The notes beneath the pieces are model-generated. The model was not told where the DNA came from. It made no database searches and worked only from the letters and a program-made list of their open reading frames with translations. The translations under genes and the position numbers were made by a program. Shown here piece by piece: positions 1 through 64,000 of a stretch of 64,000 nt of DNA. The stretch is taken from NCBI RefSeq assembly GCF_009650215.1, contig NZ_CP045851.1, positions 1,403,189 to 1,467,188 on the forward strand, written 5' to 3'. Every line of letters begins with the position of its first letter. The stretch's first letter is position 1. The stretch is from Actinomarinicola tropica (lineage in GTDB: Bacteria > Actinomycetota > Acidimicrobiia > Acidimicrobiales > SKKL01).

Positions 1-476
1 GGGTCGACTACGACCGCATCGAGGTCGTCGTGCACCCGCAGTCGATCGTGCACTCGATGGTCGAGTACACCGACGGCTCCACGATCGCCCAGCTGTCCCT
101 CCCCGACATGCGCCTCCCGATCGGGTACGCGCTGGCCCACCCGGACCGCATCGCGACGCCGTTCGGGCGGATCGACTGGGCGACGCTCGGCTCGCTCGAC
201 TTCGGACTGCCCGACCACGAGGCGTTCCCCTGCCTCGGCCTCGCCTACGACGCGGGTCGGGCGGGCGGCACGGCGCCGGCGTGGCTCAACGCCGCGAACG
301 AGGTGGCGGTCGCCTCCTTCCTGGACGGCGCCATCCGGTGGGTCGAGATACCCGACGTCTGCAAAGGGGTCCTCGACCGGCATGATGGTGCGGCGGCCGA
401 CTCCGTGGAGGCCGTCATCGATGCCGATCGGCGGGCCCGCGCAGCGGCCCGCCAGCTCCTCCAGGGACGCACGTGA
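1..476 (+). CDS. dxr: 1-deoxy-D-xylulose 5-phosphate reductoisomerase, C-terminal part (5' end outside window)
   Basis: Partial gene; about 158 C-terminal codons are present, read in the frame starting at base 3. The enzyme converts DXP to MEP with NADPH, the first committed step of the MEP isoprenoid pathway. The family motif HPQSIVHSMVEYTDGS is clear near the start of the visible part, followed by the typical LAHP and GLAYDAGR segments, and NAANEVAVASF of the helical C-terminal domain. The stop (474-476) overlaps the GTG start of rseP by four bases (GTGA), so the two are translationally coupled. The dxr-rseP-ispG order is typical of actinobacteria. Identity is nearly certain; the start cannot be judged. 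Confidence 0.95.
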   Translation, partial: VDYDRIEVVVHPQSIVHSMVEYTDGSTIAQLSLPDMRLPIGYALAHPDRIATPFGRIDWATLGSLDFGLPDHEAFPCLGLAYDAGRAGGTAPAWLNAANEVAVASFLDGAIRWVEIPDVCKGVLDRHDGAAADSVEAVIDADRRARAAARQLLQGRT

Positions 477-1801
477 CCCACCTCGACCACCGCGACCAGC
501 CGCCGGCCCCCGTGCCCCCGGCGCGCGAGCCCGAGCCCGAGGGCTCGAGCCCGATCCGCATCGTCCTGCTGCTCCTCGTCGTGGCGTGGGTCGGCCTGGT
601 CGGCGGCCTGCCGTGGGTCGTCATCCTGTTCGCCCTCGTGACGGTGATCTTCCTGCACGAGCTCGGCCACTACCTCACCGCCAAGTGGGCGGGCATGAAG
701 GTCACCGAGTTCTTCATCGGCTTCGGCCCACGCATCTGGTCGTTCCACCGGGGCGAGACCGAGTACGGCATCAAGGCGATCCCGGCCGGCGCCTACGTCA
801 AGGTCATCGGGATGACGAACCTCGAGGAGGTCGACCCGGCCGACGAGAGCCGCACCTACCGCCAGAAGCCGTACTGGCGGCGCATGTCCGTCGCGGTGGC
901 GGGGTCGACGATGCACTTCATCATCGCCATCGTCGCCATGTACGCCCTGCTCGTGGGCTTCGGGCAGCCGACCGACGAGCAGCTCGGCTGGTCGATCGAC
1001 CGGTTGGCCGCGATCCACGAGGACGGCGAGGAGGACGGCGAGCAGACCGTCGGACCCGCCGAAGCCGCCGGCCTCGAGGTGGGGGACAGGGTGGTGGCGG
1101 TCGACGGACGTCCCATCACCCTGTGGGACGAGCTGGTCGACGAGGTCCAGGGGCGCCAGCCCGCCGACGTCGTCGTGCTCACCGTCGAGCGGGGCGGCCA
1201 GACGCTCGACCTCGACGTGACGCTCGGTGACAACGGCGAGGGTGACGGCTTCCTCGGGGTCGGCCCCGAGGTCGAGTACCGGGTCGAGGAGGTCGGTGTC
1301 GTCGAGGCGATCCCGACGGCGTTCGTCGAGTTCGGCGACATCACGTGGCAGTCGCTGCGGGCCCTCGGGTCGTTCTTCAGCCCGTCGGGCCTGTCGGAGT
1401 TCGTCGGGACCGCCGCCGACACCGCCACGTCGCCCTCCGACGGGCCGACGTCCGCGGCCACCGCGGCAGCCGAGGGCGAGAACCGGGTCCTCTCCATCTA
1501 CGGCGCGGCCCGGCTCGGCGCCCAGGCCGCCGACAGCGGCGTCGAGGCGTTCCTCGCGTTCATGGTGCTCATCAACGTGTTCATCGGGGCGTTCAACCTG
1601 GTGCCGCTCCTGCCCCTCGACGGCGGCCACGTCGCCGTCGCCACCTACGAGAAGGTGCGGGAGCTCGCCTCCCGCAGCCGAGACCGCTACCACGCCGACG
1701 TCAACAAGCTGATGCCGCTGACCTACGGCGTGGTGTTCCTCCTCGTCGGCGTGGGCCTCGTGGCCCTCTACCTCGACATCGCCAACCCGATCGACCTCTA
1801 G
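473..1801 (+). CDS. rseP: RIP metalloprotease, RseP/Rip1-like site-2 protease (M50)
   Basis: Predicted 442-residue membrane zinc protease that cuts transmembrane proteins (anti-sigma factors in known relatives). After a Pro/Glu-rich N-terminus, two hydrophobic segments lie at about residues 28-60. The zinc motif HELGH is at 62-66 and the third-ligand motif PLDGGH is near 382. A single PDZ domain (about 185-260) lies between, as in Rip1 and unlike E. coli RseP, which has two. The last hydrophobic segment is at about 416-435. The GTG start overlaps the dxr stop (GTGA). Residues 330-350 form a Ser/Thr/Ala-rich linker. No anti-sigma factor gene is present in the window, so the substrate is unknown. 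Confidence 0.93.
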   Translation: MTHLDHRDQPPAPVPPAREPEPEGSSPIRIVLLLLVVAWVGLVGGLPWVVILFALVTVIFLHELGHYLTAKWAGMKVTEFFIGFGPRIWSFHRGETEYGIKAIPAGAYVKVIGMTNLEEVDPADESRTYRQKPYWRRMSVAVAGSTMHFIIAIVAMYALLVGFGQPTDEQLGWSIDRLAAIHEDGEEDGEQTVGPAEAAGLEVGDRVVAVDGRPITLWDELVDEVQGRQPADVVVLTVERGGQTLDLDVTLGDNGEGDGFLGVGPEVEYRVEEVGVVEAIPTAFVEFGDITWQSLRALGSFFSPSGLSEFVGTAADTATSPSDGPTSAATAAAEGENRVLSIYGAARLGAQAADSGVEAFLAFMVLINVFIGAFNLVPLLPLDGGHVAVATYEKVRELASRSRDRYHADVNKLMPLTYGVVFLLVGVGLVALYLDIANPIDL

Positions 1802-1811
1802 GCAGGCCCGC

Positions 1812-3041
1812 ATGGATGCCGGCAGCATCACGTTCCCGAGGCGCCAGACCCGCCAGATCCACGTCGGTGACGTGGCGGTCGGTGGCGGAGCGCCCATCTC
1901 GATCCAGTCGATGACGACCACGAAGACGGCCGACGTCGACGGCACGCTCCAGCAGATCTACGCCCTCGCCGCCGCCGGCTGCGACATCGTCCGGTGCACG
2001 TGCAACGAGCTCGAGGCGGCCGAGGGGCTGGCCCGCATCGTGCCGCGCTCGCCGCTCCCGATCATCGCCGACATCCACCACCAGTACCGGATGGCGCTCG
2101 CCGCGATGGAGGCGGGTGTCCACGGCCTGCGCCTCAACCCGGGCAACATCCGCAAGCCCGAGCACATCAAGGCCGTCGCCACCGAGGCCCGGGACCGCGG
2201 GCTGCCCATCCGCATCGGCGTCAATGGCGGCTCCCTCGATCCGGCGCTCTACGACAAGTACGGCGGCCGGGTCACGCCCGAGGCGATGGTCGAGTCGGCG
2301 ATGCAGGAGCTCGCCTACTTCGACGAGGTCGGCTTCCACGACGTGAAGATCTCGGTCAAGGCGTCCAACGTGCCGCTGATGGTCGAGGCCTACCGGCAGC
2401 TGGCGGACGCCACGGACCACCCGCTCCACCTCGGCGTGACCGAGGCCGGTCCGCCCCCGGCGGGGCTCGTGAAGGCCACCGCCGGCATCGCGACGCTGCT
2501 GGCCGAGGGCATCGGCGACACGATCCGCTACTCGCTCACCGCCGATCCGGTCGAGGAGGCGCGCGCCGGCCGCCAGCTGCTCGAGGCGCTGGGGCTGCGC
2601 GAGCGCAAGAACATCGACCTCATCGCCTGTCCGAGCTGCGGCCGGGCCGAGGTCGACGTCATCAAGGTCGCCAACGACGCCATGGCGGCGTTCGGCGACC
2701 GGGAGATCCCGCTGCAGGTCGCGGTGATGGGCTGCGTCGTGAACGGTCCGGGCGAGGCGCGCGACGCCGACCTCGGCATCGCCGCCGGCCGCCAGCGTGG
2801 CCACCTGTTCGTGAAGGGTCAGAACGTGGCGGTCGTGCCCGAGGCGGACATGGTCGAGGCCCTCGTCGAGTGGGCCGAGTTCATCGTCGAGAACGGCACC
2901 GACGCCGCGCTGGCGCGGGTCGACACCGAGAAGGCGCGTCGCGAGGCGGAGCGCGATCGTGCCGACCTCCTCGACGACAAGGGTGCCGACGCGAACCGCA
3001 GCGAGCAGCGCGTCGAGATCATCCGCGGGCTGCGCAGCTGA
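1812..3041 (+). CDS. ispG: 4-hydroxy-3-methylbut-2-en-1-yl diphosphate synthase
   Basis: 409 residues; converts MEcPP to HMBPP in the MEP pathway using a [4Fe-4S] cluster. The TIM-barrel half starts with ISIQSMTTTKTADV. The C-terminal half carries the cluster ligands: Cys273 and Cys276 in CPSCGR, Cys308 in MGCVVNGPGE and Glu315, with the same spacing as E. coli Cys270/Cys273/Cys305/Glu312. It starts ten bases after the rseP stop, so is likely in one operon with dxr. It is the short bacterial form, without the plant insert. The C-terminal tail after about residue 365 is charged and helical. Confidence 0.96.
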   Translation: MDAGSITFPRRQTRQIHVGDVAVGGGAPISIQSMTTTKTADVDGTLQQIYALAAAGCDIVRCTCNELEAAEGLARIVPRSPLPIIADIHHQYRMALAAMEAGVHGLRLNPGNIRKPEHIKAVATEARDRGLPIRIGVNGGSLDPALYDKYGGRVTPEAMVESAMQELAYFDEVGFHDVKISVKASNVPLMVEAYRQLADATDHPLHLGVTEAGPPPAGLVKATAGIATLLAEGIGDTIRYSLTADPVEEARAGRQLLEALGLRERKNIDLIACPSCGRAEVDVIKVANDAMAAFGDREIPLQVAVMGCVVNGPGEARDADLGIAAGRQRGHLFVKGQNVAVVPEADMVEALVEWAEFIVENGTDAALARVDTEKARREAERDRADLLDDKGADANRSEQRVEIIRGLRS

Positions 3042-3056
3042 CCGCGACGCGCGCCC

Positions 3057-4394
3057 TCAGTCGTCGACGCTGACGACGGGGACCTGCTCGGTGTCGAAGC
3101 GTGGGTGGTCCTCCTCGTCCCACGCCTCGGGGTCGAGGGTCGACACGACGACCGACGACCGGGCGGGGTACGGGTGGTAGTGCGCCGGGTCGGCGGCGGC
3201 CGACCGGCGGGTGATCCGGTAGGCCGCGTAGGCGGCGATGAGGACGTGGAGCGCGGCGAGGAACCAGAAGAAGCCCGCCTCGCCCACCGCGTCCATCGAC
3301 CACGACGCGAGGAACGGTCCGGCGATCGCCCCGAGCCCGTTGGCCAGCACCAGCCGGCTGCCGGCCCCCACGCGGCGGTCGGCGTCGATGTAGTCGTTCG
3401 CGTGGGCGTTGCAGAGCGGGTAGAGCGGCATCGACAGGGCCCCGAGCGCCCCCACGACGACGAGCAGCGCCACGCCGTGCGGGCCCATCGCCCCGGCGAG
3501 GCAGGCGCCGGCGGCGGCCAGGGCGACGACCACGATGACGAGGCGCCGGTCGACCCGGTCCGAGGCCATGCCCACCGGCCACTGCAGGGCGGCGCCGCCG
3601 AGGATGGCCGCGAGCATGAACACCGAGGTCTTGGCGAGCGACAGCCCGGCGAGCTGGGCGTAGACCACGCCGACGCCGAAGAGGGCGCCTGACGCCGTGC
3701 CGGCGAGGACGGACCCGATCACCCCGAGGGGAGCGGCGTGGAAGACCTCCCGGAGGTCCACGTCGGTCGGTGTGGGGATGACGGGCGCGGAGCGGACCGA
3801 GAGGGCGGCCGGGACCAGCGCCACCGACACGAGCACCGACGTGATGATGAAGAGCTCGAAGCCGCCGGGGTCGGCGACGTTCAGGAGGAGCTGGCCGGCG
3901 CCCATGCCGCCGTAGACGACCACCATGTAGATCGACAGCAGGGACCCGCGGGTCTCGTTGGTGGCGCCCTCGTTGAGCCAGCTCTCGGCGACCACGAACA
4001 GCCCGGCCATGCAGAAGCCGCTGACGATGCGGATGAGCGTCCACCCGAGCGGCTCGACGACGAGGGAGTGCAGGAGCACCGTGCTCGACGCGATGGAGGC
4101 GAAGGCGGCGAAGACCCGGATGTGCCCGACGGCGCTCACGAGGCGGGGAGCGCGCAGGGAGCCCAGCAGGTAGCCGAGGTAGTAGCTCGACATCACGATG
4201 CCGACGGTGGTCGTGCTGAAGCCCTCGATCGACGCCCGGAGGCCGAGGAGGCTGCCCTGGAGGCCGGTGCCGAGCATCAGCAGGGCGATGCCGACGAGGA
4301 GGGCCCAGATGGCCCCCACGGCGTGGCCGAGGGCGAGGATGCTCGAGCGCGGCGCGCTCGTCGTCGAGAGGTCGGGGGAGGCGGAGGTGGACAC
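3057..4394 (-). CDS. MFS transporter (YcaD/sugar-porter-like)
   Basis: 445 residues with about twelve hydrophobic segments. The loop after helix 2 reads YYLGYLLGSLRAPRLVSAVG, in the place of the MFS family A motif, with GHIRVF following. The N-terminal tail is Ser/Thr-rich; the C-terminal tail is charged and cytoplasmic. The general look resembles the YcaD-type branch, but the substrate cannot be told. It converges on ispG with a 15-base gap and diverges from proS. The GTG start has a TAGGGT hexamer nine bases upstream and no Shine-Dalgarno, suggesting a leaderless message. Confidence 0.85.
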   Translation of the reverse strand: MSTSASPDLSTTSAPRSSILALGHAVGAIWALLVGIALLMLGTGLQGSLLGLRASIEGFSTTTVGIVMSSYYLGYLLGSLRAPRLVSAVGHIRVFAAFASIASSTVLLHSLVVEPLGWTLIRIVSGFCMAGLFVVAESWLNEGATNETRGSLLSIYMVVVYGGMGAGQLLLNVADPGGFELFIITSVLVSVALVPAALSVRSAPVIPTPTDVDLREVFHAAPLGVIGSVLAGTASGALFGVGVVYAQLAGLSLAKTSVFMLAAILGGAALQWPVGMASDRVDRRLVIVVVALAAAGACLAGAMGPHGVALLVVVGALGALSMPLYPLCNAHANDYIDADRRVGAGSRLVLANGLGAIAGPFLASWSMDAVGEAGFFWFLAALHVLIAAYAAYRITRRSAAADPAHYHPYPARSSVVVSTLDPEAWDEEDHPRFDTEQVPVVSVDD

Positions 4395-4476
4395 CGTCGA
4401 GCGACCCTATCGCCCGTCGGCCGGACGCCGCGCGGGCCGCCGAGCGCCACGCAGGCGAGCGGTAGGCTCGCCCGCC
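4395..4476. promoter_or_regulatory. Divergent promoter region between MFS gene and proS
   Basis: Two -10-like hexamers face outward. TAGGCT at 4463-4468 (+) is eight bases before the proS ATG, and TAGGGT (complement of 4404-4409) is nine bases before the MFS GTG. Neither gene has a Shine-Dalgarno sequence. No convincing -35 is seen. The hexamers are visible; promoter activity and leaderless transcription are inference. Confidence 0.55.
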
Positions 4477-5901
4477 ATGGCTCAGCGTGTGCTCACCCCG
4501 CAGGCGGAGGACTTCCCCCGCTGGTACCAGGACGTCGTCGCCAAGGCGGAGATGGCCGAGAACGGCCCGGTGCGGGGCACGATGGTGATCCGTCCGTACG
4601 GCTACGCGATCTGGGAGCGGATGCAGCGGGAGGTCGACGACCGGATCAAGGCCGCGGGCGCCCAGAACGTGGCGTTCCCCATGTTCATCCCCGAGTCCTA
4701 CCTGCAGCGGGAGGCCGAGCACGTCGAGGGGTTCAGCCCCGAGCTGGCCGTCGTCACCCACGCCGGCGGGAAGGAGCTCGAGGAACCGGTCGTCGTGCGT
4801 CCGACGAGCGAGACCGTGTTCGGCGAGTTCATGGCCAAGTGGATCCAGGGGTACCGGGACCTCCCGCTCCTGCTCAACCAGTGGGCGAACGTCGTGCGCT
4901 GGGAGCTGCGGCCGCGGGTGTTCCTGCGCACCACGGAGTTCCTGTGGCAGGAGGGTCACACCGCGCACGCCTCGGAGGCCGACGCCACCGCCTACGCCCT
5001 GCGCATCCTCCACGACGTCTACCGCGACTTCATGGTCGAGGTCCTCGGCATCCCCGTGCTGGTGGGGCGCAAGACGGCGCGGGAGCGCTTCGCCGGGGCG
5101 ATCAACACGCTCACCTGCGAGGCGATCGTCGGCGACGGCAAGGCGCTGCAGATGGGCACCAGCCACGAGCTGGGCCAGAACTTCTCCCGGGCCTTCGACA
5201 TCCTCTACCTCGATGCCGACGGCCAGCAGCAGCACGCGTGGACGACGTCGTGGGGGGTGTCGACCCGCATGGTCGGGGGGCTGATCATGAGCCACGGCGA
5301 CGACGACGGCCTGCGCATCCCGCCTCGGCTCGCCCCGACCCAGGTCGTGGTCGTGGTCGTGCGGGACGACGCCGGTTGCCTCGAGCGTGGCGGCGCGCTG
5401 GTCGACGAGCTGCGACACGCCGGCGTCCGGGTCGTCCTCGACGACAAGGTGTCGGTGTCGTTCGGTCGGCGGGCCACCGACTGGGAGCTGAAGGGCGTCC
5501 CGGTGCGTGTCGAGGTCGGTCCCCGCGACCTCGCCGACGGGGTCGTCACCCTCGTGCGGCGCGACCTCGCCAGCGACAACCCGAGCCGGAAGCAGACGGT
5601 CGGCCTCGACCAGGTCGCCGCGGCGGTCGCGACCGCGCTCGAGGACGGCCAGGCGTCGTTGCGCCGACAGGCCGAGGAGCACCTGGCCGCCCGGCTCGTC
5701 GACGTCGAGGACCTCGATTCTGCCGTCGAGGCGGCCGCCACCGGGGCCGCGCGGATCCCGTGGGCGCTCGTCGGCGACGCGGGCGAGGACCGGCTGGCCG
5801 CCGAGGGGGTCACGGTCCGCTGCATCCAGCGGCCCGACGGCACCGTCCCGGCGAGCGCCGACGAGCCCGACCTCGTCGCCGTCGCCGCGCGGGCGTACTG
5901 A
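4477..5901 (+). CDS. proS: Prolyl-tRNA synthetase, archaeal/eukaryotic-like (type 3)
   Basis: 474 residues; charges tRNA-Pro. It lacks the large editing insertion of E. coli-type ProRS. Class II motif 2 is seen in ELRPRVFLRTTEFLWQEGH, and substrate motifs in RPTSE and TSHELGQNFS. The anticodon-binding domain covers about 285-390, followed by a C-terminal domain ending in Tyr474, a hallmark of this type in which the terminal tyrosine carboxylate reaches the active site. The reading frame is open upstream, but ATG 4477 is chosen because the family N-terminus begins there and a TAGGCT hexamer sits eight bases before it. It precedes the rimP operon but is separated by a promoter and hairpins. Confidence 0.94.
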   Translation: MAQRVLTPQAEDFPRWYQDVVAKAEMAENGPVRGTMVIRPYGYAIWERMQREVDDRIKAAGAQNVAFPMFIPESYLQREAEHVEGFSPELAVVTHAGGKELEEPVVVRPTSETVFGEFMAKWIQGYRDLPLLLNQWANVVRWELRPRVFLRTTEFLWQEGHTAHASEADATAYALRILHDVYRDFMVEVLGIPVLVGRKTARERFAGAINTLTCEAIVGDGKALQMGTSHELGQNFSRAFDILYLDADGQQQHAWTTSWGVSTRMVGGLIMSHGDDDGLRIPPRLAPTQVVVVVVRDDAGCLERGGALVDELRHAGVRVVLDDKVSVSFGRRATDWELKGVPVRVEVGPRDLADGVVTLVRRDLASDNPSRKQTVGLDQVAAAVATALEDGQASLRRQAEEHLAARLVDVEDLDSAVEAAATGAARIPWALVGDAGEDRLAAEGVTVRCIQRPDGTVPASADEPDLVAVAARAY

Positions 5902-5956
5902 GGCCGGCGGCGCCGCGCCCGGGGGCGGGGCCCGGCGCGGGCCCCTGGCGGCGGGG

Positions 5957-5962
5957 TATACT
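5957..5962 (+). promoter_or_regulatory. Candidate -10 of the rimP-nusA-infB operon
   Basis: TATACT is very close to consensus and rare in this GC-rich sequence. It lies 121 bases before the rimP ATG, giving a 5' leader of roughly 115 bases that contains the hairpins described next. No good -35 is seen 16-18 bases upstream (the region is C/G only). Confidence 0.55.
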
Positions 5963-5992
5963 CAGCCCTCGCTCTAGTACGCATGCCGGACG

Positions 5993-6043
5993 AAGGCGTG
6001 GGCTCCGGCCCACGCCTTTCTCGTAGGTCGGGGCATCCCGACC
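5993..6043 (+). promoter_or_regulatory. rimP operon leader: two stable hairpins
   Basis: Hairpin 1 is a perfect 11-bp stem (5993-6003 with 6008-6018) with a UNCG-class TCCG tetraloop, followed by TTC. Hairpin 2 is a 7-bp stem (6026-6032 with 6037-6043) with loop GCAT. Both lie between the TATACT promoter and the rimP Shine-Dalgarno (AGGAGGAGG, 6067-6075). They could form a terminator/attenuator or a protein-binding leader; enterobacteria also have structured rimP leaders. Because the hairpins follow the promoter, attenuation is more likely than proS termination. Confidence 0.55.
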
Positions 6044-6083
6044 CCGGACCACGGCAGACGACACGCAGGAGGAGGTGCCCCGC

Positions 6084-6611
6084 ATGACCACGACCGATCG
6101 CATCCGCGCGCTCGCCGAGCCGATCATCGTCGGACGCGGGTTCACCGTCTACGACGTGGAGCAGCAGGGCCCGGTCCTGCGGATCACCGTCGCCGCGGGC
6201 GACGCCGAGCCGCCCTCCATCGACGACCTCAGCGAGATCACCCGGTCGGTGTCGCACCTCCTCGACGACGAGGACCCGATCCCCGGCGGCTACACCCTCG
6301 AGGTCTCGAGCCCCGGTCTCGAGCGGAACCTGCGCACGCCCGCCCACTTCGAGGGCGCGGTCGGCGAGCTGGTGAGCATCAAGGTGCGCCGCACCGACGC
6401 CGAGGGCGCCCGTCGCCTGCGCGGCGTGCTGCGCACCGCCGGCGACGACCACGTCCTGGTCGACGTCGAGGGGCCCGAGGGGCCGACGCCCACCGAGGTC
6501 CGCCACGCCGACATCGACAAGGCCCGCACCGTCTTCGAGTGGGGTCCGAACACCAAGCCCGGGGGCCGACCGGCCTCGGCGCCCGCCCGATCCAGGAGGT
6601 CCACGTCGTGA
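6084..6611 (+). CDS. rimP: Ribosome maturation factor RimP
   Basis: 175 residues; needed for 30S subunit assembly. The N-terminal alpha/beta domain carries the family signature LEVSSPGLERNLRTPAHF at about residues 72-89, followed by an SH3-like C-terminal domain with VDVEGPEG. ATG 6084 is preferred over GTG 6075 because the strong AGGAGG lies about eight bases before it and would overlap the GTG. Its stop overlaps the nusA GTG by four bases. The last 20 residues are a Gly/Ser/Arg-rich tail. Confidence 0.95.
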   Translation: MTTTDRIRALAEPIIVGRGFTVYDVEQQGPVLRITVAAGDAEPPSIDDLSEITRSVSHLLDDEDPIPGGYTLEVSSPGLERNLRTPAHFEGAVGELVSIKVRRTDAEGARRLRGVLRTAGDDHVLVDVEGPEGPTPTEVRHADIDKARTVFEWGPNTKPGGRPASAPARSRRSTS

Positions 6612-7951
6612 GCAACCCCGAGATGATGGAGGCGCTCCAGGCGCTCGCCGCGGACAAGGGGATCTCCGTGGACACGCTGTTCGGCGCCCTCGCCGACGCG
6701 CTGGAGTCGGCCTACAAGCGGATGCCCGACGCCCACGAGTACGCCTGGGTCACCATCGACCCCGACACCTTCGAGATCCGGGTCCTCGCCCAGGAGCTCG
6801 ACGAGGAGGGCGAGCCCACCGGGCCCGAGCTCGACGTCACGCCGCAGAACTTCGGCCGCATCGCCGCCCAGACGGCCAAGCAGGTCATGATGCAGCGCAT
6901 CCGCGAGGCCGAGCGCGAGCTCAAGTACGAGGAGTACGCGGGCCGCGAGGGCGACATCGTCACCGGCATCGTGCAGCAGAGCGACAGCCGCTACACGCTC
7001 CTCGACCTCGGACGGGTGGAGGCGCTGCTGCCGCAGGCCGAGCAGGTGCCCTACGAGCGCCCCGAGGCCAACGCCCGCCTGAAGGCCTACATCGTCGAGG
7101 TCCGCAAGACGGCGAAGGGCCCCCAGATCGTCGTCAGCCGCACGCACCCGGGCCTCATCAAGCGCCTCTTCGAGCTGGAGGTGCCCGAGATCGCCGACGG
7201 CATCGTCGAGATCAAGGCCTGCGCCCGCGAGCCCGGGCACCGCACGAAGATCGCCGTCTACTCGAACGACCAGAACGTCGACCCGGTCGGCGCCTGCGTC
7301 GGCGCCCGGGGCGCCCGCGTCCGCATGGTCGTCAACGAGCTGCGCGGCGAGAAGATCGACATCGTCCCCTTCTCCGAGGACCAGCCGGACTTCGTCATGA
7401 AGGCCCTCTCGCCGGCCAAGGTGAAGGAGGTCCGCATCGACGAGGAGACCGGCACCGCCACGGTGATCGTCCCCGACTACCAGCTGTCGCTGGCCATCGG
7501 GAAGGAGGGTCAGAACGCCCGCCTCGCGGCGCGGCTCACCGGCTGGCGGGTCGACATCAAGAGCGAGACCCAGCTCGCCGAGGAGGAGGCCTACGCCAGC
7601 GAGGAGTGGGCCGAGGGCGAGTGGATCGTCGACCCCGAGACCGGTGAGCAGGTGTGGCAGCCTGCGGAGGGCGGTCCGGCCCTGTCCGCCGAGGAGTGGT
7701 CCGCCGGCGCCGGCGACGAGTCCGATGCCTCGCCGGCCGAGGGCGTCGAGGTCCTCGACGCCGAGGAGGCCGCGGTGGTCGAGGGCGGCCGCGCCACCCT
7801 CGAGGACCTGGCCACCGAGGACGAGGGCGAGGGGGACGAGGACGTCGACGCCGAGGCGGCGGCCGAGCTGGCTGCCCCTGAGGCCGACACCGCCGAGCCC
7901 GAGCCGGCCGAGGCCGAGGGCGAGGGCGACACGGCGGAGGATCCGGCATAG
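6608..7951 (+). CDS. nusA: Transcription termination/antitermination factor NusA
   Basis: 447 residues. The N-terminal RNA-polymerase-binding domain spans 1-125, an S1 domain about 127-200 (GDIVTGIVQQSD, LLDLGRVEALLP), and the KH1/KH2 domains about 200-335 with VGACVGARGARV and LAIGKEGQNARLAARLTGWR. The C-terminal 100 residues are acidic and low-complexity, not the E. coli acidic repeats. GTG 6608 overlaps the rimP stop. An upstream in-frame extension exists but lies inside rimP and does not look like NusA. The TAG stop overlaps the apparent ATA start of ylxR. Confidence 0.95.
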   Translation: MSNPEMMEALQALAADKGISVDTLFGALADALESAYKRMPDAHEYAWVTIDPDTFEIRVLAQELDEEGEPTGPELDVTPQNFGRIAAQTAKQVMMQRIREAERELKYEEYAGREGDIVTGIVQQSDSRYTLLDLGRVEALLPQAEQVPYERPEANARLKAYIVEVRKTAKGPQIVVSRTHPGLIKRLFELEVPEIADGIVEIKACAREPGHRTKIAVYSNDQNVDPVGACVGARGARVRMVVNELRGEKIDIVPFSEDQPDFVMKALSPAKVKEVRIDEETGTATVIVPDYQLSLAIGKEGQNARLAARLTGWRVDIKSETQLAEEEAYASEEWAEGEWIVDPETGEQVWQPAEGGPALSAEEWSAGAGDESDASPAEGVEVLDAEEAAVVEGGRATLEDLATEDEGEGDEDVDAEAAAELAAPEADTAEPEPAEAEGEGDTAEDPA

Positions 7952-8274
7952 GGGGCGCCACCGACGGTCCGGTCCGCACCTGCATCGGGTGCCGGCGTCG
8001 GGCGCCCCAGCACGAGCTGGTGCGGATCGTGCGCCGGGTGGAGGGATCGCTCGAGGTCGGCCGTACCCTGGAGGGCCGTGGTGCCTGGCTCTGTGCCGGG
8101 TCCACGGCGTGCCTGACCGCAGCTGCCCGGCGCAACGCATTCGCCCGGGCGTTCAGAGCGCCGGTGAGCCAGGCGGCCATCGACCGCTTGGAGTTGGCGT
8201 TCGTGCCGGAGAGCCCGGTGCGCGAGACTGGTACGCCCGTCACCACGGGACGAGACGACGAAGGGGCTGGGTAG
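7948..8274 (+). CDS. ylxR: YlxR family RNA-binding/nucleoid protein, apparent ATA start
   Basis: 108 residues if started at ATA 7948-7950. The YlxR core is plain: RTCIGCRRRAPQHELVRIV, GRGAWLC, CLTAAARRNAFARAF. The open frame runs back only to the TGA at 7879-7881, with no ATG, GTG, TTG or CTG before the conserved core; the first GTG in frame (8020) would delete the conserved CIGCRR motif. ATA 7948 overlaps the nusA stop as ATAG and has GGAGG at 7936-7940, seven bases upstream, so coupled initiation at ATA is the best reading. A sequencing error or an ATC start at 7984 are alternatives. The tail after about residue 75 is not conserved. Confidence 0.82.
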   Translation: MGGATDGPVRTCIGCRRRAPQHELVRIVRRVEGSLEVGRTLEGRGAWLCAGSTACLTAAARRNAFARAFRAPVSQAAIDRLELAFVPESPVRETGTPVTTGRDDEGAG

Positions 8275-8278
8275 GACC

Positions 8279-11083
8279 TTGGCAGCAAAGATCCGCGTGT
8301 ACGAGCTGGCGCGAGAGCTCGGGCTCACCAACAAGGAGACGCTCGACCTCTGCGAGGAGCTCGGGATCGGCGTGAAGAGCCACTCCTCCAGCGTCGTCGA
8401 CGCCCAGGCCGACCGCGTCCGCCGCAAGGCCGAGCGCGAGGGCCTCGTCCGGGACCAGCAGCCCGAGGAGCCCGCGGCGCCCAAGAAGGCCACGAAGGCC
8501 AAGAAGGCGCCGGCGAAGGAGGCCGCGGCCGACGAGGCCCCCGCCACCGAGGCGCCCGTCGAGCCTGCGCCGTCAGAGGCGCCCGCCCCGGCCGCCGAGA
8601 CCCCGGCCCCGGAGCGCCCGGCGGCCGCACCCGAGGAGCAGCCGTCGGCCCCCGCGGCCGAGGATGCCCCGCCCGCTCCGCCGCGTCGCTCGCTCGTGAC
8701 CTCGAGCGGCAGCGAGCACCCGCCGCGCCCGCCCCGGCGTGACGAGTCCGCCGCGCCGCCGCCGGCCCGTCCGCCCGCGCCGCCCCAGGCCCCGGCGGCG
8801 AGCAGCGAGGCCCCGACCGCTCCCTCCCGTCCGGCCCCGCCGCGGCCCGGCGGCCCCCAGGCCCCCGCGGCCCGCACCGACGCGCCCGGACGCGCCCCGC
8901 GTCCGCCGATGTCGTCGTCGGGCAAGCCCATCCCGCCGCCCCCCGGGCCACCCGTCTCGCAGTCCGGCAAGCCGATCCCGCCCCCGCCCGGCCTCGGTGG
9001 TCGTGGCCCCGCGCCCGGCCGGCGCCCTGCCGGTCCTCCCGGGGCGCGCCCCGGTGGCGGTCCCCGCCCCGGCGGTGGCGGCGGCCCCCGTCCGATGGTG
9101 CCCGGTGCCGGCGGTGGCCCCGGTGGCGGCGGTGGTCCCGGTGGTCGCCCCGGTGGTGGCCCCGGCGGTCGCCCCGGTGGTCCCGGTCAGGGCCGACGCC
9201 CGCCGCGCCGCAAGGGACGTCGTCGTCGCAGCCGTGAGGAGCTGCAGCCGATGGACGTCCCCACCTACACCCCCGAGGACGCGGCCGTCCCCGAGGGCAC
9301 GGTGGTGGTCGAGCGCGCCTCCACGCCCCAGGACCTCGGTCCCAAGCTGAACCGCACCGCCGCCGACGTCGTCCGCTTCCTCATGCAGCAGGGCGAGATG
9401 GTGACGGCCACCCAGTCGCTGTCCGACGACATGATCGAGCTCTTCGCCGCCGACATCGGCGCGGAGATCCGCCTCGTCGACCCCGGCGAGGAGCAGGAGG
9501 TCGAGCTCCTCAAGATGCTCGAGGTCGACCTCCTCGACGAGGAGGACGACGACGAGGACGCCCCGTCGCGCCCGCCGGTCATCACCGTCATGGGCCACGT
9601 CGACCACGGCAAGACGAAGCTGCTCGACCGCATCCGCAACGCCAACGTCGTCGCGGGTGAGGCCGGTGGCATCACCCAGCACATCGGCGCCTACCAGACC
9701 GAGCGCGACGGTCGGCTGCTCACCTTCATCGACACCCCCGGCCACGAGGCGTTCACCGCCATGCGGGCCCGGGGCGCCGACGCCACCGACATCGTCATCC
9801 TCGTGGTGGCGGCCGACGACGGCGTCATGCCCCAGACGATCGAGGCCCTGAACCACGCTCGCGCCGCCGAGGTGCCGATCGTGGTGGCGGTCAACAAGAT
9901 CGACCGGGAGAACGCCGATCCCAACCGCGTGCTCCAGCAGCTCTCCGAGCACGAGCTCGTGCCCGAGGCGTGGGGCGGCGACACCGTCGTCGTCGAGATC
10001 TCGGCGCTCCAGAACATCGGCATCGACGACCTGCTCGACAACCTCCTCGTGGTCGCCGACCTCGAGGACCTGCGGGCCAGCGGCGAGGGGCGCGCCCGGG
10101 GCGTCGTGCTCGAGTCGCACCTCGACGTCGGTCGCGGCCCGGTGGCCACGATCCTCGTGCAGCGGGGCACGCTGCGGGTCGGCGACCCGCTCGTCGCCGG
10201 CGCTTCGTGGGGACGCGTCCGCGCCCTCATCGACGACAAGGGCAACCAGGTGAAGGAGGCCGGCCCGTCCACGCCGGTCGAGGTCCTCGGACTGTCCGAC
10301 GTCGCCCACGCCGGTGACGACTTCATCGTCGCGCCCGACGAGCGCAAGGCCGCCAAGGTCGCCGAGACCCGCGAGCACTGGCAGCGGGTGGCGAGCCACG
10401 GCCGCGACGCCCACGCCATGTCGGGCGGCGCCCGCCTCGAGGACATCTTCAGCCAGATCCAGGCCGGCGAGGCCGCGACGCTGAACCTCATCTTGAAGGC
10501 CGACGTGAACGGCTCGCTCGAGGCGCTCACCGAGAGCCTCCGCAAGCTCGAGCGCGACGAGGTGAAGCTGTCGTTCGTGCACCGCGGCGTCGGTGCCATC
10601 AGCCAGGGCGACATCCAGCTCGCCGCCACCTCGAACGCCACGATCATCGGCTTCAACGTGCGACCGGACCGCCAGGCCCGGGAGCTCGCGGAGGCCGAGG
10701 ACGTCGAGATCCGGACCTACGAGATCATCTACAAGGCGCTCGAGGACGTCGAGAACGCCATGCTCGGCATGCTCGCTCCGGAGTTCGAGGAGGTCGTCAC
10801 CGGCGACGCCGAGGTGCGCGAGATCTTCCGCGTGCCCCGGATCGGTGCGATCGCCGGCTGCTACGTCACCAACGGCGTGATCACCCGCGGCTCGAAGGTC
10901 CGCTTCCTCCGCGAGGGCACGATCATCTGGAAGGGCGAGATCAGCTCCCTCAAGCGCTTCAAGGACGACGTCCGCGAGGTCGCCTCGGGCTACGAGTGCG
11001 GCATCGGCCTCTCGGACTTCCAGGACCTGAAGCCGGGGGACATCATCGAGACGTTCGAGGAGCGGGAGATCCCCCGCACCTGA
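8279..11083 (+). CDS. infB: Translation initiation factor IF-2
   Basis: 934 residues; GTPase that brings initiator tRNA to the ribosome. It starts at TTG 8279, four bases after the ylxR stop, with the IF2_N motif [12 protein letters not shown]. Residues about 60-325 are low-complexity Ala/Pro/Gly, including two copies of [10 protein letters not shown] (near 214 and 231) and a Gly-rich stretch, then an Arg/Lys cluster. The G domain has [12 protein letters not shown] (from 439), DTPGHEAF (from 485) and NKID, followed by domains II-IV. It is the long IF2 form. The G/C-rich repeats are a likely site of indels but no frame break is seen. Confidence 0.97.
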
Positions 11084-11104
11084 TCCCACGGAAGGGCGCC
11101 GGCC

Positions 11105-11398
11105 GTGCACGTCGTGGCCATGCAGATCGATCTGCACCTGGGTGAGTGCCGGTCCCTCAAGGCGAAGCGAGCGATCGTGAAGCCCATCGTCGAGGGAGCC
11201 AAGCGCCGCTTCGGCGTCGCCTGCGCCGAGGTCGACGCGAACGACAGCTGGCAGCTGGCGTCGCTCGGCGTCGCCGTCGTGTCCAACCGCGCCCACCACG
11301 CCGAGGAGGTCCTCGACGAGGTGGAGCGGTTCATCTGGTCGACACCGGGGATACAGGTCCTCAGATCCGACCGCCACTGGCTGGAGCACGAGAGATGA
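11105..11398 (+). CDS. ylxP: YlxP/DUF503 family protein
   Basis: 97 residues. The DUF503 signature is clear: LHLGECRSLKAKRAIVKPI near the N-terminus and AEVDANDSWQLASLGVAVVS. Small alpha/beta protein; relatives are encoded between infB and rbfA in many Gram-positive bacteria, with a suspected role in ribosome assembly or RNA binding. GTG start 21 bases after infB with GGAAGG upstream. The stop overlaps the rbfA ATG (ATGA). Confidence 0.92.
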   Translation: MHVVAMQIDLHLGECRSLKAKRAIVKPIVEGAKRRFGVACAEVDANDSWQLASLGVAVVSNRAHHAEEVLDEVERFIWSTPGIQVLRSDRHWLEHER

Positions 11399-11814
11399 GC
11401 AAGCACCGCAGCAACGCCCGGCACTACCCGCGCACGGCGCGGCTGAAGGAGCTGTTCCGGGAGATCCTCGCCGAGGAGCTGGAGCGCATCGACGACCCCC
11501 GCCTCGAGATGGTGACGGTCATCGAGGTCGACGTCGACGCCGCCCTCGACCGGGCGACGCTCTACTTCACCGCTCCTCACGACCCCGACGACCTCGACGC
11601 GGCCGCCATCGACGCCGAGGCGCTCGACGCCCTCCGCGCCCACCGGGGCCGGCTCCAGCGTGCCCTCGGGCGCGAGGCGCGCATCAAGCGGGTGCCGGAG
11701 CTCGGCTTCGAGGTCGACGAGGTCACGAGGGGCGCGGCGCGCATCGAGGAGATCCTGCGCGAGCTGCCCGAGCTGGCCGACGGCGAGCACGAACCCGCCG
11801 ACGACGAGGCGTGA
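11395..11814 (+). CDS. rbfA: 30S ribosome-binding factor RbfA
   Basis: 139 residues; a KH-fold protein that matures the 5' end of 16S rRNA. It has the expected N-terminal RTARLKELFREILAEEL, then DPRLEMVTVIEVDVDAAL and the C-terminal RIKRVPELGFEVDE. The acidic tail (ELADGEHEPADDEA) is typical of actinobacterial forms. Its ATG overlaps the ylxP stop and its TGA overlaps the truB GTG. Confidence 0.95.
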   Translation: MSKHRSNARHYPRTARLKELFREILAEELERIDDPRLEMVTVIEVDVDAALDRATLYFTAPHDPDDLDAAAIDAEALDALRAHRGRLQRALGREARIKRVPELGFEVDEVTRGAARIEEILRELPELADGEHEPADDEA

Positions 11815-12686
11815 GCCGACTGGCGGGCCCGAGCGGCCTCTGCGTCATCGACAAGCCGGCGGGATGGACGTCCCACGACGTGGTCGCCAAGCTGCGCGGC
11901 GTCCTCGGCACCCGCAAGGTGGGCCACGCCGGCACGCTCGATCCCGACGCCACCGGGGTGCTCCTCGTCGGCGTGGGTACGGCGACCCGCCTGATGCGGT
12001 TCATGACGGCCCTGCCGAAGAGCTACGTCGGCGAGGTCGTGCTCGGCACCGAGACGTCCACGCTCGACGCGTCGGGCGAGGTCACCGCGACCCACGAGAT
12101 GGGTGACGTCACCGTCGAGGCCGCCCGCGCCGCTGCGGCGCAGCTCACCGGCGACATCCTCCAGGTGCCCCCGATGGTGTCGGCGCTCAAGGTCGGGGGT
12201 CGCCGCCTCCACGAGCTGGCCCGCGAGGGCATCGAGGTCGAGCGCGAGGCGCGCCCGGTCACGGTGCACCGCTTCGTCGTCGACGAGCTGCCCGACACCC
12301 CGGGCGCGCTCCGCGTCGAGGTCGACTGCTCGTCGGGCACCTACGTCCGCACGCTGGCGGCCGACCTCGGACACCTCCTCGGCGGCGGTGCCCACCTGCG
12401 CAACCTGCGTCGCACCGCCATCGGTTCGTTCTCGCTCGACGAGGCCACCACCATCGAGGGGGCCACGGTGCTCCCGCCGTCGGAGGCTCTGCGTGACCTG
12501 CAGCGGGTCACGGTCTCCGACGACGTCGCCGCGCTGGTCCGCAACGGGCGGATCCTCGACCTCGACGTGCTCGGCGTGACCGGTCAGTCGCCGTGGCCGC
12601 TCCTCACCCCCGACGGCACCCTGCTCGCCGTGTACGAGCCGGTTGGTGGCGGCCGGGCCAAGCCCACCGTGGTCATCCCGAGCTGA
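11811..12686 (+). CDS. truB: tRNA pseudouridine(55) synthase TruB
   Basis: 291 residues; makes pseudouridine 55 in the T-loop of tRNAs. Motifs: IDKPAGWTSHDVV, then GHAGTLDPDATGVL with the catalytic Asp, SYVGEVVLGTETST, and VEVDCSSGTYVRTLAADLG. The C-terminal part after about 230 is a short PUA-like segment ending VYEPVGGGRAKPTVVIPS. GTG start overlaps the rbfA stop. The last 19 codons are duplicated 137 bases downstream (12767-12823), with the differences mostly at third codon positions, so the 3' end has a recombination history. Confidence 0.95.
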   Translation: MSRLAGPSGLCVIDKPAGWTSHDVVAKLRGVLGTRKVGHAGTLDPDATGVLLVGVGTATRLMRFMTALPKSYVGEVVLGTETSTLDASGEVTATHEMGDVTVEAARAAAAQLTGDILQVPPMVSALKVGGRRLHELAREGIEVEREARPVTVHRFVVDELPDTPGALRVEVDCSSGTYVRTLAADLGHLLGGGAHLRNLRRTAIGSFSLDEATTIEGATVLPPSEALRDLQRVTVSDDVAALVRNGRILDLDVLGVTGQSPWPLLTPDGTLLAVYEPVGGGRAKPTVVIPS

Positions 12687-12705
12687 GCCCGCTGCCCGGT
12701 GGTCC

Positions 12706-12754
12706 GTTCTGTCCCTGGATCGCGTCGCTGAGCGACGGTGATGAGGGACAGAAC
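12706..12754. repeat. 49-base palindrome downstream of truB
   Basis: The 11-bp outer arms (12706-12716 and 12744-12754; GTTCTGTCCCT and its complement) are perfect. A second perfect arm pair (12723-12728 with 12732-12737, loop TGA) and a 3-bp pair (12719-12721 with 12740-12742) lie inside. About 20 bp can pair. It sits between truB and the duplicated truB tail. It may be a bidirectional terminator or a REP-like element; no second copy was noticed in the window. Confidence 0.6.
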
Positions 12755-12766
12755 CGGCTGGGCACG

Positions 12767-12823
12767 GTGTACGAGCCGGTCGGCGGCGGCCGGGCCAAGC
12801 CCACCGTCGTCATCCCTGCGTGA
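12767..12823 (+). pseudogene. Duplicated remnant of the truB 3' end
   Basis: 57 bases encoding VYEPVGGGRAKPTVVIPA and a TGA stop. It matches the truB end (12630-12686) at 50 of 57 positions. Four of the seven differences are synonymous third-base changes (gtt/gtc, ggt/ggc, gtg/gtc, ccg/cct); the other three fall in the final codon. It lies in a different frame from truB (offset 137) and has no start of its own. Best read as the tail left by a replaced or recombined truB allele rather than a gene. Confidence 0.65.
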
Positions 12824-12864
12824 GCGACCCCGGTCCGCTGTGGTGCCGGGGCGCCGGCGGCCGG

Positions 12865-12870
12865 TAGCGT
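12865..12870 (+). promoter_or_regulatory. Candidate leaderless -10 of ribF
   Basis: TAGCGT seven bases before the ribF GTG. No Shine-Dalgarno lies between, so ribF is probably transcribed apart from truB. Confidence 0.45.
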
Positions 12871-12877
12871 CACGCCG

Positions 12878-13825
12878 GTGCAGGTGATCCGCGACAACGA
12901 CCCGAGCCCGGCGTCCATCGAGGGGTGCGCGGCCACGATCGGCGTGTACGACGGCGTGCACCTCGGCCACCAGGCCGTCATCCGCACGACGCAGGAGCGT
13001 GCGGCCGCGCTGGGGGTGCCGATGGCGGTCGTGACCTTCGACCGCCACCCGGCCACGATCCTGCGACCCGAGAACGCGCCGCTGCTGCTCACGACCCTCG
13101 AGCAGAAGCTCGAGCTCCTCGAGCTCGCGGGCGTCGACTGCACGTTCGTCGTGCACTTCGACGAGGCGCGCTCGAAGGAAGCGGCCGAGGACTTCGTCAC
13201 CGAGGTCCTCGTCGGGCGGCTGGGTGCCCGGTCGATCGTGGTGGGGGAGGACTTCCACTTCGGTCACCAGCGCCGGGGGAACGTCGCCATGCTGCGGGAT
13301 ATGGGGGCGATCCACGGCTTCACCGTCGAGGGCCTCGACCTGCTGCCGAGCCCGACCGGCGCCACCGAGCCGGTGTCCTCCACGGCGATCCGGCGGTCGC
13401 TCGCCGGCGGCGACGTCGCCGCCGCCGCGTCGATGCTCGGTCGCAGCTACGAGCTGCGGGGGACGGTGGTCCAAGGCGACCAGCGCGGGCGGCTCCTCGG
13501 GTTCCCGACGGCGAACGTCCCCGTCCCGACGGCGATGGCCATCCCGGCCGACGCCGTCTACGCCGGCTGGTACATCCGACCGGACGGGTCGCGCCACGCG
13601 GCGGCGATCAACCTCGGGCGACGTCCGACGTTCTACGAGCACGCCGACACGTCCCTCCTCGAGGCCCACCTCATCGACTTCAGCGGCGACCTCTACGGTG
13701 AGCCGGCGCGCGTCGAGTTCGTCCAGCTCCTGCGCTCCGAGATGCGCTTCGACGGCGTGGAGGCGCTCGTCGCCCAGCTCGAGCTCGACGTCGCCCACGC
13801 CCGCGAGGTCCTCGGCATCTCTTGA
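12878..13825 (+). CDS. ribF: Bifunctional riboflavin kinase/FAD synthetase
   Basis: 315 residues; converts riboflavin to FMN and FAD. The N-terminal nucleotidyltransferase has GVYDGVHLGHQAVI (residues about 22-35), FDRHPATILRP and VGEDFHFGHQRRGN. The linker has SSTAIRRSL. The C-terminal kinase has GRLLGFPTANV and NLGRRPTF. GTG 12878 gives the family N-terminus directly. It follows truB as in most actinobacteria, here separated by the palindrome and the truB remnant. Riboflavin synthase lies 9 kb downstream. Confidence 0.95.
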   Translation: MQVIRDNDPSPASIEGCAATIGVYDGVHLGHQAVIRTTQERAAALGVPMAVVTFDRHPATILRPENAPLLLTTLEQKLELLELAGVDCTFVVHFDEARSKEAAEDFVTEVLVGRLGARSIVVGEDFHFGHQRRGNVAMLRDMGAIHGFTVEGLDLLPSPTGATEPVSSTAIRRSLAGGDVAAAASMLGRSYELRGTVVQGDQRGRLLGFPTANVPVPTAMAIPADAVYAGWYIRPDGSRHAAAINLGRRPTFYEHADTSLLEAHLIDFSGDLYGEPARVEFVQLLRSEMRFDGVEALVAQLELDVAHAREVLGIS

Positions 13826-13830
13826 CCGGG

Positions 13831-13862
13831 CGTTCAAGGAAGGTCGCGTGAACGATTAGCCT
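13831..13862 (+). promoter_or_regulatory. Candidate promoter and operator of the TesB-like thioesterase gene
   Basis: An inverted repeat CGTTCA-N12-TGAACG (13831-13836 and 13849-13854) lies just upstream of a TAGCCT hexamer (13857-13862). Placed at the -35/-10 spacer it could bind a dimeric repressor. The downstream leader is about 40 bases and ends with GGAAGGA (13891-13897). Operator function is inference. Confidence 0.35.
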
Positions 13863-13905
13863 GCCGAAGCACCTCGTTCGTCACGACCCCGGAAGGACCA
13901 CCCTC

Positions 13906-14757
13906 CTGAGCACCCTGCTCGAGCTCCTCGACCTCGACGCCACCGCCCCCGACCGCTTCGAGGCCATCACCCCCGCCGAGGGTCCACCCCGGCTCTTCGG
14001 GGGGCAGGTCGCCGCCCAGTCCCTGCGGGCGACCACCCTCACCGTCCCCGATGACCGCACCGTGCACTCGCTGCACTCGTACTTCATCCGCCCGGGCCGT
14101 CCCGGCGTGCCCCTGGAGCTGCGGGTCGAGCGGATCCGCGACGGGCGATCGTTCGCCACCCGGCGGGTCACCGCCGTGCAGGGCGACGAGGCGATCTTCG
14201 TCCTCGACGCGTCGTTCCACGTCCACGAGGACGGCCACGACTGGTCCGAGCCGCTGGCGCCCGGTGTCCCGGGACCCGACGAGCTGCCCCCGCGGGAGCT
14301 GTTCGGTCGCCGACCGCCGTGGGCCCCGAAGGACGCCGACGGCAAGGCGCCACGGTTCCGCGGGCCGCGCGCCGCGTCGCTGTTCGAGCTGCGGCCGGTC
14401 AACATGGGCGAGGACTTCTCGCTGCACCCGGCCTGGGTGCGCCTGGCCGAGCCGATCCCCGACGATCCGGCGCTCCACGCCTGCGCGCTCACCTACGTCT
14501 CGGACATGGCCGTCGTCCGCGCCGCCGTCGCGCCCGACGCCAGCCCGACCTGGGGCGGTGCCAGCCTCGACCACGCCGTGTGGTTCCACCGTCCGCTGCG
14601 CGTCGACGAGTGGCTGCTGTTCTCGGCGTCGCCGCTGACGAACCACGGTGCCCGGGGCCTGGCTCGGGGGTCGTTCCACGCCGCCGACGGCACGCTCGTC
14701 GCCTCCTTCGTCCAGGAGTGCCTGCTGCGCTCCACGGGGATGCCGCCTCCGCCCTGA
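13906..14757 (+). CDS. tesB: Acyl-CoA thioesterase II, TesB-like
   Basis: 283 residues with two fused hotdog folds; hydrolyses acyl-CoA to free acid and CoA. FGGQVAAQSL and HSLHSYFIRPG are the TesB N-terminal signatures; DHAVWFHRPLRVDEWLLF and GLARGSF are in the second fold. The first ATG/GTG (14062) would delete the first half-domain. CTG 13906, eight bases after GGAAGGA, starts exactly at the expected N-terminus (STLLELLDLD), so a CTG start is proposed. It precedes an acyl-CoA dehydrogenase gene, suggesting fatty-acid metabolism. Confidence 0.88.
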   Translation: MSTLLELLDLDATAPDRFEAITPAEGPPRLFGGQVAAQSLRATTLTVPDDRTVHSLHSYFIRPGRPGVPLELRVERIRDGRSFATRRVTAVQGDEAIFVLDASFHVHEDGHDWSEPLAPGVPGPDELPPRELFGRRPPWAPKDADGKAPRFRGPRAASLFELRPVNMGEDFSLHPAWVRLAEPIPDDPALHACALTYVSDMAVVRAAVAPDASPTWGGASLDHAVWFHRPLRVDEWLLFSASPLTNHGARGLARGSFHAADGTLVASFVQECLLRSTGMPPPP

Positions 14758-14820
14758 GCGCCGCACGTCCGCCGGCGCCCTTCATCCATCGCACGTCACG
14801 ACCAGCCCACAGGGGAGAAG

Positions 14821-16137
14821 ATGACCACCAGCGAGTACGCCACCCGCACGAACGACGAGATCCGCGAGGCCGTCGTCGGCTGGCTCCGCCAGCACCTGCC
14901 CGCCGACTGGGTCTCGGGCATCGAGAAGGACGACGAGGAGCTGTACCAGCGCGGCCGGGCCGAGCTCGACGAGCGGGCCTTCCTGAAGGCCATCGGCGAG
15001 GCCGGCTGGGCGATGCCCGAGTGGGAGGTCGAGTACAGCGGTGCCGGCCTCAGCCCCGAGCAGGCCGCGGTCGTCGAGGAGGTCAAGGACGACTACCGGG
15101 TCCCGCGCTCGTTCAACATCCTCGGCTTCGGCCTGGCGGCGCCGACGCTGCGCCAGTGGGCCACCGAGGAGCAGAAGCGCTTCTTCCTCTCCGGCATGGC
15201 CCAGGGCGACTGGTGGTGCCAGCTCTTCTCCGAGCCGGGCAACGGGTCGGACATCGCCGGTCTCGCGATGCGGGCCGAGCGCGACGGGGACGAGTGGATC
15301 GTCAACGGCCAGAAGGTGTGGACGTCGGGTGCCCACATGTCCAAGTGGGGGATGCTCATCGCCCGCACGAACCCCGACCAGCCGAAGCACAAGGGCATCA
15401 GCTACTTCATCCTCGACATGGAGGCGCCCGGCGTCGAGATCCGGCCGCTCGTCCAGATCACGGGCGACGCCGAGTTCAACGAGGTCTTCCTGAGCGACGT
15501 GCGGATCCCCGACGCCTGGCGCATCGGTCCCGAGGGCGAGGGCTGGGCGGTCGCCCAGACCACGCTGCTCAACGAGCGCGTCGCGCTGTCCGGCGCCTTC
15601 GGCGGCGCCGCGGCCCGTCGCCGCCGGCGGGCGTCGTCGGGCGCGTCGGCCACCTCGGCCGACGGGAAGCGGCGGGAGGTCGGCGCGGGGATGACGAGCG
15701 GCGGCACCGTCATCGATGCGCTGATCCGCGAGGCCAAGGCCGACGGCCGGTGGGAGAGCGACCCCGTCCTCCGGGATCGCATCATCGACCTCTACATCAC
15801 CGGCAAGGTCTCGGCCTGGAACATCCAGCGCGCCGCGGCCCAGCGCAAGGCCGGCCAGCCGGGTCCCGAGGGGTCGATCGCCAAGCTGTTCGGCACCGAG
15901 TTCAACATGGCCGCCCAGATCCTCTCGGCCGACATGATGACGGGGCCGATGGCCTGGGAGAAGGACGACGCGGCGTCGGCCATGCGGGCTCGGGCGTTCC
16001 TCCGCTCGCGGGGCAACTCGATCGAGGGCGGCACGTCGGAGATCCAGCGCAACATCATCGGCGACCGCGTCCTCGGGCTGCCGCGGGAGCCGGATGCGTT
16101 CAAGGGCATGCCGTGGAAGGACGTCCCCCGCAACTGA
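14821..16137 (+). CDS. Acyl-CoA dehydrogenase (FadE-like)
   Basis: 438 residues; FAD-dependent alpha,beta-dehydrogenation of an acyl-CoA. FAD/substrate motifs: FSEPGNGSDIAGL and WIVNGQKVWTSGAHMSKWG. The C-terminal signature is RGNSIEGGTSEIQRNIIGDR, with the EGGTSE glutamate usual for this branch. Around residues 262-285 a run of arginines and Ser/Ala/Thr forms a longer variable loop than usual. ATG start with GGGGAGAAG just before it. Ends at a strong hairpin (16144-16183). Chain length of the substrate is unknown. Confidence 0.92.
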   Translation: MTTSEYATRTNDEIREAVVGWLRQHLPADWVSGIEKDDEELYQRGRAELDERAFLKAIGEAGWAMPEWEVEYSGAGLSPEQAAVVEEVKDDYRVPRSFNILGFGLAAPTLRQWATEEQKRFFLSGMAQGDWWCQLFSEPGNGSDIAGLAMRAERDGDEWIVNGQKVWTSGAHMSKWGMLIARTNPDQPKHKGISYFILDMEAPGVEIRPLVQITGDAEFNEVFLSDVRIPDAWRIGPEGEGWAVAQTTLLNERVALSGAFGGAAARRRRRASSGASATSADGKRREVGAGMTSGGTVIDALIREAKADGRWESDPVLRDRIIDLYITGKVSAWNIQRAAAQRKAGQPGPEGSIAKLFGTEFNMAAQILSADMMTGPMAWEKDDAASAMRARAFLRSRGNSIEGGTSEIQRNIIGDRVLGLPREPDAFKGMPWKDVPRN

Positions 16138-16143
16138 CCCCGA

Positions 16144-16183
16144 CCCCGGGTGGGAGAAGAGCACACCCATCTCACCCGGGGCC
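16144..16183 (+). terminator. Hairpin after the acyl-CoA dehydrogenase gene
   Basis: Arms CCCCGGGTG(GG)AGA and TCTCACCCGGGG pair over 12 bp with a two-base bulge, starting seven bases after the stop codon. No T-run follows, as is usual in very GC-rich genomes. Confidence 0.6.
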
Positions 16184-16218
16184 GTATCCCCGCCGCTCTC
16201 CGTGGCGATGGCTGGTAC

Positions 16219-16392
16219 ATGGAGCGCAGCGCGGACGTCACGATCGCCAGGCCCACCGCTCGGCCGGGTGGCTTCTACCAGGTGCTGGACGTCGCCGACG
16301 TCGACGTCGACCTCCGGGTCCTGATCGATCGCTGGTCCGGCGAGGGCGAGGTCGCGGTCCTCCAGCGGGAGCGAACCGCCCGAGCCTCCTGA
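16219..16392 (+). CDS. Small hypothetical ORF
   Basis: 57 codons from ATG 16219 (a longer GTG 16150 start would lie inside the terminator hairpin). I do not recognise the product. It is charged, with VLDVADVDVDLRVLIDRW, has no membrane segment and has no clear Shine-Dalgarno. It sits between two hairpins. It may be an unexpressed frame. Confidence 0.25.
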   Translation: MERSADVTIARPTARPGGFYQVLDVADVDVDLRVLIDRWSGEGEVAVLQRERTARAS

Positions 16393-16420
16393 CCGCTCCC
16401 CCCGAGGAGCGGCTGGTCAG
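16389..16420. terminator. Bidirectional terminator-like hairpin
   Basis: CTGACCGCTCC (16389-16399) pairs with GGAGC (16406-16410) and, after a four-base bulge, GGTCAG (16415-16420). It covers the stop codon of the minus-strand gene 16417-16725 and faces the small plus-strand ORF. Confidence 0.5.
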
Positions 16421-16725
16421 CCGCCCCGTGCCGCCCGTGCGCGTCGCGACTCGCGCCGCACGAGCAGGACGATGGCCGCCATGCCGCCGAGGAGCAGTGC
16501 GAAGACGAGGTACTGCTGCCATCCGCCGGGGTCGTTGGGGGAGTCGGGAGCTCGACCGGTGTTGGGTCGAGGGATGATGTCCCCGAGCGGTGAGTCCTCG
16601 TCGCTCACCGGCACGGTGGTGGTGACGTCCTCCTGCCCGGGCTGCGGCGTCGCCGACGCCGGCACCGCCGCGACGAGCAGGGCGCAGATCAGCGAGAGGG
16701 CGGCGACGACGAGGCGCGGCGACAT
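16417..16725 (-). CDS. Small membrane-anchored exported protein
   Basis: 102 residues, function unknown. N-terminal signal peptide (LVVAALSLICALLVAAVPASA), a 45-residue Thr/Pro/Asp-rich extracellular part, then a C-terminal transmembrane segment (YLVFALLLGGMAAIVLLV) ending in an Arg-rich cytoplasmic tail. ATG at 16725 is chosen for its GAGGA eight bases upstream and its direct start into the signal peptide; an in-frame start at 16758 is less likely. This layout resembles LPXTG-like anchors but has no sorting motif. It stands alone. Confidence 0.7.
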   Translation of the reverse strand: MSPRLVVAALSLICALLVAAVPASATPQPGQEDVTTTVPVSDEDSPLGDIIPRPNTGRAPDSPNDPGGWQQYLVFALLLGGMAAIVLLVRRESRRARAARGG

Positions 16726-16802
16726 CCGCTGATCCTCGCGCACGGGTCCCGCCGGCACCCATCGGCCGGCACGGTCCTTCGATGATCGGGGAGACTGCCG
16801 CC

Positions 16803-17213
16803 ATGACCGACGAGATGACCGCCAACCTGAACGCCATGATGCCCCTCGGAGGCGTGCTCGGGATCTCCGCTGAGCGCATGGATCCGGAGGAGACGGTGCT
16901 GTCGATGCCGTGGCGTGCGGACCTGTGCACCACCGGCGGCCTCCTCCACGGCGGCGCCGTCATGGCCCTCGCCGACTCCGCCGGCGGCGCCTGTGCGTTC
17001 GCGAACCTGCCCGAGGGAGCGATCGGCACGTCGACGATCGAGTCGAAGACCAACTTCCTCGGCGGCGTGCGGGAGGGCACGGTCACCGCCACCGCCCGGC
17101 CGCTGCACGTCGGCTCGACGACGATCGTCGTGGAGACCGAGCTGCGGCGCGAGGACGGCCGGCTGGTCGCCAAGGTCACCCAGACCCAGACGGTGCTCCG
17201 ACCGAGGTCCTGA
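16803..17213 (+). CDS. PaaI-family hotdog thioesterase
   Basis: 136 residues. A single hotdog fold with GGLLHGGAVMALADSAGGACA, the HGG motif typical of acyl-CoA thioesterases of the PaaI/YbgC type, and TSTIESKTNFLGGVREGTV. ATG 16803 has GGGGAG nine bases upstream; ATG 16782 is an in-frame alternative. The substrate is unknown (aromatic or medium-chain acyl-CoA in relatives). It is near other acyl-CoA enzymes but has its own transcription unit. Confidence 0.88.
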   Translation: MTDEMTANLNAMMPLGGVLGISAERMDPEETVLSMPWRADLCTTGGLLHGGAVMALADSAGGACAFANLPEGAIGTSTIESKTNFLGGVREGTVTATARPLHVGSTTIVVETELRREDGRLVAKVTQTQTVLRPRS

Positions 17214-17243
17214 GCCCTGTCCCGCGGGGACCATGATGGGCAG

Positions 17244-17570
17244 ATGGGGACCTGGTCGCGGGTGCAGGTGGGCTTGCTCGTCGTCGCCGTCGCGGTGTTC
17301 GCCGTGGTGGCCGTGCTGGCGTTCATGGTGCTCGAGCCCGATCAGGAGGAGTGCGTCGTGGCCCACTACGACGGAGCCCCCGACACGGACCTGGCTCCGG
17401 AGGACGCGCTCGCCGAGTTCGTGGCCGCCAACCAGGACCGCTTCCCGGGCGCCGGCTGGGAGGTGGCGTCGACCGACGGCGACACGACGACCTTCACCAA
17501 CGAGGCCGACGGCGGTCACGAGGTCGTCGTCGAGCGGGGCGCCGTGCGGTCATTCGAGTCCTGCGACTGA
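17244..17570 (+). CDS. Hypothetical protein with N-terminal membrane anchor
   Basis: 108 residues, not recognised. One hydrophobic segment (VGLLVVAVAVFAVVAVLAFMV, about 9-29) followed by an extracellular domain of about 75 residues with two cysteines (EECVV and SCD), possibly a disulfide. ATG at 17244 lies 30 bases after the thioesterase; a CATGAT hexamer lies just upstream. Converges on the phosphatase gene. Confidence 0.6.
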   Translation: MGTWSRVQVGLLVVAVAVFAVVAVLAFMVLEPDQEECVVAHYDGAPDTDLAPEDALAEFVAANQDRFPGAGWEVASTDGDTTTFTNEADGGHEVVVERGAVRSFESCD

Positions 17571-17579
17571 CCCGCGGCC

Positions 17580-18371
17580 TCAGCCGCCGGTGTGGGCGAC
17601 GAGCGCTGACCGCAGCCGGCGGGGGAGGCTCGGCCGCAGCCCGAGGCACTCGACGGCGTAGCTCTCGAAGCCGCCCCACCGCCCGTGGACGTGGTCGATG
17701 ACCCGACGCAGCACCTCGGTCCGGGGTTCGACCAGGTGCCGGACCTCGTCGGCGGTCACCCCGTGGCGGTCGAGGTGGCGGGCGAGCGCCGCGAGGCGAG
17801 GAACCGCCCAGTGCGAGGTGCTCAGCTCGTAGTCGGCGACGATGTCGTCGTCGCCCACGCCGAGCACGCCGAGCAGCACGGCGGCGGCGATGCCGGTGCG
17901 GTCCTTGCCCGCGGCGCAGTGGAAGACGAGAGGTCGCCGAGGCGAGTCGACCGCGAGCTCGAGGATGGTACGGAGCTCCGACGTCAGGTGCTCCTCGAGG
18001 TGCCCGAGGTAGCTGGCGGTCAGGAGGTCGTCGTCACGGTCGGGGAACGAGCGGGAGGCGATCCGGTCCTCGAGGGTCCGCGCCGGGTCGGTGCGCGTCG
18101 ACGGCGACGTGCGCTCGTGGACCTCGACGCCGTGCGGGAGGCGGTTCGGCCTGGCGAGCCGTTCGTGGTGGCCCCGCAGGTCGACCACGACGGCGATCCC
18201 GAGGGAGGTCACCGTCTCGACGTCGCCGTCGGTGAGCGCGCAGAGATCAGACGACCGGTACACGCATCCCGTCCGGACCTCGCCCCCGTCCCGTGTCGGG
18301 TAGCCGCCGAGGTCGCGGAGGTTCAGGCACCCCTCCAGGCGGATGTGGCGCGAGTCGTCGGCCCGGGGCAT
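17580..18371 (-). CDS. Protein-tyrosine/serine phosphatase (IphP/MptpB-like)
   Basis: 263 residues. The CX5R active site is FHCAAGKDRTG, with the Lys-Asp after Gly that marks the lipid-capable/atypical tyrosine phosphatases such as MptpB. The N-terminus has LEGCLNLRDLGGYPTRDGG, the family signature. Cytoplasmic, no signal peptide. Its ATG shares one base with the stop of the upstream phosphoesterase gene (TGATG), so both are made together with dus. Natural substrate unknown (phosphoprotein or phosphoinositide in relatives). Confidence 0.88.
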   Translation of the reverse strand: MPRADDSRHIRLEGCLNLRDLGGYPTRDGGEVRTGCVYRSSDLCALTDGDVETVTSLGIAVVVDLRGHHERLARPNRLPHGVEVHERTSPSTRTDPARTLEDRIASRSFPDRDDDLLTASYLGHLEEHLTSELRTILELAVDSPRRPLVFHCAAGKDRTGIAAAVLLGVLGVGDDDIVADYELSTSHWAVPRLAALARHLDRHGVTADEVRHLVEPRTEVLRRVIDHVHGRWGGFESYAVECLGLRPSLPRRLRSALVAHTGG

Positions 18372-19165
18372 CAGCGTCCCATCTGCACGTGCCGGCCGAA
18401 GTACGAGTCCTCGATGAATCCGACGGCGGGGTGGCGCAGGGCGTGGAGCTGCCGGAGCACCTCCTCGACGTCGTAGGCGACCGATCGATGGCTGATGTCC
18501 GCGGCCGCCCCGGTGGCGTCGATGACGACGTAGCTCGCAGTGCAGCCGACGCCGTGTCGTGACGGGTTGGAGACGCTCCCGAGGTTGACCACGTCGCCCC
18601 GGCCGATCCGCCGGTGGAGGGGCAGGTGCGTGTGGCCGCCGCAGAGGACGTCGGCATCGGCGAGGTCGAGCAGCTCCTCGATCTCCGCATCGGACAGGCG
18701 CCCGTGGATGCCGGACCCGTCGTCACGATCCGGGGTGGCGTGCACGCCGACGATCCGTTCACCTGTGGCGAGCTCAGCTCGAAGCGTCGCCGGCAGCGAT
18801 GTCAGCCAGTCGAACCAGCCCGCCTCGTGCAGCCGCCCGGCGGTCCACGAGAAGCCGGCGATGAGGCCTGGCAGGTGCGGGCGTGCGGCCGCGGTGGCGG
18901 GGTCCGGCAGCGGTCGCTCTCCGGTGCGCACGTAGCGCTCGGAGTTGCCGGCGAGGAACCTGCAGCTCGGCAGCTCGTGGAGGCGCTCGAGCACACCGAC
19001 CGGATCCGGGCCGATCGCGACGAGGTCGCCGAGCGCCCACACCTCGTCGACCGGTGCCAGCGTGGCCAGGTCCGCCAGCACGGCGTCCAGCGCGACCAGG
19101 TTGGCGTGGACGTCGGAGAGGAGAGCCAGCCGCCGGATCGCACCCACGACCGGAGCTTCACACAT
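18371..19165 (-). CDS. Metallophosphoesterase (calcineurin-like, YfcE/MJ0936 type)
   Basis: 264 residues. The five metal-binding motifs are visible in order: SDVHANL, LGDLVAIGPDP, GNSE (in place of GNHD), GVHATP and GGHTHLP. The GNSE motif is seen in several actinobacterial relatives. Cytoplasmic phosphodiesterase or phosphatase, substrate unknown. Lies 24 bases after dus and overlaps the tyrosine phosphatase start, making a three-gene operon. Confidence 0.88.
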   Translation of the reverse strand: MCEAPVVGAIRRLALLSDVHANLVALDAVLADLATLAPVDEVWALGDLVAIGPDPVGVLERLHELPSCRFLAGNSERYVRTGERPLPDPATAAARPHLPGLIAGFSWTAGRLHEAGWFDWLTSLPATLRAELATGERIVGVHATPDRDDGSGIHGRLSDAEIEELLDLADADVLCGGHTHLPLHRRIGRGDVVNLGSVSNPSRHGVGCTASYVVIDATGAAADISHRSVAYDVEEVLRQLHALRHPAVGFIEDSYFGRHVQMGR

Positions 19166-19189
19166 CCGCGTCGGGAACGTCGTGGGGGT

Positions 19190-20305
19190 TCAGCCGCCGC
19201 TGTGGGCGACGAGGTCGTCCTCGACGCGGGCCATGGCGTCCGGGTGCTCGCACCAGCCGTGGGGGAGCGTGAGCCGGGTGATGGCATCGGTGCGGCCGCG
19301 AGGCGCTCGCACCGCCTCGGGCAGCACCGTCAGGTCCGGGTCGACCTCGTCGACCAGTGCGTGCACGTCCTCCACCGTGGCCACCGCACCCGCGCGGCGG
19401 CGCACCTCGGCACCGACCGGGTAGCCCTGCAGGTACCAGCGGAGGTGCTTGCGCAGCTTGCGGACCGCCGCCGTCTCGTCGTCGTACCAGTCGACCGCCA
19501 GCTCGACGTGGCGCCGCACGGTCGCCGCCACCACGCCGAAAGGCGGGGGTCCGAGCGGTGCGTGGCCGCGCATCGCCTGCTCGAGGTCGGCGAAGAGCCA
19601 CGGTCGGCCGAGGCAGCCCCGACCGATGACCACACCGTCGCAGCCGGTCTCGGCCATCATCCGCACGGCGTCGGTCGCCTCCCAGATGTCGCCGTTGCCG
19701 AGCACGGGGACGTCGGCGGGGAGCCGGGCGCGCAGCTCGCCGATGGCGTCCCACCGGGCGACGCCCGAGTAGCCCTGGACCGCCGTGCGAGCGTGGAGCG
19801 CCACTGCGGCCGCGCCGGCATCGGCTGCGATCGACGCGGCCTCGAGGAACGTGAGCCGTCCGTCGTCGAGCCCCATCCGCATCTTCACCGTGACCGGGAT
19901 CCGGCCGGCCCCGCCGACCGCGGCTTCGACGACCTGGCCGAAGAGGCGCCGGCGGACGGGCAGGGCGGCCCCGCCGCCGTTGCGGGTGATCTTCGGGACG
20001 GGGCACCCGAAGTTGAGGTCGATGTGATCGACACCGGCGTCGTCAGCCAACCGGCGGGCGGCCTCGCCCATCGCCCTCGGATCGGAGCCGTAGAGCTGGA
20101 CCGAGCGCGTCGCCTCGGAGGGGTGGTGGCTCGCCATCCGCCACGACTTGTCGGCCCCCTCCACCAGGCCGCGAGCGGTCAGCATCTCGGAGACGAAGAG
20201 GCCGCCGCCGGCCTCGGCGCACAGGACGCGGAACGGCGCGTCGGTGACCCCCGCCATGGGGGCGAGGACGACGGGGTGCCCCAGGTTCACCGCACCGATG
20301 CGCAT
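19190..20305 (-). CDS. dus: tRNA-dihydrouridine synthase (DusB/NifR3 type)
   Basis: 371 residues; FMN- and NADPH-dependent reduction of uridines in tRNA. N-terminal LAPMAGVTDAPFR, VQLYGSDP, then the active-site motif DLNFGCPVPKITRNGGGAAL with the catalytic Cys, KMRMGLDDG, and the FMN phosphate site GRGCLGRPWLF. The C-terminal helical domain is complete. A CATCAT hexamer lies six bases before its ATG. First gene of the dus-phosphoesterase-phosphatase operon. Confidence 0.93.
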   Translation of the reverse strand: MRIGAVNLGHPVVLAPMAGVTDAPFRVLCAEAGGGLFVSEMLTARGLVEGADKSWRMASHHPSEATRSVQLYGSDPRAMGEAARRLADDAGVDHIDLNFGCPVPKITRNGGGAALPVRRRLFGQVVEAAVGGAGRIPVTVKMRMGLDDGRLTFLEAASIAADAGAAAVALHARTAVQGYSGVARWDAIGELRARLPADVPVLGNGDIWEATDAVRMMAETGCDGVVIGRGCLGRPWLFADLEQAMRGHAPLGPPPFGVVAATVRRHVELAVDWYDDETAAVRKLRKHLRWYLQGYPVGAEVRRRAGAVATVEDVHALVDEVDPDLTVLPEAVRAPRGRTDAITRLTLPHGWCEHPDAMARVEDDLVAHSGG

Positions 20306-20360
20306 CGGGACATGATGGGGGGCGCGTGCGGCGATCGCACGCGGGGGTCAGGGGGAGCGC

Positions 20361-20957
20361 GTGTCGTACGAGGCGAACGCCGTCAAGCGGTGGGACCGGG
20401 CTGCGGCTCTGGTCGTCGTGGCCGGGCTCGTCGCCGGGTTCGCGTGGTTCAACTGGGCGCTCGACGACCAGACGCGCACGGTCAACGGCTTCGTGCGGCT
20501 GCCGCCCCGCAGCGACATCCCGCTCGAGATCGAGTCGCCGGGGACGTACACGATCTGGGCGGGCGCCGGCTGCAACGGCTTGTGCGACCCGCCACCGGCG
20601 GCCGAGATGTACGAGACGATGATCCTCGGCTTCCACCGCGACGGCAGCGTCGTGCGGCCCGAGCCGTTCCCCGGGGAGCAGTCCTACCGGCTCAACAGCA
20701 CCCAGCACGGCTACGCCGCGTGGGTCGTCCACTTCGACGAGCCCGGCACCTACGTGCTCGAGCGTCGCAACCTCGGCAGCGGGTCGGCCACGCTGCTGCT
20801 CGGTGAGGGGGAGGGCATGCCGACCCGGATCACCCCCGTGCTCGTCACCATCGGGGTGCTCACCGTCGGCATCGCCGGCGCGTTGCTCGTCATCGGCCGT
20901 GTGCGGCGGAAGCGAGCCCTCGACGCCATGGTCGCCCGCATCCACGGCGATCGCTGA
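20361..20957 (+). CDS. Hypothetical membrane protein with large extracellular domain
   Basis: 198 residues, not recognised. Hydrophobic segments at about 14-32 and 158-180 flank an extracellular beta-rich domain of about 120 residues with two cysteines close together (GCNGLCDPPP), probably a disulfide. Short Arg/Lys-rich cytoplasmic C-terminus. GTG start with AGGGGGA upstream, divergent from dus by 55 bases. Confidence 0.7.
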   Translation: MSYEANAVKRWDRAAALVVVAGLVAGFAWFNWALDDQTRTVNGFVRLPPRSDIPLEIESPGTYTIWAGAGCNGLCDPPPAAEMYETMILGFHRDGSVVRPEPFPGEQSYRLNSTQHGYAAWVVHFDEPGTYVLERRNLGSGSATLLLGEGEGMPTRITPVLVTIGVLTVGIAGALLVIGRVRRKRALDAMVARIHGDR

Positions 20958-20976
20958 GCCCCGCCAAGCCCTCGGC

Positions 20977-21035
20977 ACCCCACGGCCCATGGGGAGGCGA
21001 ACGACGGTGCGGCGTGCTTCGGCTCCCCGTGGGGT
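20977..21035. terminator. Possible hairpin between convergent genes
   Basis: ACCCCACGG (20977-20985) and CCGTGGGGT (21027-21035) are perfect 9-bp arms around a 41-base loop that itself contains short repeats. It lies in the 94-base gap between two convergent genes. Confidence 0.35.
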
Positions 21036-21051
21036 CGCGTGCGGCGACGCG

Positions 21052-21855
21052 TCAGGTCTCGGTGTGCCAGCGGAGCGCCCAGCGCTCGACCAGGCGCACG
21101 ATCGCGGTCGCGGCGATGCCCATCACCATCAGCACGGCGACGGCGGCCCACAGCTTGGTGATGGCCAGGCTGTTGCGGGCCTGGTTCATCGTGCGCCCGA
21201 GGCCCTCGGTCGAGCCGAACCACTCGGCGACGAGCGCGCCGATCAGCGCCAGGCCGACGCAGACCCGCAGGGCCGAGAACAGGTACGGCAGCGCGTGGGG
21301 GACGCGCAGCTTCCAGAACACCTCGCGGCGGCTCGCGGCGACCGACCGCAGGAGCTCCTCGGTCATGGGGTCGATGGCCCGCAGCCCGGTGGCGGCGTTC
21401 ACGACGAGGGGGACGAAGGTGATGAGCGCGGCCATCACGACCTTCGGGGCGAGCCCGAAGCCGAGCCAGATCACGAGGGGCGTGGCCAGCGCGATCACCG
21501 GCGTGACCTGCACCATCGTGACGACCGGACCGAGCGCGCGGTCGACGGCGCGGAAGTGCGACATCAGCACGGCGATCCCGAGGGCGACGACGGTGGCGAC
21601 CACGAGCCCGAGAAGCGCCTCGGTACCGGTGACGAGGGCCTGGTCCCACCAGTAGGACGGCTCCTCCGACAGGGCGCCCCAGATCGCCGTCGGCGCCGGG
21701 AGGACGAGGGGGCTGATGTCGCGCAGCCGCACGAACAGCTCCCAGCTGCCGAACAGGACGGCGAAGGCGAGCGCCGGCGGGACGACCGCGGCCAGCGCAC
21801 GCCGGTGCCGACCCGGTGGATCGGGCGGGACGTAGGGCTCCATCGTCACGCTCAT
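21052..21855 (-). CDS. ABC transporter permease (SsuC/ThiX/RibX family)
   Basis: 267 residues with about six membrane segments and the BPD_transp_1 loop EELLRSVAASRREVFWKLRVPHALPYLF, the EAA motif of importers for nitrate, taurine and thiamine/riboflavin precursors (split here: EELLRSVAAS, then the KLRVPHALPY part). Its ATG overlaps the stop of the ATPase gene (ATGA). No substrate-binding protein gene lies nearby. Because the operon begins with riboflavin synthase, a flavin or flavin-precursor substrate is plausible but unproven. Confidence 0.88.
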   Translation of the reverse strand: MSVTMEPYVPPDPPGRHRRALAAVVPPALAFAVLFGSWELFVRLRDISPLVLPAPTAIWGALSEEPSYWWDQALVTGTEALLGLVVATVVALGIAVLMSHFRAVDRALGPVVTMVQVTPVIALATPLVIWLGFGLAPKVVMAALITFVPLVVNAATGLRAIDPMTEELLRSVAASRREVFWKLRVPHALPYLFSALRVCVGLALIGALVAEWFGSTEGLGRTMNQARNSLAITKLWAAVAVLMVMGIAATAIVRLVERWALRWHTET

Positions 21856-22646
21856 CGCTTCCCAGCCCCCAGGGCCTGGCGGATGCGGCGCACGTGCTCG
21901 TGGAAGCGGGGCTCGTCCTCGACGCCCCGGGGACGGGGGCGCGGGAGGTCGATCGGCTCAATCGCGGTGATGTGGCCCGGGCGGGGCGCCATCACGACGA
22001 CGCGATCCGAGAGCAGGACCGCCTCCTCGATGGAGTGGGTGACGAACACGCAGGTCGCGCCGCTCCGCTCCCAGACGTCGAGCACCAGGTGGCGCATGTC
22101 GGCCCGGGTGATCTCGTCGAGGGCCGCGAGGGGCTCGTCCATCAAGAGGACCGGTGCGCAGAGGGCCATCGCCCGGGCCAGCGCCACCCGCTGCTGCATG
22201 CCGCCCGAGAGCTCGCGGGGGTGGGCGTGCTCGAACCCCGTGAGACCGACCTGGGCGAGGAGCGTGCGGGCGTCGAGGCGGGGGGCCGTGCCGTGGCGCC
22301 GGTTGACCTCCCCGAGCAGCTCGACGTTGCCGAGCACGTCCCGCCAGGGGAGGAGCGCCGGCACCTGGGGCACGAAGCCGAAGTGCTTGCGCCGACGGGC
22401 CTCGTCGGGCGGCAGGGTGCCCACGCGCACCACGCCGGCGTCGGCCTCGAGCAGGCCGCCGATGACGCGCAGCAACGTCGTCTTCCCGCAGCCGGAGGGG
22501 CCGATGAGGCTGACGAGCTCGCCCTCGGCGACCTCGAGGTCGATGCCACGCAGCGCCTCGACGCGCTGCCCGCGCCGCCCGAACCCCTTCGACACGCCGG
22601 AGAGGTGGATGCCCTCCGCGACGGGCAGGGCCCCGTTGTCCCTCAC
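21852..22646 (-). CDS. ABC transporter ATP-binding protein (SsuB/TauB-like)
   Basis: 264 residues. Walker A GPSGCGKTTLL, Q-loop FVPQVPALLPWRDV, signature LSGGMQQRVALARAMA, Walker B VLLMDEPLAALDE and the H-loop VTHS. The frame is open far upstream, but GTG 22646 is chosen because it overlaps the ribE stop (GTGA). It is followed by the permease with a four-base overlap. The close coupling with ribE suggests co-regulation with riboflavin supply. Confidence 0.9.
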   Translation of the reverse strand: MRDNGALPVAEGIHLSGVSKGFGRRGQRVEALRGIDLEVAEGELVSLIGPSGCGKTTLLRVIGGLLEADAGVVRVGTLPPDEARRRKHFGFVPQVPALLPWRDVLGNVELLGEVNRRHGTAPRLDARTLLAQVGLTGFEHAHPRELSGGMQQRVALARAMALCAPVLLMDEPLAALDEITRADMRHLVLDVWERSGATCVFVTHSIEEAVLLSDRVVVMAPRPGHITAIEPIDLPRPRPRGVEDEPRFHEHVRRIRQALGAGKR

Positions 22647-23218
22647 GCGCCCGCGGGACCGCCGGGCAGCAGCCGCTCGACGTACTTGGCGATGACGTCC
22701 ACCTCGAGGTTCACGGCGGCGCCCACCGGCTTGTGGCCGAGCGTCGTCACCTCGGCGGTGTGGGGGATGATCGCCGCGGTGACCGCGTCGTCGAGCACGG
22801 CCACGATCGTGAGGCTGACGCCGTCGATCGTGATCGATCCCTTCTCCACGCAGTAGCGGATCACCGTGGACGGCACCTCGACCCGCAGGTCGGGCGGCCG
22901 GGCGAGGATCCGGCCGACGCCGTCGACGTGGCCCTGCACGATGTGGCCGCCGAGCCGGTCGCCGACCCGGGTGGGGCGCTCGAAGTTCACGGGGTCGCCG
23001 GGCGACAGCTCGCCGAGCGAGGTGCGGGACAGCGTCTCGTCGGTGACGTCGGTGGCCCACCAGTCGTTGCCGTGCTCGACGACGGTGAGGCAGCAGCCGT
23101 TCGTGGCGATCGAATCGCCGATGGCGATGCCGTCGAGCACGGTCCGCGCCGAGAAGCGGAACCGGTGGCCGTCGCGCTCGACGAAGCGCCCGAGCTCCTC
23201 GACCAGGCCGGTGAACAT
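22643..23218 (-). CDS. ribE: Riboflavin synthase, alpha chain
   Basis: 191 residues; dismutates two 6,7-dimethyl-8-ribityllumazine molecules to riboflavin. Two lumazine-binding repeats start with MFTGLVEELGRF and GHIVQGHVDGVGRI; ATNGCCLTV and ITIDGVSLTIV are the matching ligand motifs. ATG start with GGAGG eight bases upstream. No ribBA, ribH or ribD is adjacent; instead an ABC transporter pair is translationally coupled downstream. No FMN riboswitch is evident in the 117-base divergent gap. Confidence 0.94.
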   Translation of the reverse strand: MFTGLVEELGRFVERDGHRFRFSARTVLDGIAIGDSIATNGCCLTVVEHGNDWWATDVTDETLSRTSLGELSPGDPVNFERPTRVGDRLGGHIVQGHVDGVGRILARPPDLRVEVPSTVIRYCVEKGSITIDGVSLTIVAVLDDAVTAAIIPHTAEVTTLGHKPVGAAVNLEVDVIAKYVERLLPGGPAGA

Positions 23219-23335
23219 CAGGGTGACCTCCGAGCGTCACGGGTACGGGGCACCAGTGTGTCCACACGGGCGCCGTCGCGGGCGAACCCGCCGTGCCACC
23301 CTGGACCGCACGACCGACACGTCCCGAGGAGCGCC

Positions 23336-24721
23336 ATGACCTTCCTGCTGCCGCACGAGCCGATCACCTCGATCGACGCCTACCTGGCCACCGAGGTCGG
23401 GGGCCGAGGCATCGAGCGGGCCCGGGAGCTGGGTCCCGAGGCGACGATCGAGGAGATCACCCGCTCCGGGCTGCGCGGGCGGGGCGGTGGGGGGTTCCCC
23501 ACCGGGCGGAAGTGGGCGGGGATCGCCGGTCGTCCGGGCGGGCGGGCGTACCTGGTCTGCAACGGCGCGGAGGGCGAGCCCGGGACGTTCAAGGACCGCG
23601 CGCTGCTGCGTGCCAACCCGTACCAGTTCGTCGAGGGCGCGATCGTCGCCGCCCACGCGATCGGTGCCGAGGAGGTCTACGTCGGCCTGAAGGCCAGCTT
23701 CGTCCGGGAGAGGGAGGCGGTCACCCGTGCGATCCAGGAGATGCAGGAGGCGGGCCTGTGCACCGACTGCACCGTCACGGTGGTCGCCGGGCCCGACGAG
23801 TACCTGTTCGGGGAGGAGAAGGCGATGCTCGAGGTCATCGAGGGCAAGCCGCCGCTCCCGCGCTGGTTCCCGCCCTACGAGCACGGGCTCTTCGCCACCT
23901 CTCCCCAGCTCGGATGGGAGGCCACGCCCCAGCCCGGCGGGACCGACGGAGAGCCGAACCCCACGCTGGTCAACAACGTGGAGACGTTGTCGAACGTCCC
24001 CCACATCCTCGCCCGTGGCGTCGACTGGTTCCGCTCCATGGGCACGCCCGACTCCCCGGGCACGATCGTGACGACGGTCGTGGGCGACGTCGTCGCGCCG
24101 GACGTCGGCGAGGTCGAGCTCGGCACGCCGCTGTCCGCGGTCATCGACGCGGTGGGCAGCGGGATGAGCGCGGGCCGCTCGGTCAAGGCCGTGTTCTCCG
24201 GCGTGGCGAACCGCGTCGTGACCGCCGCGCACCTCGACGTGCCCGTGTCCTACGAGGGCTTCGCCGCGATCGGCAGCGGGATGGGCTCGGCGGGGTTCAT
24301 CGTCTACGACGACCGGGCCTGCATGGTCGACGCGGCCTACCGCTTCTCGCGCTTCTTGTCGGTGGAGTCGTGCGGGCAGTGCCCGCCGTGCAAGCTCGGA
24401 TCGAGCGCCATCACCCTCCACCTCCAGCGGCTCGAGACCGGCGGCGGCGACGAGAGCGATCTCGCCGGGATCGCCAGGTGGCTCCAGAAGGTCACCGACG
24501 GCAACCGCTGCTTCCTCGCGGTGGAGGAGCAGCAGGTCGTCGAGAGCGTGCTCCGGGCGTTCCCCGAGGAGTTCGACGCCCACGCCGCCCACGGCGGCTG
24601 CCCCCACCCGTCCGAGGGTCTCGTGCCGATGCCGAAGATCGTCGACCTCGCGGACGGCGTCGCGACCTACGACGAGACCTTCTGGCGGAAGCGCCCGGAC
24701 TGGACCTACGACCCGGAGTGA
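23336..24721 (+). CDS. NuoF-like NADH dehydrogenase 51-kDa subunit homologue, standing alone
   Basis: 461 residues. FMN/NADH motifs GLRGRGGGGFPTGRKW and CNGAEGEPGTFKDR, an SLBB domain, and the 4Fe-4S motif SCGQCPPCKLGS with a fourth Cys in NRCFLAVEE. ATG 23336 (GAGGAG upstream) gives the family start. NuoE and NuoG are not next to it, so it may serve another diaphorase-type complex, for example a formate dehydrogenase, hydrogenase or NAD-linked ferredoxin reductase encoded elsewhere. It could also be the main nuoF dispersed from its operon. Confidence 0.85.
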   Translation: MTFLLPHEPITSIDAYLATEVGGRGIERARELGPEATIEEITRSGLRGRGGGGFPTGRKWAGIAGRPGGRAYLVCNGAEGEPGTFKDRALLRANPYQFVEGAIVAAHAIGAEEVYVGLKASFVREREAVTRAIQEMQEAGLCTDCTVTVVAGPDEYLFGEEKAMLEVIEGKPPLPRWFPPYEHGLFATSPQLGWEATPQPGGTDGEPNPTLVNNVETLSNVPHILARGVDWFRSMGTPDSPGTIVTTVVGDVVAPDVGEVELGTPLSAVIDAVGSGMSAGRSVKAVFSGVANRVVTAAHLDVPVSYEGFAAIGSGMGSAGFIVYDDRACMVDAAYRFSRFLSVESCGQCPPCKLGSSAITLHLQRLETGGGDESDLAGIARWLQKVTDGNRCFLAVEEQQVVESVLRAFPEEFDAHAAHGGCPHPSEGLVPMPKIVDLADGVATYDETFWRKRPDWTYDPE

Positions 24722-24731
24722 CCGGCGATCG

Positions 24732-25178
24732 TCAGCTCGGCGATCCCCACCGCTCGGCCACGGCGGCGTACACGCCCTGGTCGTGGGAGAACTCGATCAC
24801 GTTGCCGTCGGGGTCGGTCAGGGCGCACACGTAGCCGACCGGCGCCGGCAGCTGGCGGGCCTCCCAGTGGAGGCAGCCCGCCTCGGCGCCGCGGCGGGCG
24901 ACCTCGTCGACGTCCTCGCGGGTCGGGACCTCGATGCCGAGGTGCGCGAACGGCGCGAGCTGCGGCTGGGGCCGGCCCCGCTCGGCGTTGAACATGACGA
25001 GGACGAGCACGAACGGCCGGTCCGTGGCGCCCGGATGGGAGAGCCAGGCGTTCTGGCCGTCGTCGTCGGCGTGGCGGGCGACGACCTCGAGCGGGGTGAA
25101 CGTCGTGTACCAGTCGACCGAGGCGTCGAGGTCGGAGCTCGGCAGCGCGACGTGGGTCCAGCGAGGTTCGCTCAGCAT
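24732..25178 (-). CDS. VOC/glyoxalase-family protein
   Basis: 148 residues from ATG 25178. Two beta-alpha-beta-beta-beta units: WTHVALPSSDLDASVDWYTTF, and FAHLGIEVP with LTDPDGNVIEFSHDQG. Metal ligands His, His and Glu are in expected places. Could be a dioxygenase, lyase or isomerase; the substrate is unknown. A start at GTG 25196 is possible. Ends ten bases from the nuoF-like gene (convergent). Confidence 0.85.
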   Translation of the reverse strand: MLSEPRWTHVALPSSDLDASVDWYTTFTPLEVVARHADDDGQNAWLSHPGATDRPFVLVLVMFNAERGRPQPQLAPFAHLGIEVPTREDVDEVARRGAEAGCLHWEARQLPAPVGYVCALTDPDGNVIEFSHDQGVYAAVAERWGSPS

Positions 25179-25203
25179 GGGGCCAGTGTGGCCCACCGTG
25201 CGC

Positions 25204-26058
25204 TCAGTGGCCGGTGTCGAGGATGGCGTCGACCTGGGCGCGGGTCGGCATCGACGTCGAGGCGCCGGCGACGCTGACCGTGTGGGCCCCGGCCGCGGCG
25301 CCGACCCGAGCGGCCTCGACGGCGTCGGCGCCCTCGGCGAGCGCCAGGGCGAAGGCGCCGACGAAGCTGTCGCCGGCGCCGGTCGGGTCGATGGTGTCCG
25401 CGGAGAACGCGCCGACGCGCACCTCGCCGACCTGCACGCCCGCCGAGCCGAGCGTGACGATGACCCGGTCGGAGGAGTCGAGGCGCAGCTCGAGCGCCTC
25501 GTGGGAGTTCACGACGACGATCGGGTCGTGCTGGAGCACGAGGTCGGAGCGATCGGGGACCGGCGCGGCGTTGAACACGACGAGCGTGCCGGCGTCGGCG
25601 GCGATGGCGGCCGCCCGACCGGACGCGGGGGCGGCGACCTCCCCCTGGAGGAGGAGGACGTCGGCGGCGGCGATCACTTCGGCGGCGTCCTCGGCATCGG
25701 ACGGCCCCACCGCGCCGTTGGCCCCGGCGACGATGATGATCGACACCTCGCCGTCGTCGCTGACGATCGGGACGGCGCGGCCGGTGGGGCCGGTGGTCGG
25801 CACCACGTGGGTGGTGTCGATGCCCTCGGCCCGGAGCTGCTCGACGATCTCCGCGCCGGACGAGTCGGTGCCCACCCGGCCGATCATCGCCACCTCGGCG
25901 CCGAGACGCCGCGCGGCGATGGCCTGGTTGGCGCCCTTGCCGCCGATGAACTCCGCGACGCGGTGGGCCCGCACGGTCTCGTCCGGCGCCGGCGGGTGCG
26001 GCACCCAGAGCGTGAGATCGTGGTTCATCGACCCGAAGCAGGCGATCCGGACGGCCAC
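25204..26058 (-). CDS. Ribokinase-like PfkB-family sugar kinase
   Basis: 284 residues. PfkB signature 1 is seen in [18 protein letters not shown] near residues 40-57 and signature 2 in [17 protein letters not shown] near 225-241, with the catalytic Asp. Early residues [11 protein letters not shown] and ANQA favour ribokinase over fructokinase. GTG 26058 is chosen for GGGAGG five bases upstream; the open frame extends further without family similarity. No ribose transporter lies near. Confidence 0.88.
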
Positions 26059-26107
26059 TCGTGCCTCCCGAGGGGTGGGGTTCGCGTCGCAACGTACACC
26101 GGGGAGC

Positions 26108-26141
26108 GACAGCCCCGCCGCGCTGGTACGCTGTCGGGGCT
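26108..26141 (+). promoter_or_regulatory. Candidate rpsO promoter within an inverted repeat
   Basis: A TACGCT -10 (26127-26132) lies between arms AGCCCCG (26111-26117) and CGGGGCT (26135-26141); an overlapping pair GACAG/CTGTC is also present. It would leave a leader of about 95 bases before the rpsO ATG. Regulatory meaning unproven. Confidence 0.4.
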
Positions 26142-26237
26142 CGTCGAGCACCCGCTCGCGCGCGTCCGCTTCGGTTCTCGCCTCGCGGTCCCCGAAGCCG
26201 GGCCCCGGATCCCACCCCACAGAGGACACCACCACAC

Positions 26238-26513
26238 ATGGCCGATGCCACCCAGCTCCCGCCGAAGTCGGGCACCATCGAGGAGCACCGCCTCCACGAC
26301 ACCGACACCGGGTCGCCCGAGGTGCAGATCGCGCTCCTCACGGACCGCATCAACCACCTCACCGAGCACTTGAAGGTCCACAAGAAGGACCACCACAGCC
26401 GGCGCGGGCTGCTGATGCTCGTCGGACGTCGCCGTCGCCTCCTCGACTACGTCAAGAAGAACGACGTCGAGCGCTACCGGACGATCATCGCCAAGCTCGG
26501 CCTCCGCCGCTAG
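26238..26513 (+). CDS. rpsO: 30S ribosomal protein S15
   Basis: 91 residues; binds the central domain of 16S rRNA. Typical motifs: [36 protein letters not shown] and [14 protein letters not shown] 26238 with AGAGGA upstream. Precedes pnp, as in most bacteria. A perfect 14-bp hairpin lies nine bases after the stop. Confidence 0.97.
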
Positions 26514-26521
26514 AGATTCTC

Positions 26522-26553
26522 GCCTCGGGCGACCCTCCGGGGTCGCCCGAGGC
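26522..26553 (+). terminator. Perfect 14-bp hairpin after rpsO
   Basis: GCCTCGGGCGACCC (26522-26535) pairs without mismatch with 26540-26553 across a TCCG tetraloop. No T-run follows. It may end most rpsO transcripts, or be an RNase III-type processing or decay barrier between rpsO and pnp. Confidence 0.7.
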
Positions 26554-26639
26554 ACATCCGGCCCACCGACGTGGTGCGCCGGACGACCCCGCCGACCCCG
26601 CCGTGGGTCGGCGCCCACACAGGGCGGTAGGGGTCAGCT

Positions 26640-26724
26640 GCCAGTTGTGGGCCTCCCGGGTGCGCCGGGGAGGTTCTCATCTGGGAACTGGCCACACCGC
26701 CCCGACCGGGGGAGCGTTCCCCCG
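26640..26724 (+). promoter_or_regulatory. Structured pnp leader
   Basis: Outer arms GCCAGTT/AACTGGC (26640-26646 with 26686-26692) enclose a second stem (26652-26659 with 26665-26673, one bulge). A third stem CGGGGGA/TCCCCCG (26707-26713 with 26718-26724, loop GCGT) sits just before the GAGAGGAG Shine-Dalgarno. In E. coli the pnp leader is cut by RNase III and mediates PNPase autocontrol; a similar role here is inference. Confidence 0.45.
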
Positions 26725-26736
26725 AGAGGAGACACC

Positions 26737-29145
26737 ATGGCTGATCCCATCAGCGTCAGTGGTCCCGTCAGCGGGACCGACAAGAGCATCACCTTCGAGA
26801 CGGGGCTCCTCGCCCCGCAGAGCCAGGGTGCGGTCGTCGCCACCCTCGGCGGCACGAAGATCCTGGTCACCGCCAACGCCGAGAAGGCGCCGCGCGAGGG
26901 CATCGACTTCTTCCCGCTCACGGTCGACATCGAGGAGAAGCGCTACGCCGCCGGCATCATCCCCGGCTCGGTGTTCCGCAAGGAGGGCCGCCCCTCCGAC
27001 GAGGCGATCCTCACCTGCCGCCTCATCGACCGCCCGCTGCGCCCCTCCTTCGCCGAGGGCTACCGCAACGAGACCCAGATCATCGGCACCGTCCTCGGCG
27101 TCGACATGGAGAACCCCCACGACGTCCTCGCCATCAACGCCGCCAGCGCGGCACTGATGATCTCGGGCATCCCCTTCGAGGGCCCGATCGGCGCCGTGCG
27201 CCTGGCGTACTCCACCGAGGGCACCTGGGTCCCGCACCCCACCTACGAGGAGGGTGACGAGTCGACCTTCGAGATCGTCGTCGCCGGCCGCGAGACCGCC
27301 GACGCCTCCGACATCGCGGTGATGATGGTCGAGGCCGGTGGCACCGAGGACGCCTGGAAGTTCTACGAGCAGGGCGCCCCGAAGGTCACCGAGGAGGTCA
27401 TCGCCGAGGGCCTCGAGGCCGCGAAGACCTGGATCCGCGAGTCGATCGCCCTCCAGCGCGAGTTCGTCGCTGCCGCCGGCGTTCGCGAGCCGATCCCGTA
27501 CACCCCCGGTGTCGACTACACCGACGACGTCTACGCCCGGGTGGCCGAGCTCGGCCGCGACAAGCTGGCCCAGGCCAACACGATCGTCGACAAGACCGAG
27601 CGCAACGCCGCCAACGACGCCATCCGCGACGAGATCAAGGCCGCCCTGGCCGAGGAGCTCGAGGGTCGCGAGCGCGAGGTGTCCGCAGCGATCAAGTCGC
27701 TCACCAAGACCGTCATCCGCGAGCGCGTCGTCAACGAGGGCGTGCGCATCGACGGCCGTGGCCCCGCCGACATCCGCGCCATCTCCTGCCAGGTCGGGCT
27801 CCTGCCCACCGCGCACGGCTCGGCGCTGTTCCAGCGGGGCGAGACCCAGGTGCTCAACGTCCTCACCCTCGGCATGCCCCGCATGGCGATGGACATCACC
27901 TACAAGGACTCGCTCAACCCCACCGTCAAGAAGCGGTACATGCACCACTACACGATGCCGCCGTTCTCCAACGGCGAGACCGGTCGCGTGGGTGGCACCA
28001 AGCGCCGCGAGGTCGGCCACGGCCTGCTCGCCGAGCGCGCCCTGCTGCCGGTGGTGCCCTCCGAGGAGGAGTTCCCCTACGCGCTGCGCCTCGTGTCCGA
28101 GGTGCTGTCCTCCAACGGCTCGACCTCGATGGCGTCGGTCTGCTCGTCGTCGATGTCGCTGATGGACGGCGGCGTGCCGATCAAGGCCGCGGTCGCCGGC
28201 ATCGCCATGGGCCTCATCTACGAGGACGGCAAGTACACGACCCTCACCGACATCCTCGGTGCCGAGGACGCCTTCGGCGACATGGACTTCAAGGTCGCCG
28301 GCACCGCCGAGTTCGTCACCGCCCTGCAGCTCGACACCAAGATCGACGGCATCCCCGCCGACGTCCTCGCCGCCGCGCTGTCCCAGGCCAAGGACGCCCG
28401 GATGCACATCCTCGACAAGATGTCCGAGGCCATCGCCGAGCCGCGCGACGAGGTCGGCCCCACCGCCCCGAAGATCATCAGCTTCGAGATCCCGATCGAC
28501 AAGATCGGCGAGGTCATCGGGCCCAAGGGCAAGGTCATCAACGCCATCCAGCAGGAGACCGGCGCCGACATCAACGTCGACGACGACGGCATGGTCGGCA
28601 CCGTGTCGATCTCCTCGTCGGACATGGGCGTCGTCGCCGAGGCCGAGCGCCAGATCAAGCTCATCCTCAACCCGCCGACGGCCGAGGTGGGTGCCACCTA
28701 CACCGGCCGGGTCGTGAACATCACCAAGTTCGGTGCGTTCGTGAACATCCTCCCGGGCCGCGACGGCCTGCTCCACATCTCGAAGATGGGTCAGGGCAAG
28801 CGCATCGACAAGGTCGAGGACGTCGTCGACCTCGGCGACACGATCGAGGTCAAGGTCGACGACGTCGACCCGCAGGGCAAGGTCTCGCTCTCGCTCGCCG
28901 GCGACGCCCCGGCGCCGAAGGAGGGCGGCAGCAGCCGCGCCGCCTCCGACGACGACGCGGGCAGCGGCGACGACGACGGCGACCGCGAGTTCGTCTCCTT
29001 CGAGGACGAGTTCGAGTCGGAGCTGACCTCCGAGCTCGGCGACCTCGGCCCGGCGACCAGCGGCGGTGGCAGCGGCAGCGGCAGTGGCGGTGGGTCGTCC
29101 CGCGGCGGCCGTGGCCGTGGTCGTGGCCGCGGGGGTCGTCGCTGA
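26737..29145 (+). CDS. pnp: Polyribonucleotide nucleotidyltransferase (PNPase)
   Basis: 802 residues; phosphorolytic 3'-5' RNA degradation. Two RNase PH-like domains (FETGLLAPQSQGAVVATLGG; RGETQVLNVLTLG), a KH domain with IGEVIGPKGKVINAIQQETG, and an S1 domain with GRVVNITKFGAFVNILPGRD and LLHISKM. After about residue 725 comes an acidic stretch, then a Gly/Ser/Arg tail (GRGRGRGGRR) that probably binds RNA. ATG 26737 follows GAGAGGAG. The stop overlaps the proposed CTG start of the M16 peptidase. Confidence 0.97.
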   Translation: MADPISVSGPVSGTDKSITFETGLLAPQSQGAVVATLGGTKILVTANAEKAPREGIDFFPLTVDIEEKRYAAGIIPGSVFRKEGRPSDEAILTCRLIDRPLRPSFAEGYRNETQIIGTVLGVDMENPHDVLAINAASAALMISGIPFEGPIGAVRLAYSTEGTWVPHPTYEEGDESTFEIVVAGRETADASDIAVMMVEAGGTEDAWKFYEQGAPKVTEEVIAEGLEAAKTWIRESIALQREFVAAAGVREPIPYTPGVDYTDDVYARVAELGRDKLAQANTIVDKTERNAANDAIRDEIKAALAEELEGREREVSAAIKSLTKTVIRERVVNEGVRIDGRGPADIRAISCQVGLLPTAHGSALFQRGETQVLNVLTLGMPRMAMDITYKDSLNPTVKKRYMHHYTMPPFSNGETGRVGGTKRREVGHGLLAERALLPVVPSEEEFPYALRLVSEVLSSNGSTSMASVCSSSMSLMDGGVPIKAAVAGIAMGLIYEDGKYTTLTDILGAEDAFGDMDFKVAGTAEFVTALQLDTKIDGIPADVLAAALSQAKDARMHILDKMSEAIAEPRDEVGPTAPKIISFEIPIDKIGEVIGPKGKVINAIQQETGADINVDDDGMVGTVSISSSDMGVVAEAERQIKLILNPPTAEVGATYTGRVVNITKFGAFVNILPGRDGLLHISKMGQGKRIDKVEDVVDLGDTIEVKVDDVDPQGKVSLSLAGDAPAPKEGGSSRAASDDDAGSGDDDGDREFVSFEDEFESELTSELGDLGPATSGGGSGSGSGGGSSRGGRGRGRGRGGRR

Positions 29146-30437
29146 CCCCCTCCCGCCCCGATCCGTCGGCTCCGGCCGGCGACGAGATCCAGCGGTCGGT
29201 CCTGTCCTCCGGCATCCGCGTCGTCACCGAGCGGATGCCGGAGGCGCGCTCGGTGACGGCCGGCTTCTGGCTCTCGATCGGGAGCCGGGACGAGCCGGCC
29301 GAGCTGTCCGGCGCGTCGCACTTCCTCGAGCACCTGCTGTTCAAGGGGACGGCGCGCCGCACGGCCCGCGACATCGCCGAGGCGATCGACGCGGTCGGCG
29401 GCGAGATGAACGCCTTCACCGCCAAGGAGCACACGGCGTACTACGCCCGCCTCCCCGCCGGTGAGCTCGAGCTGGGCCTCGACGTGCTGTCCGACGTCGT
29501 CACGCAGCCGGCGTTCCGTCCCAACGAGGTCGAGGCCGAGCGCCTGGTCATCCTCGAGGAGCTCCTCATGGACGAGGACGACCCCGACGAGATGGTCCAC
29601 ACGCTGCTGTACGAGGCGCTGTTCCCCGACCATCCGCTCGGGCTCGAGACCGTCGGCACCCGAGAGACCATCGAGTCGATGACCCGGGACGAGATCGCCG
29701 GGTTCTTCGCCGACCACTACCACCCGGTCAACCTGGTGGTCGCCGCGGCGGGGTCCCTCGACCACGACCAGGTCGTCGCCGGGGTGGAGGCGTGCTTCGA
29801 CGATCGGGTGGGCGGTGAGCGACCACCGCGCTGGGCGCCCGAGGCACCGCCGGCGCCACTGGTGGTGCGTCGTCGCGACACCGAGCAGGCCCACGTGGCG
29901 CTCGGGTGGCGTGGTGTGCCGTTCGACGATCCCGACCGCTACGCCCTCGCGGTGCTGAACCAGGTGCTCGGTGGTGGGATGGCCAGCCGCCTCTTCCAGG
30001 AGGTGCGGGAGGAGCGTGGCCTCGCCTACTCGGTGGGCTCGGGCACCTCGATGTTCGCCGACGCGGGCGCCGTGGTCGTGTACGTGGGGACGGCGCTCGG
30101 CCGCTCCACCGAGGCGCTGCGGGTGATCGACGGCGTGATCGACGGACTCGTCGCCGACGGCATCACCGGGCGCGAGCTGGAGGTCGCCAAGGGGTACCTG
30201 GCCGGCTCGATGGTGCTCGGCCTGGAGGACTCGGGCAGCCGGATGGGGCGGCTCGGGTCGAGCGAGACCGTCCGTGGCTTCGTCACGTCGGTCGATGAGC
30301 ACCTGGCCCGCATCGACGCCGTCAGCCTCGAGGACGTCCACCGCGTGGCGATGCGGGTCCTCGGTGCGCCGCGCACGTTGGCGGCGGTCGGACCGTTCGA
30401 CGAGTCGCGGTTCGAGCCCCTCCTCCCGAGGTCCTGA
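29142..30437 (+). CDS. M16 family zinc peptidase (processing-peptidase-like)
   Basis: 431 residues if started at CTG 29142. The inverted zinc motif HFLEH is in SGASHFLEHLLFKGTA and the distal glutamate in LVILEELLMDEDDPDE. The C-terminal half has GGMASRLFQEVREERGLAYSV, so both halves of an active M16B subunit are present. The first ATG (29235) would cut off the first strand (QRSVLSSGIRVVTE) that the family needs; CTG 29142 overlaps the pnp stop (CTGA) and restores it. Placement after pnp is common in actinobacteria. Substrate unknown. Confidence 0.9.
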   Translation: MTPSRPDPSAPAGDEIQRSVLSSGIRVVTERMPEARSVTAGFWLSIGSRDEPAELSGASHFLEHLLFKGTARRTARDIAEAIDAVGGEMNAFTAKEHTAYYARLPAGELELGLDVLSDVVTQPAFRPNEVEAERLVILEELLMDEDDPDEMVHTLLYEALFPDHPLGLETVGTRETIESMTRDEIAGFFADHYHPVNLVVAAAGSLDHDQVVAGVEACFDDRVGGERPPRWAPEAPPAPLVVRRRDTEQAHVALGWRGVPFDDPDRYALAVLNQVLGGGMASRLFQEVREERGLAYSVGSGTSMFADAGAVVVYVGTALGRSTEALRVIDGVIDGLVADGITGRELEVAKGYLAGSMVLGLEDSGSRMGRLGSSETVRGFVTSVDEHLARIDAVSLEDVHRVAMRVLGAPRTLAAVGPFDESRFEPLLPRS

Positions 30438-30475
30438 TCACCGATCGGTGGAGCCGCGCGCCGATCCGTGATCAG
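30434..30475 (+). terminator. Hairpin terminating the pnp-M16 unit
   Basis: CTGATCAC (30434-30441) and GATCGG (30443-30448) pair with CCGATC (30461-30466) and GTGATCAG (30468-30475): 14 bp with one C-C mismatch, overlapping the M16 stop codon and ending 12 bases before the dapB -10. Confidence 0.65.
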
Positions 30476-30487
30476 AAGCCGCCGACC

Positions 30488-30493
30488 TACACT
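30488..30493 (+). promoter_or_regulatory. Candidate leaderless -10 of dapB
   Basis: TACACT six bases before the dapB ATG, directly after the terminator hairpin; there is no Shine-Dalgarno. Confidence 0.5.
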
Positions 30494-30499
30494 CCGGAC

Positions 30500-31294
30500 A
30501 TGTCGGAACGGATCCGGGTCGGGGTGTTCGGTGCAGGCGGTCGGATGGGTGCGACGGTCTGCGATGCCGTCCTCGGCGACCCCGAGCTGGAGCTCGTCGC
30601 CGCCGTCGATCCGCACCACGCAGGCCTCGACCTGCGGTCGGTGGCCCACCTCGACGGCGTCGACCTGGTGCTCGGCTCGGGACCGGACGAGCTCGTCCGC
30701 ACGGGTGCCCAGGTGGCCATCGACTTCACGCGCATCGAGGCGGCCCGCGAGAACGTCGGCTTCTGCGCCGACAACGGGATCCATGCGGTGGTGGGGACGA
30801 GCGGGTTCAGCGACGAGGACTGCGAGGGGTTCCGTGGGCGGTTCACGCGCAGCAACTGCGTGATCGTCCCGAACTTCGCCATCGGGGCGGTGCTGATGAT
30901 GCGGTTCGCCGAGATCGCGGCCCCCTTCTTCGAGACAGCCGAGATCATCGAGCTCCACCACGACCAGAAGATCGACGCCCCGTCGGGGACGGCGATGTCG
31001 ACGGTGTCGCGCATGGCGGCGGCGTCGGACCAGTGGGGGGCCGACCCCACCCAGAACGAGGTGGTCCCGGGGGCCCGGGGTGCCCGCTCGGGAGGGATCA
31101 ACGTCCACTCGGTCCGGTTGCGGGGGATGGTCGCCCACCAGGAGGTGCTGCTCGGCACGACGGGGCAGAGCCTGTCGATCCGCCACGACTCCTACGACCG
31201 CAGCTCGTTCATGCCCGGCGTGCTGCTGGCCACGAAGCGGATCGCCGACCACCCCGGCCTGACGGTCGGGCTCGACGCCATCCTCGGGATCTGA
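30500..31294 (+). CDS. dapB: 4-hydroxy-tetrahydrodipicolinate reductase
   Basis: 264 residues; NAD(P)H-dependent step of the diaminopimelate/lysine pathway. Nucleotide motif VGVFGAGGRMGATV at the N-terminus; catalytic region IELHHDQKIDAPSGTAM with the His pair and Lys; GTSGF and NFAIGAVLM are also typical. The usual family length is about 250-270. DapA lies 6.7 kb downstream and DapF at the far end of the window. Confidence 0.96.
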   Translation: MSERIRVGVFGAGGRMGATVCDAVLGDPELELVAAVDPHHAGLDLRSVAHLDGVDLVLGSGPDELVRTGAQVAIDFTRIEAARENVGFCADNGIHAVVGTSGFSDEDCEGFRGRFTRSNCVIVPNFAIGAVLMMRFAEIAAPFFETAEIIELHHDQKIDAPSGTAMSTVSRMAAASDQWGADPTQNEVVPGARGARSGGINVHSVRLRGMVAHQEVLLGTTGQSLSIRHDSYDRSSFMPGVLLATKRIADHPGLTVGLDAILGI

Positions 31295-31321
31295 GCCCTC
31301 GGGCGGCGTCGAGCCGTCCGC

Positions 31322-31741
31322 TCAGCTGCAGGCGCAGCTGTTGGTGCCGGCGCCGGCGACGACCACGTTGCCGAACTGCTCGCTGTCGGCCTTCTTCACG
31401 TACCACTCCCAGCGAGCGCCGTCGGGACCCTCGACCCAGGTCTCGGTCTTCTCGGCGTAGCAGCACATCGTGTCGTCGACGCCGGTCGTCTCGAGGCCCG
31501 ATGTGCTGAGGCGCTGCTCGGCCTCGACGACCTCGGTGGCCGTCTCGGTCTCGACGCCGAGGTGGTTGATCGAGCCGGGGGTGCCGGCGCCGGCGAACAG
31601 CACGAGCTTGAGCGGAGGCTGCTCGATGGCGAAGTTGGCGTAGCCGTCGCGCACCTTGGCCGGCTCGGTGCCGAACATCCGGCTGTAGAAGTCGATGGCC
31701 TCGTCGAGGTCGGACACGTTGAGGGCGAGCTGCAGTCGCAT
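31322..31741 (-). CDS. CadI/ArsI-type VOC protein
   Basis: 139 residues. Closely resembles mycobacterial cadmium-induced CadI: QLALNVSDLDEAIDFYSRMF, GYANFAIEQPPLKLVLF and INHLGVE. The Cys pair is in MCCYAEKTETWVEGPDG, and the C-terminus carries two more cysteines (SCACS). ArsI relatives cleave the C-As bond of organoarsenicals; CadI is known as metal-induced. ATG 31741 is chosen because AAGGAG lies nine bases upstream. Divergent from an ArsR-family regulator across a repeat-rich operator region. No efflux pump gene is nearby. Confidence 0.88.
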   Translation of the reverse strand: MRLQLALNVSDLDEAIDFYSRMFGTEPAKVRDGYANFAIEQPPLKLVLFAGAGTPGSINHLGVETETATEVVEAEQRLSTSGLETTGVDDTMCCYAEKTETWVEGPDGARWEWYVKKADSEQFGNVVVAGAGTNSCACS

Positions 31742-31762
31742 CGGTGTGGGCTCCTTGGTGGT

Positions 31763-31816
31763 TATCGCTTCGATGACTGTCGATACGTTAGCCACACGCT
31801 TCGACAGGTGTCAATA
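31763..31816. promoter_or_regulatory. Tandem operator-like repeats between cadI-like and arsR-like genes
   Basis: Two 20-base direct repeats start CGCTTCGA (31766-31785 and 31797-31816), matching at 15 of 20 positions and 31 bases apart, about three helical turns. The first is flanked by TATCG/CGATA arms (31763-31767, 31781-31785); the second contains GACAggTGTC. The second copy reaches the first ATG of the regulator, which suits autorepression. Operator function is inference from ArsR/SmtB biology. Confidence 0.5.
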
Positions 31817-32205
31817 TGTCCCTCATGGACGTCGCCCTGTGCTGCCCGCCCGTCACCGACGCGGTCCTCGACGAGGACCAGGCGGCCGAGCTGTCCGGGT
31901 TGCTGAAGGCGCTCGCCGACCCCGTCCGGATCCGCCTCGTCTCGTTGCTCGCCGCCGCGCCGAACGGTGAGCTGTGCGCCTGTGATCTCCCCGAGCTGCT
32001 CGACCGAGCCCAGCCCACCGTCTCCCACCACCTGTCCCAGCTCACGAAGGCGGGGATCGTCGAGCGCGAGCAGCGCGGCAAGTGGGCCTGGTTCCGGCTC
32101 CGGCCGGAGCAGCTGTCGGCCGTCTGCGTCGCTCTCGGAGGATCCGCGATCTGCGGCCCCGACGGCGCACCTCAGTCCGGCGACCCGTCGCGGTCCGGCT
32201 CGTAG
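31816..32205 (+). CDS. ArsR/SmtB-family metalloregulator
   Basis: 129 residues. Winged helix with LKALADPVRIRLVSLL, the recognition helix in RAQPTVSHHLSQLTKAGIV and the wing RGKWAWFRL. Metal-sensing cysteines: CXC in GELCACDLPELL, a pair in VALCCPPV near the N-terminus, and AICGP at the C-terminus, a set typical of arsenic/cadmium sensors of the CmtR/ArsR type. A second ATG at 31825 may be the true start because the operator overlaps 31816. Its 3' end overlaps the convergent DedA-like gene by 34 bases. Confidence 0.9.
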   Translation: MSLMDVALCCPPVTDAVLDEDQAAELSGLLKALADPVRIRLVSLLAAAPNGELCACDLPELLDRAQPTVSHHLSQLTKAGIVEREQRGKWAWFRLRPEQLSAVCVALGGSAICGPDGAPQSGDPSRSGS

Positions 32206-32903
32206 GGCTCGCTCGTCGACGTGCCCGGTTCCTCGCCCTCGAGGTCCTCGGGCATGGTCGTCAGTCCCGCCAGCTCACCTCGGCCGGTCTTGCGCTCGCT
32301 GAGCACGGTGAACGCCACCGCACCGATGCTCAGGGCCAGGAGGGGCAGCCGGTAGGCGGCGATCTGCTCGAGCACCCAGTCGATCGGTCCCTCGAACACG
32401 TTGCCGAGCACGCGGATGAGGTAGAGCCGCAGCACCGTGCCGGTCACGTTGGCGGCGATGAAGATCGCCGGCCGCATCCCCGCGGCGCCGGCGAACAGGC
32501 AGATCCAGTTGTTCGGGAGGAAGAAGACGAGCGGCACGCCCCAGCGGGTGAAGTGCTTCTCGACCCACCGGAGCGTGTCGCCGAGGGTCCTCGTGTTGCG
32601 CTCGACCCACTTGACCGCGGCGTCGCCGTAGAACCACCCGAGCAGGTAGAAGAGCGGGTCGCTCAGCACCAGCCGCACGAACCCGACGACGTAGTACGAG
32701 GTGGGGTCGAGCAGGTTGGTCGTCAGCGCCAGGTTGCGGTTCCGGGCGTTGAGGGCGATGAGCAGCAGCGGGTGGGAGTCGACGAGTGAGGGCGCGAGTG
32801 CGTCGCCCACGTTCGCCGCGATCGTGAGCAGCACGAGCGGCGTGGCGATGAGCACGAGGGTGCGCCGGCCCGGCGCGCGCCGGGCGGGGACGGGTTCGAC
32901 CAC
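32172..32903 (-). CDS. DedA/VTT-like membrane protein
   Basis: 243 residues with about five hydrophobic segments. The central part RWGVPLVFFLPNNWICLFAG, then MRPAIFIAANVTGTVLRLYL, matches the DedA/SNARE-associated re-entrant region (F-x-P, AG, N-x-x-G). The C-terminal tail is acidic and cytoplasmic. GTG 32903 has CAGAAT eight bases upstream and no Shine-Dalgarno; the open frame continues upstream without similarity. DedA relatives move phospholipids or undecaprenyl phosphate; the substrate here is unknown. Confidence 0.8.
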   Translation of the reverse strand: MVEPVPARRAPGRRTLVLIATPLVLLTIAANVGDALAPSLVDSHPLLLIALNARNRNLALTTNLLDPTSYYVVGFVRLVLSDPLFYLLGWFYGDAAVKWVERNTRTLGDTLRWVEKHFTRWGVPLVFFLPNNWICLFAGAAGMRPAIFIAANVTGTVLRLYLIRVLGNVFEGPIDWVLEQIAAYRLPLLALSIGAVAFTVLSERKTGRGELAGLTTMPEDLEGEEPGTSTSEPYEPDRDGSPD

Positions 32904-33014
32904 GACGGCCGATTCTGGCAGGCGCGCCGTCGTCCGGGCGTGCGGCAGGCGGCTCGGCCGCCGCCTACGCTCCGTTGTGACCGACGACACGGCGGCCGAC
33001 CGACAGGGGGACCC

Positions 33015-34643
<1,629 letters not shown>

Positions 34644-34650
34644 CCGCCCG

Positions 34651-34656
34651 TATCCT
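34651..34656 (+). promoter_or_regulatory. Candidate leaderless -10 of the nitroreductase gene
   Basis: TATCCT six bases before the ATG at 34663; no Shine-Dalgarno in the 19-base gap after the synthetase gene. Confidence 0.45.
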
Positions 34657-34662
34657 CGGGCC

Positions 34663-35376
34663 ATGGCCGAGGCCCTTCCCGACGCCGAGGCGGTGCTCGA
34701 CGCGATCGCCACGACCCGGGCCATCCGTCGCTACACGGACGACCCGATCCCCGAGGGCGACCTGGCGCGCATCCTCTTCGCTGCGACGCGCGGCCCCTCC
34801 GGCTCGAACCGCCAGGGCTTCCGCTTCGTCGTGCTGCGCGACGGCCCGGCGGCCACCAGGGCCAAGGCCGTGCTCGGCGAGGCGTTTCGCCGCGGGTGGT
34901 CGTCCAAGCGCACGGGCGACGGCTACGACGAGGGCACCGGCGTCCGGGACGACTCGCCGAAGGCCCGCACCGCGCGCGCCATGCAGCACTTCGTCGACCA
35001 CTTCGAGGCGACACCCGTCGTCGTCCTGGCGTGCCAGCAGCACAAGCGTGGCCACATCACCGACGGGGCCTCGATCTACCCGGCCTGCCAGAACCTCCTC
35101 CTCGCGGCCCGGGCCCTCGGCTACGGCGGCGTGATGACGATGTGGCACGGGTTCGTCGAGGACGAGCTGCGGGAGATCCTCGGCATCCCCGACGACGTCG
35201 ACCTGATGGCCACGATCCCGCTCGGGCGGCCCCAGGGGGCTCACGGGCCGGTGCGACGCCGCCCGCTCGGCGAGCTCGTCCACGACGATCGATGGGGTGG
35301 CGAAGCGCCGTGGGCCGTCGACCCACCCGGAACCCGCCACACGGGCGCAGGACCGCGCCGCGCCGGGGATCGATGA
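34663..35376 (+). CDS. Nitroreductase-family FMN oxidoreductase
   Basis: 237 residues. N-terminal AIATTRAIRRYTDDPIPEGDL and AATRGPSGSNRQGFRFVVL bind the FMN phosphate; GASIYPACQNLLLAARALG is the helix that covers the flavin. The C-terminus has the conserved IPLGRPQG. Reduces quinones, nitro groups or other acceptors; the substrate is unknown. Its stop overlaps the rsgA ATG by four bases. Confidence 0.9.
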   Translation: MAEALPDAEAVLDAIATTRAIRRYTDDPIPEGDLARILFAATRGPSGSNRQGFRFVVLRDGPAATRAKAVLGEAFRRGWSSKRTGDGYDEGTGVRDDSPKARTARAMQHFVDHFEATPVVVLACQQHKRGHITDGASIYPACQNLLLAARALGYGGVMTMWHGFVEDELREILGIPDDVDLMATIPLGRPQGAHGPVRRRPLGELVHDDRWGGEAPWAVDPPGTRHTGAGPRRAGDR

Positions 35377-36425
35377 GCGACGACCGGTACGGCGCCCTCG
35401 TCGACATCGGGTGGTCGGACCGCTGGACGGCGCTGTTCGCCGAGGCGGTCGAGGACACGGGCGCGAGCGACGACGCCCGACCCGGCAGGGTGACGCGCCA
35501 CGACGGGGTAGCCGTCATGGTCGCCACCGCCGAGGGTGTGGTCCAGCTGCCGGTGCGGGGGGTGCTCGCTCCGCCGACCGTAGGGGACTGGGTGGTCGTC
35601 GACGGGGGCGCCGTGAGCGCCGTGCTGCCGCGCCACTCGCTCATCCGACGGCGCGACGTGGACAAGGACGTCGAGCAGCTCATCGCAGCCAACGTCGACG
35701 TCGTCGCCTGCGTGTGCGGGCTCGATCGGCCCGTGAAGCTCGGCCGCATCCAGCGCACGGCGATGCTGGCGTGGGACGCCGGCGCCGTTCCGGTGGTCGT
35801 GCTGACGAAGGCCGACCTCGTCCCGGACGCCGCGGCCGAGGCGGAGCGGGTCGAGGCGGCGTTCCCCGCGATCGATGTCTACGTCGTCGACGCGCGTGGG
35901 GGGACCGGGCTCGAGCGACTCCGCGACGTGATCGCCGGACGCAGCGTCGTGCTCGTCGGGGAGTCGGGGGCGGGCAAGTCGACCCTGACGAACGCGCTCG
36001 CCGGCGAGGAGCGCGCGGTCACCGGCGAGGTGCGGAGGGGTGACGCCAAGGGCCGCCACACGACGACGGCGCGAGAGCTCCACCCCCTCGGCGACGGTGC
36101 GGTGGTCATCGACTCGCCGGGCATCCGCTCCGTCGGCGTGTGGGTCGACGCCGACGTCCTGTCGAGCTCCTTCGGCGACGTCGAGGACCTGGCGGAGGCC
36201 TGTCGCTTCAACGACTGCGCTCACGACACCGAACCGGGATGCGCGGTGCTCGCCGCCGTCGAGGGCGGAGAGCTGGCCCCGGCCCGGCTCGACGCGTGGA
36301 GGGAGATGGCGCGCGAGGTGGCGGCAGCCGAGCGTCGCGCCGATCCGCAGGCCGAGCGGCGCCATGGCCGCCGCGTCGCTCGGGTCGTCAAGGAGGCCAA
36401 GCGGCAGCGACCCGACCAGCGGTGA
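35373..36425 (+). CDS. rsgA: Ribosome small-subunit-dependent GTPase RsgA
   Basis: 350 residues; GTPase that acts late in 30S assembly. An OB-fold N-terminus is followed by the circularly permuted G domain, with motifs in order G4 (LTKADLV), G1 (GESGAGKSTL), the G2 region (GRHTTTARELHPL) and G3 (DSPG). The zinc knuckle is CRFNDCAHDTEPGC. The C-terminal helix is basic (RRHGRRVARVVKEAKRQR). ATG overlaps the nitroreductase stop. Confidence 0.95.
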   Translation: MSDDRYGALVDIGWSDRWTALFAEAVEDTGASDDARPGRVTRHDGVAVMVATAEGVVQLPVRGVLAPPTVGDWVVVDGGAVSAVLPRHSLIRRRDVDKDVEQLIAANVDVVACVCGLDRPVKLGRIQRTAMLAWDAGAVPVVVLTKADLVPDAAAEAERVEAAFPAIDVYVVDARGGTGLERLRDVIAGRSVVLVGESGAGKSTLTNALAGEERAVTGEVRRGDAKGRHTTTARELHPLGDGAVVIDSPGIRSVGVWVDADVLSSSFGDVEDLAEACRFNDCAHDTEPGCAVLAAVEGGELAPARLDAWREMAREVAAAERRADPQAERRHGRRVARVVKEAKRQRPDQR

Positions 36426-36464
36426 CGTGCGGCTCCCCGACTGGGGGTGACGTCGTCCCTCTCG

Positions 36465-36470
36465 TACCCT
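36465..36470 (+). promoter_or_regulatory. Candidate leaderless -10 of the SURF1 gene
   Basis: TACCCT seven bases before GTG 36478; no Shine-Dalgarno between. Confidence 0.45.
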
Positions 36471-36477
36471 GCGTGGC

Positions 36478-37284
36478 GTGTACCGCTTCGCGCTGCGCCC
36501 GCGCTGGATCCTGTCGCACCTGCTGGCCCTCGCCGTCGTCGTCGTCTGCATCGGCGCCGGCATCTGGCAGCTCGACCGCCTGGACCAGAAGCGCACGGCG
36601 ATCGATCGCTACGACGAGATGTCGGCGCTCCCGACCGTCCCCGTCGGGGATCTGCTCGGCCCCGACACGCCCGAGGACGCGGTGGACGAGCTCGTCCACC
36701 GCCGGGTGAGCGCCACCGGCACCTACCTGGTCGACGAGCAGGTCACCGTCCGGAACCGCACGCTCGACGGCGCGCCGGGGCACTGGGTCCTGACCCCCGT
36801 GCTCCTCGACGACGGCACCGCGGTGGTCGTCAATCGGGGGTGGGTGCCGATGGCCGTCCTCGAGGACCTCTCGACGGCCGCGCCCCCGACGGGGGAGGTC
36901 GAGGTCGTCGGCACGCTGAGCGCCACCCAGGAACGGGGGACGTTCGGCGCCGTCGACGCGGCGGAGGGGCGGATCGTCGACTTCGCCCGGGCCGACATCG
37001 GCCGTCTGGCCGCGCAGATCGACGTGCCGGTGCTGCCCGCGTACGTGACCCTCGAGGGGCAGGTCCCCGACACCGCCGACGTCCCTGTGCCGGTGGAGCC
37101 GATCGAGCCCGACGAGGGGCCGCACCTCGGCTACGCCGCCCAGTGGTTCATCTTCGCCGCGATCGCAGCCGTCGGCTACCCGCTCATCCTCCGCAAGGTC
37201 GCCCGGGACCGGGCAGCGGAGGCGGCGGCGGACGGTGCCCCACGTGTGCGTCGCCGCAGCGCCAAGGTGCCGGTCGACGACTGA
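36478..37284 (+). CDS. SURF1-family cytochrome oxidase assembly protein
   Basis: 268 residues. Two membrane segments, near the N-terminus (about 11-31, ending in GIWQLDRLDQKR, the SURF1 signature) and the C-terminus (WFIFAAIAAVGYPLIL), flank a periplasmic domain with VVNRGWVP. SURF1 helps heme a insertion into cytochrome c oxidase. No oxidase genes are in the window. Confidence 0.92.
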   Translation: MYRFALRPRWILSHLLALAVVVVCIGAGIWQLDRLDQKRTAIDRYDEMSALPTVPVGDLLGPDTPEDAVDELVHRRVSATGTYLVDEQVTVRNRTLDGAPGHWVLTPVLLDDGTAVVVNRGWVPMAVLEDLSTAAPPTGEVEVVGTLSATQERGTFGAVDAAEGRIVDFARADIGRLAAQIDVPVLPAYVTLEGQVPDTADVPVPVEPIEPDEGPHLGYAAQWFIFAAIAAVGYPLILRKVARDRAAEAAADGAPRVRRRSAKVPVDD

Positions 37285-37337
37285 TCGCCCGGTGCCGCCG
37301 GCGGACATGCAGCATGGGTGCGCCGGAGGGGCGCTGG

Positions 37338-37343
37338 TAGTGT
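37338..37343 (+). promoter_or_regulatory. Candidate leaderless -10 of the winged-helix-like gene
   Basis: TAGTGT seven bases before the ATG at 37351. Confidence 0.4.
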
Positions 37344-37350
37344 GCCTCCG

Positions 37351-37977
37351 ATGTCCCACCCGTCCCCGCTGCCGCTCCTGGTGCTCCACGGCCTGCGCCT
37401 GAAGGGGTTCGCCGACGTCTCCACCCTGGCGGCCACGAGCGGCGCCGAGCCGGTGTCGATCGAGCTCACCCTCGGCGAGCTCCACGGGCGTGGCTTCGTC
37501 CACCTGCCCGGGTCCGGGTCGCTCGGTTGGGCGCTCACCCGGGACGGCCGCTCGGAGAACGAGCGCCTCCTCCACCTCGAGCTCGAGCTCCTCGGCGCCC
37601 GGTCCCACGTCGAGGCCGCCTACCGGCGCTTCCTCGGCATCAACCAGGAGCTGCGGTCCCTCTGCACCGACTGGCAGGTGCGCGGCGACGCCCTGAACGA
37701 CCACGACGACGTCGAGTACGACGAGTCCGTCATCGCCCGGCTCGGCTCGCTGCACCGTCGGGCCCGTCCGGTGTGCGTCGAGCTGTCGACCCGCCTCGCC
37801 CGCTTCGGTCGCTACGAGCGCCGGCTCGCGGCCGCGCTCGACAAGGTCCGCGACGGGGACGGCGGCTGGTTCACCCAACCGCTCATCGACTCGTACCACA
37901 CGGTCTGGTTCGAGCTCCACGAAGACCTCCTGGCCACCCTCGGCATCGACCGCACCGCCGAAGCCAGCCACCTCTAG
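37351..37977 (+). CDS. Winged-helix-like hypothetical protein
   Basis: 208 residues, no named family recognised. The N-terminal 70 residues look like a winged helix (LKGFADVSTLAATSG, LTLGELHGRGFVHLPG, GWALTRDGRSENE), in the style of MarR/PadR-like regulators. The rest is helical, with conserved-looking SYHTVWFELHEDLLATLGI. Relatives are usually annotated only as transcriptional regulator. It ends 11 bases before dapA. Confidence 0.7.
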   Translation: MSHPSPLPLLVLHGLRLKGFADVSTLAATSGAEPVSIELTLGELHGRGFVHLPGSGSLGWALTRDGRSENERLLHLELELLGARSHVEAAYRRFLGINQELRSLCTDWQVRGDALNDHDDVEYDESVIARLGSLHRRARPVCVELSTRLARFGRYERRLAAALDKVRDGDGGWFTQPLIDSYHTVWFELHEDLLATLGIDRTAEASHL

Positions 37978-37988
37978 GAAGCACCCAC

Positions 37989-38870
37989 ATGCCTCGATTC
38001 GGCCGCGTCCTCACCGCCATGGTGACCCCCTTCGGCCCCGACGGGGCGCTCGACCTCGACGGCGCCGCGGCGCTCGCCCGGTGGCTGGTCGACAACGGCA
38101 ACGACGGCGTGGTCGTCGCCGGCACCACCGGCGAGGCGCCCACGCTCAGCAAGGAGGAGCACCTCCTGCTCATCCAGGCGGTGCGCGCCGCGGTGCCCGA
38201 CGCCGTCGTCGTCGCCGGTGCCGGCAGCAACGACACCCGTCACGCCATCGCGATGACCGAGACGGTCACCGACATCGGCGTCGACGCCGTGCTGTCGGTC
38301 GGGCCGTACTACAACCGGCCGCCCCAGGCCGGGATCGAGGCCCACTTCCGGGCCATCGCCGCCGCCACCGACCTGCCGATCGTGATCTACGACGTGCCGG
38401 GTCGCACCGGGCGCCGATTCGACCACGACGTGCTGGTGCGGCTCTTCACCGAGGTCCCGAACTGCGTGGCCTTCAAGGACGCCACCGGTGATCCCGCCGG
38501 TGCCGCCCGTCTGCTCGCGGCGGTGCCCGACCTCGAGCTCTACAGCGGCGACGACGCGCTCACGCTGCCCCTCCTCGCCGTCGGCGCCGTCGGCGTCATC
38601 GGGGTGTCCTCGCACTGGGCGGCCCCGGAGCTCGCCGAGATGGTCGCCGCCGTCGAGAAGGGCGACCTGGCCCACGCCCGGACGGTGAACGCCCGGCTCC
38701 AGCCGTCGTTCCGCTACGCCAACTCGGAGACGTGCGTGTTCTCGCAGTCGGCCAAGGCGATGATGAACGTGCTCGGCGTCGAGGTGGGGGAGTGCCGCCT
38801 GCCGCTCGGACCGGCGCCCGACGGGACGGGCGCGCGGGCCCGCGAGGTGCTCGAGGCGCTCCGTGGCTGA
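37989..38870 (+). CDS. dapA: 4-hydroxy-tetrahydrodipicolinate synthase
   Basis: 293 residues; condenses pyruvate with aspartate semialdehyde at the entry of the DAP/lysine branch. TIM barrel with VVAGTTGEAPTLSKEEH, the catalytic Tyr in YYNRPPQ and the Schiff-base Lys in CVAFKDATGD. ATG 37989; the open frame upstream belongs to another gene. Eight-base overlap with rnj. The dapA-rnj-ftsK order is standard for actinobacteria. Confidence 0.96.
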   Translation: MPRFGRVLTAMVTPFGPDGALDLDGAAALARWLVDNGNDGVVVAGTTGEAPTLSKEEHLLLIQAVRAAVPDAVVVAGAGSNDTRHAIAMTETVTDIGVDAVLSVGPYYNRPPQAGIEAHFRAIAAATDLPIVIYDVPGRTGRRFDHDVLVRLFTEVPNCVAFKDATGDPAGAARLLAAVPDLELYSGDDALTLPLLAVGAVGVIGVSSHWAAPELAEMVAAVEKGDLAHARTVNARLQPSFRYANSETCVFSQSAKAMMNVLGVEVGECRLPLGPAPDGTGARAREVLEALRG

Positions 38871-40524
38871 TCCGGTCCGCATCACGTTCCTCGGCGGTCT
38901 CGGCGAGATCGGCCGCAACTGCGCCTGCATCGAGGTCGACGGCCGCATCATGCTGCTCGACTGCGGCCTGATGTTCCCGGACCTCGACATGCTCGGGGTC
39001 GACCTCGTCCTCCCGGACTTCACGTACCTGCGCGACAACGCCGACCGTGTCGAGGGCTGCATCACCACCCACGGCCACGAGGACCACGTCGGTGGGCTGT
39101 CCTTCCTGCTGCGGGACATCTCGTTCCCGATCTACGGCTCCGAGCTCGCGCTCGGGATCGCCCGCAACCGCATCGAGGAGGCCGGGTTGCTCGGGCGCAC
39201 CGAGCTCATCCCGGTGCGCGACGGCGAGCGCCGCATGATCGGGCCGTTCGACGTCGAGTTCATCCCCGTCACCCACTCGGTGCCGCACGGCTTCGCCACC
39301 GCGTTCCACACGCCGCAGGGCACGATCCTGCACTCGGGGGACTTCAAGCTCGACCTCACCCCGGTCGACGGGCGCCTCACCGACCTCGCCCGGATGGGTC
39401 AGATCGCGAAGGAGGACGGCGTCCGGCTGCTCCTCGCCGACTCCACCAACGCCGAGGAGGCCGGTCACTCCCGGTCCGAGAGCTCGGTCGGCGCCGTCCT
39501 CTACGACCTCTTCCACGCCCACGAGGGGCGCCGGATCATCACCGCCAGCTTCGCCAGCCACGTGCACCGGGTGCAGCAGATCGCCGATGCGGCGATGGCG
39601 TTCGGCCGCACGGTCGTCACCATCGGCCTGTCGATGAAGAAGAACGTGCGGTTGGCGCGGGACCTCGGACTGCTGAAGATCCCCGACCACGCCATCCGCG
39701 ACATCGAGGACGTCGGTGACCTCGAGCCGGGCAAGGTGTGCATCATCTCCACCGGTAGCCAGGGCGAGCCGATGTCGGCGCTCGCGCTGATGGCCTCGGG
39801 GGAGAGCCGCTGGCTGAAGCTCGGACCGGACGACACCGTCATCCTCAGCTCCCACCCGATCCCGGGCAACGAGATGAACGTCTCGAAGGTCATCGACGGT
39901 CTCGTGCGGCTCGGCGCCGAGGTCGTGCACTCCGGCATCGCCGACGTGCACGCCACCGGCCACGCCAAGGCCGACGAGCTGAAGACGCTCCACTCGATCA
40001 CCCGTCCCGACTGGTTCATCCCCGTCCACGGCGAGTACCGGCACCTGCGCCAGCACGCACGGATCGCGGCGTCGATGGGGACGCCGGAGGACCGCATCCT
40101 CGTCTGCGAGGACGGCGACTCCGTGCTGCTCACCGACGACGGCATCGAGCGCACCGAGAGCGTCCCCGCCGGCTACCTCTACGTCGACGGCATCGTCGGC
40201 GACATCGGCCACGGCGTGCTGCGGGACCGCAAGGTCCTGGCCGAGGAGGGCGTCGTCGTGGTGATCGCCGCGGTCGACGTCGTCAACGGGGTCGTCATCA
40301 CCGGCCCCGAGGTCATCACGCGCGGGTGGGTGCACGCCCCCGAGGCCGAGGAGCTGCTCGGCGAGGCCACCGAGGTCGTGCGTCAGGCGATCGAGGAGGC
40401 GCTGGCCGAGGAGGCGCCGGACGTCGAGACGCTCCAGCGGGTGATCCGTCGTGCCGCCGGCCGGTTCGTCAACCAGCGGACGCGCCGCCGACCGATGATC
40501 GTGCCCGTCGTGATGGAGGCCTGA
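38863..40524 (+). CDS. rnj: Ribonuclease J
   Basis: 553 residues; 5'-3' exo- and endoribonuclease of the metallo-beta-lactamase superfamily. Motif 1 is FLGGLGEIGRNCACIEVDGR, motif 2 HGHEDHVGG, then ILHSGDFKLD, ADSTNAE and the beta-CASP motif STGSQGEPMSAL; HGEYRHLRQHA also fits. The C-terminal domain (about 450-553) is short. GTG start inside the dapA end gives coupling. Works with PNPase, also in this window, in RNA turnover. Confidence 0.96.
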   Translation: MADPVRITFLGGLGEIGRNCACIEVDGRIMLLDCGLMFPDLDMLGVDLVLPDFTYLRDNADRVEGCITTHGHEDHVGGLSFLLRDISFPIYGSELALGIARNRIEEAGLLGRTELIPVRDGERRMIGPFDVEFIPVTHSVPHGFATAFHTPQGTILHSGDFKLDLTPVDGRLTDLARMGQIAKEDGVRLLLADSTNAEEAGHSRSESSVGAVLYDLFHAHEGRRIITASFASHVHRVQQIADAAMAFGRTVVTIGLSMKKNVRLARDLGLLKIPDHAIRDIEDVGDLEPGKVCIISTGSQGEPMSALALMASGESRWLKLGPDDTVILSSHPIPGNEMNVSKVIDGLVRLGAEVVHSGIADVHATGHAKADELKTLHSITRPDWFIPVHGEYRHLRQHARIAASMGTPEDRILVCEDGDSVLLTDDGIERTESVPAGYLYVDGIVGDIGHGVLRDRKVLAEEGVVVVIAAVDVVNGVVITGPEVITRGWVHAPEAEELLGEATEVVRQAIEEALAEEAPDVETLQRVIRRAAGRFVNQRTRRRPMIVPVVMEA

Positions 40525-40535
40525 GCCGCCGGCGC

Positions 40536-40997
40536 TCAGTCGGCGGAGGCCAGGTCGACCCAGTAGGCCTCGTACAGGAGGTCGGCGCCGGACTGGCGGT
40601 GCCGCAGCAGGTCGGTGAGCAGGGCGAGGGCCCGCTCGCGGATGCGCTCGGCGGTCGTCTCGGGCTCGGGGGCGTCGGTGACGAGGGCCTCGCGGAGGTC
40701 GTCGAGCTCGGCCCGCAGGCGGGGGTGCTCGGCGGTGAGGCGGGCGATGCGTGCGACGACGTGGGGGCTCGTGCGCTCGAGCTCGGGGAACAGGTCGCCC
40801 TCGGTCTCCTCCACGTGGTCGTGCAGCGCCCCGTCGAGCTCGTCGCAGACGAGCGCGACGTTGGTGCGCCAGACCGGGAGGTCGGCGAGGGCGGGCTCGG
40901 CGAGGGCCCGTTCGAGGCGATCCATGAGCTCACGCAGGCGCTCGCGGCGGGCCTCGGCCCGTGCCTGAGGCTCGGGGGCGGGGACGTGGTCGGACAT
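40536..40997 (-). CDS. Hemerythrin-like domain protein
   Basis: 153 residues, four-helix layout. Putative diiron ligands: HDHVEETEGDLFPELE (HxxxE), EHPRLRAELDDL and a later His in LLRHRQSGADLLYEAY. The core is shorter than classic hemerythrins. May bind oxygen or NO, or be an iron sensor. ATG 40997 preceded by GAGGTGG. Divergent from ftsK across 170 bases; convergent with rnj. Confidence 0.7.
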   Translation of the reverse strand: MSDHVPAPEPQARAEARRERLRELMDRLERALAEPALADLPVWRTNVALVCDELDGALHDHVEETEGDLFPELERTSPHVVARIARLTAEHPRLRAELDDLREALVTDAPEPETTAERIRERALALLTDLLRHRQSGADLLYEAYWVDLASAD

Positions 40998-41167
40998 GGC
41001 GCACCACCTCGCATCGGCGACAGCTCGACCCTCGCAGACCGGGTCACGGAAGGGAAGGGGCGATCGTCCCGGCGGCGTCGTCCACGGAGGGTCCTTGACC
41101 CCGCGCCACCGTCCGGCGACCATGGTCGGCGGGTGGAGCCCGTTGGTCCCACGCGCCCGAGGTCCCT

Positions 41168-43633
41168 GTGGCAACGAAGCAGTCCACCCGATCCCGATCC
41201 ACCGCCGGCCGCTCCACGAAGGGGCGGGCCACCGCGCCGCCGAAGCCGCTGTTCGCCAGCGCGTTCGAGGGCCACGTCGCCGACGCGTGGGGGCTCGCCC
41301 TCGTCGCCCTCGGCGTCCTCGCCGGCCTCGGCATCTACGTCGACGCGGCCGGGGCGCTCGGCCGCCTCCTCGACGGCGCCGCCGGTGGCGCGCTCGGCGT
41401 CGCCCGGGTCCTCGTCCCGCCCGCCCTCGTCCTCGCCGGGGTGCTGCTCATCCGCAACGACGTCGACGACGACGGCGGCTTCCCCGTGCGCGGCGTGGTC
41501 GGGTCGCTCCTGCTCCTCGTCGGCGGCTCGGGCCTGCTCCACATGGGGCTCGGCCGCCCGGCGCTCGGCGACGGCATCGACGCGCTGTCCGACGCCGGCG
41601 GGGCGCTCGGCGCCGCCACCGGCATCCCCCTGGAGGCCGCGGCGTCGGTCTGGGGCGCGCTGCTCGTCCTCGTCACCGTCACCGTCCTCGGACTGCTCGT
41701 GCTCACCCACACGACGCTCCGCGCCGTCCTCGACGTCACCTCGGCGGGCGTGCGCCCCCTCGGCGACGTCGGTCGGCGGGCCGTCGGCGGTCTCTTCACC
41801 GGACCCTCGGGTGACGAGGGCGCGGCGACGACCCCGACCGACGCGACGCGGGTCGACGCCGCCCCCGTGAGCGAACCGACCGTCGTCGTCGGCGGCCGCG
41901 AGATCGTCGCGGACGACGCCGACGCCACGGCGGACGAGGCCATCGACCTCACCGACGCCACCGCGCTGTTCGACCAGGACGCCGGATCACCGCGCGCCGG
42001 TCGGGCCGCGCCCGAGCGGGCACCGGTCCCCGAACCCGCCGGCGATCCGGAGCAGCTCCACATCGACCTCGGGCCCGCCGCCACGTCGTCGCCCTGGAAG
42101 CTCCCGCGGGTCGACCTGCTGAAGAAGGCCGGACCGCACAAGGTCGATCGCTCGGCGGTCGAGGACGCCGGCCGCGTGCTCGAGCAGGCGCTCGCCGAGC
42201 ATGGCGTGGAGACGCGCCTGGTCGGCATGGTCGTCGGCCCCACGGTCACCCGCTACGAGCTCGAGCTGGGTCCCGGCGTGAAGGTCGCCCGCGTCACGAG
42301 CCTCCACAAGGACATCGCCTACGCGATGGCCACCCCCGACGTCCGCATCCTGGCTCCCATCCCGGGGCGCCAGGCGATCGGCGTCGAGGTGCCGAACGCC
42401 CAGCGCGAGCTCGTCGCCCTCGGCGACCTGCTCACGTCGCCCGAGGCCAAGAAGGCGACCCATCCCCTCGAGGTCGCGCTCGGCCGCGACATCAACGGCA
42501 CGTCGGTGATGCTGAACCTCGCGGCGATGCCCCACGTGCTCATCGCGGGCGCCACCGGTGCCGGCAAGTCGTCGTGCATCAACTCGATCATCACGTCGCT
42601 GCTGATGCGCTCCACGCCGGACCAGGTGCGGATGATCCTCGTCGACCCCAAGCGCGTCGAGCTCACCCAGTACGCCAAGCTGCCCCACCTGCTCACCGAG
42701 GTCGTCACCGACCCGAAGAAGGCGGCCAACGCACTCGACTGGGCGGTGCGGGAGATGGACCGCCGCTACGAGGTGCTGGAGGCCGTCGGCGTCCGCGACA
42801 TCACGGGCTACAACGCGGCGTACGACCGCGGCGACCTGCGCGAGGCGCCGGGAGCCGGCGAGGTCGGGCCCGACGGCGAGCCGCTCGAGTACCCGCGGAT
42901 GAGCTTCATCGTCATCGTGGTCGACGAGCTCAACGACCTCATGATGGTGGCCGCCCGCGACGTCGAGGCGAGCATCTGCCGCATCGCGCAGAAGGCCCGT
43001 GCGGTCGGCATCCACCTGGTGCTCGCCACCCAGCGGCCGTCGGTCAACGTCATCACCGGGCTCATCAAGGCCAACGTGCCGTCCCGCATCGCCTTCGCCG
43101 TGTCGAGCCTGGCCGACAGCCGCGTCGTCCTCGACCAGGGCGGGGCCGAGCGCCTCATCGGCAAGGGCGACATGCTCATGCTCACGGCCACGTCGAGCAC
43201 CGCCCAACGCGTCCAGGGTGCGTGGGTCACCGAGGAGGAGGTCCGCGACGTCGCGAAGGCCTGGCGCAAGCAGGCCCCGGAGGTCACCTACAACCAGGAG
43301 GTCCAGGGCGACGGTGAGCCGACCGGGGCCGCGGCGCAGCTGCCCGGTGGGTCCACCGGCGACGAGGACGACGACGAGCTCCTGCTCCAGGCCATGGACC
43401 TGGTGGTGCGCAGCCAGTTGGGGTCCACGTCGATGCTCCAGCGGAAGCTGCGCGTCGGGTTCGCCCGTGCCGGTCGCCTCATGGACCTGCTCGAGCAGCG
43501 GGGCGTGGTCGGCCCCTCGGAGGGGTCGAAGGCCCGTGCGGTCCTCATGACGCCCGAGGAGCTCGACGGCGCCGGTCCGACCGCCGACGACCTCATCGGT
43601 CCCGACCAGCTCCCGGACGACCCGGCGTTCTGA
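41168..43633 (+). CDS. ftsK: DNA translocase FtsK/SpoIIIE
   Basis: 821 residues. Four N-terminal membrane segments (about 40-185), a 150-residue acidic linker, then the motor: Walker A IAGATGAGKSSCINS, Walker B FIVIVVDELNDLMM, and LATQRPSVNVITGLIKAN. The C-terminal gamma winged helix (SQLGSTSMLQRKLRVGFARA) reads KOPS-type DNA. Clears chromosome ends at division. GTG 41168. Family length is 750-900. The linker is short compared with E. coli. Confidence 0.96.
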   Translation: MATKQSTRSRSTAGRSTKGRATAPPKPLFASAFEGHVADAWGLALVALGVLAGLGIYVDAAGALGRLLDGAAGGALGVARVLVPPALVLAGVLLIRNDVDDDGGFPVRGVVGSLLLLVGGSGLLHMGLGRPALGDGIDALSDAGGALGAATGIPLEAAASVWGALLVLVTVTVLGLLVLTHTTLRAVLDVTSAGVRPLGDVGRRAVGGLFTGPSGDEGAATTPTDATRVDAAPVSEPTVVVGGREIVADDADATADEAIDLTDATALFDQDAGSPRAGRAAPERAPVPEPAGDPEQLHIDLGPAATSSPWKLPRVDLLKKAGPHKVDRSAVEDAGRVLEQALAEHGVETRLVGMVVGPTVTRYELELGPGVKVARVTSLHKDIAYAMATPDVRILAPIPGRQAIGVEVPNAQRELVALGDLLTSPEAKKATHPLEVALGRDINGTSVMLNLAAMPHVLIAGATGAGKSSCINSIITSLLMRSTPDQVRMILVDPKRVELTQYAKLPHLLTEVVTDPKKAANALDWAVREMDRRYEVLEAVGVRDITGYNAAYDRGDLREAPGAGEVGPDGEPLEYPRMSFIVIVVDELNDLMMVAARDVEASICRIAQKARAVGIHLVLATQRPSVNVITGLIKANVPSRIAFAVSSLADSRVVLDQGGAERLIGKGDMLMLTATSSTAQRVQGAWVTEEEVRDVAKAWRKQAPEVTYNQEVQGDGEPTGAAAQLPGGSTGDEDDDELLLQAMDLVVRSQLGSTSMLQRKLRVGFARAGRLMDLLEQRGVVGPSEGSKARAVLMTPEELDGAGPTADDLIGPDQLPDDPAF

Positions 43634-43701
43634 CCCGTCGACCGCGGGCGCCGGGTTCCCGGCTTGGAGGGGACCGCCGCCGGCAGCCATCCTGAACCGT
43701 C

Positions 43702-44649
43702 GTGCTCGTCCTCCACATCCTCTTCGTCGTCGTCGGCTTGGTCGTGCTGACCAAGGCCGCCGACCAGTTCGTGCTGGGGGCGGCCCGCATCTCGCTCGCT
43801 CTGCGGATCAGCGCCGTGGTGGTCGGCGCGGTGATCGTCGGCTTCGGCACCTCTGCTCCCGAGATGCTCGTCTCGACGCTCGCCGCGCTCGACGGCAACG
43901 CCGAGGTCGGCCTCGGCAACATCGTCGGCTCCAACGTCGCCAACCTCACCCTGGTGCTCGGGGCCGCGGCCCTGATCGTCCGGGTCGGCATCCACGACGG
44001 CGTGCTGCGGCGCGAGGCACCGCTCATGCTCGGCGCCGTGGCGCTCTTCGCGCTCCTGGTCCAGGACGGCGTCGCAGGCTGGGAGGCCGCCGTCCTCCTC
44101 GTCGTCATGGTCGCCGTGCTCACGATCATCATCCGCTCGGGCGGTCTCCCCGATCCCGAGCTCGAGGAGGAGGTGGAGGAGTTCGCCGACGAGGCGCACC
44201 CGCACCCGCTGAAGGGCGAGGTCGTGCGGACGGTGATCGGCCTGCTCGGCACGCTGCTCGGCGCGCAGCTGCTCGTCACCGGCGCGGTGGAGGTCGCCGA
44301 CGCCGCAGGGCTCTCGGGCGGGTTCGTCGGCTTCACGCTCGTGGCGGTCGGCACGTCGCTGCCCGAGCTCGTCACCACGGTCGCCGCGGCCCGAGCCGGG
44401 GAGACCGACCTCATCGTCGGCAACCTGCTCGGTTCGAACATCTTCAACAGCCTGATCGTGGGGGCCACGATGGGGTTCGCGAGCGGGGGGCTCGACGCCC
44501 CGAAGCTGCTCGGCATCGGCGTGGTGATGATGGTGGCGATCGCCGGTGGCCTCGTCGTGCTGATGCTCGCCCGGCGGCAGCTCACCCGCATCGAGGGCGG
44601 CGGGCTGATCCTCGCCTACGGCGCGTCGGTGGCGCTGCTCGGCGTCTGA
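43702..44649 (+). CDS. Calcium/cation antiporter, CaCA family (YrbG-like)
   Basis: 315 residues with about ten membrane segments and the two alpha repeats: VGFGTSAPEMLVSTLAALDG with GNIVGSNVANLTLVLG, and VAVGTSLPELVTTVAAARAG with GNLLGSNIFNSLIVG. An acidic loop (DPELEEEVEEFADEAHPHP) lies between the halves, longer than in YrbG. GTG start with CATCCT eight bases upstream. Likely Na+ or H+/Ca2+ exchange. Confidence 0.9.
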   Translation: MLVLHILFVVVGLVVLTKAADQFVLGAARISLALRISAVVVGAVIVGFGTSAPEMLVSTLAALDGNAEVGLGNIVGSNVANLTLVLGAAALIVRVGIHDGVLRREAPLMLGAVALFALLVQDGVAGWEAAVLLVVMVAVLTIIIRSGGLPDPELEEEVEEFADEAHPHPLKGEVVRTVIGLLGTLLGAQLLVTGAVEVADAAGLSGGFVGFTLVAVGTSLPELVTTVAAARAGETDLIVGNLLGSNIFNSLIVGATMGFASGGLDAPKLLGIGVVMMVAIAGGLVVLMLARRQLTRIEGGGLILAYGASVALLGV

Positions 44650-44662
44650 CCGGCGGCGGGGC

Positions 44663-45142
44663 CTAGGCCCTCCAGAGGAGGACCTGGCCCTCGCCGGTGG
44701 TCATCAGCGAGGCGGGTTGGACCCGCAGGCGGTCGGGGATGAGGCGCAGGATGCCGAACGCCGGGCTCGTCGGGCTGTCCCACGCAGGGATGATGGCCGG
44801 GTCGTAGCCGACGGGCGGTGACGCCTGCGCGAACCGCTGCCACCCCTTGGCCAAGGCGTCCTCGCTCGTCTGCCACTCGGCGGAGCACTCCGCGGTGCAG
44901 GTGTCCTGGTCCGGGCTCCAGTACGTGACCGACATCCGCGGCATCGCCGCGAGGTCGTGGGCCTTCGGCGACAGGGGAGAGGTGGCGATCCACCCGGTGA
45001 GCTGCGCGCCGCTCCACTCCCAGATCGGGTGGAGCACCCGCGTCCTCGGCCGGCCGCGGGGGTCGGTGGTCCCGGCGACGCACCACACGATGCGGTGCGC
45101 CATCTCCACGAACGCCGGCGCGACGGTCTCCAGTGCTGCCAT
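44663..45142 (-). CDS. Pyridoxamine 5'-phosphate oxidase-like split-barrel protein
   Basis: 159 residues from ATG 45142 (GAGGAGAG upstream). FMN-binding split barrel: RIVWCVAGTTDPRGRPRTRV and LTGWIATSPLSPKAHDLAAM. Conserved-looking CTAECSAEW and a C-terminal extension. Could be a flavin- or F420-binding oxidoreductase or heme-handling protein; substrate unknown. Convergent with the cation exchanger. Confidence 0.8.
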   Translation of the reverse strand: MAALETVAPAFVEMAHRIVWCVAGTTDPRGRPRTRVLHPIWEWSGAQLTGWIATSPLSPKAHDLAAMPRMSVTYWSPDQDTCTAECSAEWQTSEDALAKGWQRFAQASPPVGYDPAIIPAWDSPTSPAFGILRLIPDRLRVQPASLMTTGEGQVLLWRA

Positions 45143-45218
45143 GGTTGCTCTCCTCGCTCGCCCTGTCCGGAGCATGTCACAGGTGACCGGCGCCACTGCG
45201 GAGCGGGAGGGGGAGGAG

Positions 45219-45224
45219 TACCGT
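45219..45224 (+). promoter_or_regulatory. Candidate leaderless -10 of the DUF4097-cyclase pair
   Basis: TACCGT seven bases before GTG 45232; a purine-rich run (GGGAGGGGGAGGAG) lies just upstream of it, too far from the start for ribosome binding. Confidence 0.4.
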
Positions 45225-45231
45225 CCCCCTC

Positions 45232-45948
45232 GTGGGGGTCGAGAGCAGCGGAGAGGCGACCGTCGCCCGATCGGTCCGCATCTCGACGCGGTCGGGCCGC
45301 ATCGAGGTGGTGGCCGAGGCGCGCGACGACGTGGTGGTCGAGGGCGGCGCGGTCGATCCCGGCGACGCCCCCGACGGCGGGCCTGCGCAGCTCACGGTCA
45401 CCGGTGGGCACGACGCGGTGCGGGCCCGGGTGCCGACGGGGACCGACGTCGTGGTCGGCACCCGCTCGGGGCGGGTCGCGCTCACCGGCGAGCTCGGCGC
45501 GGTCGCCGTCACCACGGTCAGCGGCCGGGTGACGGTGCAATCGGCGCGGCGGGCCTCGGTCCGCACGGTGAGCGCCCGGGTCGAGGTCGAGATCTGCGAG
45601 GGAGAGGCGCGGGTCGACACCGTCAGCGGTCGCGTCGCCGTCGGGCGCGCCGGGTCGATCAAGGTCGCGACGAAGACCGGGCGCGTCCGGGTCGAGGCGG
45701 TCGACGGGGAGGTGCGGGCCCGATCCGTGGCCGGGCGGGTGACGATCGGCTACGTCGGCTCGACACCGCCCGACGTGAAGCTGGAGACCGTGAGCGGGCG
45801 CATCGAGCTCGAGGTGCCCGCCGGTGCCGCGCCCGTCCAGCGGTTCGCGTCGCGCTCCGGATCGATCCGGTCGACCGTCCCCCATGGCGAGACGGGGACG
45901 ATCGCGGCCCGCACGCTGAGCGGGGCGATCCGCGTCCGGGAGGCCTAG
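45232..45948 (+). CDS. DUF4097-like beta-helix protein without signal peptide
   Basis: 238 residues made almost wholly of short beta-strand repeats of the type TVSGRVTV, TVSARVEVE, TVSGRVAVG, TKTGRVRVE, SVAGRVTIG, TVSGRIELE and TLSGAIRV, spaced by 19-25 residues, as in DUF4097 putative adhesins and bactofilin-like solenoids. No signal peptide or membrane segment, so cytoplasmic if the start is right. One base... no gap: the cyclase GTG follows the TAG stop directly. Function unknown; could form a polymer or scaffold. Confidence 0.75.
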   Translation: MGVESSGEATVARSVRISTRSGRIEVVAEARDDVVVEGGAVDPGDAPDGGPAQLTVTGGHDAVRARVPTGTDVVVGTRSGRVALTGELGAVAVTTVSGRVTVQSARRASVRTVSARVEVEICEGEARVDTVSGRVAVGRAGSIKVATKTGRVRVEAVDGEVRARSVAGRVTIGYVGSTPPDVKLETVSGRIELEVPAGAAPVQRFASRSGSIRSTVPHGETGTIAARTLSGAIRVREA

Positions 45949-46527
45949 GTGGCGGTCGACGTGGCCGCCGACGCCGTCGTCGGCACGGTGGTGTTCACCG
46001 ACATCGTCGGCTTCACCGCGTTCACCGCCGACGAGGGCGACGACCGTGCGCTCGAGCTGCTGGCGGTCCAGGAGCGGGCGGTGGAGCGGCTGCTCCCGGA
46101 CGGGGCCCGGGTCGTCAAGGAGCTGGGGGACGGCCTCATGCTGTGGTTCCCCGACCCGGTCGGCGCGATCACCACCGCGCTGGCGCTGCACGCCACGCTC
46201 GCCGACCACGACCTCGACGGCTTCCCGCTGTGGATCCGTGCCGGTGCCCACCACGGCACGCAGCGACGGCGCCGCGACGACCTCCTCGGCCACGACGTCA
46301 ACGTCGCGGCCCGCATCGTCGACCTGGCCGGCCCCGGTGAGCTGCTCGTCTCGGAGGCCACCCGGCGCGCCATCGGTGGCGGGCTCGTCGACGTGGAGTT
46401 CCGGGAGGTCGGGCCGGTGTTCGTCAAGGGCCTCGCGGACCCGGTCTGGATCCACCACGTCGAGCCCCTCGACGACACGACTGTCGTCCCCGCGGACCCA
46501 CCCGCTGCGCCGGAGGGGGCCAGGTAG
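45949..46527 (+). CDS. Minimal class III adenylate cyclase
   Basis: 192 residues, a bare catalytic domain. Metal Asp in VFTDIVGFTAFT and in ELGDGLMLWF; adenine-selecting Lys in VVKELGDG and Asp in GHDVN; transition-state Asn and Arg in DVNVAARIVD. All catalytic residues are therefore present, which predicts cAMP synthesis as a homodimer. No HAMP, receiver or membrane part. It begins at the base after the DUF4097-like stop. Its TAG stop doubles as the start of the rimO -10 hexamer. Confidence 0.85.
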   Translation: MAVDVAADAVVGTVVFTDIVGFTAFTADEGDDRALELLAVQERAVERLLPDGARVVKELGDGLMLWFPDPVGAITTALALHATLADHDLDGFPLWIRAGAHHGTQRRRRDDLLGHDVNVAARIVDLAGPGELLVSEATRRAIGGGLVDVEFREVGPVFVKGLADPVWIHHVEPLDDTTVVPADPPAAPEGAR

Positions 46528-46530
46528 GCT
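46525..46530 (+). promoter_or_regulatory. Candidate leaderless -10 of rimO
   Basis: TAGGCT nine bases before the rimO ATG; its first three bases are the cyclase stop codon. Confidence 0.45.
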
Positions 46531-46539
46531 GTCGGGGCC

Positions 46540-47796
46540 ATGCCCCGCCGCTACTGGGTCGAGACGCTCGGCTGCCCCAAGAACCAGGTCGATTCGGACA
46601 AGCTCGTCGGGACGCTCCTCGCCGACGGCATGGTGCCGGCCGACTCGCCCGATGCCGCCGACCTCGTCGTCGTCAACACCTGCGCGTTCATCGAGGACGC
46701 CCGCCAGGAGTCGATCGACACGGTGCTGGCCCTGTCCGACGCACGTCGCGACGGCGCCGAGCTGGTGGTCACCGGGTGCATGGCCGAGCGCTACGGCGAC
46801 GAGCTCGCCGACGCGCTGCCCGAGGTCGACGCCGTCGCGGGGTTCGGCGTGCCCGTCACCCTCGGTCCCACCCGACGAGTCCCCGAGCTCGACCTGCTCA
46901 ACCTGCCCCGCCCGGCCTCCGCCGTGCCGTGGGCGTACGTGAAGGTCGCCGAGGGCTGCGACCGGGCCTGCGGGTTCTGCGCCATCCCCACGTTCCGGGG
47001 TCCCCAGCGGTCCCGCTCGATCGAGTCGATCCTCGCCGAGGTCGACCAGCTCGGCGTGCAGGAGGTCGTCCTCGTCGCCCAGGACCTCGCCGCCTTCGGC
47101 CGGGACCAGGGCGTCGGCGAGCGGGCCATCGTGCCGCTCGTCGAGGCCGTGTCCGCACGGGCGGCGCGGGTCCGGCTGCTCTACCTCTACCCGTCCGACC
47201 TCACCGACCAGCTGGTCGACGCCATCTGCGCCACCGGCGTGCCCTACTTCGACCTCAGCCTCCAGCACGTGTCGCGCCCGCTCCTGCGGAGGATGCGCCG
47301 CTGGGGCGACGGCGACCGCTTCCTCGACCGCATCCACGCCATCCGCGGGCGTGAGCCCGACGCCGCCTTCCGCTCCAACTTCATCGTCGGGTACCCGGGC
47401 GAGACCGAGGACGACCACGATGCGCTGCTGCGCTTCGTCGAGGCGGCCCAGCTCGACTGGTGCGGGTTCTTCTCCTACTCCCCGGAGGCCGGCACCTACG
47501 CCGCCGACCTCGACGGCCAGGTCGCGCCGGGGCTCGTGGCCGAGCGCCTCGCCGAGCTGTCCGAGCTGCAGGACGCCATCACCGCGCAGCGTCGGTCGGC
47601 GCTGATCGGCCGCACCGTCGAGGTCCTGGTGGACGAGCCGGGCGTCGGCCGCACCCACCGCGAGGCGCCCGAGATCGACGGCATCGTCACGGTGCCCACC
47701 GACCTCGTGCCGGGCGCGTTCCACACCGTCGAGGTCGTCGATTCGCTCGGCCCCGACCTCGAGGCGGTCGCCGCCACGATCGGGGCGCCGCGGTGA
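46540..47796 (+). CDS. rimO: Ribosomal protein S12 methylthiotransferase RimO
   Basis: 418 residues; radical SAM enzyme that methylthiolates Asp of S12. N-terminal UPF0004 cysteines in ETLGCPKNQVDSD, VVNTCAFIEDA and VTGCMAERYG; radical SAM motif CDRACGFCAIPTFRG; C-terminal TRAM domain (about 350-418). GCPKNxVDS separates RimO from MiaB. Its stop overlaps the pgsA GTG. Confidence 0.95.
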   Translation: MPRRYWVETLGCPKNQVDSDKLVGTLLADGMVPADSPDAADLVVVNTCAFIEDARQESIDTVLALSDARRDGAELVVTGCMAERYGDELADALPEVDAVAGFGVPVTLGPTRRVPELDLLNLPRPASAVPWAYVKVAEGCDRACGFCAIPTFRGPQRSRSIESILAEVDQLGVQEVVLVAQDLAAFGRDQGVGERAIVPLVEAVSARAARVRLLYLYPSDLTDQLVDAICATGVPYFDLSLQHVSRPLLRRMRRWGDGDRFLDRIHAIRGREPDAAFRSNFIVGYPGETEDDHDALLRFVEAAQLDWCGFFSYSPEAGTYAADLDGQVAPGLVAERLAELSELQDAITAQRRSALIGRTVEVLVDEPGVGRTHREAPEIDGIVTVPTDLVPGAFHTVEVVDSLGPDLEAVAATIGAPR

Positions 47797-48368
47797 CCGA
47801 CACCGCCTTCGGCCCGAGCGCGCTCGCCACCCCGGCGAACTACGTGACGATCGCCCGCTTGCTCCTCTCGCCCCTGCTCTTCGTGGCCATCGCCGACGGC
47901 GGCGCAGGGTGGCTGATCTTCGCCGTCTGGACCGCCCTCTGCCTCACCGACGGGGTGGACGGCTACCTCGCCCGGCGCCACGGCACCACGCGCTCCGGGG
48001 CATTCCTCGACCCGCTCGCCGACAAGGTGCTGGTTCTCGGCGCTCTCGTCGCCCTCGTGGCCATCGAGCGCTTCACGTGGCTGCCCGTGCTCCTCATCGC
48101 CGCCCGCGAGGTCGCGATCAGCATGTACCGCTCGTACTGGGCCCGCCGAGGCGTCTCGATCCCCGCGCGTCGCAGCGCCAAGCTGAAGACCGTCACCCAG
48201 CAGTTCGCCGTGGCGTTCGCGCTCCTCCCGCCGATCGCCGACGACCCGGCCTGGGTCGCCGACACCACCCTGTGGGCCGCGGTGGGGCTCACGCTGGGGA
48301 CGGGCGCGCAGTACCTCTACGACGGGTCCCGGGCGGCGGCCCCGGCCGGCGCGCCGCCGTCGGTCTGA
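47793..48368 (+). CDS. pgsA: CDP-diacylglycerol-glycerol-3-phosphate 3-phosphatidyltransferase
   Basis: 191 residues with about four to five membrane segments. CDP-alcohol transferase motif in TDGVDGYLARRHGTTRSG plus AFLDPLADK: the stretch between AR and G is seven residues rather than the eight of E. coli PgsA. N-terminal TPANYVTIARLLLSPLLF is typical of PgsA. GTG overlaps the rimO stop. Makes phosphatidylglycerol phosphate; a related phosphatidyltransferase role cannot be excluded. Confidence 0.9.
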   Translation: MTDTAFGPSALATPANYVTIARLLLSPLLFVAIADGGAGWLIFAVWTALCLTDGVDGYLARRHGTTRSGAFLDPLADKVLVLGALVALVAIERFTWLPVLLIAAREVAISMYRSYWARRGVSIPARRSAKLKTVTQQFAVAFALLPPIADDPAWVADTTLWAAVGLTLGTGAQYLYDGSRAAAPAGAPPSV

Positions 48369-48371
48369 GCC

Positions 48372-50888
48372 TCACGCGTCGCCCGACGCCGTGCCTCTGT
48401 GGCGCGTGCGGATCCGGTCGAGCTGCTCGGCGACGACCTCGTCCGACAGTCGGCTCGGGGCGTCGGTGCGGTAGCGGCAGGCGACGGCCGGCAGCTCGAG
48501 CGGCGGCCGGTCGCTGGTGAGGCGCAGCAGCAGGTCCCAGTCCTCCGCGTAGGTGAGCGTCTCGTCGAAGCGGGCCTCGGGAAGCCCCGCCCGGTGGGCG
48601 ATCGCGCCGATGTCGGTGATCATGCCCTCCTCGAGGGTCGCCCGGTCGTACGCCGCGAACTGCAACCACGGCCAGCCCCGACCGGGGAGCCCGTGGACGC
48701 GGTCGTGGTCGTCGATGAGCCGCGCCCCGTAGAGCACCTGGGCATCGGGGTGGGACTCGAAGGCCCCGACGACGGCGTGGAGCCACTCGGGGTCGAGCTC
48801 GTTGTCGTCGTCGAGGTAGGCGACGATCTCTCCGGTTGCGGCCGCCAGGCCGACGTTGCGGGCCCCCGACAAGCCGGGCTCCGGGTGGTGCACCACGTGG
48901 ATCCGGTGGTCGGGGAGCTCGGCGAGCGCGGCGCGCGTCGCGCCGCCGCCGTCGTCGCCGTTGTCGACCACGACCAGCTCCCAGTGCGGGTAGCGCTGGG
49001 CGCACACCGAGCGGACCGCCCGGGGGAGGACCTCGGGACGGTGGCGGGTGGCCAGGATCACCGAGACGAGCGCACCGGACGCCGGGACCGGCTCCGCGGC
49101 CAGCCAGTGCATCGTGCGCCAGACCAGCGACTCCCGCTCGAGCTGGGCGACCCGCTCGTCGAGGCCGGCCACCGCGATCGCCGACCTGCCCGGAGCCGCC
49201 TCCACCTCCGGCACCTCGGCGCCCGGCTCGGGGCTCGCGGGGCGGGGCCGTCGGGCCAGTCGCTGCGACGCCAGGGCGCCGGAGCGCGCCGCGACCGACG
49301 GGACGAGGTCGTCGCGCGGGCTGCCGTCGACGTCGCCGAGGCGGTGGCCGAGCGCAGCGGCGACCGTCGGCGCCACCTCGTGGGACAGGAGCGGCCGGTC
49401 GCGGTGGCCGGGGGAGATGCCCGGGCCGGTCGCGAGGAAGAGCCCTCGCTCGTGGTGGTCGCCGGTGCGCCAGTGCTCGTAGGGCACGACGACGGTGCCG
49501 ATCGTCGGCGACCACACCCGCTCCAGGAGGGAGCTGCGGTTCCACTCGACCAGCAGGTCGGGGAAGTCGTCCACCTCCTGGCGAGGGAACACGTCGTCGG
49601 TCCGCACGACGTCGAGGACGGCGGGCTCGCCGGTGTCGACGTCGACGAGCTCGAGCAGGTCGGCACGGAGCCGCTCGAGGACCCGGTCGAGCTCGCGACC
49701 CGGCGCGACCCGTCCGTGGCGCTCCCGTCCCAGGAGGTTCACGCGCACGCCCCCGGCGGGGGAGTTGTTCGGGACGTCGTAGAACGTGCGGCCCGCCCGG
49801 CCGACGGCGTCGAGGTCGGGGTTCGGCGCGGGAGGGGCCGAGCTGATGCGGCGACGGACGAGGGGCGCCAGGTGCGGGGTGACGCGTCGCTCGAGCGCCA
49901 GCGGGAGCCGACCGATCGTCATCCCGGCGAGGCGCGTGCGGCGGCCGACCGGTGCGGCGCCGCGGTGGGCCAGGTCGAGGCGCCACAGGATGTGGTCGAG
50001 CATGTGGGTGCCGTCGAAGTGGGGGCCCATCCCGTGGGTGAGGTGGACGTAGACGGTGGTGTCGTCGTCGACCCGTTCGAGGTGGGCGCCGAGCCCCTCG
50101 TCGAGCAGCTCGTAGACCGCGACGAGCGGGTCGCCGAGCAGCTCGGCACGCGTGGGGTCGTGCCACGGGTGGCCGGGGTCGTGCACGTGCCAGAACTGGT
50201 GGCCGACGCAGTGCGACTCCCCGTAGACCGTGAGGAACCACGACCAGTCGCCTTGGTCGAGGAGGTGGAGCGACGCCGCCGTCTTCCGTCGGATGCCCTC
50301 CTTCAGGTCCTCGAACAAGGCGAGGTCCTCGCCCGGGGTGCGGTGCAGGCCGGCGCGGTGGTGGTAGTCGCACGCCGCGAACGCGGGTGTCCCGCCGGGG
50401 CCGGGGGAGGTGCCGACCGGGTGGGGTCCGAACCGCTCGGAGAGCTGCCCGACCAGCTCGGGCGGGTGGGACTGGGTGGCGAAGTGCCGGTCGTGGCACC
50501 CCCACTCGGCGACGAGGACGCCGTCGAGGTCCGGCGTCGGGAAGATGTGCGGTGCATCGATGACCGCGACGCGGTGGCCCGCACCGCTGAGGGCGTCCCA
50601 GACGCGCGTGCCGACCGTGTCACGAGGGGTCGTGTCCCGCCACTCGTAGGTGTGCCGGTCCACCTTGGCCCAGCAGTAGTACTCGTGGTTGGTCGGGAGG
50701 CGACCGGTGAACATCGACGTCCAGTGCGCCCCCACGTAGACGCCGCGCGGCCCGACGGTGTCGACGACCGCGCCACGCTCGAGGAGCGACGCCAGGTGCG
50801 GCATCCGCCCCTCCTCGGCCAGGCGGCGGGCGATGTCCGCGTCGCAGGCGTCGAACGCGACGTGGAGGAGGCGCGCGGGGGCTGTCAT
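48372..50888 (-). CDS. Alkaline-phosphatase-superfamily domain fused to GT2 glycosyltransferase
   Basis: 838 residues, no signal peptide or membrane segment. The N-terminal 550 residues resemble type I phosphodiesterase/sulfatase-like enzymes: LLHVAFDACDADIARRL, GRMPHLASLLERGAV, a nucleophile region GAHWTSMFTGRLPTNHE, SHCVGHQFWH, LTHGMGPHFDGTHML (where SDHG is usual) and a C-terminal SHEVAPTVAAALG. A linker of about 60 residues leads to a GT2 domain (about 595-838): VSVILATRHRPEVLPRAV, VVVDNGDDGG, ARNVGLAAATGEIVAYLDDD and AEDWDLLLRL. ATG 50888 is preceded by TAGCGT. It interrupts the usual pgsA-cinA neighbourhood. Role unknown; perhaps synthesis or trimming of a surface glycan. Confidence 0.78.
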   Translation of the reverse strand: MTAPARLLHVAFDACDADIARRLAEEGRMPHLASLLERGAVVDTVGPRGVYVGAHWTSMFTGRLPTNHEYYCWAKVDRHTYEWRDTTPRDTVGTRVWDALSGAGHRVAVIDAPHIFPTPDLDGVLVAEWGCHDRHFATQSHPPELVGQLSERFGPHPVGTSPGPGGTPAFAACDYHHRAGLHRTPGEDLALFEDLKEGIRRKTAASLHLLDQGDWSWFLTVYGESHCVGHQFWHVHDPGHPWHDPTRAELLGDPLVAVYELLDEGLGAHLERVDDDTTVYVHLTHGMGPHFDGTHMLDHILWRLDLAHRGAAPVGRRTRLAGMTIGRLPLALERRVTPHLAPLVRRRISSAPPAPNPDLDAVGRAGRTFYDVPNNSPAGGVRVNLLGRERHGRVAPGRELDRVLERLRADLLELVDVDTGEPAVLDVVRTDDVFPRQEVDDFPDLLVEWNRSSLLERVWSPTIGTVVVPYEHWRTGDHHERGLFLATGPGISPGHRDRPLLSHEVAPTVAAALGHRLGDVDGSPRDDLVPSVAARSGALASQRLARRPRPASPEPGAEVPEVEAAPGRSAIAVAGLDERVAQLERESLVWRTMHWLAAEPVPASGALVSVILATRHRPEVLPRAVRSVCAQRYPHWELVVVDNGDDGGGATRAALAELPDHRIHVVHHPEPGLSGARNVGLAAATGEIVAYLDDDNELDPEWLHAVVGAFESHPDAQVLYGARLIDDHDRVHGLPGRGWPWLQFAAYDRATLEEGMITDIGAIAHRAGLPEARFDETLTYAEDWDLLLRLTSDRPPLELPAVACRYRTDAPSRLSDEVVAEQLDRIRTRHRGTASGDA

Positions 50889-50896
50889 GCGCCGGG

Positions 50897-50912
50897 ACGC
50901 TACCGGTAGCCT
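50897..50912. promoter_or_regulatory. Two overlapping divergent -10 elements in one palindrome
   Basis: The perfect 12-base palindrome GCTACCGGTAGC (50899-50910) carries TAGCCT (50907-50912, +), eight bases before the cinA ATG, and on the other strand TAGCGT (complement of 50897-50902), eight bases before the fusion-gene ATG. The two starts are 32 bases apart, so polymerase binding for one should exclude the other. Inference from sequence only. Confidence 0.55.
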
Positions 50913-50920
50913 CGCCCGCC

Positions 50921-52177
50921 ATGCGCTGCGAAGTCGTCGCCGTCGGGACGGAGCTGCTCCTCGGGCAGATCGTCGACACCAACTCGTCCTGGATCGGTGA
51001 GCAGCTGGCCCTGGCCGGCATCGACAGCCACTTCCAGACCAAGGTGGGCGACAACCGCGACCGGATCGCCAGCAGCCTGCGGCAGGCACTCGAGCGCAGC
51101 GACGCCGTCGTGGTGTGCGGTGGCCTCGGCCCGACGCAGGACGACATCACCCGCGACGTCATCGCCGAGGTGATGGGCGTCGAGCTCCTCCACGACGAGG
51201 CCATCGAGGCGCGCATCCGGGCGATGTTCGGCTCGCGGGGACGGGCGATGTCGGCGAACAACCTCCGCCAGGCACAGGTGCCGGCGGGTGCGACCACCAT
51301 CCCGCAGATGCCCGGCACCGCGCCGGGGCTCGTGTGCCCCATGCCGCCGGGCCACGCGCACGAGGGCAAGGTCATCTACGCCGTCCCCGGCGTCCCCGCC
51401 GAGATGCGGGAGATGGTGGCGGGCACGGTCGTCCCCGACCTGCAGCGCCGTGCTGGGGTCACGTCGGTGATCGCCAGCCGCACCCTGCGGACGTGGGGCC
51501 AGTCCGAGTCCGGCCTCGCCGAGATGCTGCACGACGAGATCGAGCGGCTCGACCGCGAGCCCGGCGCCACGATCGCCTTCCTGGCGAGCGGCATCGAGGG
51601 GATCAAGGTCCGCCTCACGGCGAAGGCGGCCACCGCCGCGGAGGCCGAGGAGGTCATCGCCGCCGAGGAGGCCGTCGTCCGGTCGATCATCGGCGACATC
51701 GTCTTCGGGGTCGACGACGAGACGATGGAGCACGCCGTCGTGTCGCTGCTCGCCGAGCAGGGCCTCACGCTCGCGGTCGCGGAGTCGGTCACCGGCGGTC
51801 TCATCGGCTCCCGCATCACCAACGTGCCCGGCGCGTCGAAGGTGTTCCGAGGGGGCGTCGTCGCCTACGCCTCCGACGTGAAGTTCTCGGTGCTCGGCGT
51901 GCCCGAGGGCCCGGTCGTCACCGAGGAGTGCGCTCGGGCCATGGCCGACGGCGTGCGCAAGGTCCTCGGCGCCGACGTGGGGCTCGGCGTCACGGGCGTG
52001 GCCGGGCCCGACGCGCAGGAGGACCTGCCCCCGGGCACGGTGTTCTTCGGCCTCGCCATCGGCGACCGCGTGGAGTCGCGACCGGTGCGCATGCCGGGCG
52101 ATCGGGAGCGCATCCGGGCGTTCTCCACCATCGGGCTCCTCAACTGGCTGCGCCGCCGCCTGCTCGACCTGGAGTAG
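50921..52177 (+). CDS. cinA: CinA-family protein (competence/damage-inducible; NMN deamidase domain)
   Basis: 418 residues. N-terminal MoCF-like COG1058 domain (VVAVGTELLLGQIVDTNSSW, GGLGPTQDDITRDV, VPGVPAEMREM) and C-terminal PncC nicotinamide-nucleotide amidase domain with AVAESVTGGLIGSRITNVPG and GVTGVAGPDAQ. Recycles pyridine nucleotides in relatives. Usually follows pgsA; here the fusion gene intervenes. Confidence 0.94.
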   Translation: MRCEVVAVGTELLLGQIVDTNSSWIGEQLALAGIDSHFQTKVGDNRDRIASSLRQALERSDAVVVCGGLGPTQDDITRDVIAEVMGVELLHDEAIEARIRAMFGSRGRAMSANNLRQAQVPAGATTIPQMPGTAPGLVCPMPPGHAHEGKVIYAVPGVPAEMREMVAGTVVPDLQRRAGVTSVIASRTLRTWGQSESGLAEMLHDEIERLDREPGATIAFLASGIEGIKVRLTAKAATAAEAEEVIAAEEAVVRSIIGDIVFGVDDETMEHAVVSLLAEQGLTLAVAESVTGGLIGSRITNVPGASKVFRGGVVAYASDVKFSVLGVPEGPVVTEECARAMADGVRKVLGADVGLGVTGVAGPDAQEDLPPGTVFFGLAIGDRVESRPVRMPGDRERIRAFSTIGLLNWLRRRLLDLE

Positions 52178-52195
52178 CCGTGGCCGTCGGCTCCC

Positions 52196-52201
52196 TAGGA
52201 T
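52196..52201 (+). promoter_or_regulatory. Candidate leaderless -10 of the luciferase-like gene
   Basis: TAGGAT seven bases before ATG 52209; no Shine-Dalgarno. Confidence 0.45.
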
Positions 52202-52208
52202 CCCCGGC

Positions 52209-53117
52209 ATGCGCTTCTCCTTCTGGGTCAACAACTCGCAGGGCTGGGACGAGATCCTCGCCACGAGCCGCCACGCCGCCGCCACCGGGTGGGACGGCGT
52301 CTGGGTGGCCGACCACTTCATGCCGAACGCCGAGGACGTGTCCGGTCCGATGCACGAGGCGTGGTCGCTCGTCGCCGGCCTGGCCGCCGCGGTGGAGCGG
52401 GTGCGCATCGGCGTGCTCGTCAGCGGCAACACGTACCGCCACCCCGCGGTGCTGGCCAAGGCCGCGGCGACGGCGGACCACATCAGCGGGGGTCGCGTCG
52501 TGCTCGGCCTCGGTGCCGGGTGGCAGGAGAACGAGCACGAGCGGTACGGCATCGAGTTCTCGACCGTCGGCGGGCGCCTCGACCGCCTCGAGGAGGCTTG
52601 CGAGGTCGTCACCCGTCTCTTCACCGAGGAGCGCGTGACCTTCGCGGGGGAGCACTACCAGCTGACCGATGCGCCGCTCGAGCCCAAGCCGGTGCAGTCG
52701 CCGCTGCCGCTGCTCATCGGCGGCGGGGGCGAGAAGCGCACCATGCGGATCGCCGCCCGCTTCGCCCAGGAGTGGAACGTCTGGGGCACGCCCGACGTGC
52801 TGCGCCACAAGAACGGCGTGCTCGACGCCCACTGTCACGATGTCGGACGCGACCCCGGGGAGATCCGCCGGTCCTGCCAGGGACTGCTGTTCCTCTTCGA
52901 CAACGAGGCGAAGGCGGAGGAGATGCGCCAGCGCGACATCGGGCGCGCGGCGCTCGTCGGCACGCCGGAGCAGCTCGTCGAGGTGGTCGCCGCCTACCGC
53001 GACGCCGGGGTCGACGAGCTGATCGTTCCCGACTTCACGCTGCCCCAGGGCGCCGCCAAGCGGGAGGTCATGGACACCTTCATCGAGCAGGTCGCGGCAC
53101 CGTTCCGCGACCGCTGA
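52209..53117 (+). CDS. LLM-class F420-dependent oxidoreductase
   Basis: 302 residues, luciferase-like TIM barrel. GWDGVWVADHFMPN, TYRHPAVLAKAAATADHISG, RVVLGLGAGWQENEHERYGI and PLLIGGGGEKRTMRIAARFA are typical of the actinobacterial F420-dependent group. Substrate unknown. Genes for F420 synthesis are not in the window; cofactor choice is by family resemblance only. Confidence 0.9.
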   Translation: MRFSFWVNNSQGWDEILATSRHAAATGWDGVWVADHFMPNAEDVSGPMHEAWSLVAGLAAAVERVRIGVLVSGNTYRHPAVLAKAAATADHISGGRVVLGLGAGWQENEHERYGIEFSTVGGRLDRLEEACEVVTRLFTEERVTFAGEHYQLTDAPLEPKPVQSPLPLLIGGGGEKRTMRIAARFAQEWNVWGTPDVLRHKNGVLDAHCHDVGRDPGEIRRSCQGLLFLFDNEAKAEEMRQRDIGRAALVGTPEQLVEVVAAYRDAGVDELIVPDFTLPQGAAKREVMDTFIEQVAAPFRDR

Positions 53118-53140
53118 GCGGGCTGGCGGCCGGCCACCGC

Positions 53141-53671
53141 TCAGGCGGCGGGGTTGAGCCGCTCGAGCACCCCGCCGAGGGCCTGCAGCGGCCGCTGCTG
53201 CTCCGACAGCTGGGAGTCGGCCACCAGCGCCCCGCCGGTCAGGAGGGGGACGGTCCACTGGACGACCGCCATCCGCCGGCGGGCGCCGTCGTCGACCGAC
53301 CCGTCGGCCTCTGACGCCGCCAGGCGTCGCCCGAGCACGTCGGCGTAGAACGTCGCGGCGAGCGCCGCGCCGGTGAGGGCGGCCTTGGCCGCCGCGGTGG
53401 GTGCGACGCCGCGCTGAGCCAGGATCCGGCCCTTGTTGTCCTTCGTGACGACGAGCGCGCCGGCCGCGTAGGCGGTGACGGCGAGGGCGTTCACGACCGA
53501 CCAGCGGCGCCAGCCGGCTCGCGCCACCTGCTGCGGGCGGTCCGCGCTCGCTGCGGCGCCGTTGAGGCCGACCGCCCCCATGAGGGATCCTCCGAACCAC
53601 GTGGCGAGCCCGAGGTCGTTGAGCGTGCGCGCCACCGTGTTGCGGGTGCCGAACCGGTCGTGGCGGGACAT
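53141..53671 (-). CDS. Hypothetical membrane protein
   Basis: 176 residues, not recognised. About four hydrophobic segments (LGLATWFGGSLMGAVGL, VVNALAVTAYAAGALVV, AAKAALTGAALAATFYADVL, WTVPLLTGGALVA) with an N-terminal basic stretch. ATG 53671 has CGGAGG five bases upstream; the longer GTG 53722 start adds an unlikely Arg-rich lead. Convergent with the F420-type gene. Confidence 0.7.
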   Translation of the reverse strand: MSRHDRFGTRNTVARTLNDLGLATWFGGSLMGAVGLNGAAASADRPQQVARAGWRRWSVVNALAVTAYAAGALVVTKDNKGRILAQRGVAPTAAAKAALTGAALAATFYADVLGRRLAASEADGSVDDGARRRMAVVQWTVPLLTGGALVADSQLSEQQRPLQALGGVLERLNPAA

Positions 53672-53767
53672 GGGAGCCTCCGGGGTCGAGAGCGAGGGAC
53701 GCTCCCTACCCCGGCGCACCACGGAGGAAGCGCTCGGCGCCTGTGGCCGATGCGCTCCCCTCGGGTG

Positions 53768-54184
53768 TCAGCCCTCCGAGGGGTCGAGCCGCAGCGACGC
53801 CGAGTTCATGCAGTAGCGCTCGCCCGTCGGCTGCGGACCGTCGGGGAACACGTGGCCGAGGTGCGAGCCGCAGCGGGCGCAGAGGGCCTCGGTGCGGACC
53901 ATGCCGTGGCTGCGGTCCTCCTGCAGGGTGACCCGCTCCGGCGAGATCGGCTCCCAGAAGCTCGGCCAGCCGCTGCCGGAGTCGTACTTGGTGTCCGAGC
54001 GGAACAGCTCGAGGTCGCACACGAGGCACCGGTAGATCCCCGGTTCCTTCGAGTCGACGTAGGCGCCGGTGAAGGCCCGTTCGGTGCCCGCCCGGCGGGT
54101 GATCTCGAACTGCTCGGGGGTGAGGCGAGCACGCAGCTCGTCCTCGTCGACCTCGATGGGGGAGATGCCGGTGCCGTCGCTCAT
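53768..54184 (-). CDS. msrB: Peptide-methionine (R)-S-oxide reductase
   Basis: 138 residues; repairs oxidised methionine. Zinc cysteines in CLVCD and CARCGSHLGHVFPDG; SGSGWPSFWEPI; catalytic Cys in RYCMNSASLRLD. Normal family length. Divergent from the recQ-like gene by 80 bases. The thioredoxin-type partner is not nearby. Confidence 0.96.
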   Translation of the reverse strand: MSDGTGISPIEVDEDELRARLTPEQFEITRRAGTERAFTGAYVDSKEPGIYRCLVCDLELFRSDTKYDSGSGWPSFWEPISPERVTLQEDRSHGMVRTEALCARCGSHLGHVFPDGPQPTGERYCMNSASLRLDPSEG

Positions 54185-54264
54185 GGCCCCATCGTCGCAG
54201 GGTGCGGCCCGGACGCCAACGTCGGGCGGGCTCGGACGTCACACCCGGGTGGGACCATGGTGAG

Positions 54265-56367
54265 ATGACCCCGTCGGCGCCACCTCCCGCCCCGTCCGAC
54301 GAGCTGACGGCCGCGGCCGGCGACGTGCTCGCGGCCCTCGCCGGGCCCGACGCCGTCCTGCGGCCCGACCAGCTCGCGGCGATCGACGCGCTGGCCACCC
54401 GGCGCGAGCGCGTGCTCCTGGTGCAGGCCACCGGGTGGGGGAAGTCCGCGGTCTACTGGATCGCCACCCAGCTGATCCGCCGGGCCGGCGGAGGCCCCAC
54501 CTTGGTCGTGTCGCCGCTGCTCGCGCTCATGCGCAACCAGGTGGCGGCCGCCGAGCGCGCCGGCATCCGAGCCGCCACGATCAACTCGGCGAACCTCGAC
54601 GACTGGCACGACGTCGAGGCCCGCATCCGCGCCGACGAGGTCGACGTCCTGCTCATCTCACCGGAGCGGCTCAACAACCCCCGGTTCCGCGCCGACGTCC
54701 TGCCCGACCTCGCGGCCACCGTCGGTCTCCTCGTCGTCGACGAGGCGCACTGCATCTCGGACTGGGGCCACGACTTCCGGCCGGACTACCGGCGCATCGC
54801 CGACGTGCTCGCCGGCCTCGCGCCCGGGGTCCCGGTCCTCGCCGCGACCGCCACCGCCAACCGACGGGTCGAGGCCGACGTCGCCGGGCAGATCGGCGCC
54901 GAGACGCTCACGCTCCGTGGCTCGCTCGACCGGCCCACGCTGCACCTCGCCGTCGCCGAGGTGCCCGGGTCGGCGGCCCAGCTCGCCTGGCTGCACCGCT
55001 GGGTCGCGGAGCACCCCGGCCCGGGGCTCGTCTACTGCCTGTCCGTCTCGGAGGCCGAGCGCGTCGCGCTCCACCTCCAGCGCCAGGGCCTCGCGGCGGC
55101 GTCCTACACCGGGTCCACCCCGGCGCCCGAGCGCGAGCGGATCGAGGCCGATCTGGACACCGGCGCCCTGGCGTGCGTCGTCGCCACCTCCGCGCTGGGC
55201 ATGGGCTACGACAACCCGCACCTCTCCTACGTCGTCCACCTCGGCTCGCCGTCCTCGCCCATCGCCTACTACCAGCAGGTCGGCCGGGCCGGTCGGGGCC
55301 GGGTCGACGCCCACGTGGTGCTCGTGCCCACCGCGAGCGAGCGCGACATCTGGGCGTACTTCGACGCCACGGCGATGCCCCGTCGCCGCACCGTCGAGGA
55401 GGTCCTCGGCGTGCTCGAGCGCCACGGCCCGTGCACCGTCGCCGACCTCGAGGCGATGGTCAACCTGCGACGGGGACGCCTGGAGGCGCTGCTGAAGGTG
55501 CTCGATGTCGAGGGGGCGGTGGAGCGGTCCGGCTCGGCGTGGTCTCGCACCGAGGTGCCGTGGACCTACGACGAGGACCGCTACGCCCGGCTCGCCGCGG
55601 CCCGGCGGGCCGAGCAGGAGACGATGCGGGCGTACCAGCGCACCGAGGGCTGCCGCCTGCGGTTCCTCCGCGAGCAGCTGGACGACCCCGGCGCCGAGGA
55701 CTGCGGGCGGTGCGACAACTGCGCCGGTCGGCCGGTCGACACCGAGGTCGAGCAGGAGGCGGTCGCCGTCGCCGAGCGGGACCTGCGCTCGGCGGTGGTC
55801 GTGCTCGAGCCTCGGAAGCAGTGGCCGCGTGGCCTCGAGGGTCGGCGCGGCAACATCCGCCCCGAGATGCGGGCCGAGGAGGGCCGGGCGCTCGCGCTCG
55901 GCTCCGACCCCGGCTGGTCGGAGGTCCTCGGTCCGCTGTTCGCGGCGCCCGACGCCGCCCCCGACGACGACCTGCTCCGCGGCGTCGCCGCAGCGTTGAA
56001 GGCCTGGCCGTGGGGGCGTCGTCCCGAGTGGGTCACCTGGATCCCGTCGCGCACCCGTCCGCTCCTCGTGGCGGGGCTGGCGTCGCGCCTGGCCGAGGTC
56101 GGGCGGATGGAGCTGGTCGACGCGGTGCGGCGCGTGCGGCCCGACGCCCCTCCCCAGGCCGAGATGGACAACTCGGTCACCCAGGCCGCCAACGTGCTCG
56201 ACGCCTTCGAGATCGGGCGGACCGACGGGGGAGCGCTGCCGCCGGGACCGGGGCTCGTCGTCGACGACGCGCTGCGCTCGGGGTGGACGATGGCCGTCGT
56301 CGCCGCCGGCCTCCGCGAGGCCGGCGCAGGGCTCGTCCTGCCCTTCGTCCTGTGGCGCCGCCTCTAG
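54265..56367 (+). CDS. recQ: RecQ-like helicase with C-terminal phosphoribosyltransferase-like domain
   Basis: 700 residues. Helicase motifs: QATGWGKSAVYW (Walker A with Trp where most RecQ have Gly; Lys60), SPLLALMRNQV, DEAH at 159, DWGHDFRPDYRRI, AATATA and YYQQVGRAGRGR. Zinc cysteines at 463, 480, 483 and 486. No HRDC domain; instead residues about 530-700 look like a ComF-type phosphoribosyltransferase, with the PRPP-loop-like LVVDDALRSGWT near 665-676. ATG 54265. The stop lies next to the recA promoter hairpin. Confidence 0.88.
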   Translation: MTPSAPPPAPSDELTAAAGDVLAALAGPDAVLRPDQLAAIDALATRRERVLLVQATGWGKSAVYWIATQLIRRAGGGPTLVVSPLLALMRNQVAAAERAGIRAATINSANLDDWHDVEARIRADEVDVLLISPERLNNPRFRADVLPDLAATVGLLVVDEAHCISDWGHDFRPDYRRIADVLAGLAPGVPVLAATATANRRVEADVAGQIGAETLTLRGSLDRPTLHLAVAEVPGSAAQLAWLHRWVAEHPGPGLVYCLSVSEAERVALHLQRQGLAAASYTGSTPAPERERIEADLDTGALACVVATSALGMGYDNPHLSYVVHLGSPSSPIAYYQQVGRAGRGRVDAHVVLVPTASERDIWAYFDATAMPRRRTVEEVLGVLERHGPCTVADLEAMVNLRRGRLEALLKVLDVEGAVERSGSAWSRTEVPWTYDEDRYARLAAARRAEQETMRAYQRTEGCRLRFLREQLDDPGAEDCGRCDNCAGRPVDTEVEQEAVAVAERDLRSAVVVLEPRKQWPRGLEGRRGNIRPEMRAEEGRALALGSDPGWSEVLGPLFAAPDAAPDDDLLRGVAAALKAWPWGRRPEWVTWIPSRTRPLLVAGLASRLAEVGRMELVDAVRRVRPDAPPQAEMDNSVTQAANVLDAFEIGRTDGGALPPGPGLVVDDALRSGWTMAVVAAGLREAGAGLVLPFVLWRRL

Positions 56368-56407
56368 GAACGGGTGCTTGAATCGAACACCCGTTCGCAA
56401 TTACAGT
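56368..56407 (+). promoter_or_regulatory. recA promoter with LexA/SOS box and hairpin
   Basis: TTGAAT (-35, 56378-56383), an 18-base spacer and TACAGT (-10, 56402-56407). The spacer holds CGAACACCCGTTCG (56384-56397), a perfect GAAC-N4-GTTC palindrome matching the actinobacterial LexA box TCGAAC-N4-GTTCGA except for the last base. GAACGGGTG (56368-56376) also pairs with CACCCGTTC (56388-56396), a hairpin that could end recQ transcripts. Confidence 0.75.
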
Positions 56408-56464
56408 GACGTCGTTCCCGCGGCGCCGATGGGGGCGCCGGGTCCGCCCGCTCCCCGTCACTGT
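56403..56464 (+). promoter_or_regulatory. Structured recA 5' leader
   Basis: ACAGTGAC (56403-56410) and GTCACTGT (56457-56464) are perfect 8-bp arms around a GGCGCC/GGCGCC inner hairpin. The first arm overlaps the -10, so only part would be transcribed. The leader from the expected start to the GTG is about 140 bases, long for this genome. No function assigned. Confidence 0.35.
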
Positions 56465-56556
56465 CACACCCCCTCCGTAGGGTTCACTCATCGGGCCAGC
56501 CACACGGTGCGGCCCCACCTGGACGACGAGAACGAACGACAACGGGAGAAGAACCG

Positions 56557-57612
56557 GTGGAGCGAGACAAGGCACTGGCCATGGCCCTCGGCCAGATCGA
56601 GAAGCAGTACGGCAAGGGCTCGGTCATGAAGATGGGCGAGAAGGGGACGATGGCCATCGAGGCCATCTCGACCGGCTCGATCGCCCTCGACGTGGCGCTC
56701 GGCGTCGGGGGCCTGCCCCGTGGCCGCGTCACCGAGATCTACGGCCCGGAGTCCTCGGGCAAGTCCACCCTCGCCATGCACGTCGTGGCCGAGGCCCAGC
56801 GCAACGGCGGCATCTGCGCCTACATCGACGCCGAGCACGCCATGGACCCGACCTACGCCGCCCGCATCGGCGTCGACGTCGACGAGCTCCTCATCTCCCA
56901 GCCCGACACCGGGGAGCAGGCGCTCGAGATCGCCGACATGCTCGTGCGCTCCGGTGCGCTCGACGTCGTGGTCATCGACTCGGTGGCCGCCCTCACGCCC
57001 CGGGCGGAGATCGAGGGCGAGATGGGCGACAGCCACGTGGGCCTCCAGGCCCGCCTGATGTCCCAGGCGCTGCGCAAGCTCACCGCCAACCTCAACAAGA
57101 CCCACACCATCTGCATCTTCATCAACCAGCTGCGGGAGAAGATCGGCGTCATGTTCGGGTCGCCGGAGACCACCCCCGGCGGTCGGGCGTTGAAGTTCTA
57201 CTCCTCGGTCCGCATCGACATCCGCCGCATCGAGTCGATCAAGGACGGCGTCGAGGTGGTGGGCAACCGCACCCGCACCAAGATCGTGAAGAACAAGGTG
57301 GCGCCGCCGTTCAAGCAGGCCGAGTTCGACATCATGTACGGCCAGGGGATCAGCCGGGAGGGCTCGGTGCTCGACCTCGGGGTGGACCTCGGCATCATCA
57401 AGAAGTCGGGCGCCTGGTACACCTACGACGGCGAGCAGCTGGGCCAGGGGCGGGAGAACGCCAAGGGCTTCCTCCACGACAACCCCGAGATCATGGTCGA
57501 GGTGTCCGAGCGGGTCCGGGCCCAGGTCGGCATCGGCCAGAAGGACGCCGAGTCCGACGCCGCCGACGTCATGACCGACGCCGACGACGAGCCCATCACG
57601 CTCGAGGACTGA
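56557..57612 (+). CDS. recA: Recombinase RecA
   Basis: 351 residues; strand exchange and LexA co-protease. Walker [13 protein letters not shown]-type motif region [20 protein letters not shown]1/L2 regions with [16 protein letters not shown] and [20 protein letters not shown], and the KVVKNK-type [10 protein letters not shown] region. Acidic C-terminal tail. GTG 56557 preceded by GGGAGAA. recX, often next, is absent; a GH43-SLH gene follows after two hairpins. Confidence 0.97.
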
Positions 57613-57669
57613 TCCACGACGGGCCCACCCGTCACCGTCGCCCCTGCCGTCCGGGTCAGGGGTGTGCCG

Positions 57670-57728
57670 CCGCCGACCGCGTGGACGCCCACCGGTCGGC
57701 GGTGCCGCGTCCCACCCGCCGGGGTGGG
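57670..57728 (+). terminator. Two hairpins after recA
   Basis: Hairpin 1: CCGCCGACCG (57670-57679) with 57693-57702, extended by GTGG/CCAC (57681-57684 with 57689-57692) past one bulged base. Hairpin 2: CCCACCC (57711-57717) with GGGTGGG (57722-57728). They lie 58 and 99 bases after the recA stop, with no T-run. Confidence 0.55.
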
Positions 57729-57848
57729 TGGGATCGCGCCGGCCCGCCGCCACACTGATGGTCGACGGATCGTGCTCGGGCGACCGCGTGGCGTGCCACC
57801 GGAGAGCCGCATCCCACGGTGAGATCGACACGGAGGATCGACGGCACG

Positions 57849-59510
57849 ATGCGCCGCGACGGCACGACACCCCGACGGGCACCGGCCCGCACGGCCCTGG
57901 CGGCGGCGCTCGCCCTGGCCCTGCTGGCTGCGCTCGCCCCCTCGGCGGCCTCGTACCCCGGGGCCCCGTGGTTCCGCCCCGGTGTGCCCTACGACGACAA
58001 CTTCCCCGATCCCAACATCGTCGTCCACAACGGCCGGTACTACGCGTACGGCACCTCGACCGGCGGTGCCTACCTGCCGGTGATGGTCTCCGACGACCTG
58101 CGCACCTGGGTGCCGCGGCCCGCCTACGACCCCGGTGTCCCCGGCATCGACGACCCGTACTTCAACGACGCCCTCCCGCAGCCCGCCGCGTGGGCCGCCG
58201 ATCGGCCGGGCGCCGGGCGGATGAGCAAGGAGGTCTGGGCGCCGGGGGTGGCCCGGATCAACGGGCGCTTCGTCGCGTTCTACGCCGTGCGCGAGCGGCT
58301 CGACCGGGACCGCTTCTGCATCTCGGTGGCGACGTCGAGCTCGCCCATCGGCCCCTTCGTCGACAACACGAGCGGCCCGCTCGTGTGCGACGCCGACCCG
58401 AACGGGTCCAACGACCCCTTCCCCTTCGTCGATCCCGCCACCGGCGCCGCCTACCTGATCTGGAAGAGCGAGGGCATCCCCGGCTCGACCCCCACCCGGA
58501 TCTGGTCCCGCCAGCTGAACGGCCAGGGCACGGGCTTCGCCGCCGGCAGCCAGCGCCACCTCCTGCTGCAGACCGACCGGGCGTGGGAGGGCAACGTGAT
58601 CGAGAACCCGTCGATGGTGCGCCACGCCGGCACCCTGCACCTCTTCTACTCGGCCAACGAGTGGCAGTCGGCGTACTACGCGATCGGCCACGCCACCTGC
58701 GCGAGCCCGCTCCACGGCTGCATCAAGAGGGGCTTCGACGGCATCGTCCACACGAGCGAGGGCGACCGCCTCGGTCCGGGCGGCCCGGCACCGTTCGTCG
58801 ACCTCCAGAACCGCCTGCGCCTCGGGTACCACGCCTGGAACGCGCCGTACACGAGCTACCCGGCGTACCCGCAGTGCCAGTCCGCCGGCACCTGCCGGTC
58901 GCAGGGGCAACGGCGCCTGTACGTCGACTTCGTGCTCGGCTCGGGCACCGACATCGGCATCGGCCGCACCAACTCGTTCTCCGACATCCCGCCCGGCGCC
59001 TTCTACACCGAGCCCGTGCGGTGGCTGAAGGCCCGGGGCATCACGACGGGTATCGGCGGCGGGCACCGGTTCGGCCCCGACCTCCCCGTCACACGGGGTG
59101 AGATGGCCACGTTCCTGTGGCGTCTGCGCGGCGAGCCGGGCACCGCGGCCGGGCAGCGGTTCGTCGACGTCCGGCCTGGCATCTTCTACGACCGGCCCGT
59201 GCGCTGGCTGGACGAGAACCGCATCACCACCGGACAGGGGGGCTCCAACCGCTTCGCGCCCGACGCGCCGGTCACCCGGGGCGAGATGGCGACGTTCCTG
59301 TGGCGACTGGCCGGGACGCCGGCGCCCTCCGGCGGGCAGCGCTTCGTCGACGTCCGGGTCGGAGCGTTCTACGACACCGCCATCCGGTGGCTCGCCCAGA
59401 CGGGGATCACGACCGGCGTCGGCGGCTCGAACCGCTTCGCCCCCGACGCCCGCGTCACCCGGGGCGAGATGGCGGCGTTCCTGCAGCGGTTCGACCAGCG
59501 GGGGCTGTGA
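57849..59510 (+). CDS. Secreted glycoside hydrolase family 43-like protein with three SLH domains
   Basis: 553 residues. Signal peptide with Arg-rich start and TALAAALALALLAALAPSAAS. The five-bladed GH43-like domain (about 45-375) has the catalytic-base motif FPDPNIVVHNGRYYAYGT, DPFPFVDPATG for the second Asp and VIENPSMVRHAGTLHLFYS for the Glu acid. Six cysteines suggest disulfides. Three SLH units follow (FSDIPPG, FVDVRPG, FVDVRVG; each with VTRGEMA), which usually anchor to cell-wall polymers. An alternative GTG start is 57819. Substrate likely an arabinan or xylan-type glycan, unproven. Confidence 0.85.
   Translation: MRRDGTTPRRAPARTALAAALALALLAALAPSAASYPGAPWFRPGVPYDDNFPDPNIVVHNGRYYAYGTSTGGAYLPVMVSDDLRTWVPRPAYDPGVPGIDDPYFNDALPQPAAWAADRPGAGRMSKEVWAPGVARINGRFVAFYAVRERLDRDRFCISVATSSSPIGPFVDNTSGPLVCDADPNGSNDPFPFVDPATGAAYLIWKSEGIPGSTPTRIWSRQLNGQGTGFAAGSQRHLLLQTDRAWEGNVIENPSMVRHAGTLHLFYSANEWQSAYYAIGHATCASPLHGCIKRGFDGIVHTSEGDRLGPGGPAPFVDLQNRLRLGYHAWNAPYTSYPAYPQCQSAGTCRSQGQRRLYVDFVLGSGTDIGIGRTNSFSDIPPGAFYTEPVRWLKARGITTGIGGGHRFGPDLPVTRGEMATFLWRLRGEPGTAAGQRFVDVRPGIFYDRPVRWLDENRITTGQGGSNRFAPDAPVTRGEMATFLWRLAGTPAPSGGQRFVDVRVGAFYDTAIRWLAQTGITTGVGGSNRFAPDARVTRGEMAAFLQRFDQRGL
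58977..59507 (+). repeat. Three tandem SLH-coding repeats, 183-base period
   Basis: Repeat starts (codon for the Phe of F-S/V-D) at 58977, 59160 and 59343, exactly 183 bases apart; the third is cut short by the stop. Shared peptide pattern: FxDVxxGxFYxxxxRWL, then ITTGxGGxxRF, then VTRGEMAxFL. Confidence 0.85.
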
Positions 59511-59547
59511 GTCCACACCGGTCGGCATGGGATACTCGCGCCTCGAC

Positions 59548-61032
59548 ATGGATCCGCACGACGGGCAGCCGACGCCGCGCACCTACGCGGTGACGACCTT
59601 CGGCTGCCAGATGAACGAGCACGACTCCGAGCGCATCGCCGGGCTCCTCGAGGCCGACGGGCTGGTGCCGGCCGCCTCGGAGGACACCGCCGACGTGGTC
59701 GTGCTCAACACCTGCTGCATCCGGGAGAACGCCGACAACAAGCTCTACGGCACGCTCGGGCACCTGAAGGCCGCCAAGGCCCGCCGGCCGGGCATGGAGA
59801 TCGTGGTCGGCGGGTGCCTGGCCCAGAAGGACCGCGATCTCATCCAGCAGCGGGCGCCGCACGTCGACGTCGTGCTCGGCACCCACAACGTGCACCGTGC
59901 GGTCGACCTCCTGCACGAGTCCCGTCGCTCCGGCCCCCTCACCGAGATCGTCGAGCAGACGCTCGACGACGCCGAGGCCTTCCCGTCGGCGCTGCCGGTG
60001 AAGCGCGAGGTCGACCACTCGGCCTGGGTCACCATCCAGATCGGGTGCGACAACAACTGCGCCTTCTGCATCGTCCCCGCCGTGCGGGGCCAGGAGGTCA
60101 GCCGCTCGTTCGGCGACCTGCTCGACGAGGTGCGGGCCCTGGCTGCCGACGGCGTCACCGAGGTGACCCTGCTCGGCCAGAACGTCAACAGCTACGGCCG
60201 GGACATCACCACCCGCCTGCGCGCCGCCGAGCCCTCGGTCGACGACGCCGTGCTCGCGGGCGAGATGTGGAGCGGCGACGACCGTCGGCGACCACGGCCC
60301 CTGTTCGCCGACCTCCTCCGCGCCGTCGGCGCCCTCGACGGGATCCGTCGCGTCCGCTACACGAGCCCGCACCCGAAGGACCTGCGGCCCGAGACCATCG
60401 CCGCCATGGCCGAGGTCGACGCGGTCTGCGAGCACCTGCACCTGCCGCTCCAGGCCGGCTCCGATCGGGTGCTCGCCGCCATGCACCGCGGCTACACCGC
60501 CGAGCGGTACCTGGAGAAGCTCGCGGCCGCCCGCGCCACGATCGACGACCTGGCGGTCACCACCGATCTCATCGTCGGGTTCCCCGGCGAGACCGAGGAC
60601 GACTTCGAGCAGACGCTCGAGGTCGTCGCCGCCGCCGAGTACGACTCGGCCTACACGTTCATCTTCTCGCCGCGCGAGGGCACGGAGGCGGCGGGGATGT
60701 CCGAGGCGTTCGTGCCCCACGACGTGGCGGTCGCCCGGTTCGACCGACTTCGCGCCGTCCTCGAGCGGTCGGGTGTGCGCAAGCACCGCGAGCGCATCGG
60801 CCGGGTGGAGGAGGTCGTCGTGGAGGGCCCGTCCAAGCGGGACCGCACGGTGCTCACCGGCCGCACCCGCCAGAACAAGCTCGTCCACTTCCCGTCGGCC
60901 GAGCCGCTCCGCATGGGAACCTACGCCCACGTGCTCGTCACCGACGCCGCGGCGCACCACCTGCGCGGCGAGCTGCGCGAGGTCCTGGCGCGCCCGACGC
61001 ACCGCACCCGCATCCCCGTCGTCGCCGGCTGA
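59548..61032 (+). CDS. miaB: tRNA-2-methylthio-N6-dimethylallyladenosine synthase MiaB
   Basis: 494 residues; radical SAM methylthiotransferase on i6A37. N-terminal cluster cysteines in TTFGCQMNEHDSER, LNTCCIRENADNK and GGCLAQKDRD; radical SAM motif CDNNCAFCIVPAVRG; TRAM domain with LTGRTRQNKLVHF. ATG 59548 is used; ATG 59527 is in frame. GATACT at 59531-59536 may be a -10. Heads the miaB-aph-miaA-dapF-hflX run. An insert of about 20 residues (SVDDAVLAGEMWSGDDRRR) lies in the barrel. Confidence 0.95.
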   Translation: MDPHDGQPTPRTYAVTTFGCQMNEHDSERIAGLLEADGLVPAASEDTADVVVLNTCCIRENADNKLYGTLGHLKAAKARRPGMEIVVGGCLAQKDRDLIQQRAPHVDVVLGTHNVHRAVDLLHESRRSGPLTEIVEQTLDDAEAFPSALPVKREVDHSAWVTIQIGCDNNCAFCIVPAVRGQEVSRSFGDLLDEVRALAADGVTEVTLLGQNVNSYGRDITTRLRAAEPSVDDAVLAGEMWSGDDRRRPRPLFADLLRAVGALDGIRRVRYTSPHPKDLRPETIAAMAEVDAVCEHLHLPLQAGSDRVLAAMHRGYTAERYLEKLAAARATIDDLAVTTDLIVGFPGETEDDFEQTLEVVAAAEYDSAYTFIFSPREGTEAAGMSEAFVPHDVAVARFDRLRAVLERSGVRKHRERIGRVEEVVVEGPSKRDRTVLTGRTRQNKLVHFPSAEPLRMGTYAHVLVTDAAAHHLRGELREVLARPTHRTRIPVVAG

Positions 61033-61035
61033 GCG

Positions 61036-61833
61036 GTGCGACCGGACCTCGACGCCCTGCCGTCGTCGCTGGCCGCGCTGCTCGACGGGGCGTCGCTCGC
61101 ACCCGTCAACGTCGGCCGCTCCGGCTCCGTCGTCGCCCGCGCCGTGCGCGACGGGCACGCCGACCTGTTCGTGAAGCTGGTCGACGAGGGTTCGGGTGCA
61201 CCGGTCCTCGGCCCCGAGATCGCCCGCCTCCAGTGGCTCCAGGGGCGCTGGCCCGTGCCCGAGCTCGTCGACCACGGCCGAGCCGACGGGGCGGAGTGGC
61301 TGGTGACCGTGGCCCTCGACGGCGTCGACGCCACCCGCTCACCGCTCGGCGCGGACCCGGAGGTTCTCGCACGGGCCCTCGGCACGGCCCTCCGCCACCT
61401 GCACGACGTGGGCCCGGTGGACGGGTGCCCGTTCGACGGGCGGACGGCGGCGCTCGTCGCCCACGCCCGGGCACGGGTCGCCGCCGGCCTCGTCGAGCCC
61501 TCCGACTTCCAACCGATCCACCAGGGGCTCAGCGCCGAGGAGCTGCTCGACCACGTCGTCGACCGCCAGCCCGAGGATCCGCCCGACCTGGTCCTCACCC
61601 ACGGCGACTTCTGCCTTCCCAACGTGGTGCTCGCCGGGGACCGGTTCGTCGGCGTGCTCGACTGCGGCCTGGTGGGCGTCGGCGACCGCTACCGCGACCT
61701 CGGGATCGGTGCCCGGAGCGTGGTGCAGAACCTCGGCCCGGGCGCGGTCGGACCGTTCTTCGACGCCTACGGGATCGAGTGGCCGGACCTGGCGCGCGTC
61801 GACGCCTTCGTCATGATCGACGAGCTCTTCTGA
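61036..61833 (+). CDS. APH(3')-like aminoglycoside phosphotransferase family kinase
   Basis: 265 residues. Catalytic loop LVLTHGDFCLPNVVL, the DFG-equivalent VLDCGLVGVGDRYRDLGIG and the C-terminal YGIEWPDLARVDAF match the APH(3') kinase pattern closely (HGDxCLPN, DCGxxGVxDRYxD). ATP-binding Lys in DLFVKLVDEG. GTG start three bases after the miaB stop and ten bases before miaA, so co-transcribed with tRNA-modification genes. Could phosphorylate kanamycin-like drugs or be a housekeeping small-molecule kinase; cannot be decided from sequence. Confidence 0.88.
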   Translation: MRPDLDALPSSLAALLDGASLAPVNVGRSGSVVARAVRDGHADLFVKLVDEGSGAPVLGPEIARLQWLQGRWPVPELVDHGRADGAEWLVTVALDGVDATRSPLGADPEVLARALGTALRHLHDVGPVDGCPFDGRTAALVAHARARVAAGLVEPSDFQPIHQGLSAEELLDHVVDRQPEDPPDLVLTHGDFCLPNVVLAGDRFVGVLDCGLVGVGDRYRDLGIGARSVVQNLGPGAVGPFFDAYGIEWPDLARVDAFVMIDELF

Positions 61834-61843
61834 GCGACGGACG

Positions 61844-62764
61844 ATGACGCGCCCGGTCGCGCTCGTCGGACCCACCGCCTCGGGCAAGTCGGCCCTGGCC
61901 CTCGCCCTGGCGCGCGTCCGCTCCGACGCCGAGCTCGTGTCGGTCGACTCGATGCAGGTCTACCGGGGGATGGACGTCGGTACGGCCACGCCGAGCGCCT
62001 CCGAGCGGGACGAGGTCCCGCACCACGGGCTCGACCTCATCGACCCCCACGAGGAGTTCACCGTCGCCGAGTTCCAGCGCCGCGTGCTCGCGGCGGTCGA
62101 CGACATCGAGGCCCGTGGTCGACGGGCGCTCCTGGTGGGCGGCACGGGCCTCTACCTGCAGGCGGTGGTCGACGGGCTCGAGGTGCCGGGGCGCTACCCC
62201 GACGTCCGCGCCGGGCTCGACGCCGAACCCGACACCGCGGCGCTCCACCGCCGGCTGTCGGAGCTCGACCCGCTGGCCGCCGCACGCATGGAGCCCACCA
62301 ACCGCCGTCGGGTCCTACGGGCCCTCGAGGTCACCATCGGCGGCGGGCGACCGTTCTCGTCGTACGGCCCCGGCCTCGACGCCTACCCGCCCAGCCGCTT
62401 CCGCCTCGTCGGGCTGCGCCTGCCCCGTCCGGTGCTCGACGAGCGGATCGCCGCCCGGTACGCGGCGCAGGTGGAGGCGGGGTTCGTCGAGGAGGTGCGG
62501 CGGGTGTGGGAGGACCCGCGTGGCGTCTCGCGCAGCGCCGCCCAGGCGCTCGGGTACAAGGAGCTGGCCGACCACCTCGCCGGGCGCTGCACACTCGAGG
62601 AGGCGCTCGAGCTGGCCGTGCGGCGCACCCGCCGGTTCGCCCGTCGCCAGGAGCGGTGGTTCCGCCGTGATCCTCGGATCACCTGGCTCGAGCCACCGCC
62701 GCCCGACCACGATGCGCGGGCCGTGCTGGACGAGCTGCTCGCCATCTGGGACGAGCCCGGCTGA
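61844..62764 (+). CDS. miaA: tRNA dimethylallyltransferase MiaA
   Basis: 306 residues; adds the isopentenyl group to A37, the substrate for MiaB. P-loop VGPTASGKSALAL; ELVSVDSMQVYRGMDVGTA; GGTGLYLQAVVDGL; RRVLRALEV; and the C-terminal RFARRQERWFRRDPRITWL. It uses DMAPP, a product of the MEP pathway whose genes open this window. Usual length. Confidence 0.96.
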   Translation: MTRPVALVGPTASGKSALALALARVRSDAELVSVDSMQVYRGMDVGTATPSASERDEVPHHGLDLIDPHEEFTVAEFQRRVLAAVDDIEARGRRALLVGGTGLYLQAVVDGLEVPGRYPDVRAGLDAEPDTAALHRRLSELDPLAAARMEPTNRRRVLRALEVTIGGGRPFSSYGPGLDAYPPSRFRLVGLRLPRPVLDERIAARYAAQVEAGFVEEVRRVWEDPRGVSRSAAQALGYKELADHLAGRCTLEEALELAVRRTRRFARRQERWFRRDPRITWLEPPPPDHDARAVLDELLAIWDEPG

Positions 62765-62807
62765 AACGGTGGTGGTTCGGCGATCGACCGGCGAGACTGG
62801 CGGTCAC

Positions 62808-63638
62808 ATGCGCATCTCGAAGCTGCACGGCCTCCGCAACGACTTCCTCGTCCTCCTCGACGAGCACCAGGACGGTCCCCTCGACGTGGGTCCCGAGCTG
62901 GCGCGCCGGCTCTGCGACCGGCGGTCCGGCCTCGGCGCCGACGGACTGATCCACGGGACCAGGCCCGACGCGGGGTCCGACGCCGACGTCGTGATGCACC
63001 TCTTCAACGCCGACGGCAGCCGGGCGGAGGTGAGCGGCAACGGCATCCGCTGCCTGGCCCAGGCCGTCGCCCGGTCGCGCGGCGCCGAGGGTCGTGTGGT
63101 CGTGGTGGCCGACAGCGGTCGTCGGGAGACCGTCGTACGGCCAGGGACCTCCCCGTCCGACGTCGTCGTCGAGGTCGACCTCGGACCTGTCGGGCCGGGA
63201 CCGGGTCTCGCCGCACCGCTGCCCCTCGCGGTGAAGGAGTCCGGCACCGCCGACCTCGGCAACCCCCACGTCGTCGCGTGGCTCGACCTCTCGCCCGGCG
63301 ATCTGCGCCAGGTCGACCTGGCGCAGATCGGCCCGGCAGTCGAGTCGTCGTACCCTGAGGGCATCAACCTCGAGCTCATCGTCCCCGGGCCCGACCCCGA
63401 CGTGCTCGTGCTCCGGGTCTGGGAGCGCGGCGTCGGGATCACCGAGGCCTGCGGCAGCGGTGCGTGCGCCGCCGCCGCCCTCGCCCACGGGTGGGGGCTC
63501 GTCGGTCCGAAGGTCCGGGTCGAGATGCCGGGCGGCGCGGTCGACGTCGAGCTCGTCGAGGGCCGCGCCGTGCTCCACGGGCCGTCGGTGCTCGTGGCCG
63601 AGATCGAGCTGAGGGAGGGGGCGGTCCTCGATGGCTGA
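62808..63638 (+). CDS. dapF: Diaminopimelate epimerase, with Ser at the first catalytic Cys site
   Basis: 276 residues; epimerises LL- to meso-DAP. Family motifs: KLHGLRNDFLVLLDE (Arg where Gly is usual), LFNADGSRAEVSGNGIRC, LGNPHVV and EACGSGACAAAAL. E. coli uses the Cys73/Cys217 pair; the second is kept (Cys215), but the first, in the CGNG motif, is Ser76 here (SGNG), with Cys82 six residues on. ATG 62808 is the family start. Eight-base overlap with hflX. DapA and DapB in the window belong to the same pathway. Confidence 0.9.
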   Translation: MRISKLHGLRNDFLVLLDEHQDGPLDVGPELARRLCDRRSGLGADGLIHGTRPDAGSDADVVMHLFNADGSRAEVSGNGIRCLAQAVARSRGAEGRVVVVADSGRRETVVRPGTSPSDVVVEVDLGPVGPGPGLAAPLPLAVKESGTADLGNPHVVAWLDLSPGDLRQVDLAQIGPAVESSYPEGINLELIVPGPDPDVLVLRVWERGVGITEACGSGACAAAALAHGWGLVGPKVRVEMPGGAVDVELVEGRAVLHGPSVLVAEIELREGAVLDG

Positions 63639-64000
63639 GCGCGAGGAGAAGCCCCGTCGATCCGACACCGCCGCCTCCGACCACCGTGGTGCGTTCGGCG
63701 AGTTCGGCGGCGAGCGCGGCGCGTTCATCGAGCGCACGTTCCGGGAGAAGATCATCCTCGTCGGCGTGGTGTCGCCGGGCCGCTCGGAGGAGGAGGTCGA
63801 GGCATCTCTCGACGAGCTCGCTCTGCTCGTCGACACTGCAGGCGCCGACGAGGTCGACCGCGTGCTCCAGCGTCGGGCCACGCCCGACCCCGCCACCTAC
63901 ATCGGCAAGGGCAAGGTCGAGGAGATCCGCGTGCTCGCCGAGGCCGCGGACGCCGACACGGTCGTGTTCGACGACGAGCTGACACCCGCGCAGCAGGGCA
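63631..64000 (+). CDS. hflX: GTPase HflX, N-terminal part (3' end outside window)
   Basis: About 123 codons, running off the window. After a charged lead, residues 39-123 match the HflX N-terminal domain: KIILVGVVSPGRSEEEVEAS, LALLVDTAGADEVDRVLQ, ATYIGKGKVEEIR and VVFDDELTPAQQG. HflX splits stalled ribosomes. ATG 63631 overlaps the dapF stop. The G domain is outside the window. Confidence 0.92.
   Translation, partial: MAEREEKPRRSDTAASDHRGAFGEFGGERGAFIERTFREKIILVGVVSPGRSEEEVEASLDELALLVDTAGADEVDRVLQRRATPDPATYIGKGKVEEIRVLAEAADADTVVFDDELTPAQQG

Follow-up and report, generated by a model that had tools for sequence, protein, structure and literature searches.

We describe a two-domain protein in which an alkaline phosphatase (AP)-superfamily domain with a rewired active site shares one chain with a GT2 glycosyltransferase domain, encoded by a gene in the window (i.e., the whole 64,000-nucleotide stretch of DNA that was analyzed). 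Its fold and its GT2 domain are known, and its rewired site is unlike any family tested. Alignments indicate that the altered residues are a trait of a widespread unnamed subfamily in several phyla, usually lacking the nucleophile, and not of the window protein alone. Our preferred reading, held tentatively and at a little under even probability, is that a one-metal, three-histidine AP-fold domain would hold a ligand for the fused GT2 domain in cytoplasmic glycan assembly.

The AP superfamily is a textbook example of phospho and sulfo chemistry that relies on a single nucleophile and a pair of metals. In the subfamily considered here, the nucleophile is usually lost, the site is conserved, and glycosyltransferases often adjoin the gene or sometimes share its chain; the rewired domain points to an undescribed partner for cell-surface sugar building. 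If the AP-fold domain binds, GT2 enzymes would gain a new kind of module that handles the donor or the acceptor, and if it catalyzes, it would represent a new mechanism on a classic fold; in both cases, some phosphodiesterase-labeled proteins in glycan loci would be misread. The fusion itself offers an experimental system in which the stoichiometry of the two partners is fixed.

Results

A single frame encodes both domains

The fold, the fusion, its clade, the residue changes, and the association with GT2 genes reported below were all obtained by computation. The gene occupies positions 48372..50888 of the minus strand and runs from ATG to TGA in 838 codons, encoding an AP-fold domain, a linker, and a GT2 domain (ORF list and Pfam), in a host genome that is a single contig of 3,715,454 bases (98.84% complete). 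Codon statistics trained on the window's other genes favored this frame in all eight full 100-codon blocks, the linker included, and were strongly negative for the other two frames of the minus strand; in the last short block (801 to end), frame 0 was neutral (-0.7) and the other frames negative. The original prediction of one 838-codon frame carrying an AP-superfamily domain and then a GT2 domain was thus upheld by Pfam, by codon statistics, and by six other genomes with the same fusion. It had also named a frame error joining two genes as grounds for abandoning it, and none was found: continuous coding statistics across the joint, together with those six genomes, rule out a frame error, a chimera, or an assembly joining of two genes. 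The one observation on the other side comes from a different genome (G033), where AP and GT2 genes are separate neighbors, once with one stop codon between them; nothing in the window points to an artefact, and an origin of the fusion gene by sequencing or assembly error is scarcely conceivable. By composition, a recent foreign gene is unsupported, as GC (74.7%) and GC3 (95.5%) are native compared with gene means of 72.7% and 95.5%.

In Pfam, the PF01663 match covers residues 8-477 (48.1 bits, against a cut-off of 23) and the PF00535 match residues 609-737 (101 bits, against 23.3), so that two of the families proposed for a domain search came out above cut-off. The AP-superfamily domain spans residues 1-535 (49284..50888, minus strand), followed by a disordered linker of residues 536-604 (49077..49283, minus strand) and the GT2 domain of residues 605-838 (48375..49076, minus strand). 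An AlphaFold2 model from a 37-row alignment (mean pLDDT 83.1, pTM 0.66) was mostly confident in both domains, with residues 536-580 of the linker below 50 in confidence and a helix at residues 576-598 leading into the GT2 domain. The first part of the model matched NPP enzymes, i.e., cobra venom PDE 5gz5 (Z 24.7, 355 residues, rmsd 4.0), NPP3 (Z 24.5), and Xac NPP 2gsn (Z 24.0), and the second part matched the GT2 enzymes K4CP (Z 23.6, 230 residues, rmsd 3.1) and WrtF (Z 23.3). Structure prediction delivered an NPP-like fold for the first domain and a GT-A fold for the second.

The N-terminal domain accordingly has both the AP fold and the PF01663 profile, and the C-terminal domain has PF00535, the GT-A fold, a DxD motif, and a downstream acidic motif. 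The DxD motif, YLDDDN (residues 691-696; 48801..48818, minus strand), is the donor/metal-binding motif of GT2 enzymes, and the acidic motif AEDWDLL (48528..48548, minus strand; AEDWD being residues 781-785) stands where the base of GT2 enzymes is expected. The GT2 domain is intact. A hydropathy scan of the 838-residue protein found no membrane segment or export signal, as originally claimed: the highest 19-residue Kyte-Doolittle mean was only 1.48 (0.63 over N-terminal start positions 1-20), and the usual membrane-helix level is ~1.6, so that the protein should be cytoplasmic. The lack of a hydrophobic segment also rules out a membrane or exported phosphotransferase of the LtaS/EptA type.

The fusion gene lies between pgsA and cinA

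On one side, pgsA (47793..48368, plus strand) converges on the fusion gene with a 3-bp gap, and cinA (50921..52177, plus strand) diverges from it with 32 bp between start codons. In five of six related genomes (G001 of the same genus, G002, G003, G004, and G006), pgsA directly adjoins cinA with no room for a gene; for the sixth (G005), the examined stretch beside cinA contained no pgsA. The two genes are thus usual neighbors, as stated when the locus was first read, and the insertion of the fusion gene between them is real. Since they adjoin in G001 and the other relatives, the fusion gene was most simply gained after the split from G001.

The active site of the AP-fold domain is rewired

In NPP3, two zincs are held by D168, T206, D326, H330, D373, H374, and H483, the nucleophile counted among them, and these seven residues are called strictly conserved in the NPP and AP families (PMC6052110). 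The register between these positions and the window protein was taken from three alignments, namely a profile match to phosphonoacetate hydrolase, an hhalign comparison with a canonical relative (E 4e-50), and a profile alignment of survey proteins. The window protein has Asp13, Val52, His226, His230, Thr284, His285, and His478 at the seven positions, of which four are kept: Asp13 (NPP3 D168; 50850..50852), His230 (H330), His285 (H374), and His478 (H483; 49455..49457), all on the minus strand like the other sites given here. The NPP3-like two-metal site of three Asp and three His is not present, because His226 stands for Asp326 within the GESHCVGHQFWH motif (50187..50222), which also carries His230, and Thr284 stands for Asp373 within the LTHGMGPHFDGTH motif (50004..50042), which also carries His285. 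Nor is there a Thr/Ser (or formylglycine) nucleophile, its position (NPP3 T206) being occupied by Val52 (50733..50735). The profile alignment pairs Val52 with the Thr of phosphonoacetate hydrolase, which is Ala in a second deposited sequence (3t02), and hhalign to the canonical relative gives the same register. An altered metal site had been suspected from LTHGMG (residues 283-288) in place of SDHG and from GESH (residues 223-226) in place of Asp; both changes stand (Thr284 and His226), but the suspicion understated the case, as the nucleophile is lost too. Trimming or transfer of a phospho-group by this domain, also entertained at that time, is unlikely in its ordinary or ping-pong form because the catalytic Thr is gone.

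All seven fused proteins have Val at the nucleophile position. Across the 37 rows of alignment A3, the residue there was V in 12, P in 12, A in 6, S in 3, E in 2, T in 1, and G in 1. A3 consists of the window protein and 36 of the 49 loci found in the genome_contigs scan; those left out were cut, near-copies, or unchosen (L131, L133, L137, L140, L141, L158, L162, L163, L164, L166, L167, L168, and L170). Among survey loci, 24 of 25 canonical SDHG proteins had Ser/Thr at this position (the remaining one has a gap), and only three of 22 HxxGH/HCxGH proteins had Ser. Proteins were assigned to these classes by the strings SDHG and HxxGH, which fixes those residues by construction but leaves the nucleophile column and the GT2 neighborhood independent; seven "other" proteins belonging to neither class had A (3), S (2), P (1), or a gap (1).

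Outside the seven NPP positions, A3 held near-invariant residues in rows from several phyla, i.e., His132 (37/37), Cys173 (36/37), Glu224 (33/37), and Asp237 (36/37, one gap). Within the seven, His285 was present in 33 of 37 rows and Asp13 was replaced by Glu in two, and the more distant relatives L042 and L043 also lack His285. In the 12 rows of alignment A2, which were gathered without a motif filter, His226, Cys227, and His230 were invariant (12/12); in A3, the genome_contigs rows were found by the pattern HC[AV]GH, and the invariance of that motif, Cys227 included, is partly by construction. Five wider rewired relatives in alignment A1 have Thr, Ser, or Val in place of Cys227.

Distribution and origin of the fusion

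The survey of genomes proposed with the original prediction yielded seven with the full-length fusion, all Actinomycetota: the window's own, L077 (genome G365), L123, L124, L125 (G650), L126, and L128. In the order survey, the AP domain matched at E <= 1e-12 in 19 of 397 genomes, and among the matching genomes that were read in detail the complete fusion was verified in two (the window's genome and G365), with two close relatives (G003 and G100) cut by contig ends. The phylum survey gave matches at E <= 1e-20 in 37 of 396 genomes, the complete fusion being verified, again among the matching genomes read in detail, in the window's genome and G650. Scanning genome_contigs with alignment A2 returned 49 loci, including the five complete fusions L123, L124, L125, L126, and L128; the same scan with the protein alone gave 26 pattern matches and confirmed no relative, and a scan of viral_contigs gave three pattern matches and no relative. 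A plasmid search returned 32 records, each below 60% identity (at most 28.5% among the 15 matches listed), mostly haloarchaeal genes for an "alkaline phosphatase family protein", of which three neighborhoods were read.

The seven fused rows clustered with three contig-cut rows as one group (support 100/99) in a tree of 45 rows, for which the simplest reading of these sequences is a single origin of the fusion. The "fused" label required four changes on the tree, and shuffled labels performed no worse in 346 of 500 trials, because the contig-cut rows bear another label yet lie among the fused rows.

Glycosyltransferases adjoin rewired genes

A GT2 gene lay in the 1.5-kb flanks or in the same frame at 13 of 22 rewired loci versus one of 23 canonical loci (Fisher p 7.5e-5), a comparison of unmatched taxa, as the order survey supplied most rewired loci and the phylum survey most canonical ones. 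The counts exclude four duplicate loci (L065, L070, L075, and L076). The fusions in G365 and G650 account for two of the 13, and setting them aside leaves 11 of 20; in the "other" class, GT2 was found at one of seven loci. For the 49 genome_contigs loci, a GT2 profile built from the seven fused domains and two neighbors located a fused GT2 in five and a GT2 within 1 kb in 20 more (25/49), leaving 24 without one in that distance, four of which are cut just 3' of the AP domain. As a yardstick, and not a control, 21 GT2 matches occur across the 3.72 Mb of the host genome. At L132, L136, L137, L154, and L156, the GT2 match starts or ends 16-27 bp from the AP frame in an operon-like arrangement. 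Two standalone relatives have neighborhoods with further Pfam matches: L138 stands in line with GT2 and sulfotransferase genes and has a PF02397 sugar transferase, and L167 has a PF01943 polysaccharide biosynthesis protein and a group-1 glycosyltransferase. Given how frequently GT2 genes stand beside rewired genes, we see in the fusion the culmination of an established partnership between the rewired domain and GT2.

The fused genes that were read lie outside polysaccharide clusters, with a Lon-type protease, SDRs, and a sulfatase as neighbors, and housekeeping genes in the window. In the other genomes that were read, the fusion occupies sites other than the pgsA/cinA gap. L126 and L128 share the order Lon-type protease, fusion, small gene (PF05637 in the L128 copy), and SDR, and the Lon-type protease is also common to L124, which is cut short.

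Relation to known families

No named family in Pfam or NCBIfam covers the whole window protein above a curated cut-off; all 21 NCBIfam families listed for it fall below theirs, and five standalone rewired relatives match no NCBIfam family at E up to 0.01. A literature search, which covered few subscription journals, gave among the matches listed no paper on an AP-fold/GT2 fusion or on the rewired subfamily, and none pairing PF01663 with PF00535. A known characterized family of the same architecture, which would have spoken against novelty, was thus found neither in Pfam and NCBIfam nor in that search.

The NPP/ENPP family (PF01663) resembles the window protein in fold and in four of seven active-site residues, but the latter lacks the Thr nucleophile, has His for Asp326 and Thr for Asp373, carries no export signal, and is fused to GT2. 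Canonical AP-superfamily proteins related to it within the same phylum (e.g., L041) match by profile over 473 columns (E 4e-50), whereas they keep the Thr/Ser nucleophile, SDHG, and both Asp, and have GT2 near in one of 23 loci. Among solved structures, phosphonoacetate hydrolase PhnA gives the strongest sequence-profile match (E 1.4e-8, or 5.1e-12 with the wider profile A1), but it has Thr at the place of Val52 and no GT2 fusion. On the other side of the chain, the GT2 enzymes SpsA, AvpGT, WrtF, and chondroitin polymerase K4CP share PF00535, the GT-A fold, the DxD, and the acidic motif, while the descriptions of these solved chains name no AP-fold domain.

The closest precedent in concept is Cj1432 of Campylobacter jejuni, described as a ribose-5-phosphate transferase, HAD phosphatase, and glucuronosyltransferase in one chain, in which one domain adds ribose-5-phosphate and the HAD domain removes the phosphate, with activity shown (PMC12096443). 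Like it, the window protein is one chain, in which a predicted glycosyltransferase domain is joined to a domain that may handle phosphate, but the phosphatase of Cj1432 is a HAD domain of demonstrated activity and the window protein has an AP fold (PMC12096443). Among five Pfam matches to the window protein at E up to 1, none was a HAD family. An enzyme that both adds and trims a phospho group, put forward as a new idea in the original prediction, therefore has a precedent in general terms, with an unrelated phosphatase of another fold (PMC12096443).

Discussion

We favor a cytoplasmic two-domain protein of glycan assembly in which a GT2 enzyme is partnered by an AP-fold domain. The C-terminal GT2 domain would use a nucleotide sugar to glycosylate an acceptor, and the N-terminal NPP/AP-fold domain would work without the classical covalent phospho-enzyme, because the Thr nucleophile and two Asp ligands are lost. 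One metal is probably kept in a three-His site (His226, His230, and His478), with Asp13 and His285 near by, and may hold a phosphorylated or sugar ligand close to the GT2 domain, e.g., the nucleotide-sugar donor or a phospho-acceptor. We infer this metal binding, the ligand, and the cooperation between the two domains. The ligand idea is based on NPP3, whose T206A crystals held UDP-GlcNAc and which is described as regulating glycosyltransferase activity by way of UDP-GlcNAc (PMC6052110). The same source counts against a holding-only reading, because nothing but AMP, the product, was seen in T206A after a room-temperature soak with AMPNPP, and loss of Thr thus need not end hydrolysis (PMC6052110). 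The position of the fused genes outside polysaccharide clusters and the 24 of 49 loci without GT2 within 1 kb also count against our preferred reading, and the near-invariant His132, Cys173, and Glu224 fit catalysis better than plain binding.

As the main alternative, the rewired domain may be a true enzyme of non-covalent mechanism that edits the product or donor of the fused GT2. Its three-His metal would activate either water or the hydroxyl of a sugar, which would attack a phosphate, sulfate, or glycosyl bond directly and in line; we consider this possible but doubtful. Such an enzyme would agree with the invariance of His226, Cys227, and His230 in the unfiltered A2 rows, with a conservation of polar residues typical of catalysis (His132, Cys173, Glu224, and Asp237 in A3), with the place of L138 in line with GT2 and sulfotransferase genes, and with NPP3, which without its Thr seemingly still gave AMP from AMPNPP (PMC6052110). 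However, His285 varies (33/37), Asp13 is Glu in two of 37 rows, the invariance of HC[AV]GH in the genome_contigs rows of A3 is by construction, and Cys227 is lost in the five wider relatives of A1. The fuller claim, i.e., an AP-superfamily branch that dropped the nucleophile, built a three-His center with new conserved His, Cys, and Glu, and now performs a reaction new to the fold as partner or fused half of GT2 in glycan assembly, strikes us as rather unlikely.

A classical phosphodiesterase, phosphatase, or phosphotransferase of the AP superfamily, trimming or adding a phospho group on the glycan by means of an unusual nucleophile, would sit well with the PF01663 match, the NPP fold, and the four of seven catalytic residues kept, and Cj1432 shows that a glycosyltransferase and a phosphatase can share a chain (PMC12096443). 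Yet the classical cycle needs Thr for the phospho-enzyme, and Val replaces it in seven of seven fused proteins, with Ser/Thr in only four of 37 A3 rows and two Asp ligands replaced; we therefore set classical hydrolysis or ping-pong transfer low, as quite improbable. Loss of the nucleophile and ligands, and of His285 as well in L042 and L043, would suit a degenerate phosphatase domain serving as mere scaffold, e.g., for dimerization or docking of the GT2 domain. This too is improbable, as the subfamily conserves the polar residues near the former active site more strictly than most others, which a plain scaffold would not need.

Genomic context of the fusion and its unfused relatives

Two of the loci that carry a complete fusion of an alkaline phosphatase (AP)-superfamily domain with a GT2 glycosyltransferase (L126, 3978-12111, and L128, 3901-11974) share a conserved neighborhood, in which a sulfatase gene is divergent from a gene for a Lon-type protease that stands before the fusion, followed by a small gene and an SDR gene; in the L128 copy, the sulfatase was assigned to PF00884 and the small gene to PF05637. 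An unfused state of the same domain pair is found in more distant relatives, at two loci of one genome, G033 (L044, 8394-11723, and L045, 327-3331). In both, a separate GT2 gene lies directly 3′ of the AP-fold gene in the same orientation; a single stop codon parts the two genes at one locus, and they overlap at the other.

Other AP-superfamily loci and an antisense frame

Two more distant relatives (L042, 8764-10296, and L043, 8487-10034) have also lost His285, a metal ligand kept in the window protein, with SPVGM replacing SDHGM, and GT2-like frames flank their AP-fold genes. The canonical relative L041 (G004:C254, 1029-7292) comprises four AP-superfamily frames in tandem, the fourth truncated at the contig end; SDHG occurs in all four and a clear Ser/Thr nucleophile motif in two. 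At two haloarchaeal plasmid loci (L173 and L174), AP-superfamily genes have genes for a glycosyltransferase, a polysaccharide deacetylase, and a Gfo/Idh/MocA protein close by, and the gene order is identical between two genera.

Within the window, a 1006-aa open frame (44704-47724, minus strand) runs antisense to rimO and its neighbors; because codon statistics there favor the plus-strand genes, this frame looks like a GC-rich shadow ORF.
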